From NCBI GenBank assembly GCA_913030915.1, contig CAJWEW010000006.1:1-61496 (forward strand): 61,496 nt of DNA, in the 5' to 3' direction. This document shows positions 1-61,496 of the stretch, piece by piece. The stretch comes from an uncultured Rhodobiaceae bacterium (GTDB taxonomy: Bacteria > Pseudomonadota > Alphaproteobacteria > Rhizobiales > TMED25). The position numbers and the translations under genes are program-made. Numbering within the stretch: the stretch's first letter is position 1; each line of letters begins with the position of its first letter. A model generated the notes under the pieces. The model did not search any database. It saw nothing but the letters and a program-made list of their open reading frames with translations, and was not told the DNA's origin.

Positions 1-747
1 AACAGGACAGGCTTTAGTAATCCACTACTGCTGCCGAGACCAACAGACATCGTAGCATCCATCTGGAAAATTTATGTTACACAAGGCAACGTATGGTACC
101 ATCTATGGGTAACTTTCAAAGAAGCAATGGTCGGTTGCTTTATTGGTTGTGTTATAGGTATCGGGCTAGCTGTCGCAGCTGTATTAAGTGATACTTTTAG
201 GCAGTTCTTAAAGCCATATATTATTATCGTTGAAGCTACACCTAGGATTGCCCTAGGCCCTATCTTCGTCACATGGTTTGGATTTGGTATGAGCTCAAAA
301 GTTGCTCTCGCTGCATTAGTTTGCTTCTTTGCGCCTTTTGTTAATACCATAACAGGACTACTTGGAGTTGAAGAGGAGTCATATGAACTTTTCCGATCCC
401 TTGGTGCGACACGAAGACAGGTGTTTTGGAAACTTATGATACCAACTGCCCTACCTACCATGAATGCTGGGCTTAAGCTAGCCGTTGGATCGGCCTTTGG
501 CGGTGCATTAGTGGCCGAGTTTATTTCAGCACAGGCCGGTATGGGAATCCTAATGGCACGTTATACAATGTCGCTAAATATGCCGTCTGCATTCGCAGGG
601 CTTTTATCAATTACTCTCTATGGCTTTATTCTTTTTAGAATAATGGAAATTATCGACAAGAGGGTTTTATATTGGTTAAGCGATGATCTAATGGCCAAGA
701 AAAGCGTAAAAAAAGAAACTAAAATTAGAGGGGAGCTAGGACTATGA
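1..747 (+). CDS. ABC transporter permease, NitT/TauT (SsuC)-like, 5'-truncated by window edge
   Basis: Frame is open from base 1 (NRTGFSNPLLLPRPTDIVASIWKIYV...) into ORF 127..747; binding-protein-dependent permease motif around RSLGATRRQVFWKLMIPTALPTMNAGLKLAVGSAFGGALVAE. Confidence 0.85.
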   Translation, partial: NRTGFSNPLLLPRPTDIVASIWKIYVTQGNVWYHLWVTFKEAMVGCFIGCVIGIGLAVAAVLSDTFRQFLKPYIIIVEATPRIALGPIFVTWFGFGMSSKVALAALVCFFAPFVNTITGLLGVEEESYELFRSLGATRRQVFWKLMIPTALPTMNAGLKLAVGSAFGGALVAEFISAQAGMGILMARYTMSLNMPSAFAGLLSITLYGFILFRIMEIIDKRVLYWLSDDLMAKKSVKKETKIRGELGL

Positions 748-1616
748 GTGATATTGGTTCAGACGGCGTATTAGCCGGAGTAAAGGAACTTTCTCCTATA
801 CAAAAACTTGCTATGCATGGACTCGTCTTCCTAATTATATTTGGTGGATGGGAAGTTGGTGCAAGACTGGGTTATGTTAACGAATTAATCTTACCGGCTC
901 CAACATCTATCGCATACAGACTATATGAGATGTTTTTTGTTACAGGGTCAATTTACTGGCACTACATCATCACAATGTATGAAGCAACAATGGGCTTCAT
1001 TATTGGTGTGAGTATCGGGATGGGTTTAGCAATTACTGCTGCAATTAGCCCTGTCTTCAGAAGATACTGGGCACCGTATGCAGTCGTGTTTAATGTTACA
1101 CCAGGGATCGCAGTAACACCTTTCATTATTGCTTGGTTTGGATTTGGGTGGAGCTCAAAGATCGCACTAGCTGCACTTGTGTGCTTTTTCCCGCCTTTCA
1201 TCAACACATTGACAGGTCTACTACACATCGATAAGGATGCAACAGAATTGTTTAGATCACTTGGCTCGACCAAGAAACAGTTCTTCTGGAAGTGTCAAAT
1301 ACCTAGCGCACTTCCAATCATCATAGCGGGATTAAAACTTGCCATGACTGGTGCGTTAATTGGTACAATCGTTGCGCAGTTCTTCTCTGCATCAGAGGGT
1401 GTAGGAATTCTTATGCAAAGGTTTGCATTCAGATTAAACATGGATGGAAGTTTCGCTGCACTGATAGTAATGTCTCTTATGGGGCTAAGTCTATTCACAC
1501 TCATGGAATATATGGACTACAAAGTGCTGTACTGGAGAAGACACTCAAGAATGGAAGAGGTTGGATCCAAGAGAAAAAGAAAATGGCTTGCAGAGAATGG
1601 AGATTTTTCTGCGTAA
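744..1616 (+). CDS. ABC transporter permease, NitT/TauT (SsuC)-like
   Basis: ORF with 4-nt overlap with previous gene; RSLGSTKKQFFWKCQIPSALPIIIAGLKLAMTGALIGTIVAQ; paralogous to upstream ORF. Confidence 0.87.
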   Translation: MSDIGSDGVLAGVKELSPIQKLAMHGLVFLIIFGGWEVGARLGYVNELILPAPTSIAYRLYEMFFVTGSIYWHYIITMYEATMGFIIGVSIGMGLAITAAISPVFRRYWAPYAVVFNVTPGIAVTPFIIAWFGFGWSSKIALAALVCFFPPFINTLTGLLHIDKDATELFRSLGSTKKQFFWKCQIPSALPIIIAGLKLAMTGALIGTIVAQFFSASEGVGILMQRFAFRLNMDGSFAALIVMSLMGLSLFTLMEYMDYKVLYWRRHSRMEEVGSKRKRKWLAENGDFSA

Positions 1617-1636
1617 TCTATAAAATCTTTGAACAC

Positions 1637-1669
1637 AAAAACCCAACCTGAAATAGGTTGGGTTTTTTT
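1637..1669 (+). terminator. Rho-independent terminator after permease genes
   Basis: AACCCAACCT-GAAAT-AGGTTGGGTT followed by T-run. Confidence 0.85.
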
Positions 1670-1672
1670 ATC

Positions 1673-2530
1673 TTATCTGTCTAAGAATACTTTTGCTTTT
1701 TTGTACATCGCATAATCAACCATCTTGTTCTCGAAGGTAATTGCAGCGAGTCCATTTTTCTCTGCCTCTTCAAAGACCTCAACCATTTTTGTATAATATT
1801 CAATCTCTTTTGGATCTGGCTCATATGCCTCTCTTGCAATTTTAATGTGACTTGGGTGTATTAACGTTCGCCCATCATAACCAATTCGCTTGCTCAGTTC
1901 ACATTCGGCCTTGAGTCCCTCGAGATCTGCAATACCGCCATAAGCCCCATCTAGCACATAAGGCATTTTCGCGGCCCTTGCCTCGACAAGAGATCTTGAT
2001 CGAGAATAATTTAATTCAAACCCATCAATTGACCAGTCGGATCTTAAATCTCGTTGAAGGTCGCCGTCCTCTGCACTACCAAAGACGATTGACTCCACTC
2101 GTTCCGCTGCTGAACATATATCAAAACATTTGATGACCCCAAGCGCTGTTTCAATTAATAAAAGGAGTTTAATAGAATTTTTCTCCAGACCTTTCTTTTT
2201 TTCTTCATCTGAAATAATTTCATCTACAAATTTTACCTGATCAACTGACTCAGCCATAGGCAATGCAATACCGTAAATATTCTTTTGTGTTACAGCCCTC
2301 AGGTCATTTTCAAGAAATTCTTTTTCACTATTAACCCTGACTAAAGCTGTGATATCAAGTTTTGGAATAATATTTTTTGAAATATTATCTCTGACTTCAC
2401 TTTTCAGATTCAAAGGAACAGCATCCTCAAAATCTATTATTATCCCGTCTGGCTCAAAACGAGATGCCTTTTCAATTAATTCCGGTTTATTACCGGGGGT
2501 ATATAGCGTTATTAATGGCTTATTATTCAT
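1673..2530 (-). CDS. HpcH/HpaI aldolase / citrate lyase beta subunit (CitE)-like family protein
   Basis: LYTPGNKPELIEKA, DFEDAVP, LLLIETALGVI, GSAEDGDLQRDL, GYDGRTLIHPSHI. Confidence 0.85.
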   Translation of the reverse strand: MNNKPLITLYTPGNKPELIEKASRFEPDGIIIDFEDAVPLNLKSEVRDNISKNIIPKLDITALVRVNSEKEFLENDLRAVTQKNIYGIALPMAESVDQVKFVDEIISDEEKKKGLEKNSIKLLLLIETALGVIKCFDICSAAERVESIVFGSAEDGDLQRDLRSDWSIDGFELNYSRSRSLVEARAAKMPYVLDGAYGGIADLEGLKAECELSKRIGYDGRTLIHPSHIKIAREAYEPDPKEIEYYTKMVEVFEEAEKNGLAAITFENKMVDYAMYKKAKVFLDR

Positions 2531-2545
2531 TTTTTATCCTCATAT

Positions 2546-3742
2546 TTAAATTATACCTTCTTCTTTTAATTTTTTAATTTCGTCAATTTTCATACCTAAT
2601 CGTTGCTTAAATATTTCATCATTATCTGCCCCGATCTCTTTTCCAAGAAATTTTATATTTCCTGGTGTTCTTGAAAACTTTGGAAAAATATTCTCTGTCT
2701 TAATTTTCTTACCATTATCAACAACAGTTGTCACCATTTCCCGGAATTGTGCGTGGATATTTTCCATTATATCTTGGATATTATAGACAGGGCCCATTGG
2801 CACGGACTCTTTATGAAGTAATTTGGATACCTCTTCAAGGCTATGCTCTGACATCCAATCAGATATATATCGATCCAGCTCTTTAACATGCACTATACGA
2901 TTTGCGTTATTTGAAAATTTTGGATTTTTTATCAATTCAGGTCTACCTATAACCTTAAAAAGTCTCTCGGCAGTTGTTTGTGTTGCCCCGGCAAGCGCCA
3001 CCCACTTCCCGTCTTTTGTTTTATAGGTATTTCTGGGCGCACTCGTTGGCGCAGTATTGCCCATTCTAGATGGTATCTCACCCGTCAAATCAAAAACCAT
3101 TGCATTTGGACCAAGAATAGAGAATAGACTCTCCCAGATGCTGACATCTATGACTTGACCTTTTTTTGATTCATTCACATCTCTATTATAAATTGCAAAC
3201 ATTGCAGATAATGCAGAATAAAATCCGGCGAGGGTGTCAGCTAAAGCAAATTGAGGTAATGTTGGCACGCCATCCTTTTCTCCAGTCATTTCAGCAAAAC
3301 CACTCATGGCTTCCATTAATGTTCCAAATCCCGGCTGATTAGCATAGGGACCACTCTGTCCATACCCACTTACTCTCACAATTACTAATCTTGGATATTT
3401 TTTTTGGAGCTCTGCAATATCAATACCCCAATCGTCTAGTCTACCTGGTCTAAAATTCTCTATAAACACATCAGCATCTTCTAATAGCTTAAATAAAATA
3501 TTTCTGCCTTTCTCTTTCGATATATTCAAAGTTATTAGCTTTTTGTTCCTTGCGTAGGTTTTCCACCATGGGTTTATACCATCTACTTCAAATCCAAAAT
3601 TCCGCAGATGATCTCCCTTTATAGGAGTTTCAATATGTAAAACCTCTGCGCCAAAGTCAGCTAATAATCTGCCACATAATGGAGCTGCAATGACCGTTGC
3701 GCACTCAACTACCTTCAGCCCAGTTAAAGCATCATTTTTCAT
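2546..3742 (-). CDS. CaiB/BaiF family (class III) CoA-transferase
   Basis: LKVVECATVIAAPLCGRLLADFGAEVLHIE, RNKKLITLNISKEKGR, ENFRPGRLDDWGI, FALADTLAGFYSALSAM. Confidence 0.92.
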   Translation of the reverse strand: MKNDALTGLKVVECATVIAAPLCGRLLADFGAEVLHIETPIKGDHLRNFGFEVDGINPWWKTYARNKKLITLNISKEKGRNILFKLLEDADVFIENFRPGRLDDWGIDIAELQKKYPRLVIVRVSGYGQSGPYANQPGFGTLMEAMSGFAEMTGEKDGVPTLPQFALADTLAGFYSALSAMFAIYNRDVNESKKGQVIDVSIWESLFSILGPNAMVFDLTGEIPSRMGNTAPTSAPRNTYKTKDGKWVALAGATQTTAERLFKVIGRPELIKNPKFSNNANRIVHVKELDRYISDWMSEHSLEEVSKLLHKESVPMGPVYNIQDIMENIHAQFREMVTTVVDNGKKIKTENIFPKFSRTPGNIKFLGKEIGADNDEIFKQRLGMKIDEIKKLKEEGII

Positions 3743-3866
3743 TCACACGACTTTCTATGGTTAATATGTTGATAGAGTATTTCACAATTTTTTTAATTAT
3801 TACAAAACAGTGTATTTATTATAATATATCACAATATACAAACAACTTAAAGTCAGGGGAATTAAA

Positions 3867-5534
3867 ATGCCAAAAATGACAGGTGGAAGATTTATTGCAG
3901 AATTTCTTGAAAAATCTGGTGTAGATGCTGTTTTTTATGTACCAACCATATTAAGCAGACCATTGGCTGAGATGGATAATATGAAAATAAAAAGGGTCTT
4001 GGCTCACGCTGAAAAATCTGCCGCATATATGGCAGACGGTTATGCTAGAGCTTCTGGAAAGCCTGGAGTTTGCGCAGCTCAAGCAGTCGGCGCAGCAAAC
4101 TTAGCGGCTGGATTAAGAGATGCACTTCTTGGAAACAGCCCTATAGTTGCTCTAACCGGTGGCAGGAAATCAATGGAAAAACATAAAGGTGCTTATCAAG
4201 AGAATGATGATTACCCAATATTTGAAAAGCTTACCAAAGCAAATTTTCAGGTTGATCAAGTTGAGCGGTTACCTGATCTTATGCGCCAGGCATTCAGAGA
4301 AGCTACAACAGGAAATCCAGGTCCTGTGAATCTGCAGATGGCAGGTAATAATGGACAAATAGAAGATGACTATGCTGAGTTAGAGCTAATTGTTGAAGAT
4401 AGATATACAAAAACACCTTCACATAGATTTTCACCACCAATTGAAGAAATCAAACAAGCCCTCAGAGTGATAGAAAAGGCAAAAAAACCTGTGATCATTT
4501 TAGGTGGTGGGGCAAGAATATCGGATGCAGGAGAAGAGGCACATGAATTTTCCAAAAAAACAGGAATTCCAATTGCAACTTCAGTTGCGGCGTATAATTT
4601 AATTCCTGAAGATTACGAGCTATACATTGGGGTTCCTGGGACATATTCAAGAGAATGCACTAATAGAATTTTATCGGAAGCCGATCTATTTATCTTCATC
4701 GGATCTAGCACGGGTGGTCAAGTTACCCATTTTTGGAAAATTCCCGAAATAGGGACAAAAGTTATTCAGATTGGTATTGACCCAAGTGATTTAGGTAGAA
4801 ACTATCCAAATGAAATTAGTTTACTCGGTGACGCTAAAACTACATTGCAGCAAATTTTGAAAGAGAATTTAACTAAGTTAAAAATTGACGATTGGAGAGA
4901 AAAATCAACAAACATTGTAAATGAGTGGAAAGCCGAATTAAATAAACTGAGAGATTCTGACAGCAAACCAATCAGGCCAGAAAGACTTATGAAAGAGCTT
5001 TCTGAGGTAATTCCAGAAGACTCAATAGTTGCATCAGATACAGGTCACACTGCAATGTGGACAGTACAGAACTTGTGGATGAATAAGAAATGGAACTTTA
5101 TTCGTTGCGCTGGCTCGCTGGGCTGGGGTTTTCCTGCAGCTATCGGGGCTAAGTGTGCTTTTCCGGATAAGAATGTCTTTTGTCTAACAGGTGATGGTGG
5201 ATTGTGGTATCATTTCACCGAATTAGAAACGGCAGTTCGATCTGATATCCCAACAATCACAATTGTAAATAATAATAATGCTCTAAATCAAGAGTATGAT
5301 ATTTTTATGAATGCCTATGATGGTAAGCCATCAAATAGATGGACAGAGATGTGGTATTTTAACAAAGTTAGCTTTGCCGAATTAGCTAACAATATGGGTG
5401 CTTTTGGGATAAGGGTTACAGATCCTGTCGATATTAAAGAGGCAGTGAAAGAGGCAATGAAATCTAAAAAACCATCAATTGTTGAGATTGACGGTGATGT
5501 AAATGCTTTAGCGCCAACTGCTTGGTCAAAATAA
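3867..5534 (+). CDS. Thiamine pyrophosphate-dependent enzyme (acetolactate synthase-like/benzoylformate decarboxylase-like)
   Basis: HAEKSAAYMADGYARASGKPGVC at N-terminus; LTGDGGLWYHFTELETAVRSDIPTITIVNNN ThDP-binding motif. Confidence 0.88.
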   Translation: MPKMTGGRFIAEFLEKSGVDAVFYVPTILSRPLAEMDNMKIKRVLAHAEKSAAYMADGYARASGKPGVCAAQAVGAANLAAGLRDALLGNSPIVALTGGRKSMEKHKGAYQENDDYPIFEKLTKANFQVDQVERLPDLMRQAFREATTGNPGPVNLQMAGNNGQIEDDYAELELIVEDRYTKTPSHRFSPPIEEIKQALRVIEKAKKPVIILGGGARISDAGEEAHEFSKKTGIPIATSVAAYNLIPEDYELYIGVPGTYSRECTNRILSEADLFIFIGSSTGGQVTHFWKIPEIGTKVIQIGIDPSDLGRNYPNEISLLGDAKTTLQQILKENLTKLKIDDWREKSTNIVNEWKAELNKLRDSDSKPIRPERLMKELSEVIPEDSIVASDTGHTAMWTVQNLWMNKKWNFIRCAGSLGWGFPAAIGAKCAFPDKNVFCLTGDGGLWYHFTELETAVRSDIPTITIVNNNNALNQEYDIFMNAYDGKPSNRWTEMWYFNKVSFAELANNMGAFGIRVTDPVDIKEAVKEAMKSKKPSIVEIDGDVNALAPTAWSK

Positions 5535-5555
5535 AATCGATTACGCCTGATTTAT

Positions 5556-6794
5556 ATGTATTTTAATAAAAAAAGAGCAGATAAATTAATGGATCAATTT
5601 GATATTGATCTATTAATTGCTTCGACCCCTGAGAATGTTACCTACATCAGTGATACAGTAAGCTGGGCGCCGAAGGTTTATTCTTATTCTGTTGACATGT
5701 TCGCAACTTATTTCAGAGATAATAATCTCAACTCAAGCTTGATTGTGCCAAGTCAAGAGATGACTTATGTATCTGCATCGAATACGTGGATAAATGACTT
5801 TTATACTTACGGCGGAAAAAGTTCTCTCATTCAAGAAAGTGAGCAGGTTATAGAGTCAGCTGAAGAGAATGCGTATCTTAATTTACAAAATAGTGATGAT
5901 AAAAGATTTCCAACTGCTGTTGAGGCTTTGATCGCGTCAATCAAGAATAACACAACAAAGAAACTTAGGGTCGCTATTGATGAAGATAAAATGACTCATA
6001 AATCCACACTGAAACTTCAAGAAGAGTTGGATAACTGTGAATTGATACCTTCTTCTGATTTATTGAGGCTGATAAGAATGGTTAAGACTAATGATGAAAT
6101 TAGTGCAATGAAAGCAGCGGCAGATCTGAACGAAACCGCCTGTACAAAGGCATGTAATGAAATAAAGATTGGCATGAAAGAATTAGATATTGCAGAAATA
6201 TATGCCCAAGAAGTAGGAAAAGGGCTCGGTAAATGGTTGTGGTTTCATTTCGGTTCAGGAAGAAGGTCAGTTGGGATATTCCCACCTACAGAAAAAAAAA
6301 TACAGGTAGGTGAAATGTGGAAATTTGATGCTGGGCTATCTCTAAATAATTATCAAGCAGATACAGGTTGGGGAGGAGTTATAGGGCAACCAAATGCGCA
6401 GCAGAATATGATATGGGAAGCCACTCTGAGCGGATATGACGCAGCTATGTCTGTAATAAAAGAGGGTGTTAGACCGTCAGAGATACAGAAAGCAATGCTA
6501 AAGGGGACACAAGATGGTGGCTTAACCGACCATTCAGGAACTTTTGCTGGCCATGCTATTGGACTTGAGATGAGAGAATTACCTTACGTTCTAGGGAATA
6601 AAAAAATGGTGAATAGTTTATATCTGCCTGAAGATACTGATATACCATTACCTGAAAATACTGTTTTGTGTATTGAAAACCCGTGCCAAATATTTGGTGT
6701 AGGCGGGACCCAGATTGAGCAAACAATTATCGTTAAAAAAAATGGATACGAATTACTAACAAAACAAAATAGAAAACTTTGGATTATTGAGTAG
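5556..6794 (+). CDS. M24 family metallopeptidase-like (Xaa-Pro dipeptidase/creatinase fold)
   Basis: Metal-ligand pattern WKFDAG / QADTGW / AGHAIGLEM / CIENPC / TQIEQTI. Confidence 0.83.
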   Translation: MYFNKKRADKLMDQFDIDLLIASTPENVTYISDTVSWAPKVYSYSVDMFATYFRDNNLNSSLIVPSQEMTYVSASNTWINDFYTYGGKSSLIQESEQVIESAEENAYLNLQNSDDKRFPTAVEALIASIKNNTTKKLRVAIDEDKMTHKSTLKLQEELDNCELIPSSDLLRLIRMVKTNDEISAMKAAADLNETACTKACNEIKIGMKELDIAEIYAQEVGKGLGKWLWFHFGSGRRSVGIFPPTEKKIQVGEMWKFDAGLSLNNYQADTGWGGVIGQPNAQQNMIWEATLSGYDAAMSVIKEGVRPSEIQKAMLKGTQDGGLTDHSGTFAGHAIGLEMRELPYVLGNKKMVNSLYLPEDTDIPLPENTVLCIENPCQIFGVGGTQIEQTIIVKKNGYELLTKQNRKLWIIE

Positions 6795-7629
6795 CCATAA
6801 CACGCTGAATAAATTCAGACATCGACTCTGCAATTTGATCCTCATATTCTGCCCAATCACTCCATGGTATTAAATCGACATCGACATCATCAATTGGTAG
6901 TTGAAATAACTCACTATTTCCAAGCATTTCATAAGCTGCAATACCGCTTACCGAGTTATGCGTATTATCATTGCCGGGAATTACTAAGGATGGGATAGTG
7001 ATGGAGCCTAGTTCATCTTGTGTGACCCCCATCACAGGATAGTCAGCTCCGGCGCGAAATTTAACCAATAAGTTTTCTTGTATTTTTATAAATTCATTTA
7101 CATCAAACTGCATTAATTCATTTTCTATATCTGGATTTGTTTTGATATATTCTGCAAACCTTGCAGTATCACAAACGCTTTTCATGCCACCAGACTTGGC
7201 TGCATTGATAAATACCTCATAATAGTTTTTTGGAAGATTGCTTGCTGCAAATTTACCACCTGTAACCCTCATGATAATCAACCCAATTAAATCCTTGGGG
7301 AATTCAAGTGCGTACATTAAGCTTGTTCTTGCACCAGAAGATGATCCAGATATAAAAATATGTTGTTCGTTCAATGATTTAAATAATTTCCTTAATTCCC
7401 TCGCCCAAGTAACTTCCTCAGTATGAGCATCATCAATCAGCATACTTGACTTACCTGTATTTCTTCTATCGTGAAGAAGTATTCTAATGTCATTTTTTGC
7501 AATCTTTTCAGCAAGTGATTTCATCTCAAGATACCCCCTTCTAGCCCCAGGCATAAGAGCTAAAATTGGCTTTCCTGAACCAATGATTTCATACTCAACA
7601 TTTACACCATCGATCAGTTTTTTTACCAT
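6784..7629 (-). CDS. alpha/beta hydrolase
   Basis: LLHDRRNTGKS, nucleophile elbow SGSSSGARTSL, SLVIPGNDNTHNS. Confidence 0.8.
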   Translation of the reverse strand: MVKKLIDGVNVEYEIIGSGKPILALMPGARRGYLEMKSLAEKIAKNDIRILLHDRRNTGKSSMLIDDAHTEEVTWARELRKLFKSLNEQHIFISGSSSGARTSLMYALEFPKDLIGLIIMRVTGGKFAASNLPKNYYEVFINAAKSGGMKSVCDTARFAEYIKTNPDIENELMQFDVNEFIKIQENLLVKFRAGADYPVMGVTQDELGSITIPSLVIPGNDNTHNSVSGIAAYEMLGNSELFQLPIDDVDVDLIPWSDWAEYEDQIAESMSEFIQRVMATQ

Positions 7630-7696
7630 ATTCCACCTATTAAATTCCTTACTTTAATTATATAATAAAAGCTCAAACTTTTATAGGGATATTAAA

Positions 7697-8674
7697 GTGA
7701 AAGCATATTTTACAGATATCGTGAATGGTGAGAGTAGGTTGGTTGCAGCAGATATAGATATACCAAAACCAGCCGATGATGAGATATTAATTAAAGTTAG
7801 AGCAACAGCATTAAACAGAGGGGGCTTTATCGTTGGTGGTGTGATGCATGGCGCATCAGCATACCCATCAGGTACTGAGGCTGCGGGTGAAATTGTTCAA
7901 ATCGGATCTAAAGTACAAAAATATAAGCTGGGAGACAGAATCATGGGGCGAGTGATCGGCACAAATTCTGGTTCATACTCAGAATATTGCACGATAAAAG
8001 ATTACCAGGCTATGTTTATTCCAAATGGATTTAGTTGGGAGGAGTCAGCGGCGATACCAGTAAGCTTCCTCGCAGCTTATGACGCACTAATTACTTACGG
8101 TAAGCTATCAAAGAATGACATAGTATTGATAACCTCAATCTCTTCAGCAATCGGCTCTTCTGCTTTAATAATTTCAAAAATTATGGGGGCAATGGTCATT
8201 GGTACATCAACTTCTGATCTAAAACTCGAAAAATTACGAAATTATGGAATGGATTTCGGTATAACCACGCCAGAGACGAATTTTGCAGATAAAATAAAAG
8301 AATTTACCGATGATGGAATAAACTTGGTTGTCAATTGCTTGGGGGGCAGTATTTTCAATGATGCAATGATGGCGTTAAAATTTAAAGGTATTTTTGTGAA
8401 TGTTGGCTACATGGATAATATTACAAATGTAGAAGTAGATTTAAAAAAAATTCATTCGCATAGATATAGTATTCATGGAATATCAAATGCATACGTTACT
8501 CGAAAAGATATAATTAAAACAGTTGAGGGTTTTAAGAAAAATGTCCTGCCATATTTAGGAAAAAATAAAGAAAAGCCAATTATTGACAAAATCTATAATT
8601 TTGATGATATAGATAAGGCTCGGAAGTATATGATGTCTAATAATCAAATCGGTAAGATAGTTGTGAAACTATAA
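7697..8674 (+). CDS. Zinc-independent MDR / quinone oxidoreductase-like alcohol dehydrogenase
   Basis: GTEAAGEIVQIGSKVQKYKLGDRIMGRV; Rossmann region; IGKIVVKL C-terminus. Confidence 0.83.
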   Translation: MKAYFTDIVNGESRLVAADIDIPKPADDEILIKVRATALNRGGFIVGGVMHGASAYPSGTEAAGEIVQIGSKVQKYKLGDRIMGRVIGTNSGSYSEYCTIKDYQAMFIPNGFSWEESAAIPVSFLAAYDALITYGKLSKNDIVLITSISSAIGSSALIISKIMGAMVIGTSTSDLKLEKLRNYGMDFGITTPETNFADKIKEFTDDGINLVVNCLGGSIFNDAMMALKFKGIFVNVGYMDNITNVEVDLKKIHSHRYSIHGISNAYVTRKDIIKTVEGFKKNVLPYLGKNKEKPIIDKIYNFDDIDKARKYMMSNNQIGKIVVKL

Positions 8675-8700
8675 AAAATCTTAAAAAAGGAGAATTTAAT

Positions 8701-9621
8701 ATGGTTAAAAAAGTTGGAATTGTTGGTATGGGATTGATGGGGCAAGCTTTCATATCAAATATGAGGAAATCACAATTTATGATCCAAGGATTTGATGTGG
8801 ACCCAAAAAGAATGGATGATCTGAAAGATCAAGGAGGCACCCCAGTTAATACTCCAGCAGATGCCGCCAAAGATGTTGACTGTGTCATTATGTCACTTCC
8901 TAATAGTAACATTGCTAGAGAAGCTGCAATTGGTGCAAACGGAATATCTCACGGTGTAAATACTGAAAATTTATATATATGCGATACCACAACCTCAAGA
9001 CCAGAAGATTCGGTGTCACTGTCCGCTGAACTGGAAAAAAAGGGTATAAAATTCTTAGACTCGGCAGTAAGCGGCACAAGTGTAATGGCTAAAGATGGCG
9101 ATTTAATTGTAATTGCTGGAGGAAAAAAAGAGGATTTTGAAGCCTGTACTGCTTATTTTGAGGGTTTTAGTCGAGGTGCTTATTACATGGGACCGGTTGG
9201 TTCAGGAGCAAGAACGAAGCTTGTTATAAATCTTATTTTAGCTGGCAATAGACTGGCTCTCGCGGAAGGTTTGGTCTTGGGGCATAAAGCTGGTCTCGAA
9301 CAAAATAATTTGCTTGAGGTATTAAAAGACAGCGCTGCATCGTCAAAGACAATGATTGATAAGGGTCCAAAAATGATTAATGCTGACTATTCAAAGCAAG
9401 GGCAAATAAAGACTTCTCTTAAAGATAATAGACTTATGATTGAGCAAGGGCAAATTCTTGGCTCACCAACATTATTGACTTCCGTTTTATCACAGATATA
9501 TCAAGCAGCATATGAAAAAGGCTATGCAGAAAAAGATACTGTGTCATTTTATGAAATAATGAGAGGTATGGCGGGGCTTGATGAACGCGAAGGAATTGAT
9601 GATGTTCCATTTGGTAAATAA
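8701..9621 (+). CDS. 3-hydroxyisobutyrate dehydrogenase-family NAD(P)-dependent oxidoreductase
   Basis: VGIVGMGLMGQAFISNMRKS; LDSAVSGTSVMAKDGDLIVIAGG; GPVGSGARTKLVINLIL. Confidence 0.88.
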   Translation: MVKKVGIVGMGLMGQAFISNMRKSQFMIQGFDVDPKRMDDLKDQGGTPVNTPADAAKDVDCVIMSLPNSNIAREAAIGANGISHGVNTENLYICDTTTSRPEDSVSLSAELEKKGIKFLDSAVSGTSVMAKDGDLIVIAGGKKEDFEACTAYFEGFSRGAYYMGPVGSGARTKLVINLILAGNRLALAEGLVLGHKAGLEQNNLLEVLKDSAASSKTMIDKGPKMINADYSKQGQIKTSLKDNRLMIEQGQILGSPTLLTSVLSQIYQAAYEKGYAEKDTVSFYEIMRGMAGLDEREGIDDVPFGK

Positions 9622-9636
9622 TTTTTCATAACTAAA

Positions 9637-10605
9637 ATGAAGTACAACAAAAAAGAAGCAAAAGAAGCAGCAAAAGAAATACTAAAGGGTATTTGGACAG
9701 CAATGCCATATTGCTGGGATAGTGAAGATAATTTTGATGAACTTGCCAATCGATCAAATATGGATCACATTATAAATAACATCAAGGTTGATGGACATTA
9801 CTGCTCAGGGAATATTGCTGAATTTTGGTCCATGCCTGATGAGGAGAGGATGCTCGCGCATGAGGTCATGCATGATCAGGCGGGAGGACGAATACCCATG
9901 ATTGCAGGGTGCCATCACCAATCAGTCAAACAAGTTGTCGCTCTTGCAAAACACGCTCAAAACACTGGATACGATTTTATAATAATACTCACTCCATATG
10001 TTGCAGCCAGAGATGATGAGACTGTTTTTCAGTTTTACGAATATATATGCTCAAAGATAGATATCGGCGTCATACTTTTTAATGTTCCTCAAAACTGTCA
10101 TCCAATAAATGCCAATTTGGCAAAAAGATTATCAAAATTAGATAATATTTGTGGGTATAAGCAGGCTGACGGTTCACCAGCATCAACGCATGCAATAATT
10201 GACTCAGTTGGGAATGATATTGTGGTATCTGTTGCAGATGAGGCTCCATGGATTACTAGTATGACGCAACTTGGTTTGCAATGGCTTGTGAATTACAATC
10301 CACATTTGTATCAGTCAAAGGGCTGGCTGCCTCTGAAGGATTATACAGATGCCGCCTTGAATGGTGATCTAACTAAAGCAACGCAAATTGCAAAATCCAT
10401 ACAGCCACTAAGAGAACTTCATGCTAAATGGATTATGGGATACTGGAATAGTGGTAGAATGCCCATTGCTGAAATGAAATATTGGCAAGAGTTAATTGGT
10501 ATGCATGGAGGAAATACACGACCACCAGTTATCCCAATGACGGAGGAGAAAAAGAGAGAACTAAAATCAGACTTAATAAAGACAGGGTTATTTGAAATAG
10601 TCTAA
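9637..10605 (+). CDS. Dihydrodipicolinate synthase/N-acetylneuraminate lyase superfamily protein
   Basis: GHYCSGNIAEFWSMPDEERM; VILFNVPQNC; catalytic Lys motif ICGYKQADGS. Confidence 0.78.
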   Translation: MKYNKKEAKEAAKEILKGIWTAMPYCWDSEDNFDELANRSNMDHIINNIKVDGHYCSGNIAEFWSMPDEERMLAHEVMHDQAGGRIPMIAGCHHQSVKQVVALAKHAQNTGYDFIIILTPYVAARDDETVFQFYEYICSKIDIGVILFNVPQNCHPINANLAKRLSKLDNICGYKQADGSPASTHAIIDSVGNDIVVSVADEAPWITSMTQLGLQWLVNYNPHLYQSKGWLPLKDYTDAALNGDLTKATQIAKSIQPLRELHAKWIMGYWNSGRMPIAEMKYWQELIGMHGGNTRPPVIPMTEEKKRELKSDLIKTGLFEIV

Positions 10606-11771
10606 TATTTTTGAAGAAGTTCGTGACCCAACTCGTCAATTTCATTTACCCCAAGAAGTGCCATATCTCTATCTATTTCTTCTTTCAATAAATTAATGGC
10701 GTGTGTAACGCCGGCTATCCCGGCTATTGAAGCCGCATAGAGAAATGGTCTTCCAATAAAGACGAAATCGGCTCCTAAAGCAAGAGCTTTAATTACATCA
10801 GTACCCCTTCTAAAGCCACTATCTACGAATAATTTACAGTCACCTTTTATATACGGCCGGATATTTTCAAGGGCTTTAATTGAGGATATCGCAGAGTCTA
10901 GCTGCCGACCACCATGGTTTGAAATTATAATAGCATCTGCACCTAAATTGATAGCTTTGAGAGCATCTCCCTTATTCAGAATACCTTTTACAATTAAATT
11001 ACCGTCCCAGAGTTTTCTAATTTGCTTCAAGTGTTCCCAGTTTAGATTTGACCTTTTACCAAAATCTCTGTTTATTGACGCAGAAAACACTGGCTCACCT
11101 CTTTCTGCTAGAAAATTTTCAAAGTGCGGCATGCCATGTTTAAATATCGTTTTCAGAAAAGTATTCATGGACCAATTTGGGTGTGTTAAGCCTTGATAAA
11201 GTAGACTAAATGATGGCCTGAGTGGCGTCGAAAAACCATTTCGAAGATTATTCTCTCTCCCTGCCAAAACCGCAACATCAACAGTTAAAACGAGCGTCTC
11301 AAATCCAGCTTTTTTTACCCGCAAAACAAGATTTTCAACCTTATCATGCTCTCCAGGGAGATATGCCTGAAACCATGTCCCAGGCGCTAACTTAATTATT
11401 TCCTCCATTGGAATTAAGGATGAGCCACTGATAACCATTGGGATATTCATTTTTTGTGCTGCATCAGCTAAAATAATATCTCCTCTGTATGCGGCAAGCG
11501 CACTCACACCCATAGGTGAAATACCAAAAGGAGCATCCCATTGCCTACCAAATATCTCAGTTTTCGTGGATCGCTCAGACACATTTCGAAGAATATTTGG
11601 CACGAACTTATAATTTGCAAAATCTTCAGCGTTATTGCGCAGTGTATGGTTTCTTTCAGCTCCGCCAGCTACGTATCCAAATACAGGTTTTGGAAGATGT
11701 TTTTTTGCGTGGACTTCGAGATCTTCAAGAGCATAAATTTTATTTAAAATACTTGGCTTTTTTCTAGTCAT
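10602..11771 (-). CDS. FMN-dependent alpha-hydroxy-acid oxidizing enzyme (LldD/glycolate oxidase-like)
   Basis: VFGYVAGGAERNHTLRNN; ISNHGGRQLDSAISSIKALENI; VDSGFRRGTDVIKALALGADFVFIGRPFLYA. Confidence 0.9.
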   Translation of the reverse strand: MTRKKPSILNKIYALEDLEVHAKKHLPKPVFGYVAGGAERNHTLRNNAEDFANYKFVPNILRNVSERSTKTEIFGRQWDAPFGISPMGVSALAAYRGDIILADAAQKMNIPMVISGSSLIPMEEIIKLAPGTWFQAYLPGEHDKVENLVLRVKKAGFETLVLTVDVAVLAGRENNLRNGFSTPLRPSFSLLYQGLTHPNWSMNTFLKTIFKHGMPHFENFLAERGEPVFSASINRDFGKRSNLNWEHLKQIRKLWDGNLIVKGILNKGDALKAINLGADAIIISNHGGRQLDSAISSIKALENIRPYIKGDCKLFVDSGFRRGTDVIKALALGADFVFIGRPFLYAASIAGIAGVTHAINLLKEEIDRDMALLGVNEIDELGHELLQKY

Positions 11772-11862
11772 AAAACAGTGGGTTATTTTGATATATAGGG
11801 GTTAACAACTTCGTTGTTTATGATATAATAATTCTTTATTAAAAAATAGAAAAAATATTTAT

Positions 11863-12426
11863 ATGTTTGATATTGATAAATTTATTCAAGAATGTGACAG
11901 CAGAATTGAAAAGAAGGATAATCACAAGGCAGTGATTGATATCCTCTCAAGGGCAGTTGAGAACCCAACAGATCTTTTTAGTTATTTTGGCGAACCAACG
12001 CAGGGTGGAATTCAAAAAATATACCAATCAGAGAAGTTTTCAATACTTAATGTTGTTTGGACTCCAAATATGACAATTATGCCTCATAACCACAATATGT
12101 GGGCGGCAATTGGTGTCTATTCTGGTAGAGAGGATAATATATTCTGGCGTAAATTAGATAACAGAGAACATGGAAAGATTGAGGCTGCAGGGGCAAAATC
12201 CCTAGAAAAGCACGATGCAGTTCCGCTAGGTAGTGATATCATTCACTCAGTAATTAATCCCACAAACAAATTCACATGTGCACTGCATGTCTACGGCGGA
12301 GATTTTTTTGAAACACCGAAAAGTGAGTGGGATACAGAAACACTTGAAGAGGCGGAGTATAAAGTTGAGCATTCTCATAAGATTTTTAGGGAAGCAAATA
12401 AAAGAGCTGAACTTGATCTAAAATAA
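11863..12426 (+). CDS. Cysteine dioxygenase-like cupin metalloenzyme
   Basis: MPHNHNMWAAIGVYSGREDNIFWRK ... IHSVINPTNKFTCALHVYGGDFF. Confidence 0.65.
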   Translation: MFDIDKFIQECDSRIEKKDNHKAVIDILSRAVENPTDLFSYFGEPTQGGIQKIYQSEKFSILNVVWTPNMTIMPHNHNMWAAIGVYSGREDNIFWRKLDNREHGKIEAAGAKSLEKHDAVPLGSDIIHSVINPTNKFTCALHVYGGDFFETPKSEWDTETLEEAEYKVEHSHKIFREANKRAELDLK

Positions 12427-12431
12427 GCATA

Positions 12432-13421
12432 TTATATATCAACTATTTCTCCCATTTCACCAGACTTTACAATTGCTTCGAAAATCTCGATATTTGCTAT
12501 CATCTCCTCCGGTGTAATTGGGTAATCTTGACTATTGACGCAGGCGTCGTGCCATAATTCAAAATTTTCTAAGACTGTATTCGTATGTGGATGCGTTGTA
12601 ATAATCCTCTCGCCTCCTTGCTTACAGAAGACTAATTCACCCGGATCGTCGTGTTCAAAGTTATTAATCTCTCTAGCCTCAATCCAACCCTTATCTCCAA
12701 ATACAGTATATCTTCCATAAAATGGAGTAGCAATTGAGACTGAAACTATACCAGTAATACCATTACTAAACTCAATATTAGCCGACATAGTATCGATGCG
12801 AGGCTTTTCATAGGCAATGCTAGACATTGTTGAATAAACCCTCTTGGCTCCACCAAACATATGAACCATAAAATCTGTCAAATGAATACCTCTAGCAGTA
12901 AAACCACCTCCAGGGGCATCTTTTGGATTAAATCTCCAATTATCCTTACTCAGATTATCAAATAAATCATGACTAAAGTTAGTTTCGACATGCAGTACCC
13001 TGCCAATATCTCCGCGAGCTACATGATCAAAAAGACTCTTCATTGCCGGCTCAAATCTTCTTTCGTGACCAAGTCCCAATACAATTCCATTCTCCTTACA
13101 TGATCTGATGGCTTCCCTTGCATTTTCAGAGTTTAAGCAAAGTGGTTTTTCACAAAAAATGAATTTACCAGCTTTAGCTGCATCAATTATATGGGTGTGA
13201 TGAAGACGATTTGGCGTTGCTAAAATTACACTGTCTATGCTCGCATCAGACAAAACCGACGCATAACTATTGCGAAGCTCGATATTATACTCAACACCAA
13301 ATTCTTTGAGCTGTGATAAGTCTTGATCCACACCGCATACAACATTTATTTTTTTGCTTTTAGCAAGATTTTTTACAATTACCTTACCCCACCAACCAAG
13401 TCCAACAACAGCAGCTCTCAT
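12432..13421 (-). CDS. Gfo/Idh/MocA family oxidoreductase
   Basis: MRAAVVGLGWWGKVIVKNL, FCEKPLCLNSENA, GGGFTARGIHLTDFM; ATG at 13421 preferred over listed GTG at 13433. Confidence 0.88.
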   Translation of the reverse strand: MRAAVVGLGWWGKVIVKNLAKSKKINVVCGVDQDLSQLKEFGVEYNIELRNSYASVLSDASIDSVILATPNRLHHTHIIDAAKAGKFIFCEKPLCLNSENAREAIRSCKENGIVLGLGHERRFEPAMKSLFDHVARGDIGRVLHVETNFSHDLFDNLSKDNWRFNPKDAPGGGFTARGIHLTDFMVHMFGGAKRVYSTMSSIAYEKPRIDTMSANIEFSNGITGIVSVSIATPFYGRYTVFGDKGWIEAREINNFEHDDPGELVFCKQGGERIITTHPHTNTVLENFELWHDACVNSQDYPITPEEMIANIEIFEAIVKSGEMGEIVDI

Positions 13422-13452
13422 ATTAATCCTCACGTGTAATTTTTTTACGTAA

Positions 13453-14670
13453 TCACAATTTCTTCTTTAATAGTAATAATAGCGTAATCAATGATATAAT
13501 ACCAAGTATTGAAAAAATTATCAGTGTATTTTCAATACCAAAAAAATCCCCAATTACGCCCATAAAAATTGCACTTACTGCGGCAAGACCAATGACAAGG
13601 ACTACCCATAAACTCATGACCCTACCACGATATGTGTCATTTAGCTCTAATTGGACTACCGCTTGAAGATCAATACCATTTATTGTCATTGAGAAGCCAA
13701 CGATAAAAATAGAAATCAGCGCGAGTGACCAACTACTTGACATCCCAAGAGTAATTATTGCAAGCAAACCAAGAAATGATGTGAAATAAACCCTAAAAGG
13801 GATACCTTTTTCTTGATCCTTTGATCTCCTCATCGCGATAAATATTGCTGCGACAAGAGCTCCTGCGCCTGCAGTAGCCATAAGATGACCTAGACCCTCA
13901 GGTCCCACATTATAAACACCCCCTGCTAGGGCTGGAAGAATTTCAACAGTTCCCCTCGCAAATAAGGAAAAGACAGCAGTAATTGCGCATGCTTCAAAAA
14001 TTATATTATGATTAATTGCGAACCTTGCACCATCTAGAAACTCTAGTAATATATTCTTTTTTTTACCTGGTTCTCCATCTTTTTTGGATACACTGATAGA
14101 TACTAAGGTTAACGGCATAGCAATAAGAAATAAAAAATTAATAAATATTGTTATTTCAAAACTTAGAACCTGTATCAATAATCCAGCAAGCGCAGGTCCA
14201 ATCAGCCTTGCTGAATTAAAATTGATACCATGAACAGCAATCGCATTCGCTAAGTTATTTCTATCAATTATTCGTGGCACAAGTGTCATACGCGTTGTCC
14301 GATCTGCTGATGTAAAAATACCAATGACAAGCGCAATAAGACTTAAATTATATATACTTAATAGCTTAAAATTGTAGAGGAACCATAAGATAAAAACAGT
14401 GATCGCAATTATTGACTGAGTGTATATGGCGAATTTCTTTATGTTCACCCTATCAATAACAACACCAAAAAATGGACCCGCAATTATAGTTGGGGCAAAT
14501 AATAAAAATGATAAAAAACCAACCCAAGTTGCAAGATTTGTTAATTCCCATGCTAGCCAACCAATAATGACTCGGTTAATCCAAATTCCGTTCATTGCAA
14601 AAAAATTGCCAGCGGTATATTTTTTAAACTCGCCACTTTTTAATGATGGAAAATTGAGTGATAAATACAT
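13453..14670 (-). CDS. MFS transporter (MFS_3/EntS-like)
   Basis: ~12 hydrophobic segments; NGIWINRVIIGWLAWELTNLATWVGFLSFLLFAPTIIAGPFFGVVIDR; ELNDTYRGRVMSLWVV. Confidence 0.82.
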   Translation of the reverse strand: MYLSLNFPSLKSGEFKKYTAGNFFAMNGIWINRVIIGWLAWELTNLATWVGFLSFLLFAPTIIAGPFFGVVIDRVNIKKFAIYTQSIIAITVFILWFLYNFKLLSIYNLSLIALVIGIFTSADRTTRMTLVPRIIDRNNLANAIAVHGINFNSARLIGPALAGLLIQVLSFEITIFINFLFLIAMPLTLVSISVSKKDGEPGKKKNILLEFLDGARFAINHNIIFEACAITAVFSLFARGTVEILPALAGGVYNVGPEGLGHLMATAGAGALVAAIFIAMRRSKDQEKGIPFRVYFTSFLGLLAIITLGMSSSWSLALISIFIVGFSMTINGIDLQAVVQLELNDTYRGRVMSLWVVLVIGLAAVSAIFMGVIGDFFGIENTLIIFSILGIISLITLLLLLKKKL

Positions 14671-14823
14671 CCTGTATTCTTATTTAGACTTTTTGTGCGA
14701 TTATTGAATTATTCAATAATATTTAAATTATGTGTTTCAAATAATTTGTTTTTATCCTATAAATTATACTTAGTAAATTAATAATTATGTTCAAAATATT
14801 TTGTGTTAAAGGGGGGAAACATA

Positions 14824-16035
14824 ATGCGTACACCGAGATTAAACAGAGACGGGCATCAATGGATTTATGACTGGATTGTAAAAGAAACAGGACGTGTATT
14901 TCATTGGGATGAAGAGGGTCGTGAGCTTCCAGGAACAGTAAAGAGTCATGGTCAAATATCGAAACATCTTGGTAGGCAGGCTCAAAGACTTGAAAAAGTC
15001 GCACAAGAAGAAGAGCAAGCGGGTCATACATCGACTGCATTTGACTTATACTACAGAGCATCAGCTAAGTTTGCAGCTGCTCAACATCCAGTATTAGAGA
15101 CGAACGATGAAAAGAAATATTTACACGGTCGATGCATAGCGAACTTTGAGAAAGTTATCGAACTCGCCCCTTATACAATTGAAAGAGTGGAAGTGCCATT
15201 CGAGGATATGCAGCTACAATGTAATTTTTTCTTATGTCCTGGAGTAGATGTCGCACCAACAATGATTTTTATTCCAGGATGTGACATGACCAAAGAGATG
15301 TGGCCAGATCCAAAAGTAGTTGAAGCGCACGCACGTGGTATGCATTTACTTGTTATTGATGGACCGGGACAAGGTATGAGTAATATCCGAAATCAAAAAT
15401 TAACACATGGTAATTATGAGAGAGCAGTTCTCAAAATTGTTGATTGGCTCGAAACAAGACCTGAGGTCGATAAAGATAAAATAGGCATCTTCGCAGTCTC
15501 AATGGGATCGCATTGGGGTCTCGAAGTTGCAGCATCTGGAGATCCAAGAATAAAAGGCGTTGTTGGACCCTGGGCTTCTTACCTTGATAAATATTACATA
15601 TTAGATACATTTTCACCGAGATATAAACAATTATTTGGATACTTAACTGGAGCAAAAAGTGAAGATGAGCTCGACAAGATTGTTGCACAAATGACAGTGG
15701 AAGGAAGAGAAAAAGATATTAAATGTCCAATTCTACTAACTGTTGGTGAATATGACTCTAGAAGTCCTGTCGAGCTTGTTTATAATTTCTACGAGAAGGT
15801 AAAATCACCTAAAGAGTTGTGGGTCTACGAGGATACATACCATCAAGCGGTTATGTTCAAGGGTACCGGACAAGATAGACATGACTGCCATATGATGTGC
15901 ATGGATTGGTTAGTTGATGTATTTAACGGTAAGATTAAAGCGGGTCATGATAAGAAAATGTTCCTCCGTACTAATGGGAGCGGCCCTAATAGCAAGCAAG
16001 GTGAAAACAAAGATGCTCTTCACTGGTGGGAGTAG
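14824..16035 (+). CDS. alpha/beta hydrolase (DUF1100/FrsA- or pseudooxynicotine hydrolase-like)
   Basis: ATG at 14824 after AAAGGGGGGAA; MIFIPGCDMTKEMWP, LLVIDGPGQGMSN, IGIFAVSMGSHWGLEVAA, LLTVGEYDSRSPVELVYNFYE. Confidence 0.78.
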   Translation: MRTPRLNRDGHQWIYDWIVKETGRVFHWDEEGRELPGTVKSHGQISKHLGRQAQRLEKVAQEEEQAGHTSTAFDLYYRASAKFAAAQHPVLETNDEKKYLHGRCIANFEKVIELAPYTIERVEVPFEDMQLQCNFFLCPGVDVAPTMIFIPGCDMTKEMWPDPKVVEAHARGMHLLVIDGPGQGMSNIRNQKLTHGNYERAVLKIVDWLETRPEVDKDKIGIFAVSMGSHWGLEVAASGDPRIKGVVGPWASYLDKYYILDTFSPRYKQLFGYLTGAKSEDELDKIVAQMTVEGREKDIKCPILLTVGEYDSRSPVELVYNFYEKVKSPKELWVYEDTYHQAVMFKGTGQDRHDCHMMCMDWLVDVFNGKIKAGHDKKMFLRTNGSGPNSKQGENKDALHWWE

Positions 16036-16105
16036 ATATTCTGCATGATACTGTAAAAAAGATCTGTTTAATAATGTAAATACGTCAATTAGGAGATAAT
16101 GTGAT

Positions 16106-17194
16106 ATGACTCAACATGATATTGAATTAAAACCATATGGACCAACTGCAGGACGAGAACACCCAGCAGGACCAGCAAAAAGACCAAAAACCCTGACTGT
16201 TGACCTTCACAATCATATGCGAACTCCGGAGTCAGATGCTTTGGTAAAACCTCACCTACCCCAGGACTTTCATCCTTCAGTTGGTGTTGCAAGTGATTTA
16301 ACAAAACAAGTAAATAAAAAACAATCTGAAGATCGTGAAATACCATTTACTGATATCAATGTAAGACTTGAGCAAATGGATAAATCATTGCTGGATGTAT
16401 CGGCACTATCTTGTTCACCACAACAATTTTTTTATATGGTTGATAAAAATCTTTGTGCTGAGTCTGCAGAAATAATAAATAATAATATCGCGGCGACTGC
16501 AAAAACAAATCCTAAGAGGCTCGTTGGTCTTGGAACTGTTCCGTTACAAGATACTGAACTTGCAATTAAAGAACTAGATAGATGTGTCAATGAACTTGAT
16601 TTCAGAGGTATACAAATCGGTGCACGGGTGGGAAAAGAAGAGCTTTCAACGGAGAGACTGGAGCCTTTTTGGAAGAGGTGCGAGGAGCATGATATTCTAA
16701 TATTTATTCATCCATCATCATTCTACAGTGATCGCTTTGGTGAGCATTACATGCTAAATGTGATTGGGAATCCTCTTGATACAACAGTTGCTATCCACTA
16801 CTTGATATTTGATGGCGTTATGGAAAGATACCCAAATATCAAATTTTATCTATCACATGGTGGGGCATTTCCAGCTAGCTATGCAGCCCGCATGGATCAT
16901 GTATATGGCGCAAGAATTGACGGTCGACAAAAAATTTATAAAAAACCATCTACTTACCTAGAAAAGTTCTACTTTGACACTCTAGTTTTTTCAGTCGATC
17001 AATTAGAATTTTTAATAAAAAAATATGGAGCTGACCATGTGGCTATCGGGACAGACTATCCGGCTGATATGGCAGAGCATGACCCAGTTGAACACGTATA
17101 CCAAGTTGAAAGTATAACAGAAGAGGAACGAGAGAAAATTTGTGGATTGAATGCCTTAAAGCTACTTAATCTGTCAGAATCAGATTTTAAGTAA
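16106..17194 (+). CDS. Amidohydrolase-2 family protein (ACMSD-like decarboxylase/hydrolase)
   Basis: VDLHNHMRTPE, ILIFIHPSSF, IKFYLSHGGAFPASYAARMDH, VAIGTDYPADMAEHDPVEHV. Confidence 0.85.
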   Translation: MTQHDIELKPYGPTAGREHPAGPAKRPKTLTVDLHNHMRTPESDALVKPHLPQDFHPSVGVASDLTKQVNKKQSEDREIPFTDINVRLEQMDKSLLDVSALSCSPQQFFYMVDKNLCAESAEIINNNIAATAKTNPKRLVGLGTVPLQDTELAIKELDRCVNELDFRGIQIGARVGKEELSTERLEPFWKRCEEHDILIFIHPSSFYSDRFGEHYMLNVIGNPLDTTVAIHYLIFDGVMERYPNIKFYLSHGGAFPASYAARMDHVYGARIDGRQKIYKKPSTYLEKFYFDTLVFSVDQLEFLIKKYGADHVAIGTDYPADMAEHDPVEHVYQVESITEEEREKICGLNALKLLNLSESDFK

Positions 17195-17223
17195 AGAAAC
17201 AGAAAATTCTCTCTTTAAATTAA

Positions 17224-18426
17224 ATGCTTAAAGATAATCTAAACGAAATATCAGTAGTATCTAATAAAGATGCAAACGAGCGCGCTTTATCTCTTATCCC
17301 TAAGATTAGAGAAATCAAGAGTAATATCAAATCATCTGATACCAATGTTCCCACATACATATTAGACTTACTTCACCAAGAGGGCTTATTTAGATACTTT
17401 CAGCCAAGACAATGGGGTGGATGGGAGCTAGATTTTGAAGCATGGTTCGATATTCCTGAAATAATTTCTCGAGCAGATTGCTCGACTGGCTGGATCGTTG
17501 CTAATATGGCCTCACATCACAGGACTCTTGCAGTATTTGATGAAAGAATTCAAAAAGAAATATGGGATGATAATCCAAATGCTCTGATCGCTGCAGGAAA
17601 TATCTATCAACAAGGAAGCGCAAAAAAAGTAAAAGATGGTGTAATCCTTACTGGATTGTGGAATTTCTGCTCTGGGATTGAGATTTCAGATTGGTCTTTT
17701 TTTGCTTTCATGCTGGATGACAATGGAACAAAAGATTGGCACCAGTGTATTCTTCATAAAAGTGAATATGAAATCTTAAATGATTGGGATACCTATGGTA
17801 TGAAGCAAACTGGTAGCTGTTCAGTTAAAATTAATGAATTATTTGTACCCGAGTATAAGTTACAATCATTCTCTGTAAACCGAGATGGCCATACATTCAA
17901 AGGTGTAGATCTAAATAAGAATTTAATGTATCAAATTCCTACAGCGTCAATTGGCGGGCACGGACTTGCCGGGTGCGCAATTGGCGGTGCCCAGTTATGC
18001 CTTGATTTACTTCTAGAATGGATCGAAAAAAGGTCAACTAGCACTTCAAATATGAAAATGTCAGATATCCCAACAATACATAACAGGTTGGGAGAAATTG
18101 CGTCCAGAATAGACGCTGCGAGACTTATATTAAGAAATGACTGTATTGAAGTTGAAAGACAAATGCATGAGAATGGACAAATTTCAACAAATAATAAACT
18201 AAAATATAAGAGGAATGCAGCTTATGCAGTCAAAATAACTCTGGAGTCTGTGTCTATCATGCAGCAGGTTTGTGGAGCAAATGGTATATACAATGGATCC
18301 CCTATAACAAGTGCGCTAATGGACGTCCAGGCTTGCTCATCTCATATTCACTTCAACCAAGATATGCAGTTTTCACAGTGGGGTAGAAATCTACTAAAAA
18401 ATGATTTCCAAAGCCTAACCTTATAG
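17224..18426 (+). CDS. Acyl-CoA dehydrogenase-fold flavin-dependent monooxygenase/hydroxylase (HsaA-like)
   Basis: FQPRQWGGWELDFEAWFDIPEIISRADCSTGWIVANMASHH ... SCSVKINELFVPEY ... C-terminal HINFNQDMQFSQWGR-type helix. Confidence 0.75.
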   Translation: MLKDNLNEISVVSNKDANERALSLIPKIREIKSNIKSSDTNVPTYILDLLHQEGLFRYFQPRQWGGWELDFEAWFDIPEIISRADCSTGWIVANMASHHRTLAVFDERIQKEIWDDNPNALIAAGNIYQQGSAKKVKDGVILTGLWNFCSGIEISDWSFFAFMLDDNGTKDWHQCILHKSEYEILNDWDTYGMKQTGSCSVKINELFVPEYKLQSFSVNRDGHTFKGVDLNKNLMYQIPTASIGGHGLAGCAIGGAQLCLDLLLEWIEKRSTSTSNMKMSDIPTIHNRLGEIASRIDAARLILRNDCIEVERQMHENGQISTNNKLKYKRNAAYAVKITLESVSIMQQVCGANGIYNGSPITSALMDVQACSSHIHFNQDMQFSQWGRNLLKNDFQSLTL

Positions 18427-18437
18427 AAAGGCAGCGC

Positions 18438-19601
18438 ATGCAATTACCGTTTGATCAATCTAAATTAGATAAATTACTGGATGATCACGGTATTGATTTC
18501 TTAATTATAAATGATAAGAATACAGCCCAATATTTATTAGGTGGGTATAAATTTTTTTTCTTTGCGCAAAAAGACTCAATTGGTATTAGTCGTTATTTAC
18601 CAACTATTGGATACCCAAAAGGTAGGCCTGAAATGGCATTCTACATTGGACACATGTTAGAAGGTCAACAGCAAGAAGTTGAGTCATTATGGATTAAAGA
18701 CATAAAGAATATACAATGGAATACCAGTCAAGCGGGGCATGAAGCGGCAAAGAAAGTGATTGAACTCGGGTATTCGAAAAAGAGAATTGGAATTGAGCTT
18801 TGTAATACACCAACAGATACATACATTGCTCTCAAGAAAAATCTTCCAGATGTTGAATTTGTTGATGTGCTAGTTTTGATGCAAGAGCTGCGTTCAGTCA
18901 AAACAGACCAAGAGCTTGAGTTGTTAAAAAAGGCCTCAGATAATATTACTGCTTGCATGAAAAAGGTCATGACAGTGACAAAACCCGGTGCAGATACGTA
19001 TTCAATTGCCCAAGCGCTAAAAGAAGAAGAAACAAAATTAGGTATGAATTTTGAGTACTGCCTTGTAGCTGCTGGAAAATCATATAATCGTACCCCTTCA
19101 AAAAAACTTTCTTGGAATAAGGGTGAAATTCTATCGCTCGACTCAGGCGCAAATCTAAAAGGTTACCTTGGTGACTTGTGTCGAATGGCGGTGATGGGTA
19201 AACCTTCAAGCAAGATGCGGGACTTACTATCACAAGTCCGCGCAATTAATGACGCCCCTCGTTCTGTGATTAAATCTGGAATAACGGGTAATGAAATAAT
19301 AGAAGCAGCAAATCACGAGATATCAAAGTGTGATAAAACTCTCAATTTTAAATTTGTTGCTCATGGTATGGGCATGATCCAACATGAAGCGCCCCACATA
19401 TATGATAAAGGTGTCATACCATACCCTGCCCCTTACAAAGATAAATCTCTCGAGTCAGGAATGGTGTTATCCATTGAAACTGATCTCAAATATGATGATG
19501 TGGGGTTTGTTAAACTAGAAGATACTGTGGTAATCAGAAATGATGGATTTGAAGCCTACGGTGATGATATCCGTGATTGGGTTTGTAATGAGAACGTCTA
19601 A
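18438..19601 (+). CDS. M24 family metallopeptidase-like protein
   Basis: ILSLDSGANLKGYLGDLCR / AHGMGMIQHEAPH / LSIETDLK / VKLEDTVV metal-ligand pattern. Confidence 0.83.
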   Translation: MQLPFDQSKLDKLLDDHGIDFLIINDKNTAQYLLGGYKFFFFAQKDSIGISRYLPTIGYPKGRPEMAFYIGHMLEGQQQEVESLWIKDIKNIQWNTSQAGHEAAKKVIELGYSKKRIGIELCNTPTDTYIALKKNLPDVEFVDVLVLMQELRSVKTDQELELLKKASDNITACMKKVMTVTKPGADTYSIAQALKEEETKLGMNFEYCLVAAGKSYNRTPSKKLSWNKGEILSLDSGANLKGYLGDLCRMAVMGKPSSKMRDLLSQVRAINDAPRSVIKSGITGNEIIEAANHEISKCDKTLNFKFVAHGMGMIQHEAPHIYDKGVIPYPAPYKDKSLESGMVLSIETDLKYDDVGFVKLEDTVVIRNDGFEAYGDDIRDWVCNENV

Positions 19602-19674
19602 GATTCCAAATTAATTACTCGTTCTATATACCTTAAGAAAAATACCAAAAAACTATGTTTATTTTCTTATCTAC

Positions 19675-19697
19675 TTGCAAATCATTCTTAGTTGCAT
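19675..19697. promoter_or_regulatory. Putative Fur-family (Fur/Mur/Zur-like) operator
   Basis: TTGCAAATCATTCTTAGTTGCAT, interrupted dyad TGCAA-N11-TTGCA just upstream of metal ABC transporter gene. Confidence 0.5.
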
Positions 19698-19709
19698 TAT
19701 ATTTACAAG

Positions 19710-20669
19710 ATGTTGAGAATAAAAATATGTTTCAAATTATTTGTACTTACACTTCTTGCAATGTGTGCCCAGTGGTCCGCAGTCTACGCAAATGAGAAGC
19801 CAAATGTTGTTGTCACCACAGGAATGATTGCTGATGCAATATCAAACATTGCAGATGACCTCGTCAATATTAAAGTTCTTATGGGTTCTGGTGTAGATCC
19901 GCACGCCTACAGACAAACAAGATCGGATATTGTTGCGCTAGCAAACGCTGATTTAGTTTTATGGAATGGTCTTTATCTTGAAGCGCAAATGGAAGAATTT
20001 CTATTAGAGCTTGCCAATGACAGACCTGTCGTTGCTGTTGCTGAGAGGGTGCCAAATAATTTGCTGATAGGTTCAGATGAATATGACGGACGTTACGACC
20101 CACATCTTTGGATGGATCCAAGTATTTGGTCCTATGTCGTGTTAAACGTGAAAGACGCTCTCATTGAGATTTTACCAGAAGCAAAAACTAGAATTAGCGA
20201 TAATACTGCAACTTACCTAAAAGAAGTCGAACAGCTTCAAGATTACGCAAACAGAGTTCTTGCGTCCGTTCCACAAAAAAACCGTATACTATTAACTTCT
20301 CACGACGCATTTAATTACTTTGGACAAGCATACGGCTATAATGTTATCGGCATTCAGGGTATTTCAACGGAGTCTGAAGCTGGTTTAAAGCGCATGTCTG
20401 AACTTGTAGATTTAATTATAGAAAAGAATGTTCAAGCTGTATTTGTTGAAACTTCAGTTAGTGACCGTAATATTAGGGCATTAGTTGAGGGGGTCAGAGC
20501 CAAGGGGTATGAAGTTAGCGTCGGGGGTGAGCTATTTTCAGATGCGATGGGTGAGCCTGGCAGCTATGAAGGAACATATATTGGTATGATTGACTCAAAC
20601 TCTACAACAATTGCAACTGCACTCGGTGGTGATGCACCGACTGCTGGTATGTTAAATAAAATCAACTAA
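19710..20669 (+). CDS. Mn/Zn ABC transporter substrate-binding protein (TroA/ZnuA family)
   Basis: Signal peptide MLRIKICFKLFVLTLLAMCAQWSAVYA; GVDPHAYRQTRSD, DPHLWMDPS, GISTESEAG, LFSDAMGEPGSYEGTY; ATG at 19710 preferred over TTG at 19692. Confidence 0.9.
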   Translation: MLRIKICFKLFVLTLLAMCAQWSAVYANEKPNVVVTTGMIADAISNIADDLVNIKVLMGSGVDPHAYRQTRSDIVALANADLVLWNGLYLEAQMEEFLLELANDRPVVAVAERVPNNLLIGSDEYDGRYDPHLWMDPSIWSYVVLNVKDALIEILPEAKTRISDNTATYLKEVEQLQDYANRVLASVPQKNRILLTSHDAFNYFGQAYGYNVIGIQGISTESEAGLKRMSELVDLIIEKNVQAVFVETSVSDRNIRALVEGVRAKGYEVSVGGELFSDAMGEPGSYEGTYIGMIDSNSTTIATALGGDAPTAGMLNKIN

Positions 20670-20701
20670 AATGGTAGTTCTGTATATTTATAGCTTCTTG
20701 C

Positions 20702-21502
20702 ATGAGTAATACCACTAACAGACCCAAGATAACCCCGTCTAAATCAGCATTAAAAATAGATGGTTTAACTGTCTCTTACGGTGATAAAACTGCAATATTT
20801 TCAGTAGATGCTAATTTTCCCATTGCCTCTATGTCGGCCATAATCGGACCGAATGGCGCCGGGAAATCAACACTTCTTAAGGCAGTAATTGGAGTACAAC
20901 CGAAGCTATCAGGGCAAATACATATATTCGATAATCCAATAGAAAATAACTTAAAAAAAATTGCATATGTGCCTCAAAGAGTGAGTGTTGATTGGGATTT
21001 TCCAACAAATGTAATAGATGTTGTACAAATGGGGCTCTATCGACAGGTTGGATTACTTGGTAGAATGAAAGGTAAGCAAGCTTCAATTGCAATGGAGTGC
21101 CTGGATCGGGTTGGTATGGCTGACTTATGGCAGAAGCAAATCGGTCAATTATCAGGTGGTCAACAACAAAGGGTATTTTTAGCAAGGGCTCTGGCGCAAG
21201 ACGCCGAAATATATCTGCTAGATGAACCATTTTCTGGTGTTGATGCGGCAACCGAAAGAGCAATTATTGACGTCTTAAAATCTTTAAAGTCGAAAAATAA
21301 ATCTATAATTGCAGTTCATCATGATTTAGCGACAGTCCGCGATTATTTTGACTACGTGCTCATGATCAATATAAAAAATATTGCAGAAGGATTAATTAAT
21401 GAGACTTTTACCAACGAAAATTTACAATCGGCATATGGTGGAAAGCTTGAACTAACACATGCAGAGGAGCTGTCTGCTACTAAAGATCGTGTTACTGAAT
21501 GA
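20702..21502 (+). CDS. Mn/Zn ABC transporter ATP-binding protein
   Basis: Walker A IGPNGAGKSTLL; LSGGQQQRVFLARALAQ; Walker B IYLLDEPFSGVD. Confidence 0.93.
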   Translation: MSNTTNRPKITPSKSALKIDGLTVSYGDKTAIFSVDANFPIASMSAIIGPNGAGKSTLLKAVIGVQPKLSGQIHIFDNPIENNLKKIAYVPQRVSVDWDFPTNVIDVVQMGLYRQVGLLGRMKGKQASIAMECLDRVGMADLWQKQIGQLSGGQQQRVFLARALAQDAEIYLLDEPFSGVDAATERAIIDVLKSLKSKNKSIIAVHHDLATVRDYFDYVLMINIKNIAEGLINETFTNENLQSAYGGKLELTHAEELSATKDRVTE

Positions 21503-22716
21503 ATACTTTTGTGCAAGCAATGCTATTCCAAGCGGGTTATAATGTTGCCCTCGTTACCGTTGGAGCTATACTTTTAGGTATCGCCTCAGGTTCGGCTGGA
21601 ACATTCCTTTTTTTGCGAAAGCGCGCACTTGTATCAGATGCAATAGCCCATGCAACCTTACCTGGCGTTGGAGTTGCCTTTATTATCATGATTTGGCTCG
21701 GAGGAGATGGACGTAGCTTATTGGGTTTATTATTTGGTTCAGCTATAACAGCACTTATAGGTCTATTCCTAATAGAGTGGATTCCTCGACGCACACGCTT
21801 ACCTGAGGATGCGGCCATTGGCAGTGTACTTGGAGTATTTTTTGGTGCTGGTATAGTTCTTCTAACAGTTATTCAGACAATGAGCAGCGGTAGACAAGCT
21901 GGGCTTGAAAGCTTTCTCCTTGGTTCTACAGCTGGAATGTTATTTCAAGATGCAGTTGTAATTGCTATTGGAGGATTTTTAAGTATTTTAGGGATCTGGA
22001 TTGCCCGCCGACCCTTGACAATTGTAGCCTTTGATAAAGATTATGCAATCTCTATGGGCTATGATATTCGAAAAATTGACCTTTTAATGATGGGGCTAGT
22101 ACTCGGAGTAACAGTTATTGGAATGAAACTTGTTGGTTTGATTTTAATTGTAGCAATGCTTATAATACCAGCAGTAACGGCACGCTTCTGGAGTAATCAT
22201 ACTGATGAAGTCGTTGTGATTGCTGGCTTTTTGGGCGGTTTATCGGGGTATATTGGTGCAGTTCTATCTGCTTCAGCCCCATCACTGCCAACAGGCCCAA
22301 TTATTGTACTGATTGCAATAGTTCTATTTGCACTTTCACTTTTTCTAGCACCAAACAGCGGAGTATTCTCAACATTCATTAAGCATCGAAAAACTAAATC
22401 ATATATCCACCGTCGTCAGGGGTTACTCACAATTGCAAAAGGTAAGGATGTTGTTAGCTCATTTACTCGGAAATTATTGGCAAGTGAGGGCCTCTCCGGA
22501 TCGGATGGCTTGACAGATAAAGGTAGAAAATTAGTGACAAAAATCCTCATTGATGAAAATAGATGGATTGCAGCCAAAGAAATATATCCAGATAAAGATA
22601 TGAATATAGATTATGGCATTAAACCAATTGAAGAAACGCTCACAAAAGAAGAGCTTATTAAACTTGATCAATATATCAAATCTCACAAATTTAAGAGTAT
22701 AACGTATGATTACTGA
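21499..22716 (+). CDS. Mn/Zn ABC transporter permease (TroC-like) with ~110-aa hydrophilic C-terminal extension
   Basis: LRKRALVSDAIAHATLPGVGVAFI; MKLVGLILIVAMLIIPAVTARFWS; then non-TM C-terminus from ~res 290. Confidence 0.88.
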   Translation: MNTFVQAMLFQAGYNVALVTVGAILLGIASGSAGTFLFLRKRALVSDAIAHATLPGVGVAFIIMIWLGGDGRSLLGLLFGSAITALIGLFLIEWIPRRTRLPEDAAIGSVLGVFFGAGIVLLTVIQTMSSGRQAGLESFLLGSTAGMLFQDAVVIAIGGFLSILGIWIARRPLTIVAFDKDYAISMGYDIRKIDLLMMGLVLGVTVIGMKLVGLILIVAMLIIPAVTARFWSNHTDEVVVIAGFLGGLSGYIGAVLSASAPSLPTGPIIVLIAIVLFALSLFLAPNSGVFSTFIKHRKTKSYIHRRQGLLTIAKGKDVVSSFTRKLLASEGLSGSDGLTDKGRKLVTKILIDENRWIAAKEIYPDKDMNIDYGIKPIEETLTKEELIKLDQYIKSHKFKSITYDY

Positions 22717-23629
22717 ATTTATTCAATTTTCTTTGACGCCAATTTTAATCGGTATTCTGGCAGGAATAAGTTGCGCGGTCCCAGGCAACTTTCTTATACT
22801 CAAACGCCAGGCGCTAATTGGTGATGCAATCAGTCATGTTGTGCTACCTGGTATTGTTGTTGCTTTCATTTTCACAGGAGTTATTTCCACAATACCAATG
22901 TTGTTGGGCGCTGCAGGAGCGGCATTAGTCGCTGTCATGCTTATAGAAATTATTAAACGATTAGGAAAAATTGAGCCTGGTGCGGCAATGGGGGTTGTAT
23001 TCACAGGTATGTTTGCGCTAGGGGTATTAATTTTGGAACAAACAGATACGAGCAAAGTTCATCTCGATGTTGAGCATGCATTAATGGGAAACTTAGAGTC
23101 CCTGATTTGGTTAAAAGCACAAGGATGGCAATCATTGTTTGATCTTGACGTATTGAAAACCCTGCCCGATGAATTATTTCGTATCATTTTTGTTTGTGGA
23201 TTTATTCTCTTTCTGACAGTCATATTCTGGCGCTGGTTAAAAATTGTAACGTTTGATGAAGAGTATGCGAGAACTATTGGTATTCATTCCTCAATAATTA
23301 ACTTTTCACTGGTAATCATAACCGCTATCGCGGCTGTTGCAGCATTTGAGTCAGTGGGCTCTATCATTGTGATTGCTATGTTTATTTGCCCGCCTGCAGC
23401 AGCACGGCTAATGACAAATAAGCTAGGTATTCAGGTTATTTGGTCAATAGTTTTTGCAATATTAGCAGCAATTTTTGGCTATATAATCGCAGGATATGGC
23501 CCACTTTGGTTTGGTAGTGAAAATTCTGTAAGTGCCGCTGGTATGATTGCAGTCGTCTCAGGAATTATACTTCTGCTTACTTGCATGTACGGACCTTGTC
23601 GTGAGTCCGTTGGTCAAAAGAAAGATTAG
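22706..23629 (+). CDS. Mn/Zn ABC transporter permease (TroD-like)
   Basis: FLILKRQALIGDAISHVVLPGIVVAFI; ESVGSIIVIAMFICPPAAARLMT. Confidence 0.88.
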   Translation: MITEFIQFSLTPILIGILAGISCAVPGNFLILKRQALIGDAISHVVLPGIVVAFIFTGVISTIPMLLGAAGAALVAVMLIEIIKRLGKIEPGAAMGVVFTGMFALGVLILEQTDTSKVHLDVEHALMGNLESLIWLKAQGWQSLFDLDVLKTLPDELFRIIFVCGFILFLTVIFWRWLKIVTFDEEYARTIGIHSSIINFSLVIITAIAAVAAFESVGSIIVIAMFICPPAAARLMTNKLGIQVIWSIVFAILAAIFGYIIAGYGPLWFGSENSVSAAGMIAVVSGIILLLTCMYGPCRESVGQKKD

Positions 23630-23647
23630 AGATATCCTCTCCTAGTA

Positions 23648-24625
23648 TTAGTCTACGCTAATCCAATTACTGTCATTTTCAGCTGATTTAACCATAGCTT
23701 CAAAAGCGGCAACGCCGTCAATTGCTTCATCAGTGGTGACAGGGAATGGCGCTTTCCCTTCAATATCATCAGCAAACGCTTCTAATGTTAAACCAACTAT
23801 ATTAGCATTTGGATAATTAATAATTGTCTCTTTATTATCCAGTGTTTTCTTGATTAGCCTTGTCTCTGCATCCATCAATAAATACCCCTTTGATCCATAA
23901 ACATGCAGTCTCCAAATATCAGCTGTTACATAAATGGTTCCTAGATATCCTGAAATTCCATTTTTGAATTTCATGAGCATTGAGGTTGTGTCATCTAGGT
24001 CAATATCGAGGACCCTGCTCTGGCTTATACATGATATTTTCTCAACTGCTCCAGCAATACTTATCATTGCGTCCATAACATGCGTTCCACGTGCAGCCAT
24101 TGCGCCGCCAGGACTTTCGATTTTTGATGCTCTCCACATACCCTCTTTAAGCTTGTACGCGCTTGGCCCAGATTGCTCTCCTTCAATGTGGAGCACGTCA
24201 CCTATCTCGCCATCACTAATCATTTTAAGTAAATCAATATACGCAGGCTGGAACCTTCTACTAAAACCTATACCCAATTTCAGATTCTTATCTTCTAGTG
24301 CCTTGACGCACATAGTTGCATCCGATTTTGTTAGTGTCATCGGTTTTTCAACAAATACATGTTTATTATGATTTGCGGCTGCTATAATCTGCTCAGTATG
24401 CGTCGTGTGTGGCGTTGTCAAAATTACAGCATCAATATTCTCATCTTTGAGGGCATCTTCATAAGTTTTATAAATTATTAAATCATTTTTCTTTAGGTAG
24501 GCTGAGTGTTGTTCACTGTTCTTTGAGCATGCACCAATAATTTTAATTTTTTCACTTTTATCTTTAACTGACTCTATTGAATGTTTCCCCCACCATCCAA
24601 GACCGACCATTACTGCATTAATCAT
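23648..24625 (-). CDS. Gfo/Idh/MocA family oxidoreductase
   Basis: MINAVMVGLGWWGKHSIESVKD; FVEKPMTLTKSDA; GGAMAARGTHVMDAMIS. Confidence 0.88.
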   Translation of the reverse strand: MINAVMVGLGWWGKHSIESVKDKSEKIKIIGACSKNSEQHSAYLKKNDLIIYKTYEDALKDENIDAVILTTPHTTHTEQIIAAANHNKHVFVEKPMTLTKSDATMCVKALEDKNLKLGIGFSRRFQPAYIDLLKMISDGEIGDVLHIEGEQSGPSAYKLKEGMWRASKIESPGGAMAARGTHVMDAMISIAGAVEKISCISQSRVLDIDLDDTTSMLMKFKNGISGYLGTIYVTADIWRLHVYGSKGYLLMDAETRLIKKTLDNKETIINYPNANIVGLTLEAFADDIEGKAPFPVTTDEAIDGVAAFEAMVKSAENDSNWISVD

Positions 24626-24693
24626 GTTATTATCCTTTCCTCTCTGCTATATTTATAACAGTTTAAAAAATTTATTGTAATAGATTATTTATA

Positions 24694-25020
24694 ATGTTCC
24701 AAAAATATAAATGGAAAAAAAGACTATTAATTTCTTATTTCCATAATGATGAGTTTTACCCAATCATAATAGAAGAAATTAATCGCTATTTTATGCAAAA
24801 AAGTCAAGAAATTGAGGAAAGACAGCTAAAACACATTGCTATTACTCGAGATGATTTCGATAAAAATCTAATACCAATAGTAAATAAAGATACTTTTGGT
24901 CTTTATCTTGTGGGTCTTGACGGAACGCTAAAGAGATACTCAAAAGACCTGAAGCTATTGGAGAGTTTGCTGTCTGTCATAGATAGTATGCCAATGAGAA
25001 AAATGGGTATAAAAAAATAA
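24694..25020 (+). CDS. DUF4174-like protein
   Basis: KYKWKKRLLISYF..., IEERQLKHIAITRDD, C-terminal SVIDSMPMRK. Confidence 0.65.
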   Translation: MFQKYKWKKRLLISYFHNDEFYPIIIEEINRYFMQKSQEIEERQLKHIAITRDDFDKNLIPIVNKDTFGLYLVGLDGTLKRYSKDLKLLESLLSVIDSMPMRKMGIKK

Positions 25021-25403
25021 TGCCACTGCTCCAAAAAAAACAAATTTTATTCTTTACCCGGGATGTATTAGTGGTGTATGTGCTCTATTATACAACGACC
25101 TATCACTTAATTGGTATTAGTAATACGCAGTTTCGATACGCAATAATAATTTCAATAATACTATCATTAATCTACTGTACCTTTAGGTGTATCTCAGCGC
25201 TCATCTTTATAATTTTAAAGCTGATCACAATTAATAATTACTTTCTTAGTCATAGTAGAAATTCTCAATATTCAAAGCTAATCCCTACAGCAATTTTAAG
25301 TTTTTTTATATATTTCTATCTAATATCTCTGAATATCAAGGCATTAGAGATATTTAATAAAATTGATTTTTACCTCTTAGTATTTAAAGCAATAACATTT
25401 TAG
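25020..25403 (+). CDS. Hypothetical membrane protein
   Basis: Several hydrophobic segments, start codon overlaps previous stop. Confidence 0.45.
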   Translation: MPLLQKKQILFFTRDVLVVYVLYYTTTYHLIGISNTQFRYAIIISIILSLIYCTFRCISALIFIILKLITINNYFLSHSRNSQYSKLIPTAILSFFIYFYLISLNIKALEIFNKIDFYLLVFKAITF

Positions 25404-25529
25404 TAGTAAAAGAAATACAACAGGTTTCTTTGAATTCAATAAAGTTTTAGAATACAATCAAATTATAACTATGCTAATATAACCGTTAAAAAATAAAACA
25501 ATAATCAATTATTTTTTGGGTCCTAAATT

Positions 25530-26306
25530 ATGAGCGAAACTATTCTTAATGTTCAAAACATAGTAAAAAGGTTTGGTGGCCTTATCGCATTAAATGATTG
25601 TACAATAGGTATAAAGAAGGGTTCAATAACAGGGATTATAGGCCCAAACGGATCAGGCAAGAGTACACTTTTCAATGTTATTACCGGTCAACTAAAACCT
25701 GATTCGGGGTCAGTTTTCTATCATGGTCAAAATATAACTGGTTTGGAGCCCTATCAACTTTTTGAACTGGGTATGCTTCGAACGTTTCAAATTGCACACG
25801 AATTCACAAATATGACAGTTATTGAAAATCTTATGGTGGTACCCGGTAAACAAGCAGGTGAAAATCTGCTTTACTCACTAGTCAACAGAAGAAAGATTCA
25901 GGAAGAAGACGAAGTAATTAAACAAAAAGCGGATGAAGTCTTGGAGTTTCTCAAAATTGATCATCTAAGAAATGAATTAGCTGGGAACTTATCAGGTGGA
26001 CAAAAAAAATTATTAGAATTAGCACGAACAATGATGGTAGATGCGAAGATAGTATTTCTTGATGAGGTTGGGGCGGGTGTTCACAAAACACTTTTGAAAG
26101 ATATTGCAGACTCAATTGAGAGGTTGAACAAAGAAAAAGGCTATACATTCTGTATGATAGAGCACGACTTTGATCTAATTAGTAGACTATGCGATCCTAT
26201 AATTGTATTAGCAGAAGGATCTGTGCTATTTAAGGGAACATCAAGTGAAATCAAGAATAATGATGAAGTTATTGAGTCATACTTGGGCAGGGGTGTCAAA
26301 AAATGA
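25530..26306 (+). CDS. livG: Branched-chain amino acid/amide-type ABC transporter ATP-binding protein
   Basis: IGPNGSGKSTLFNVITGQ; LRTFQIAHEFTNMTVIENLMV; LSGGQKKLLELARTMM. Confidence 0.9.
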   Translation: MSETILNVQNIVKRFGGLIALNDCTIGIKKGSITGIIGPNGSGKSTLFNVITGQLKPDSGSVFYHGQNITGLEPYQLFELGMLRTFQIAHEFTNMTVIENLMVVPGKQAGENLLYSLVNRRKIQEEDEVIKQKADEVLEFLKIDHLRNELAGNLSGGQKKLLELARTMMVDAKIVFLDEVGAGVHKTLLKDIADSIERLNKEKGYTFCMIEHDFDLISRLCDPIIVLAEGSVLFKGTSSEIKNNDEVIESYLGRGVKK

Positions 26307-27007
26307 TGTATTTTTCTGCGAAAAATTTAACAGGGGGTTACGGTGGCGTCAATATCATAGAAGAATGCTGCTTTGAAGTTAATCAGGGTGAGATTGTATC
26401 AATATTGGGACCAAATGGCGCAGGAAAATCCACGGCAATGAAAGCCATGCTCGGAATACTCGATTTAAAGAATGGTGAAGTGATACTTGATGGACAAGAT
26501 ATTACAAGACTAAAAACACAAGATCGAATAAAGGCAGGAATTTCATTTGTCCCACAAACCAATAATATTTTTACTGAATTAACTGTAAAAGAGAACCTAG
26601 AGATGGGGGCATTCTTAAATGATGGTGATATCAGTAGTCGTATTTCAGAAATGTACGACTTGTTCCCTATTATAAACGAAAAACAAGATCAGTTAGCAGG
26701 AGAGCTTTCAGGTGGTCAACGTCAGCAAGTTGCACTTGCAAGAGCCCTAATGACTAAACCCAAGGTTCTAATGCTAGATGAGCCGACTGCTGGAGTGTCT
26801 CCAGTCGTGATGGATGAAATATTTGAACATATTTTAAATATTAAACAACAAAATATAGCAGTACTTATGGTCGAACAAAATGCTAGACAGGCATTGGGTA
26901 TATCAGATCGTGGCTATATCCTTGTTACTGGGAGAAATGCTTATGAAGGAAGTGGGGACTATCTTATAAACGATGATGAAATTAGAAAGTCTTTTTTGGG
27001 TGGTTAA
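26303..27007 (+). CDS. livF: Branched-chain amino acid/amide-type ABC transporter ATP-binding protein
   Basis: LGPNGAGKSTAMKAMLG; LSGGQRQQVALARALMTKPKVLMLDEPTAGVSP; VLMVEQNARQAL. Confidence 0.9.
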   Translation: MMYFSAKNLTGGYGGVNIIEECCFEVNQGEIVSILGPNGAGKSTAMKAMLGILDLKNGEVILDGQDITRLKTQDRIKAGISFVPQTNNIFTELTVKENLEMGAFLNDGDISSRISEMYDLFPIINEKQDQLAGELSGGQRQQVALARALMTKPKVLMLDEPTAGVSPVVMDEIFEHILNIKQQNIAVLMVEQNARQALGISDRGYILVTGRNAYEGSGDYLINDDEIRKSFLGG

Positions 27008-28018
27008 ATGGATTTTTTAAACGCAATCATACTCTTAGGAAATTATATAATCGTACCAGGATTAACATATGGATCACAACTTGCATTAGGAGCCATCGGT
27101 GTTACTCTTATATACGGTGTCCTCAGGTTTGCTAATTTTGCCTACGGCGACTTAATGGCTTTTGGGACAATGATAGTTATCCTATCTACGGGGTATTTGC
27201 AATCATTAGGTATTACTCTTGGTTTTTTACCTACTGCATTGCTGGCATTGCCTATTGGAATAATTGCAACAGTCATATTAAGTTTATTTTTTGATAAGAC
27301 AGTATTCAAATATTACCGAGATATAAAGAGTGAGCCTGTAATACTTATTGTAGTCAGTATTGGAGTTATGTTTATTTTAAATGCGATAGTAAGGATCGTA
27401 ATTGGACCCGGCGACGTAATATTTATGGATGGAGCTAGATTTATAATGAAGGCCGGTGAATTTAAAAAAATGACTGGGCTAAATGAGGGTATAGCCCTCA
27501 AATCTACTCAGGTAATTACTGTCATAACAACAATTATAACATGTTCAATATTATTTTATTTTCTAAATAAAACTAAAACCGGTAAATCAATGAGGGCTTA
27601 TTCAGACAATGAAGATTTAGCTCTATTATCAGGAATAGACCCCACAAAAATAGTAATATACACATGGGTTATTGTTTCTATACTTGCTACTATTGCAGGG
27701 ACTCTTTACGGTTTAGATAAGAGCTTTAAACCATTTGCCTATTGGAATAATTTATTACCTATTTTTGCTGCAACTATTGTGGGTGGGATCGGAAACCCTC
27801 TTGGTGCGTTCTACGGAGGTTTTGTTATTGCTTTCACAGAGATAGGACTTACATACGCATATAAGAAATTTCTTGTATATCTGCTACCAGAGCAATTAGA
27901 ACCAAGTAGTTTGGTGCAATACATATCAACAGACTACAAATTTGCGATATCGTTTGCGATACTCATAGTGGTTCTGATATACAGACCAAACGGAATTTTT
28001 AAGGGGAAAGTTATTTGA
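27008..28018 (+). CDS. livH: Branched-chain amino acid/amide-type ABC transporter permease
   Basis: LALGAIGVTLIYGVLRFANFAYGDLMAFGTM; ATIVGGIGNPLGAFYGGFVI. Confidence 0.9.
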   Translation: MDFLNAIILLGNYIIVPGLTYGSQLALGAIGVTLIYGVLRFANFAYGDLMAFGTMIVILSTGYLQSLGITLGFLPTALLALPIGIIATVILSLFFDKTVFKYYRDIKSEPVILIVVSIGVMFILNAIVRIVIGPGDVIFMDGARFIMKAGEFKKMTGLNEGIALKSTQVITVITTIITCSILFYFLNKTKTGKSMRAYSDNEDLALLSGIDPTKIVIYTWVIVSILATIAGTLYGLDKSFKPFAYWNNLLPIFAATIVGGIGNPLGAFYGGFVIAFTEIGLTYAYKKFLVYLLPEQLEPSSLVQYISTDYKFAISFAILIVVLIYRPNGIFKGKVI

Positions 28019-29382
28019 GAAATAATCTTGATATAAAACTTGCTTTTGGAGTCATGGCCTTGCTGCTTATTATGGTTGGTTTTGTACAATCTTGGGGAGT
28101 TGCCCTGGCAATTCTCAATCTTTGCTTAATTTCTGCAGTAATGTCGATGGGTGTTAATATACAATGGGGATATTCGGGGCTAATTAATTTTGGTGTCATG
28201 GGTTTTCTAGCTATAGGTGGCCTTGCTACCATTGTTGTGTCAGTTCCACCGGTAAACGAAGCTTGGACCGCAGGTGGATTTGGTATAATATTATCTGGCC
28301 TCATTTTGTTTACGTTAATTACAAGCATTTTTTATGTTCATCGAAAATTTCAATCGAAATACAAAAACTATTTATTATTCTTTTTGGTAATCTCAGTAAT
28401 ACCAATGATGAAATTAGCTGCTGGACCATCAATTTCTGCAATCGAGTCCATTGATGCTGCAACCAGTGGTTTTTTAGGTGGTTTTGATTTACCAATAATT
28501 TTCTCTTGGTTTGTTGGGGCCATCTTTGCAGCTTTGGTTGCCTTTATCATTGGTAAAGTTTGTCTAGATTTACGATCCGATTATCTTGCAATTGCTACAC
28601 TATTAATTTCAGGGATTGTTGTATCATATGTTAAACATGAAGAATGGCTCACCCGGGGAGTTAAAAATGTTACTGGACTTAAGAGACCAGTGCCATTTGA
28701 GGTAGATCTGCAAAATTCAGACTGGTTTATAAATTTTATTGGATTCTTATTCAAGGGAAGATTATCAAAGGTTACCGATTTAGATGAAAAGATTATCTTA
28801 CTAAATGACCTGGTGATGACTTCATCAAGTATTTTTGTAAAGCTATGTTTTAGCGTAATTTTCTCAATTGTTTTGATTACTATATTAGTATTTTCAGAAA
28901 AAGCTCTCAGATCGCCATGGGGCAGGATGATGAGAGCGATACGTGATAACGAAGATGCAGCAAAAGCAATGGGTAAAAATGTTGTAAAAAGACACTTACA
29001 TATATTTATGATCGGCTCTGCCATCATAGGTTTTTCTGGTGCAATGTTAGTTACGTATGACGGACTATTCACACCAGCTAGTTATCAACCATTGAGATAT
29101 ACCTTCATAATTTGGGTTATGGTTCTACTTGGCGGAACTGGAAATAATTATGGAGCAATTCTTGGAGCTTTCGTTGTCTGGTTTATTTGGATTGAGTCAG
29201 CCCCATTCGCATTGTTTGTGATAAATGCCTTAATGAGCGAAGTTGATAATACAAATCAATTAAAGATTCATTTAATTGATAGCATCCCATATTTTAGATA
29301 TTTAATGATGGGTCTGGGCTTATTGGTTGTAATGAGATACAGACCAAAAGGCTTATTACCTGAGAAGATTATTAACAATTAG
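28015..29382 (+). CDS. livM: Branched-chain amino acid/amide-type ABC transporter permease
   Basis: GVNIQWGYSGLINFGVMGFLAIGG; SPWGRMMRAIRDNEDAAKAMGKNV; TTG start overlapping livH stop (TTGA). Confidence 0.88.
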   Translation: MRNNLDIKLAFGVMALLLIMVGFVQSWGVALAILNLCLISAVMSMGVNIQWGYSGLINFGVMGFLAIGGLATIVVSVPPVNEAWTAGGFGIILSGLILFTLITSIFYVHRKFQSKYKNYLLFFLVISVIPMMKLAAGPSISAIESIDAATSGFLGGFDLPIIFSWFVGAIFAALVAFIIGKVCLDLRSDYLAIATLLISGIVVSYVKHEEWLTRGVKNVTGLKRPVPFEVDLQNSDWFINFIGFLFKGRLSKVTDLDEKIILLNDLVMTSSSIFVKLCFSVIFSIVLITILVFSEKALRSPWGRMMRAIRDNEDAAKAMGKNVVKRHLHIFMIGSAIIGFSGAMLVTYDGLFTPASYQPLRYTFIIWVMVLLGGTGNNYGAILGAFVVWFIWIESAPFALFVINALMSEVDNTNQLKIHLIDSIPYFRYLMMGLGLLVVMRYRPKGLLPEKIINN

Positions 29383-29384
29383 GT

Positions 29385-29414
29385 TATCACCCCACATAAT
29401 AATGTGGGGTGATA
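29385..29414. terminator. Perfect 13-bp hairpin between convergent livM and the binding-protein gene (no U-tract)
   Basis: TATCACCCCACAT-AATA-ATGTGGGGTGATA. Confidence 0.6.
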
Positions 29415-29423
29415 TAAACTAAG

Positions 29424-30632
29424 CTATCTAGCACCTACATTAACGAATTTACCGTCAACATAACCTTTTTCTAGGAACTGACCGAAAGCTTCACCAACTT
29501 CAGTGAAATTAACGTCCGTAGCACCTTGATAGTTAATTGAATTACCAGCGCTTAGTAACCTTAAACCCTTTGCAAGTTCACCTGCATAGATTTTAGGCCC
29601 CGATCCGTTAGCAATTTTTTGAATATTATCTGCAATACTTCTACCATCAGTAGAACCATTACAACCACTAATATCACAATCACCAGCTTGCATAGCTAGA
29701 ATTAAAAGAGCTGCAGCGTCGTATGACTCACCTGCATAAACGCTATTAGGATCTACATCATTAGCCGATGCATACGCTTGGAATCTTTGGAATGACGCAC
29801 CAAGAGACCCAGGAGTTGAACCCCATGAACCATTTAGCTCGTCACCAAAAGCATCTTCAAGGGAAGTACCGATCATTCCATCGCCAAGAGCGAATTGATC
29901 AAATGAACCCGCGTCCAAGGAACCACGAATAATATTATTACCACCTTGATCGATGTAGCCTAGTACTGCTAGTGCATCGCCACCAGCGGCGGATAAAACT
30001 CCAACTTCTGCGCTGTAATCTGCTTTATCACCTTCATGAGCTATTTTAGCTGTTACTTCAATGCCGGCTGCTTCAACTGCGGATTCAAAGACATCTGCGA
30101 GACCAACACCATAATCATTATTAATATAAGTGATGGCAATACTCTTTACACCTTTATCTGCTGTGATTGCTGCTAATACTTCACCGCCTCTTGCGTCGGA
30201 TGGGGCAGTTCTGTAAAATAAACCATTATCTGGTTCGGTTGTTAGAGATGGTGAAGTTGCCGCTGGTGATATATTTGGAATACCATTTGGCATACTAACA
30301 TTTTGTGTTATGGCTTTCGTAACACCTGAGCAGTCAGCTCCGAATATCGCAACAACACCGTCTGCAACTGCTTGTTCCGCTGCTGTTACGGCGGCAGCTG
30401 AGTCAATACACGTAGCATCACCCTTGACTAGAGTAATTGTTGAACCATCTAACAGCTCCCCTGAGGCATTTGCTTCATTAAAAGCTAGTTCAGCTCCATC
30501 CACCATCGGCGGTACAAGCGACTCTAGGGGCCCTGTGAAACTCATAATCATACCAACTTTTATTTCATTAGCTTGGGCAGTACCATAGCCAAAAGTGGCA
30601 AGAGCTAGAGCAAACATAAATATTCTTAACAT
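29424..30632 (-). CDS. livK: Branched-chain amino acid/amide-type ABC transporter substrate-binding protein
   Basis: Signal peptide; EIKVGMIMSFTGPLESLVPPMVDGAELAFNEAN; AIFGADCSGVTKAI; strong SD AAAGGGAGA upstream. Confidence 0.85.
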   Translation of the reverse strand: MLRIFMFALALATFGYGTAQANEIKVGMIMSFTGPLESLVPPMVDGAELAFNEANASGELLDGSTITLVKGDATCIDSAAAVTAAEQAVADGVVAIFGADCSGVTKAITQNVSMPNGIPNISPAATSPSLTTEPDNGLFYRTAPSDARGGEVLAAITADKGVKSIAITYINNDYGVGLADVFESAVEAAGIEVTAKIAHEGDKADYSAEVGVLSAAGGDALAVLGYIDQGGNNIIRGSLDAGSFDQFALGDGMIGTSLEDAFGDELNGSWGSTPGSLGASFQRFQAYASANDVDPNSVYAGESYDAAALLILAMQAGDCDISGCNGSTDGRSIADNIQKIANGSGPKIYAGELAKGLRLLSAGNSINYQGATDVNFTEVGEAFGQFLEKGYVDGKFVNVGAR

Positions 30633-30838
30633 TTCGTTCTCCCTTTAAAATAGTTAATTATTCATTAACACCCATTAAATATTAAAATAGAGCAAATTAC
30701 AATGAATTATAGCAAATAGAAAACTGAATTTATTACAGCCGAAATTTTCATTTTATTTTTAAGAAACAGCAATTTGATAAAATTGCAACAGCATGCTTTA
30801 AAATTTTAACATTGATCCAAAAATAGGGAGATATCAAA

Positions 30839-30919
30839 ATGAAGAACACACATATTATCAGAAATATGGATGAATATTGCTATAATTCTGGAATAGGCCG
30901 TGATCTATCAAATTTTTAA
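30839..30919 (+). CDS. Micro-ORF, 26 aa (MKNTHIIRNMDEYCYNSGIGRDLSNF)
   Basis: SD-like AGGGAG 8 nt upstream of ATG; not in ORF track because <60 aa. Confidence 0.3.
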   Translation: MKNTHIIRNMDEYCYNSGIGRDLSNF

Positions 30920-30989
30920 TGGATACACAAATAGAAGGAGTGCTTGATCTACTAACATCAAGATATACGAATATCATCTGCTACTGAGC

Positions 30990-31065
<76 letters not shown>

Positions 31066-31072
31066 AATATCA

Positions 31073-32602
31073 TTAATTTGATCGCTCTTTTGCGATAAGC
31101 AACCTATTCAATGCACTTATATATGCTCTTGCAGAGGCTACTAATGTGTCTGTGTCGGCTCCCCTACCAGTAAAAGATATACCTGCATCTTCCAGTCTTA
31201 CACTTACTTCAGCCTGTGCATCCGTGCCCTCTGTAACTGCTTGCACTTGGTATAATGGTAGTGATGCTCGATGAGGGAATATAGCTTTTATACAATTAAA
31301 AATCGCATCCACAGGCCCATCACCCGTTGATTTATTTTTCATTATTTTACCATCAACTTCCATCTCAAGCTCTGCACTTTGTGGTCCCTGCGTTCCTGCA
31401 TTTACGATAAGTGATTTAAATTTCAGTCTCTCGCTTGTACTTGAAATCTCATCATCAACAAGAGCCATAATATCCTCATCATAAATATTTTTCTTTTTGT
31501 CAGCTAGCGTCTTAAATCTATCAAATGCATCTTGAAATGCATTATCGCCAAGTTTATATCCAAGATCAGCTAATTTTTCTCTGAAAGCGTGCCGTCCTGA
31601 GTGTTTTCCCATTACAAGTGAAGACTCCTTAAGACCGATCGCTTCAGGGTTCATTATCTCGTATGTTTGGCTATTCTTCAGCATCCCATCTTGGTGAATA
31701 CCAGACTCATGCGCAAAGGCATTTTTTCCGACAATAGCTTTGTTGTACTGGACTGGAAAAGATGTAATTGCAGAGACCAGCTTTGAAGCTCGCAATATTT
31801 TTGTTGTATCAATTTTTGTTGTGTAGGGAAGTGCATCCGAACGCGTATTAATTGCCATAACAACCTCTTCCAGCGCTGCATTTCCTGCCCTTTCTCCAAG
31901 TCCATTTATGGTACATTCAATCTGTCTTGCACCAGCATCCACACCGGCTAAAGAATTGGCTACAGCAAGACCAAGGTCATTGTGACAATGTGTAGAAAAA
32001 ATAACTTCATCGGCGCCTGACACTTTTTCCCTCAGGGTTTTAATCAAGTTATTGAACTCATGAGGGATGGCATATCCGACTGTGTCAGGTATATTGATTG
32101 TTGTTGCACCATTCTTTATTGCTACCTCGCAGCACTTACACAAAAAATCGACTGAGGTTCTTGTTGCATCCATTCCTGACCACTCCACATCCTCAACATA
32201 GCTTCTTGCTTGCGCAACTGTTTTTTGTATGATTTCAAGTACTTCATCTTCATTTTTTTTCATTTGATGTTCAAGATGGATCGGGGATGTGGAGACAAAT
32301 GTATGAATTCTACCTCTTTTTGCTTTTTTTACAGCCTCACCAGCCCTGTCAATATCCTCTGGAATTGCCCTTGCAAGTCCTGCAATAATTGAATTTTGTG
32401 ATCTTTCAGCAATTTTTGATACAGCTTCAAAATCACCGTTTGAAGCAATCGGGAATCCAGCTTCGATTATATCAACACCCATATCATCTAATAATTCTGC
32501 AACCTGAATTTTCTCATCTAGTGTCATTGTAGCGCCAGGCGATTGCTCACCGTCACGTAGAGTTGTATCAAATATTCTTATATGGTTATCTTTGGAGCTC
32601 AT
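31073..32602 (-). CDS. leuA: 2-isopropylmalate synthase
   Basis: IRIFDTTLRDGEQSPGATM; STHCHNDLGLAVANSLAGVDAGARQIECTINGLGERAGNAALEEVVM. Confidence 0.97.
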   Translation of the reverse strand: MSSKDNHIRIFDTTLRDGEQSPGATMTLDEKIQVAELLDDMGVDIIEAGFPIASNGDFEAVSKIAERSQNSIIAGLARAIPEDIDRAGEAVKKAKRGRIHTFVSTSPIHLEHQMKKNEDEVLEIIQKTVAQARSYVEDVEWSGMDATRTSVDFLCKCCEVAIKNGATTINIPDTVGYAIPHEFNNLIKTLREKVSGADEVIFSTHCHNDLGLAVANSLAGVDAGARQIECTINGLGERAGNAALEEVVMAINTRSDALPYTTKIDTTKILRASKLVSAITSFPVQYNKAIVGKNAFAHESGIHQDGMLKNSQTYEIMNPEAIGLKESSLVMGKHSGRHAFREKLADLGYKLGDNAFQDAFDRFKTLADKKKNIYDEDIMALVDDEISSTSERLKFKSLIVNAGTQGPQSAELEMEVDGKIMKNKSTGDGPVDAIFNCIKAIFPHRASLPLYQVQAVTEGTDAQAEVSVRLEDAGISFTGRGADTDTLVASARAYISALNRLLIAKERSN

Positions 32603-32608
32603 CTACCC

Positions 32609-33643
<1,035 letters not shown>

Positions 33644-33684
33644 CTATATTGTTAAACTACTAAAATCTAAATTTTCTAATAATG

Positions 33685-34251
33685 CTAAGTGTTATCAGCT
33701 CCTCTTTTCAGCGCAGCTACGCCGGTTCTTGATACTTCCGTGAGCCCGACACTTGCCATTAAATTAATGAATCTATCAATTTCACGGGTTCTTCCAGTAA
33801 TTTGAAAAATGAAGCTATCGAGGCTTGCATCGACTGTCTGTGCGTCAAATGCTTCAGCCAATCTTAGAGCCTCAAGTCTCTTGTTCCCTGTACCCTTTAC
33901 CTTTATTAATGCCAGCTCTCTCTCAAGTGCTCCGTATTGTCCATAATCTGCAGTGAGATCTGACACTTTGTGGACAGAAACCAACCTATCAACTTGGACT
34001 TTTATTTTTTCAATAACACTTGGGGATCCTGAAGTCACGAGTGTAATTCTGGATAGTTGTTGTTTGCTTTCAGTTTCTGACACAGTAAGTGAGTCAATAT
34101 TAAAACCTCTTGCTGCAAAAAGACCAATGACTCTTGCTAAAACGCCAGGTTCATCGTCAACAATAATAGATAATGTATGTCTTTCATCATCTTCATTTAT
34201 TGAGATGATATCATAAGTTGAGGCTGGATTTTTCTTGTTCATTTTATTCAC
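33685..34251 (-). CDS. ilvN: Acetolactate synthase small subunit
   Basis: HTLSIIVDDEPGVLARVIGLFAARGFNIDSLTVSETE (ACT domain). Confidence 0.95.
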   Translation of the reverse strand: MNKMNKKNPASTYDIISINEDDERHTLSIIVDDEPGVLARVIGLFAARGFNIDSLTVSETESKQQLSRITLVTSGSPSVIEKIKVQVDRLVSVHKVSDLTADYGQYGALERELALIKVKGTGNKRLEALRLAEAFDAQTVDASLDSFIFQITGRTREIDRFINLMASVGLTEVSRTGVAALKRGADNT

Positions 34252-34266
34252 TCATAAGTTAATTTT

Positions 34267-36027
34267 TTAAACCATTATTTTTCCATCATCATCAATGGCA
34301 TTTGCCACTTCTTCATCAGACACATTCTCGCCAAGCAGCATATCATTATGAGCCTTACCAGATGGAATCATTGGGAAACAATTCTCAAGGTTTGCAACAA
34401 CACAGTCAAAAATAACAGGTCCGGGTGTATCGATCATCCTTGCAATTGCATCATCAAGATCAGCTGGCTTTTTCACACGGATGCCGGTTGCGCCATAGGC
34501 CTCCGCAAGCTTTACGAAATCTGGTAATGAGTCAGAGTAACTCTCAGATATTCGATTACCATGTAATAGTTGCTGCCATTGCCTGACCATTCCCATATAG
34601 CTGTTATTTAATATAAAGATTTTTGTATTAAGTTGATATTGAACGGCTGTTGAGAGCTCTTGAATATTCATTAATATAGATGCATCTCCAGCGATGTCTA
34701 TTACCAATGCATCCGGTTTTGCAACCTGCACACCATTTGCAGCTGGGAAGCCATAGCCCATAGTACCCAAACCTCCAGATGTTAGCCAGCGGTTTGGTTT
34801 ATCAAATTTATAAAATTGCGCTGCCCACATTTGATGTTGACCAACTTCAGTCGTGATGTATGTATCTTTATTTTTTGTTAACTCATATAATCTTTGGATT
34901 GCGTATTGAGGCATAATTACATCTGAATTTGGTTTATAACTTAAGCAATTTACTTTTTTCCACAACTCAATCTGTTTCCACCATTCATTGAATGATTGGA
35001 ATTTATTACTCCTCTTATCCATAATTTTAAGTGCTTCATTTAGGAATTTTCCGCAGTCAGCAATTATAGATATATCCACTTCTACATTTTTATTTATTGA
35101 CGTTGCGTCTATATCGATATGGACTTTTTTTGAATTTGGAGAAAACTCATCAATTTTTCCGGTGATTCTGTCATCAAACCTGGCGCCAATACATAACATT
35201 AGGTCACAATCATGCATCGCCATATTTGCTTCATAGGTACCATGCATACCCAACATACCCAACCAATTATCACCAGATCCTGGATAAGCCCCCAGACCCA
35301 TTAAAGTAGATGTAATTGGCATATTAGTCTTATGTACAAATTTTTGTAATAATTTTGATGCTTTTGGGCCAGAATTTATTATACCCCCACCGGAATAAAT
35401 AATTGGCCTCTTTGCCCTCTCCATAAGATCAACAACTCTAGCGACAGCTTTGTTATCAATTGTATTTGGGGGCGTGTATGTTTTATGGGTTGTTTTTGAT
35501 AAATCCTCATAATCACCCTCAGCGAACTGAATATCTTTTGGAATATCAACTAAAACTGGTCCCGGGCGACCTGATCTGGCAATGTAGAATGCCTCATGCA
35601 TAATGCGTGGTAAATCTTTTATATCTTTAACTAACCAATTATGCTTAGTGCATGCCCTTGTAATACCAACAGTATCGGCCTCCTGGAAAGCGTCAGTACC
35701 AATGAGATGTGTTGGAACCTGTCCGCTTATGCAGACTATCGGTATGGAGTCTAACAAGGCGTCTGTTAGCCCAGTTACCGCATTTGTAGCCCCAGGCCCC
35801 GAAGTCACAATAAGAACACCAACTTTACCAGTTGAGCGAGCATAACCCTCTGCAGCGTGTGATGCGCCCTGTTCATGACGGACAAGAATATGCTTCACAT
35901 CTTCCTGTTGAAAAATTGCGTCATAGATTGGGAGCACTGCTCCACCTGGATACCCAAAAACTGAATCAACACCCTGATCATGAAGTGTCTGAATTACCAT
36001 TTCTGCTCCTGTAATTTTTTTGCCCAT
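34267..36027 (-). CDS. ilvB: Acetolactate synthase large subunit
   Basis: GYPGGAVLPIYDAIFQQEDVKHILVRHEQGASHAAEGYARSTGKVGV; IDIAGDASILMNIQELSTAVQY. Confidence 0.96.
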   Translation of the reverse strand: MGKKITGAEMVIQTLHDQGVDSVFGYPGGAVLPIYDAIFQQEDVKHILVRHEQGASHAAEGYARSTGKVGVLIVTSGPGATNAVTGLTDALLDSIPIVCISGQVPTHLIGTDAFQEADTVGITRACTKHNWLVKDIKDLPRIMHEAFYIARSGRPGPVLVDIPKDIQFAEGDYEDLSKTTHKTYTPPNTIDNKAVARVVDLMERAKRPIIYSGGGIINSGPKASKLLQKFVHKTNMPITSTLMGLGAYPGSGDNWLGMLGMHGTYEANMAMHDCDLMLCIGARFDDRITGKIDEFSPNSKKVHIDIDATSINKNVEVDISIIADCGKFLNEALKIMDKRSNKFQSFNEWWKQIELWKKVNCLSYKPNSDVIMPQYAIQRLYELTKNKDTYITTEVGQHQMWAAQFYKFDKPNRWLTSGGLGTMGYGFPAANGVQVAKPDALVIDIAGDASILMNIQELSTAVQYQLNTKIFILNNSYMGMVRQWQQLLHGNRISESYSDSLPDFVKLAEAYGATGIRVKKPADLDDAIARMIDTPGPVIFDCVVANLENCFPMIPSGKAHNDMLLGENVSDEEVANAIDDDGKIMV

Positions 36028-36078
36028 TCTTATTTGCCTTTTTTAAAATAAACTTTCATAAAAAATATACCCAAAATT

Positions 36079-36100
36079 AAAAAAAGGGGCGTTTGCCCCT
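36079..36100 (-). terminator. Attenuator terminator of ilv leader
   Basis: On minus strand AGGGGC-AAAC-GCCCCT followed by T-run (TTTTTTTAA), about 50 nt upstream of ilvB start. Confidence 0.9.
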
Positions 36101-36106
36101 ATGAAA

Positions 36107-36146
36107 GTATCACCATCAAGAACCCCGGAAGGGACTCAGGTGATAC
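36107..36146 (-). promoter_or_regulatory. Attenuator pause/anti-antiterminator hairpin of ilv leader
   Basis: GTATCACC ... GGTGATAC perfect 8-bp inverted repeat enclosing GAGTCCC-TTCC-GGGGTTC; overlaps end of leader ORF. Confidence 0.82.
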
Positions 36147-36183
36147 AAAAGACGACCAGCAGATTTTTGTTTAAGTACATCAT
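36136..36183 (-). CDS. ilv operon leader peptide, MMYLNKNLLVVFCIT
   Basis: ATG ATG TAC TTA AAC AAA AAT CTG CTG GTC GTC TTT TGT ATC ACC TGA; six of 15 residues are Leu/Val/Ile; followed by pause hairpin and terminator. Confidence 0.88.
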   Translation of the reverse strand: MMYLNKNLLVVFCIT

Positions 36184-36247
36184 ATAATCCAAAAATATTA
36201 AATTTATACCACAATATATTTCATATAGAAAAATTAATCAATTTTTT

Positions 36248-37153
36248 TTATGAAAGTTTAGAAATTTGTTTTTCATCATCAATCCAGTCCCAATATACCA
36301 TTTTTTTGCGCGCCCATGTTATTTGCCTTTTTACATATTTTTTAGTTTGATTATTTATACTAGCCTCTGCTTGATCTTGATTAATTTTCCCATCAATTAA
36401 ATCCATAACTTCTCTTACACCAATTGCTTTCATTGATGGATATGCGGACGGGACTTTTAGGTTACGGAGATCACGAACCTCACTATACAGCTCTTCACTC
36501 GATAACATTTTTGCTGTTCTTTTTTCTATATTGTGATGAAGATAATCTTTCTTGGGGCAAAGATAGATAAATTTTGATTTTGATTTTTCTATGAGTCTAA
36601 TACCTTGCCTCTCTTTCCAATCCTGAATTGAAACACCAGTCTGCTCATAGACTTCAATAGCACGCAGGATCCTTGATTGATCATTTGGATTGATTTTTTT
36701 ATATGATTTTGGATCTATTTTTTTTAAATATTCATGAAGGTAATGTGTCTCATTTTCATCTTTAACTTTCAACCACTTGCTTCTTATTTGTTGTGAAATA
36801 TTTGGGATTTCCGCTATTTCACCCAATAATCCGGAGAAATATAATCCTGTCCCGCCGACAATTATTGGTAATATATTTATTTTCTCCAAAAAAATCAGTA
36901 ATCTCGCAATATCTTTTTGCCACTCACCAACTGAATATCTTATTTGAGGATTAACATAACCATACAAAAAGTGAGGAATTGTGTCTTGGGCTTTAGGGTT
37001 TGGTCGAGCAGTTATAATTGATAGTACATCGTATATTTGCATGGCATCTGCGTTGATTATCACTCCATCATACTTTTTTGCTAATCGAACTGCCAGATCT
37101 GACTTCCCAGAAGCTGTTGGACCTGAAATAAGAATTGAGCTATAATTTAACAT
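36248..37153 (-). CDS. miaA: tRNA dimethylallyltransferase
   Basis: ISGPTASGKSDLAVRLAKKYDGVIINADAMQIYDVLSIITARP. Confidence 0.96.
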   Translation of the reverse strand: MLNYSSILISGPTASGKSDLAVRLAKKYDGVIINADAMQIYDVLSIITARPNPKAQDTIPHFLYGYVNPQIRYSVGEWQKDIARLLIFLEKINILPIIVGGTGLYFSGLLGEIAEIPNISQQIRSKWLKVKDENETHYLHEYLKKIDPKSYKKINPNDQSRILRAIEVYEQTGVSIQDWKERQGIRLIEKSKSKFIYLCPKKDYLHHNIEKRTAKMLSSEELYSEVRDLRNLKVPSAYPSMKAIGVREVMDLIDGKINQDQAEASINNQTKKYVKRQITWARKKMVYWDWIDDEKQISKLS

Positions 37154-37176
37154 CTACCCTAATCTACATATAAAAA

Positions 37177-38055
37177 ATGAAAAAATTACTTACAATAGTA
37201 TCTAGTAAAGATAACAACATAACAACTGAAACCTTTAAAGCGATTCAGGATTTTCTGAAAGTTGATATCAAAAGTAAATGGCTCGCTAGTGAGAAAGCGT
37301 GTGAGATTTGTTTTAATTCAGATAAGACTGTCATGGTTGATGAATTGGTTGAGTATTTTAATATGCATTTGTATGATTGGGCTTACCAAAGTGCTCAAGA
37401 AAAGAATAAGCGTTTATTCATCTCCGATATGGACTCAACAATCATTAAACAAGAATGCATCGATGAGATTGCAGATCTTGCAAACCTGAAAGAAGAAGTT
37501 GAAGACATTACAAGAAAGGCAATGGGAGGGGAAATAGCATTTACTGAAGCATTAGAAAAAAGAGTTGGCTTGCTAAAGGGTATAAAATTAGAACTTCTTA
37601 ACGAGATTTTCCAAAAGATAGAATTTAATGATGGCGCAGAAAAATTACTAATAAATCTCAATAAGCAAAAAATAAAAACAATATTAGTTTCAGGGGGATT
37701 TACTTTTTTCACTGAAAAAATATCAGAAAAACTAAATTTTCAGGAAAATTATGCCAATACCTTGGAAGTGATTGATGGTATTCTCACGGGTAAGGTAATT
37801 CCACCAATAATTGACTCCATATCAAAAAAAAATATCCTCAAAAAGACTATTAACTCTCACAAACTCAAAAATACTGATGTTGTGGCTATAGGTGATGGAG
37901 CAAATGACTTAGAAATGATAAAGGAAGCTGGGCTAGGAATATCTTACAGAGGAAAACCAATATTAAAAGCAAATGCTAATGGGCAAATAGAGCACACTGG
38001 TCTGGACAGTTTATTATACTTTATAGGCTTATCAGAAGATAAGATAGTTGATTAA
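37177..38055 (+). CDS. serB: Phosphoserine phosphatase
   Basis: FISDMDSTIIKQECIDEIADLA; VAIGDGANDLEMIKEAGLGISYRGKP. Confidence 0.96.
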   Translation: MKKLLTIVSSKDNNITTETFKAIQDFLKVDIKSKWLASEKACEICFNSDKTVMVDELVEYFNMHLYDWAYQSAQEKNKRLFISDMDSTIIKQECIDEIADLANLKEEVEDITRKAMGGEIAFTEALEKRVGLLKGIKLELLNEIFQKIEFNDGAEKLLINLNKQKIKTILVSGGFTFFTEKISEKLNFQENYANTLEVIDGILTGKVIPPIIDSISKKNILKKTINSHKLKNTDVVAIGDGANDLEMIKEAGLGISYRGKPILKANANGQIEHTGLDSLLYFIGLSEDKIVD

Positions 38056-39518
38056 TCTATAGAAATATCTAACGGAAATACTCGTATCATATTCTTTCCA
38101 CGAACTACTTTTATCAGAAGTAAGTTTTTGTCAGCCTTTTTGTATTTATCTATGATACGAATAAATTGATTGACACTGTATAAATCTTGCTCATTAATCA
38201 CATTGATAACGTCACCCTCCTGCAAACCTCTTTTGAATGCATCAGATTGATCGTCTATCTGTGTCACAACAAGCCCCTTTTGGTTTGGAGCAAAATCATA
38301 TTTGGCCGATAATTCACTGCTTACATTACTCAAGGAAAAACCAAGATTTAAAATAGAAGTATTATCCGCATCAGTATTATCCATGTCGTCTGATGGCTCT
38401 ACAGGAACGAGACTGCCCTCATTTAATCTTTCGATCACAACGGATTTCTTTATCGCTTTATTTTTACGCCAAATTTCCACTTCAGCCCTTGTGCCAACCT
38501 TTGTTTCTGCTACAACTCTTGGCAGTTCTCTCATAGTATCGATTACGACACCATTAAAATTAAGAATAATATCACCAGATTTAATCCCAGCCCGCTTTGC
38601 AGGACCATCCTCATCAACGCTAACAACAAGTGCGCCACTTGCACCATTCATTCCGAGACTGGATGCTATATCTTCGGATACTTCCTGAATTCTCACACCT
38701 AACCACCCGCGCCTGGTTTCACCATATTCAATCAACTGCTCAATAACGGGAGTTGCTGTTTTTGAAGGTATTGCAAATCCAATTCCAACTGATCCGCCTG
38801 TAGTTGATATAATCGCGGAATTTATTCCGACCACCTTTCCGTTTGTATTAAATAATGGTCCACCACTATTCCCTCGGTTAATTGCAGCATCGGTTTGTAT
38901 AAAATTATCATATGGACCTGACCTAATATCTCTATTTTTTGCAGAGACTATACCAGCAGTTACTGTTCCACCCAATCCAAACGGGTTACCAATTGCCATT
39001 ACCCATTGTCCTACTTTCAGTTCATCTGAATTCCCAAATTCTAATGCAACCAAATTCTGCCCTTCAGCAGGAGTTACACGCAAGACAGCGATATCAGTTT
39101 TGGTATCCTTCCCTACAAGCTCGGCAGGTAGAATGACTCCATTTGAAAATATCACGTCAATTTCATTGGCATCAAGTATCACATGAGCATTTGTTATTAT
39201 TATACCCTGCTCATCAATTACAAAACCTGAACCGAGTGAACTTGCAGACTCAGGTCGTTGAGAATTTTTATTCTTTTCGTACCAATCTCGAAAAACATCA
39301 GGTATGTCCTCTGGATTTAACCCATCAAAAGGATCACTACTTTTCACGCTTTGTTTTGAGGATATATTGACAACTGAGTCTGCGTATTTTGACGCAATCT
39401 CAGAGAAATCTGGATATGTACTTGCGCGCAAAGGTGCTGCAAACACAATTACTCCAAATATAATTAATAAACCTAGTATTGATTTGATATTGTATGATTT
39501 TTGCATATTAACTTCCAA
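38052..39518 (-). CDS. degP: Do/DegP-family periplasmic serine protease with PDZ domains
   Basis: ITNAHVI, KTDIAVLRV, NRGNSGGPLFN triad; two PDZ-like regions. Confidence 0.93.
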   Translation of the reverse strand: MEVNMQKSYNIKSILGLLIIFGVIVFAAPLRASTYPDFSEIASKYADSVVNISSKQSVKSSDPFDGLNPEDIPDVFRDWYEKNKNSQRPESASSLGSGFVIDEQGIIITNAHVILDANEIDVIFSNGVILPAELVGKDTKTDIAVLRVTPAEGQNLVALEFGNSDELKVGQWVMAIGNPFGLGGTVTAGIVSAKNRDIRSGPYDNFIQTDAAINRGNSGGPLFNTNGKVVGINSAIISTTGGSVGIGFAIPSKTATPVIEQLIEYGETRRGWLGVRIQEVSEDIASSLGMNGASGALVVSVDEDGPAKRAGIKSGDIILNFNGVVIDTMRELPRVVAETKVGTRAEVEIWRKNKAIKKSVVIERLNEGSLVPVEPSDDMDNTDADNTSILNLGFSLSNVSSELSAKYDFAPNQKGLVVTQIDDQSDAFKRGLQEGDVINVINEQDLYSVNQFIRIIDKYKKADKNLLLIKVVRGKNMIRVFPLDISID

Positions 39519-39572
39519 GTTTTTTTTCTCTACTTCATCTATTTAGGAATAGATTTTGTCAAAATTATGTTT

Positions 39573-39758
39573 TTAAACCAACCATATTATTATTGAACCC
39601 AGTGCTACCATGACAAGACCAAAAATCCGAAGAGTATTTGTATCCATAGACATTACAGTTGCAAGCATCCGTTTTGTTTGCTCAGGAAAAAGGCCGTAAA
39701 TAGTACCCTCAAATAATAAGAATACCGCCACCGCCGTTATTAAAATATCCATTCTCAA
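39573..39758 (-). CDS. DUF2065 family membrane protein
   Basis: 61 aa, FEGTIYGLFPEQTKRMLATVMSM...RIFGLVMVALGSIIIWLV, adjacent to hflC. Confidence 0.8.
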   Translation of the reverse strand: MRMDILITAVAVFLLFEGTIYGLFPEQTKRMLATVMSMDTNTLRIFGLVMVALGSIIIWLV

Positions 39759-40630
39759 TCTGAGCCGAGAGGGTCTTTGAAATAATTGAAGAAATCAGTA
39801 TCAGGTGATATAACCAATCGTGTATCACCAGACTTCAAGCTTTCCTCGTACGCAACCATTGAGCGATAAAACTTGAAAAACTCTGGATCTTTGCCGTATG
39901 ATTCTGCATATATACTGTTTCGTTCAGCGTCACCTTCACCTCTCGTTATTTCTGAAATCTTATTAGCTTCAGCAATGATGATCTTTGCTTCCCTGTCTGC
40001 CACTGATGTTATGATTTTAGCTTGCTCTTGACCCCTTGCTCTGATGTCATTTGCTTCCTTGGTTCTTGCTGTTTGCATTCTCATGTACACAGCTTGACTG
40101 TTAGCCTCAGGTAAATCAGCTCTTCTAATTTTTACATCAACAATTGACATTCCAAGAGCCGCCGCTTCATTGTTCACCTGCTCCGTGATCTTTTTCATCA
40201 ATTCTGGTCGCTTATCCCTTACAATTTCCTCAAACGTTGCCGCGCCAAGTACCCTTCTAACAGCTGAGTTGAGGATTTGAGAAAGGCGAGCATTAGCTCT
40301 GGCTGATGTTTGGACTGATTGGTAGTACTTTAATGCGTCAGTTATTCGGTATCTTGAATATGCATCGACAACAAGCCTCTTCTGGTCAGAGGCAATAACT
40401 TCCTGTGATTCTGAGTCCAAGTCCAAAATCCTTTTATCAATGTATACCGCGTCATCAGCAATTGGCATTTTAAAATGTAATCCAGGATTTGTGACGATTC
40501 TAATTGCTTCACCAAATCGTAAAATCAATGCTTGTTGTGTTTGATGGACAGTGAACGCTGCACTAAAAAGGATCACTGCAGCAGCGAATAGTAGAACTAT
40601 TAAGCCTGTTATTCCAAGTTTTTTCATCAT
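39755..40630 (-). CDS. hflC: HflC (SPFH, FtsH modulator)
   Basis: FTVHQTQQALILRFGEAIRIVTNPGLHFKMPIADDAVYIDKRILDLD. Confidence 0.94.
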   Translation of the reverse strand: MMKKLGITGLIVLLFAAAVILFSAAFTVHQTQQALILRFGEAIRIVTNPGLHFKMPIADDAVYIDKRILDLDSESQEVIASDQKRLVVDAYSRYRITDALKYYQSVQTSARANARLSQILNSAVRRVLGAATFEEIVRDKRPELMKKITEQVNNEAAALGMSIVDVKIRRADLPEANSQAVYMRMQTARTKEANDIRARGQEQAKIITSVADREAKIIIAEANKISEITRGEGDAERNSIYAESYGKDPEFFKFYRSMVAYEESLKSGDTRLVISPDTDFFNYFKDPLGSD

Positions 40631-41730
40631 TGTGTTTCTCCATCATCCTGCCGTTTTTGTAATTGATCTAGGGGTAGATATGGTACAACATTTGAACTAT
40701 CACCACTCTGATCTATTATGATCTTATCCATTCCCCCATATACACGCTCGATTGTTTCAAGATACATCCTACCACGAGTAACTTCAGGTGCTTTTCTATA
40801 TTCTTCATAAATTGAGTTAAATCTTGATGCTTGACCTTCGGCATCCGCTATAACAGAGTTTTTGTATGCTTCAGCAGCTTCCATTAATTGTGCAGCTTCA
40901 CCGCGTGCTGCTGGGATTATCCTGTTTGAATATGCCTCAGCTTCATTTCTTAGCCGTTCTTGGTCAGCTCTTGCAGCCTGAACGTCTCTAAAAGCATCAA
41001 TAACTGCAGCTGGAGGATCAACCTTTTGTAATTGTACACGTCTGATAAGTATGCCTGCCCCATATTCATCTAGTGTACTCTGCATCAGATCTCTAACTGC
41101 CGTCTCATTGCTCTCTCTGCCTTGTGTTAGTATTTGTTCCAGATTTGAGTTTCCAATGACTTCTCTCATTGCACTTTCTGCGACAGCTTTGACTGTCGAC
41201 TCTTGATTTTCAATGTTAAATAAATAATCAGCGGCATCACTGATGACCCATTGAACTGAAAAATCAACATCAACAATGTTCTCATCGCCAGTGAGCATCA
41301 AGCTTTCTTCAGGCACATCACGGCCAACAGCACCTCTGCCTATAGACGCTTGATTAGAGGTTCTAATGCCAACTTCTACTTGGTTTTCACGAGTCACTTT
41401 GGGCTTTAGAACTGTCTCAATTGGGAAAGGTAAATGATAATGCAGCCCATCTGGAGTTGAGCGGATATACTCACCAAAGCGTAATACAATACCTTGCTCA
41501 TCTGGTTGAACTCGGTATATTCCTGTTGCCCCCCATATTGCTAGACCTATTAGAGCAATCAGTAGCCAATTTTTTTTGCTCACCTTACCATCCGGTGACT
41601 TTGGTGAAAAACTACCAAACCTAGATTTCAAATTCTTCAGCAGCTTATCTAAATCATTATTATCGAAATTGCCACCACCGCTTGGACCTCGTCCCCAAGG
41701 ACCATTATCATTGTTATTGTCCCATGACAT
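40627..41730 (-). CDS. hflK: HflK (SPFH, FtsH modulator)
   Basis: TGIYRVQPDEQGIVLRFGEYIRSTPDGLHYHLPFPIETV. Confidence 0.94.
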   Translation of the reverse strand: MSWDNNNDNGPWGRGPSGGGNFDNNDLDKLLKNLKSRFGSFSPKSPDGKVSKKNWLLIALIGLAIWGATGIYRVQPDEQGIVLRFGEYIRSTPDGLHYHLPFPIETVLKPKVTRENQVEVGIRTSNQASIGRGAVGRDVPEESLMLTGDENIVDVDFSVQWVISDAADYLFNIENQESTVKAVAESAMREVIGNSNLEQILTQGRESNETAVRDLMQSTLDEYGAGILIRRVQLQKVDPPAAVIDAFRDVQAARADQERLRNEAEAYSNRIIPAARGEAAQLMEAAEAYKNSVIADAEGQASRFNSIYEEYRKAPEVTRGRMYLETIERVYGGMDKIIIDQSGDSSNVVPYLPLDQLQKRQDDGETQ

Positions 41731-41830
41731 TATTTACTACCTTCTTGAGATTTTTAAAACACACTATTATAACATAGTTACTGTGTAAATTGTTTTAAAG
41801 GTTTTTGTACAAATTGAATAAAATTAATAT

Positions 41831-42340
41831 TTACTTGCTAATTCTGGTCAAAACGACAAAGGAATATGACAGGTCTGTAGTTTCATTAGCATGATAATCA
41901 CGCGAAATTTCTTTCCAATTTGATATATCCAACATATCAAATACCGCATCGCCATCAAAATCAGCGTGAACTTCAGTAATGTATGCCTTATCTGCGAAAT
42001 TTATAGCTTGTTTGTATACTTCAGCGCCACCAATTATATAAATGTCACTACTTCCATTTTTTTCTGCAAAATTACTTGCTTCTTTCAAAGCCGCTTGAAA
42101 ATCAAATACCACAGCGCAATCAGCGTTGTTATATTCACTATTTCTAGTAATAATTATATTGTGCCGACCGGGTAGTGGTCTGCCTATGGACTCAAAAGTT
42201 TTTCGTCCCATAATTATAGGACTTCCATAAGTAAGTTCTTTAAAATATTTTAGATCAGCTGGTATGTGCCAGGGCAGTTTCCCATCTTTACCAATCACAT
42301 AATTTGATGCATGTGCAACTATAATTGATATCGAGATCAT
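41831..42340 (-). CDS. folA: Dihydrofolate reductase
   Basis: [54 protein letters not shown]. Confidence 0.96.
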
Positions 42341-43131
42341 ACAGCAACTTTTGCTTTTATGTGTGGATGGGCCTCATAATCAGAAATAATTATATCTTCA
42401 TATTTGAAGTTGAAAATATTCGTAACAGTTCTATTTAATGCCAGTTTTGGTAATCTCAACGGAGATCTATCAAGCTGGACTCTGACTTGTTCCAGATGGT
42501 TTGAGTATATATGCGCATCACCTAAAGTGTGAACAAAATCTCCAACCTCAAATTTGCACACGTGTGCAATCATGTGTGTGAGAAGTGCATAGGAGGCAAT
42601 ATTGAAAGGGACACCCAAAAAAACATCGGCTGATCTTTGGTATAGATGACAGCTTAACCTGTTATTGGAGACATAAAATTGAAATAGACAATGACAAGGT
42701 GGTAGTGCCATATTTTCGACATCGCCAACGTTCCAAGCTGAGATTATATGCCGTCTAGAGTTTGGTGATTTTTTTAAGTTAGAGATTAAATTAGATATTT
42801 GATCAATAGATCTACCATCTCTGCACTCCCATGAGCGCCATTGCTTCCCATAAACTGGTCCTAAGTCACCGTCAGCGTCAGCCCACTCATTCCAAATTGA
42901 AACCCCATTTTCCTGTAAAAAGCTGATATTCGTGTCTCCCGATAAAAACCAAATAAGCTCATAAATTATTGATTTGAGATGCAGCTTCTTTGTTGTCACT
43001 AGAGGGAAGCCATCCTGAAGATTAAATCTCATTTGATGACCAAATACCGAAATTGTACCAGTACCTGTACGGTCGTCTTTTTCTTCGCCGTATTTAATAA
43101 TATGCTCTAACAGATTTAGGTATTGTTTCAT
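42337..43131 (-). CDS. thyA: Thymidylate synthase
   Basis: [69 protein letters not shown]. Confidence 0.97.
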
Positions 43132-43239
43132 ATTTTAACTATGACTGATTCACAAACAATTGCGAAGTGTGAAATAAATTTATTATAAACTTTATTTGAT
43201 ACGTATTTGGGATTATTATAGTTCTGCTCTTTGAGCTAT

Positions 43240-43530
43240 GGTAATAAATTGGCGTCAAAATAAACTTATCGGACCCGGGGGCGGTACCCGGCGCCTCCAC
43301 CAATAAAAATTATGGGGGCGAAACAGGATCGACGAGAGCGTAAAAGGCTACCTTTTACTCGGTATTGTACCACCGTTATCGGGCTAATTTTATAGTTGCA
43401 AATGACAACTATGCTCCGGTCGCAGTAGCTGCATAGTCAGCTTGAGCACCGAAACTTAAGCCCTTATCTCTAGCAAGGTAAGGCGGGGTTTGGGGCACCT
43501 GGCAACAGAACGCCCCTAAATGTGATCATT
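43240..43530 (+). ncRNA. ssrA: Two-piece, circularly permuted tmRNA (outer ends approximate)
   Basis: Acceptor piece ends ...GGACCCGGGGGCGGTACCCGGCGCCTCCACCA at 43302; coding piece begins GGGGGCGAAACAGGATCGACG at 43314; tag ORF GCA AAT GAC AAC TAT GCT CCG GTC GCA GTA GCT GCA TAG at 43398-43436. Confidence 0.93.
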
Positions 43531-43594
43531 CATTACTCAATATTATAATTAGTTTATCGATCACGATGTTAATCCTATTTTGAAAGGATATAAA

Positions 43595-44059
43595 ATGAAA
43601 TCACTTTTTACATGCATAAAAATATTATCACTATGTTTAATTGTCATAAATTTTGATATTGAGTCATCAAAAGCAGGCCCTTTCACAGATAACCTCACAA
43701 CATGTGCCGTACGAAGTCTCTCAGACACTGAAAGTGAAAAGTTAGTAACTTGGTTATTTATGGTCATTTCTCAACACAGTGATATCACAAAAGAACATGG
43801 TCAAATTTTTTCAGAAAGCCAACAAATGCGAGCAAACCGAAATATGGGAAGCTTTGTTAATAATATTCTTCTAACTAGATGCGGAAGTGAATTTAAGGAA
43901 GCGGTGCAATATGAAGGAATGGATGCTTTCTTTGAGTTATTTCAAAGGCTTGGTGAGGCAGCAATGTACGATTTTATGGCAGATCCGAATGTTCTAATAG
44001 CTGCTGAGGGATACGCAGAATATTTAGATCTAGAAGCATTATTTCCAGAACTAAATTAG
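43595..44059 (+). CDS. Hypothetical secreted protein
   Basis: N-terminal signal peptide-like MKSLFTCIKILSLCLIVINFDIESSKAGP; start at 43595 or 43580. Confidence 0.6.
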   Translation: MKSLFTCIKILSLCLIVINFDIESSKAGPFTDNLTTCAVRSLSDTESEKLVTWLFMVISQHSDITKEHGQIFSESQQMRANRNMGSFVNNILLTRCGSEFKEAVQYEGMDAFFELFQRLGEAAMYDFMADPNVLIAAEGYAEYLDLEALFPELN

Positions 44060-44193
44060 CTAAGATACCATGCACTAGTATATGGGACAAACAGCCATAT
44101 TTTTACTTGGATATAAGTATATTATTTTAATTTTTATATGCTTGTTTAGTGTTATTGTACTAATATCAAAATATACTGCTGATAGGACGAACT

Positions 44194-44547
44194 ATGAAAA
44201 CGATTGTAAAAAGTATAATTGCATTACTCTTTATAGTAAATTCTAGCTTCGCATTTCATGATGTAGAAGTTGCGAATGAGGAAATTGCAGTTTTGGGCGG
44301 GGTATGGACACAGATTTTTGCTTATGAGGAGTATTGTTTTGATAACCAATATTATGACACAGTTATAGATAGATTAATGATTAGCCCAAGATTTGAACGC
44401 TACTCAAGTGAGTTAGATCACCTTAATGAAAGGCAAGAATTAGCATGGGAAAGAGGTGCAATTGGTGCAGCAGCTGTTATTGATGCCGGGCAAACAGATT
44501 GTGATATAATGGCAAGTGTTATTTGGGAATGGTTTGGTGAAAACTAG
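44194..44547 (+). CDS. Hypothetical secreted protein
   Basis: MKTIVKSIIALLFIVNSSFAFHDVEV signal peptide-like, two downstream cysteines. Confidence 0.6.
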   Translation: MKTIVKSIIALLFIVNSSFAFHDVEVANEEIAVLGGVWTQIFAYEEYCFDNQYYDTVIDRLMISPRFERYSSELDHLNERQELAWERGAIGAAAVIDAGQTDCDIMASVIWEWFGEN

Positions 44548-44580
44548 AAATTGTAACTACATAGTGGTGAGAACCCATAA

Positions 44581-45084
44581 ATGACAGAAGATCTCATAGG
44601 ATATAATGACATAATAAATAAATCCATGATTAACGTCGTTGTTGATGTACTGAAAAAAATAAAAAAAAATAATGGATTACCAGGTGAGCATCATATTTAT
44701 ATTACCTTTTCAACCAACGAGAGTGGAGTTGTTATATCAAAAAGCCTAAAGAATAAATTTAAAGAAGAGATGACTGTAGTATTACAGCACCAATTTAGTG
44801 AACTTGAGATTAAATCAAATCATTTCTCAGTGACTTTACATTTTGATAATAAACCCGAGAGAATTATTATACCCTACACTGCAATGACCAGATTTTTTGA
44901 TCCTGCGGTAAATTTTGGTATTGATTTTATGTTGAAACCACAACAAGACAGTCACATGTTTGATGTGAGTCAACAACTGGCGAATGAAAATCTCACGTGT
45001 GAATACGAAGAAAAAAGAGGGGAATATGAAAAAACGGCTGAGATTGTATCAATAAAAGAATTTATGAAAGAGACGAATAAATGA
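44581..45084 (+). CDS. sspB: SspB-family ClpXP adaptor (alphaproteobacterial type)
   Basis: [78 protein letters not shown]. Confidence 0.88.
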
Positions 45085-45091
45085 GGGCATC

Positions 45092-46471
45092 ATGAATAAA
45101 AGAATTGAAACAGATACTTTTGGTAAAATCGAAGTAGATTGCGGTAAATATTGGGGCGCACAGTCACAACGATCGCTCAAAAATTTTGATATTGGATGGG
45201 AAATGCAACCAAAATCTGTTATTAGAGCCCTTGGTATTGTCAAGGCTGCCGCGGCTGAAGTTAATATGGGTTATGGTATTCTTGATAAAGATATTGGAAA
45301 AAATATTATAAAAGCTGCCAATGAAGTAATTGATGGTAAACTCGATGATCATTTTCCACTTTCTGTTTGGCAAACTGGTTCTGGGACCCAATCAAACATG
45401 AATGCTAATGAGGTCATATCAAATAGAGCGATAGAAATGATGGGAGGTGAAATGGGCTCAAAATCACCAGTTCATCCAAATGACCATTGTAATATGTCTC
45501 AGTCATCAAACGATACTTATCCAACCGCTATGCATATTGCCTGTGCATCAGAGATATTGGATACGTTGCTACCCGCACTGTCATCGCTCGCTAAAAAGCT
45601 TAAGAAAAAATCCGATGAGTGGACGCAGGTTATAAAAATTGGAAGAACTCATACGCAAGATGCCACACCCCTAACACTTGGGCAAGAGTTCTCTGGTTAT
45701 GCTCAGCAGGTTAATAACGGTATTGATAGAATAAAAGATACGCTGCCAAAACTAATGGAATTAGCACAAGGCGGAACTGCCGTTGGAACTGGTCTGAATG
45801 CGCCAAAAGACTTTGGGGTTAAAATAGCTCAGAGTATCTCAAAACTAACAGGCAAAAAATTTACAAGCGCACCCAACAAGTTTGAGGCTCTATCAGCGCA
45901 TGATGCTATGCTCATGGCTCACGGCGCAATAAATACGGTCGCAGCATCACTCTTTAAGATAGCTAATGACATAAGATTTCTTGGTAGTGGTCCTCGGGCT
46001 GGACTTGGTGAATTAGCTCTTCCAGAAAATGAGCCGGGCTCATCAATAATGCCTGGTAAAGTTAATCCAACACAATGCGAGTCCCTTACACAAGTTTGCT
46101 TGCATGTTTTTGGCAATAATACTGCTATTTCAATGGCGGGCAGTCAGGGGCATTTCCAGTTGAATGTTTTTAACCCAATGATGGCATTCAATTTTTTACA
46201 GTCGGTAAAGCTCATGACAGATGCCGCAATATCATTTGAAAAAAATTGCGTTGATGGTCTCAAGGCAAGGCACGAAAATATTAAGTTAAACCTCGAGAGA
46301 TCTCTTATGCTTGTAACCGCGCTTGCGCCTAAAATTGGCTACGATAAAGCAGCAGAACTCGCCAAATCAGCTCACAGGAACAATACAACACTGAAAGAAG
46401 AGGCGCTTAAATCTGGTTATGTCAATGAAGTTGAATTTGACTCGCTTGTAGACCCAAAAAAAATGATATGA
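45092..46471 (+). CDS. fumC: Fumarate hydratase class II
   Basis: [57 protein letters not shown]. Confidence 0.97.
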
Positions 46472-46474
46472 TAA

Positions 46475-46693
46475 ATGAAAAAGCGTTCTGTCACGATTGC
46501 TGGGCATCGTACAAGCATCTCCCTTGAAGAAGAATTCTGGAAGATCTTGGAGAGTATTTCTATGGAGAAAAATACTTCTATCCCAAAATTGCTTGAGATT
46601 ATTGAAAAAAAAGGCAGCAGGAAAAACTTAACGTCATCAATCCGAGTTTTCTGTATAAATCATCTAATTGATTTAACAAAAATACGTGAATAG
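46475..46693 (+). CDS. Ribbon-helix-helix domain protein (RHH_4-like)
   Basis: KKRSVTIAGHRTSISLEEEFWKILESISMEKNTSIPKLL. Confidence 0.78.
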   Translation: MKKRSVTIAGHRTSISLEEEFWKILESISMEKNTSIPKLLEIIEKKGSRKNLTSSIRVFCINHLIDLTKIRE

Positions 46694-46750
46694 TTGGTAT
46701 TTGAACCATATAAATATTGCAACCCACCCTCTTACTAATATGATGAAAAT

Positions 46751-48973
46751 ATGAGTCCCAATTATTTTTCAGATCTCAATGAGCAACAGAAAGCTGCAGT
46801 TATGCATACAGAAGGACCGCTTCTGATATTAGCTGGTGCCGGCACTGGAAAAACAAGAGTTCTCACTTCCAGACTTGCTCATATAATTGATCAAAAGAAA
46901 GCCTTCCCATCAAATATACTTGCAGTAACATTCACGAACAAAGCAGCAAGAGAAATGCAAGTGCGAATTGGAAACATTATTGGTAGTGCAATCGAAGGGA
47001 TGAACTGGTTAGGTACATTTCATTCCATAGGCGCTAAGTTGTTAAGGATGCACGCTGAAGAAGCAAACCTCAAAAGTGATTTCACAATATTAGATACCGA
47101 TGATCAATTAAAAGTGATTAAAGAAGTAATAAAAACACTAAATATCGACGAAAAGCGTTTTCCGCCAAGATATTTTTTATCACAAATTGAAAATTGGAAA
47201 AATAAAGGGCTCCCACCTGAAAAGGTTGCAAAGAGTGAGTCTGATATCATAGGTCACGAAAAAAGTATCGATGTATATGGCAGTTATCAGAAAAGACTAT
47301 CAAGGTTAAATGCAGCAGATTTTGGAGACTTACTACTTCTACCATTAAAGCTACTGAAGGAGAATGATAACTTACTCCATAAATATCAATCAATCTTTTC
47401 TTACACACTTGTTGACGAGTATCAAGATACAAATAGTGTTCAATATTTACTACTTAAATTACTATCCCAAAGAAACCTGAACATTGCTTGTGTTGGTGAT
47501 GATGATCAATCAATCTATGGCTGGAGAGGGGCTGACGTAAATAATATCTTAAATTTCGAAAAGGATTTTAAGGGAGCAAAAATTATCAGACTTGAAAAGA
47601 ATTATCGCTCTACAAAAAATATACTCGGTGCCGCGAGGAGTTTAATATCAAATAACAAAGACAGACTTGGAAAAGAGCTTTCCTCCTACAAAGAGGATGA
47701 CGGTGATAAGGTAAAAATTAAAAGTCTGTGGAGTGCCGAAGATGAGGCAAGATTCATATCCGATGAAATTGATACAATTATATCAAAAAATGAAAATTTA
47801 AATAACATAGCGATACTTGTCAGGGCCAGCTTCCAGATGAGAGAATTTGAGGATAGATTTATCATAAGTAGCATTCCTTACAGAGTAATTGGGGGGCCAA
47901 GATTCTATGAGAGGCAAGAAATACGTGATGTAGTTGCGTATCTTCAGCTCGTTGCAAATCCCAATCATGATTTAAAATTTGAACGTGTTATAAATACACC
48001 TCGACGAGGACTTGGGGACACAACCCTTCGTAAAATAAATGATGCAGCACGCAGAGATAACGTCTCACTATATGACATATCAAAAAAGATAATCGATACT
48101 GATGAATTAGGCTCAAACCCGCGCACACAGCTTAAATCTTTTATATCTATGGTTGATAGTTGGCGTGAAAAAATAAATAAAGTAGATCATATTACATTGA
48201 CCAAGTTGATACTTGAAGACTCAGGCTATATCGCGATGTGGGAAAATGAAAAAACACCTAATTCTGAGAGCAGAATTGAAAATATAAAGGAACTGGTTGG
48301 CCAATTATCAGAATTCCAATCACTAGCCGAATTTCTTGACCATGTTTCGCTTGTTATGGATGTTGATAATGATGACAATACAAGTAAGGTTAATCTGATG
48401 ACCTTGCATTCCGCCAAGGGATTGGAGTTCGATTATGTTTTTATACCAGGAATGGAGGAAGGGGTTTTTCCAAACCAAAGATCATTGGATGAAAAAGGTA
48501 ATGTAGGATTAGAGGAAGAGCGTCGCTTAGCGCACGTTGGTATTACGCGCGCAAAAAAATATTTATTCTTATCTCATGCGCAGAATAGAAGGGTTTATGG
48601 TAATTACACGCAATCAATCCCGTCAAGATTTCTATCTGAAATTGGACCTGAATTTATTGAAGAAGAATTGATCTATGATGGCTATAATCAGCAGTACTCA
48701 TCATTTCCTGATAAAAACTATAACCAAAAAAATTATACTAATGGCCGCACGGCATTGGAGAGGCTGCAGGCCATAGGACACTTTGATAATCTTGAGTATG
48801 ATGATTTAACGTTCAATCAGGATGTCAACATTAGCCCTAATCAGAGAGTATTTCATACAAAATTTGGTTATGGCACAGTAATCGATTGTGATAGTGACAG
48901 AATTGAGGTTGAATTTAAAACGGGTAAAAAAATTGTTCTGGCATCATATTTAGAGTTAGTGAATAATGACTGA
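46751..48973 (+). CDS. uvrD: UvrD/PcrA-family ATP-dependent DNA helicase
   Basis: LNEQQKAAVMHTEGPLLILAGAGTGKTRVLTSR; VDEYQDTNSVQYLLL; GDDDQSIYGWRGADV; MTLHSAKGLEFDYVFIPGMEEGVFPN. Confidence 0.96.
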   Translation: MSPNYFSDLNEQQKAAVMHTEGPLLILAGAGTGKTRVLTSRLAHIIDQKKAFPSNILAVTFTNKAAREMQVRIGNIIGSAIEGMNWLGTFHSIGAKLLRMHAEEANLKSDFTILDTDDQLKVIKEVIKTLNIDEKRFPPRYFLSQIENWKNKGLPPEKVAKSESDIIGHEKSIDVYGSYQKRLSRLNAADFGDLLLLPLKLLKENDNLLHKYQSIFSYTLVDEYQDTNSVQYLLLKLLSQRNLNIACVGDDDQSIYGWRGADVNNILNFEKDFKGAKIIRLEKNYRSTKNILGAARSLISNNKDRLGKELSSYKEDDGDKVKIKSLWSAEDEARFISDEIDTIISKNENLNNIAILVRASFQMREFEDRFIISSIPYRVIGGPRFYERQEIRDVVAYLQLVANPNHDLKFERVINTPRRGLGDTTLRKINDAARRDNVSLYDISKKIIDTDELGSNPRTQLKSFISMVDSWREKINKVDHITLTKLILEDSGYIAMWENEKTPNSESRIENIKELVGQLSEFQSLAEFLDHVSLVMDVDNDDNTSKVNLMTLHSAKGLEFDYVFIPGMEEGVFPNQRSLDEKGNVGLEEERRLAHVGITRAKKYLFLSHAQNRRVYGNYTQSIPSRFLSEIGPEFIEEELIYDGYNQQYSSFPDKNYNQKNYTNGRTALERLQAIGHFDNLEYDDLTFNQDVNISPNQRVFHTKFGYGTVIDCDSDRIEVEFKTGKKIVLASYLELVNND

Positions 48974-49826
48974 TATAATTGAGGTTTTGATTAAATCTGA
49001 TAAATCTATCTCCCAATTTGATGATGATTTTTTATTCTCACAAAAGGTCCTGTCCATTTCACAATATACAAGTAATGGGGAATTATATTATAATCTGTTA
49101 TTTGATCAAAAAGATAAATCTTCTATAAAAAATTTAGTATCTAAGCTATTTGGCTCATCTCAGGGATTTCAAATTAATAAGCTAGAAAATAAGAACTGGG
49201 TCTTGGAAAGCCAAAAATTACTCGAACCACTTAGCTTCGATGGATTATACATTCACAATGATAGCTACAAAAAAGATAAATACAAAAAAATCAATATCTG
49301 CGTGAATGAAGGCCTTGCATTTGGAACTGGTCACCACGGAACAACAGCTGGATGCGTGAATGCACTACTGGATATAAAGAAAATTATTCATGTAAAGTAT
49401 TTTCTCGATATTGGAACAGGAAGCGGGCTGCTCTCTGTTGCTACCAACAAAATATGGAAATGCAAAGGCATTGGAATTGATCATGACAAAAAAGCTATTG
49501 AAGTAGCTAGGAATAATATCATCAAAAACGATTGTAAAAATAAGGTAAGCGTTGGGATCCTAGACATTACTAAAGAGTCACATAAGCTTAGGAATTCGGG
49601 AAAATTCGATCTTATTATGATTAATATTTTCGCAAATATTATCATTCAGGCAAGACACATTATCTCAAATCTTATATCAAGTAATGGGATTTTGATAGCA
49701 TCTGGTTTCACAAGAGAACAGAAAAGAAAGATCAAAGTTTGTTACCAAAATCTGGGGTTCACGCTCTTAAAAGAATACACTCTTAATGGATGGGTAACCT
49801 ATGTTTTGAGAGCTCCATGTATATAA
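48966..49826 (+). CDS. prmA: Ribosomal protein L11 methyltransferase-like
   Basis: NEGLAFGTGHHGTTAGCVNALL; FLDIGTGSGLLSVAT; MINIFANIIIQ. Confidence 0.88.
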   Translation: MTDIIEVLIKSDKSISQFDDDFLFSQKVLSISQYTSNGELYYNLLFDQKDKSSIKNLVSKLFGSSQGFQINKLENKNWVLESQKLLEPLSFDGLYIHNDSYKKDKYKKINICVNEGLAFGTGHHGTTAGCVNALLDIKKIIHVKYFLDIGTGSGLLSVATNKIWKCKGIGIDHDKKAIEVARNNIIKNDCKNKVSVGILDITKESHKLRNSGKFDLIMINIFANIIIQARHIISNLISSNGILIASGFTREQKRKIKVCYQNLGFTLLKEYTLNGWVTYVLRAPCI

Positions 49827-49867
49827 CGCGTTTGGTGAGTTTGTTTTTGATAAAATTAGCTCCATGA

Positions 49868-50023
49868 CTAATTTGATGATATACTCTTCTTTGTATTCTT
49901 ATGGCATTCAGCGTATACCTCTTTAAAAGAGCGTTTTACGTAGGTATTATTATTGATATCCTGCCTAATTGTTGTGATTAAGGCCTGAAAAAAATCATGA
50001 GAATTATTAAATAAGTATTTCAT
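49868..50023 (-). CDS. Small ORF, 51 aa (MKYLFNNSHDFFQALITTIRQDINNNTYVKRSFKEVYAECHKNTKKSISSN)
   Basis: Complete ATG-to-TAG frame, 42 nt downstream of the 59-aa ORF on the same strand; absent from track (<60 aa). Confidence 0.5.
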   Translation of the reverse strand: MKYLFNNSHDFFQALITTIRQDINNNTYVKRSFKEVYAECHKNTKKSISSN

Positions 50024-50065
50024 TTATTTTGTCGCTGTTTTGTGTAAACCACCATAATGGCGTGT

Positions 50066-50245
50066 TTAGTTACGCTTACTGACTGATGTCTTATTTAATG
50101 ATGATAGTACATCGCCGATTGCGATACCTTCATTTCTTGCGAAATCTTTTGCTGCTTTAATTTGGGCCTTTTGTTTTTTCTCTGAACTGAAACTTAGCCC
50201 GTAAAATCCACTAGCTAAGCTGATTGAATAACTTGAAATTTCCAT
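50066..50245 (-). CDS. Small ORF, 59 aa (MEISSYSISLASGFYGLSFSSEKKQKAQIKAAKDFARNEGIAIGDVLSSLNKTSVSKRN)
   Basis: Complete ATG-to-TAA frame; SD-like AGAAAGGGA just upstream of ATG; absent from track (<60 aa). Confidence 0.6.
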   Translation of the reverse strand: MEISSYSISLASGFYGLSFSSEKKQKAQIKAAKDFARNEGIAIGDVLSSLNKTSVSKRN

Positions 50246-50343
50246 TTTTTCCCTTTCTGGTTTATATTTTTAGAATAAAGTTTCTTATAGTTGATATATA
50301 GTATTAAAAATGTTGTTTAGTAGTTCAAAAAATAGTTATTAGG

Positions 50344-50364
50344 TATGCATAAATTGCATGCATA
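50344..50364. repeat. Short perfect inverted repeat TATGCAT-N7-ATGCATA in divergent intergenic region
   Basis: TATGCATAAATTGCATGCATA. Confidence 0.55.
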
Positions 50365-50403
50365 AGATTTATTCCCATAAAAGAAAAGCAATTCAAAAAA
50401 TGT

Positions 50404-55986
<5,583 letters not shown>

Positions 55987-55995
55987 CCATAAACT

Positions 55996-56808
55996 CTACT
56001 TATCTGTTCTCCAAACCCTACGAATCCATGTTTCTGGTTCCTCTTTGGGTTTTAGACCGGCTTGCGTCAGCTCACCATAAATATAATTATACCAATTACT
56101 GTTAGGGTAATTATAGCCCAGAATTGCAGCAGATGTTTGGGCCTCTACATATATGCCAAGCGCGAGATAGGAGTCGGAGTATCGTGCCAGCGCTTCCTCA
56201 ATATGAGATGTAGTCTGATATTCTGAGATTACTTCCTTGAATCTATTTATAGCAGCAGTAAACTGCTTTCTTTTTTGGTAAAACCTTCCAATTTCCATTA
56301 CTGATCCCGCAATATGATCTATAGCAAGATCTTTCTTGAGACGAGCATCTGCCGCATAATCAGAATTTGGAAATCTTTCTAGGATAGCATTAAATCGTTC
56401 AAGTGCATGTTTAGCATTATATTGATCTCTTCCAACATTAGCTATTTGTAAATAGTATGATTGGCCAATCAAGTAATTTGCATACGCGAGGTTATTTCCA
56501 TTCGGATATAATTGAGTGTATCTTGTTAGTTGACTTATGGCATCTTTGTATCTCTTACCTTCAAAGTAAGAGTATGACGCCATGATTAGAGCCTGCTCTG
56601 ACCAATTTGAATATGGGTATTCTCTCTCAATATTAAGAAATTCGCTTGCAGCCAACTCATATTCTTTTTCTTCGAGTAAATCAGCTGCAGAGTTATATAT
56701 TATACTCATATCTCTCTGGCTGAATGATTCAACAGGCATATCGGTTGCGCAACCAACCAATAATAAAAGAATTAATGGGACGATAATTTTCTGCATATTG
56801 TGACACAA
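55996..56808 (-). CDS. bamD: Outer membrane assembly lipoprotein BamD
   Basis: Lipobox LLLVGC; EYELAASEFLNIEREYPYSNWSEQALIMASYSYF TPR pattern. Confidence 0.92.
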   Translation of the reverse strand: MCHNMQKIIVPLILLLLVGCATDMPVESFSQRDMSIIYNSAADLLEEKEYELAASEFLNIEREYPYSNWSEQALIMASYSYFEGKRYKDAISQLTRYTQLYPNGNNLAYANYLIGQSYYLQIANVGRDQYNAKHALERFNAILERFPNSDYAADARLKKDLAIDHIAGSVMEIGRFYQKRKQFTAAINRFKEVISEYQTTSHIEEALARYSDSYLALGIYVEAQTSAAILGYNYPNSNWYNYIYGELTQAGLKPKEEPETWIRRVWRTDK

Positions 56809-56845
56809 CTATACAACATTCATATCAACATAGTATAGTCTATAT

Positions 56846-57790
56846 TTACTGATTAACAAGCTTCTGCTGTTCAATATGCTCGCTGTTCTCCGGCGATTTG
56901 ATGTCTTCTTCAAAATCGATTAAACGCCAAGAATTTTTATTTTCAAATAATTCTTTCAAAGCCAAATAATTAATATTGTGACCACCGCATATTGATGTAA
57001 ACTTCCCGATAATTCTGTAATCTGCGAGCATTAGATCACCGCAAATATCAAGTATTTTATGCCTTACAAATTCATCTATTGAATTTAAACCACTTGAATT
57101 CATAATATTTTTATCCGTAAGAACAATTGTATTTGACAGAGTTACCCCTAAACCATAACCCATTGAGTGTAATTTTTCTGCATGCTCGAGAAAACCAAAC
57201 GTTCTTGCATTCGATATTTCATTAAGAAAATTATCATAGTTGATTTCAATCTCCATCTTTTGTTTTCCAATCAACTGATGTTTGAAATCAATTTGCGCGT
57301 CAACAATTAGTTTATCATTTGGAGTGAAGCTGGCAAAAGCACTATTATGATTAACCACTATTGGCTCCAAGATTTTTATAAATTTTTTGGATTTCCCCTG
57401 GTTGATAATCTCATTATCCTGAATCCCATCCATAAAAATTTTGCTGCTTCCATCTAAAATTGGCACCTCAGGTCCATCAATTAATATCTCAACATTATCA
57501 ATATTTGCACCAAATATGGCGGCAAGTAGATGCTCAATGGTTAAAACAGAAACATCAAACTCATTTGAAATTTCAGTGCAATAATATGTAGATTTTACAT
57601 TTTTATAGTTTGCTTTGATTGTATTTTTACTAGGATCCTTAATATCGGTTCTCGTGAAAGAAATTCCAGAACCTGGATCTGATGGTTTTAATATCATACT
57701 GGACTTTGAGTTGGTATGAACGCCAATACCTACGAACTTAATATCGTCTTTAATTGTAGTTTGCATGTTAGACATGTTCTTTGCTCTCAC
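56846..57790 (-). CDS. lpxC: UDP-3-O-acyl-N-acetylglucosamine deacetylase
   Basis: TIEHLLAAIFGANIDNVEILIDGPEVPILDGSS; FVRHKILDICGDLMLADY; ICGGHNINYLALKEL. Confidence 0.96.
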   Translation of the reverse strand: MRAKNMSNMQTTIKDDIKFVGIGVHTNSKSSMILKPSDPGSGISFTRTDIKDPSKNTIKANYKNVKSTYYCTEISNEFDVSVLTIEHLLAAIFGANIDNVEILIDGPEVPILDGSSKIFMDGIQDNEIINQGKSKKFIKILEPIVVNHNSAFASFTPNDKLIVDAQIDFKHQLIGKQKMEIEINYDNFLNEISNARTFGFLEHAEKLHSMGYGLGVTLSNTIVLTDKNIMNSSGLNSIDEFVRHKILDICGDLMLADYRIIGKFTSICGGHNINYLALKELFENKNSWRLIDFEEDIKSPENSEHIEQQKLVNQ

Positions 57791-57855
57791 TAGTACCTAC
57801 ATTGATATACATATTTATCGGTATAAGCAATAGATCTATGTGAGATATTAATATA

Positions 57856-59682
57856 TTAATTTGCCTGTTTTTTTAGGAATGATGGTAATTCTAACTCACC
57901 CTCTGGGTCCAAAGAACCATCATCAATTGTATTATCTACAAGATCATCCTCTTTGTTTTCGACCAAATCAATATCCAGAAGGCTATCTTGGATTTCATTA
58001 TCGCTGGGTGCGCTCACTTTATCCAACACCTCTTCAGTATCACTCTTCAAATCAAAACTCTTTCCTTCTGTGAGGTCAGAGTCACTAGCACTCAAATCAT
58101 TAGAGAGGTTTTCCGTGTCCTGGTCTGTCTCAATGATACCTGACTTAGCAGTTTCAATTTCAGGCTCTTTTATGCCTAAATTATCGTCTATTTCGGTATT
58201 TGAGTTCAATCCTATGTTTGAATAGTTACTGTCAACCATGGGCGTTTGATCTGCTTGGTCTTTTTTCTTGAATCCGACGTTTACAAGCTTACTCAAAAAA
58301 CCACCTTTATTTCTTTTTTCGCCATCATCTAAGAGCTGTTCATTCATTGCCATTGAAATATTTTCATCTTTAATTGAGAAGAACTCACTCACTCTCGGTA
58401 TCTCATTTATTTCTTTTGTTGGTTGTCTTTTTTCATTAATATTCGCTTTACTCATTTTATCATTTATTGAATTTTCATTAACGGGCTTCCTCTTATCTTT
58501 TGACGTGAAAAAATTATGACTGCCATCTATTTTTTTTATTGATACGTCACCATCATATTTCCTGTCTTCATCTGCAGATTTAATATGGTTTGAGCTACCA
58601 CTTAAGGGTCGTATCTGAAAATCTTTTTGGTGATCTTCATCTCTCTCAATGTTTATCTTTGGAATAGTATAATTTTTATTAAATGTATAATTTGTAGAGT
58701 CAATATTCTTGATATTATTTTGAATACCAGTTGCTACCACAGATACCTTAACGGATCCCTCTAAATTAGAGTCAAAAGTTGCGCCGAGTATGATGTTCGC
58801 ATTATTATCTACCTCATCCCTTATTCTTGTAGCAACCTCATCAACTTCAAAAAGAGTAAGATCTTCACCGCCTGTTATTGAAATTAATAGGCCCTGCGCT
58901 CCTTTCATTGATACATCATCCAAAAGTGGATTCGAAATAGCTGCTTCTGCAGCTTCAATTGCCCTTTTTTCTCCTGAAGCTTCCCCTGTACCCATCATAG
59001 CTTTGCCCATCCCAAACATAATTGACTTTACATCCGCAAAATCAAGATTTATCAATCCTTCTTTTACCATCAAGTCTGTAATACCAGACACCCCTGACAG
59101 AAGGACTTGATCTGCCATAGCAAAAGCATCTGAAAATGTTGTTTTTTCATTGGCAATTCTGAATAGATTTTGATTTGGAATTACAATTAATGTATCAACA
59201 TACTTGCTTAATTCTTCTATACCTTCATCCGCTATTTCCATCCGCCTTACACCTTCAAATTGAAATGGTTTCGTTACAACTGCAACTGTAAGAATTTCCT
59301 GCTCCTTACAAAGCTGCGCTATTACAGGTGCGGCGCCTGTGCCAGTTCCACCACCCATACCAGCTGTAATAAATACCATGTGTGACCCTGCAGAATAATC
59401 CAGTATTTCTGCCTGTGCCTCTTGAGCCGCCGCGGCGCCGATTTTTGGCTGCGAACCAGCTCCTAAACCTTCTGTTAGATTTGTCCCCATCTGTATTCGT
59501 CTATCAGCACTTGACATTGCAAGAGCTTGAGCATCAGTATTAGCAACAACAAATTCGACTCCATCTAATCCTTCTTGGATCATATTGTTTACAGCATTAC
59601 CACCTGCACCACCAACACCAAACACCGTAATTCTTGGCTTCAACTCACTCATAGCATCTGGAATCTTTAAATTTATTGTCAT
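57856..59682 (-). CDS. ftsZ: Cell division protein FtsZ
   Basis: [38 protein letters not shown]-terminal [10 protein letters not shown] after a long charged linker. Confidence 0.98.
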
Positions 59683-59735
59683 GATATTATTTCCTGTATT
59701 TATTTAACTCATAAAATCTCTAGGCTAATTAGTTT

Positions 59736-61037
59736 TTAGAAACTGTCCTTAAACCATCTCATCAAACTAGTAATAAAATTATTACCTGGATTATAAGATA
59801 AGCCTTTAGTGGTTATTTTTTTATTAACAAAAGTTTCATTCTGTGAATAAGTTAACATACCGCAAGCATTAGAAAAAATTGGATCCGAGATATCAAAATC
59901 TTGTGAGATTAGCCTTGGAACTGCGCGTCTAACTGGTGATTGAAAAATTTCACTGGCTAAATCATCAATGCCGATAAGCTGGCTTGCACCACCTGTAAGC
60001 ACCACTCTTTTTTGATTTAACAAACCTGGACTAATATTTTGAATCGTAGCCTTCACCTTCTCAAGCATATCTAAAGCACCCGTTCTGGATATATCAGCAA
60101 TAGTCGATTTATGAATTTGTTTCTCAGAGCTTGAATCTTCCTGATAGCCTAACTGTCGAATGCTAACAGTATCCCCATTATCGTATGAGTTAGTCAAAAC
60201 ACCGCCATACAAAATCTTTAGCTTTTCGGCGTCATCCATACTAATTGAAAGTGCGCGCGCAATATCAATAGTTATATTATTACCACCATATGGAACCACG
60301 CCCGCATAACGAAAAATATTATCAGAAAATATTGAATAAGACGTTGTTCCAGCCCCCATATCAATAACAATTGATCCAAGATTTGCTTCGTCAAGAGACA
60401 GAGTTGCAACAGCACTTGAAATCGGTGTAAAAATTATTCTTTCCACCTGTAAATGAGCACTTTCAATAACATTACTTATATTCTGAATGATACCTTTTGC
60501 ACAGGTTAAGTTATTTAGATTTATATCTAGTTTTTCTCCATACATCCCAACAGGATCTTCAATTAGATCAACTCCATCAATTGAAAATCCTAATGGAATG
60601 GTCTCAAATATTAATTTATCCGATGACTCATTTTGCTCCGTAGCTATTGATAATGCTTTCTCCAACTCTTTTTTTGTCACTTGGGTATCGTTTATTGGAA
60701 TGCTAATTTCATATAAATTCGACTCAACCTTGTCAGATGTGATGTTCACTGAAATTTTATCAATAGTTAGTGAGGACATTTTTTCAGCATCCTCAATCGC
60801 ATTTCTAATTGATAATTCGAGATTTGATGGATCAACTATGCTTCCATGTTCAAAACCAATGGATTTATGGTGCCCTAGCCCAAGAATTTCAAATTTTTCC
60901 CTGTAATTTTCAACAATGGTATTTTTTGCTATTAAACAAATAATTTTATCTGAACCAATATCCAACACTGCAGAAATTGTGTTAATATTTTTCTTAAGCT
61001 TCAATCCAGACATCTTATCAAATGACATCAAATACAT
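59736..61037 (-). CDS. ftsA: Cell division protein FtsA
   Basis: ISAVLDIGSDKIICLIAKN; SIVIDMGAGTTSYSIF; VVLTGGASQLIGIDDLASEIF. Confidence 0.95.
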   Translation of the reverse strand: MYLMSFDKMSGLKLKKNINTISAVLDIGSDKIICLIAKNTIVENYREKFEILGLGHHKSIGFEHGSIVDPSNLELSIRNAIEDAEKMSSLTIDKISVNITSDKVESNLYEISIPINDTQVTKKELEKALSIATEQNESSDKLIFETIPLGFSIDGVDLIEDPVGMYGEKLDINLNNLTCAKGIIQNISNVIESAHLQVERIIFTPISSAVATLSLDEANLGSIVIDMGAGTTSYSIFSDNIFRYAGVVPYGGNNITIDIARALSISMDDAEKLKILYGGVLTNSYDNGDTVSIRQLGYQEDSSSEKQIHKSTIADISRTGALDMLEKVKATIQNISPGLLNQKRVVLTGGASQLIGIDDLASEIFQSPVRRAVPRLISQDFDISDPIFSNACGMLTYSQNETFVNKKITTKGLSYNPGNNFITSLMRWFKDSF

Positions 61038-61051
61038 ATAAAACTCTTATA

Positions 61052-61496
61052 TTATATTTTTGAGCTGTTCATTATAACTCCGGTGGGCAGTATATCAATT
61101 CTATCGGGCAATCTCATGTCAATTATTTCAATATATCTGCTTAGAAGTGAGTACTCGTTATCCAAATCTTCTATTTCTTCGATCGCATTCGCTATATTCT
61201 TTTCCGGCAGGTGTATCGTTATTCCATTGTGTAAACGGATCGTCCAGCGTCGATCTCCGACCCTTAACAGAGATTTAATTTTTTTTTCAAACTCAGGATA
61301 TTCTTTTATCAAACTCTTAGTCCCCACACCCTTTACTCCAGGTATGCTGTCTGATCTATCACCATCTATCACCCTACAGGTTAGGACATTTTGTGGATAA
61401 ATTCCAAACTCTTTTCTCACTAATTCCTTATCATAGGTTATCTTCTTTGTCGGCGAATACATTTGAACTCTATCACTTACCAACTGATAGAAATCT
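61052..61496 (-). CDS. ftsQ: Partial/chimeric ORF: FtsQ C-terminus (~61052-61275) joined in frame to phage-type 5'-3' exonuclease/RNase H H3TH region (~61300-61496)
   Basis: C-terminal half VGDRRWTIRLHNGITIHLPEKN...LLSRYIEIIDMRLPDRIDI is FtsQ-like and lies next to ftsA; N-terminal half DFYQLVSDRVQMYSPTKK...GIYPQNVLTCRVIDGDRSDSIPGVKGVGTKSLIK is FEN/RNase H-like; frame is open to the window edge. Confidence 0.75.
   Translation of the reverse strand, partial: DFYQLVSDRVQMYSPTKKITYDKELVRKEFGIYPQNVLTCRVIDGDRSDSIPGVKGVGTKSLIKEYPEFEKKIKSLLRVGDRRWTIRLHNGITIHLPEKNIANAIEEIEDLDNEYSLLSRYIEIIDMRLPDRIDILPTGVIMNSSKI

Follow-up and report, generated by a model that had tools for sequence, protein, structure and literature searches.

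Introduction

Does the open frame at the right-hand end of this contig encode a protein in which a phage-type nuclease is joined to the C-terminus of the cell division protein FtsQ, or were two unrelated sequences joined there during assembly? The window analysed here, 61,496 nucleotides long, corresponds to contig C6 in its entirety, and the fusion occupies its final 445 bases. C6 belongs to a 42-contig draft genome of 1.31 Mb, 93% complete, from the marine OCS116 alphaproteobacterial group, and the named relatives found with the protein in a contig scan are marine OCS116-cluster/Rhodobiaceae genomes. The frame runs on the minus strand from 61495 to 61052 (147 amino acids) and is open from the contig edge, its 5′ end being truncated because C6 ends there. 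On the basis of sequence comparisons, the nuclease-FtsQ fusion is almost certainly an assembly chimera of a bacterial contig and a marine phage.

Domain content and genomic setting

The preliminary description of this DNA had read the frame as a 5′-3′ exonuclease followed by the C-terminus of FtsQ, and profile matches agree with it. PHROG 107 (‘exonuclease’) covers residues 1-64 (E 3.9e-4) and Pfam 5_3_exonuc residues 33-81 (E 1.6e-6, under the Pfam gathering cut-off), while FtsQ_DivIB_C (PF03799) matches residues 63-128 over its cut-off (E 1.2e-9). The 3′ part of host ftsQ (61052-61300, minus strand), recognised by PF03799 and by its DNA match to sister ftsQ genes, lies, as had also been described, upstream of ftsA (59736-61037, minus strand), which is the next ORF in a normal division cluster; the order ddl-ftsQ-ftsA is the same in the sister locus L004. 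The ORF of ftsZ is found at 57856-59682 (minus strand), and beyond it stand genes which, from recognition of their translations, we take to be lpxC, a bamD-like gene, recN and ligA. The FtsZ ORF is long (608 amino acids), with an extended charged C-terminal region past the GTPase part. At its left end C6 cuts an ABC-transporter-permease-like ORF (1-747), followed by a paralogous permease (744-1616); no foreign sequence is apparent there by eye.

The first half of the frame matches a marine phage exonuclease gene

Positions in the frame are numbered here along the minus strand, q1 being base 61496. Over q1-207 (61496-61290) the DNA is 91-95% identical, without gaps, to seven marine viral contigs of IMG/VR (L027-L033), and the tail has an exact 44-nt match within one of them, IMGVR_UViG_3300020474_001036. 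Both L027 and L029 have the matching stretch within an intact gene for the exonuclease (369 and 388 amino acids as listed). That gene sits between genes for a UvsX-like recombinase and a DnaB-like helicase, with SSB and RNR nearby, as judged from neighbour matches; this neighbourhood looks like a T4-like phage replication module. The seven contigs form a closely related marine phage group to which no named phage is close: the exonuclease has its best full-length relatives among these (Microcystis phage Mel-JY01, an unannotated uncultured phage and Flavobacterium phages) at 38-41% protein identity.

At the protein level, the first ~69 residues of the frame are 96-97% identical to this marine phage exonuclease (PHROG 107, Pfam 5_3_exonuc_N/5_3_exonuc), e.g., that of IMGVR_UViG_3300020474_001036. 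The full exonuclease of L027 has an N-terminal domain over the Pfam cut-off (E 2.2e-33) and a C-terminal one under it, but the piece in the window, cut at its 5′ side by the contig end, is internal only, and both the N-terminal domain and the remainder of the C-terminal domain are absent. Thus, of the architecture formed by an N-terminal resolvase-like domain and a C-terminal SAM-fold domain, the frame holds part of the latter, and its phage half breaks off inside that domain.

These values bear directly on the idea that the first half of the frame is simply a divergent FtsQ, with no phage segment at all. Identity to ftsQ over q1-180 amounts to 15-45% per 20-base bin, against the 91-95% shared with the viral contigs, and nothing was found in favour of such divergence; the idea is refuted by the DNA comparison and its probability is virtually nil.

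The second half is an ordinary ftsQ whose 5′ part lies on contig C5

From q186-197 down to q445 (~61300 to 61052), the DNA is 77-90% identical to the ftsQ of five same-genus genomes, in all of which the gene is an intact frame of 257-295 amino acids. When the source genome itself was searched with sister FtsQ, two places were found: C6 has the C-terminal 88 residues, and contig C5 the N-terminal part. There, ddl (72468-73379) is followed by ftsQ, which starts at 73399 and runs for 134 codons up to the last base of the contig, 73800. Over its final 500 bases, C5 shares 86-87% DNA identity with the closest sisters, and, measured against L004, the gap in ftsQ between the two contigs is 109-120 bp. 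The true continuation of the broken gene (codons 1-134) is therefore present elsewhere in the same assembly, at the C5 end.

The expectation that a POTRA domain belongs at the ftsQ position also proved right, with the difference that POTRA_1 (E 6.9e-12) is carried by the C5 piece and not by C6. Compared with FtsQ of the OCS116 group (POTRA_1 plus FtsQ_DivIB_C), the last ~85 residues of the frame are its C-terminus in the usual place before ftsA, but the membrane anchor and POTRA are absent from C6 and located on C5, so that, of membrane segment, POTRA and C-terminal domain, the frame holds part of the last. Because ddl and the 5′ half of ftsQ end C5, with a gap of this size to C6, ftsQ is an ordinary gene divided by a contig break, to which foreign sequence was appended on one side. 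The C5 and C6 ends belong together (ddl-ftsQ/ftsQ-ftsA), which provides a scaffold join for the draft genome.

The switch from phage to host sequence

In 20-base bins, the match to the phage stays at 18-20 of 20 up to q200 and then drops to 10 and to 2-9 of 20; the match to host ftsQ is 3-9 of 20 up to q180, then 13 and then 14-20 of 20. The change from one parent to the other is thus sharp and falls around q197-207, where the parents have sequence in common. The 11 nucleotides at q197-207 (61300-61290, minus strand), TATCCTGAGTT, are identical in phages L027, L029 and L030 and in hosts L003 and L004, as seen base by base; the phage-derived tail proper, an internal piece of a FEN-like exonuclease, spans 61301-61496 (minus strand). 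The 11 nucleotides lie within a 22-nt stretch of near-identity (q186-207; 61311-61290), in which 19 of 22 positions are the same in L029 and L003. No 22-nt match between phage gene and ftsQ is better than this stretch, which was equalled in one of 30 codon-shuffled pairs.

In the window the shared stretch has the form TGATAAAAGAATATCCTGAGTT; q188 agrees with the host, and q194 and q196 agree with the phage, a mixture that would fit local phage and host strains having the entire 22-mer in common. The 20-nt junction pattern TGATAAAAGAATATCCTGAG had no exact match in the viral contigs; therefore, no viral contig searched has the full shared stretch in exactly that form. Translated, the stretch reads IKEYPEF in the window, IKNYPEF in sister FtsQ and VKEYPEL in the phages; the join does not disrupt the reading frame, since both genes are read in the same phase across it.

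The preliminary description had set the switch around a 9-nt T-run. The run exists (61279-61287, plus strand; an A-run on the minus strand), but it lies within host ftsQ, is conserved in the sister genes of L003 and L004, and is not where the junction falls. That placement was slightly off: the switch is at 61290-61300, at most 61290-61311, upstream of the run in the direction of the gene.

A join that keeps the frame, and that sits at a microhomology which illegitimate recombination could also use, is what might be expected if a fragment of the phage exonuclease had truly recombined into the ftsQ of a single strain, giving an insertion or a pseudogene and perhaps amounting to minor variation among strains. 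Several observations make this improbable, leaving it a slight chance. C5 carries an intact 5′ half of ftsQ that reaches the contig end, cell division normally depends on this gene, and the UvsX, helicase, SSB and RNR neighbours suggest a T4-like lytic phage rather than one that integrates. That part of the phage exonuclease gene entered ftsQ via the microhomology, in a rare but real variant of the strain, is very unlikely; a dead lineage or transient product would then be more probable than a fusion that functions.

Search for the fusion in other genomes and viruses

A real recombinant is further disfavoured by the absence of such a junction in relatives. Of the family's 13 other genomes, five matched a 141-base query spanning the junction; all of these matches start at query positions 60-62 (61311-61309) and cover the host side only, and none of the 13 gave a match across the junction. 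The contig scan with the frame returned only the ftsQ of four OCS116-group genomes, with no fusion. The comparison with sister genomes that had been proposed thus gave an intact ftsQ and no fusion, and the same fusion, whose presence in independent genomes a conserved gene fusion would require, was seen in none of 40 relatives. A literature search on OCS116 and phages turned up nothing relevant.

Other sources for the nuclease part were also considered. In 298 genomes of the order, the C6 tail is the sole match to the full phage exonuclease at E≤1e-40. In relatives, the exonuclease half also matches weakly at a second place, mostly with 29-42% identity and in most of them within a frame of ~930-1,100 amino acids; this is the size of DNA polymerase I, and a stand-alone exonuclease encoded by the host was rejected. 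When a 10.2-kb stretch of related phage was compared with the source genome, no further significant match was found except 77 bases (77%) on contig C3, which come from the recombinase gene and presumably correspond to host recA. Insertion of a prophage was considered and rejected.

A functional nuclease-FtsQ fusion, coupling DNA processing to the divisome, would draw on a single feature, the open in-frame ORF. Neither the 40 relatives nor the 56 viral loci compared have a homologous fusion, the phage half stops inside the SAM-fold domain of the exonuclease, and, as C5 reveals, ftsQ in this genome begins in the ordinary way, with anchor and POTRA domain. The probability of such a fusion is accordingly negligible. 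That recombination or a novel fusion is less likely than a chimera, as was initially proposed, is borne out by the ftsQ on C5 and by the lack of the fusion in relatives.

A probable wrong join during assembly

The preliminary description favoured a chimera made in assembly with a co-occurring phage, and this explanation gains support from the two parents recognised at the DNA level, the short shared sequence at the switch, the ftsQ on C5 and the missing fusion in relatives; it accounts for all that was observed. In the proposed course of events, a metagenome assembly path through an OCS116-group ftsQ would have left the bacterial sequence at a stretch shared by a marine phage that co-occurred with the bacterium (11 nt for certain, and up to 22 nt if the local strains differ slightly from their known relatives), continued for ~200 bases into the phage 5′-3′ exonuclease gene, and stopped. 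The true ftsQ goes on in C5, with the ~109-120 bp between C5 and C6 left unassembled. The wrong join would have arisen during assembly, probably with a small k-mer, rather than in the cell; a common 22-mer would suffice to mislead a de Bruijn graph assembly at k = 21. Against this stands the fact that the identical overlap between the known parents is just 11 nt, and an overlap of 22 nt requires GAA in the local host where the sisters have AAT, and ATA in the local phage where its closest relatives have GTA (TTG in L028); nor were the exact strains, phage or host, found.

Chimeric contigs of virus and bacterium have been reported in simulated communities, where they are few compared with chimeras between related genomes (PMC3901335). 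Like those, C6 combines two unrelated parents in one contig and differs from them in nothing of kind; its join lies at a short shared sequence and at the contig end, and both parents exist separately and intact elsewhere.

Implications

The fusion ORF is no new protein. It should stay out of protein databases as a new domain architecture, and its relevance is one of quality control only. The final ~196-207 bases of C6 should be regarded as foreign, and virus-like sequence at the end of a contig, as here, is weak evidence for a link between phage and host. For the genome of this OCS116-group bacterium, the end of C6 can be placed beside the end of C5.
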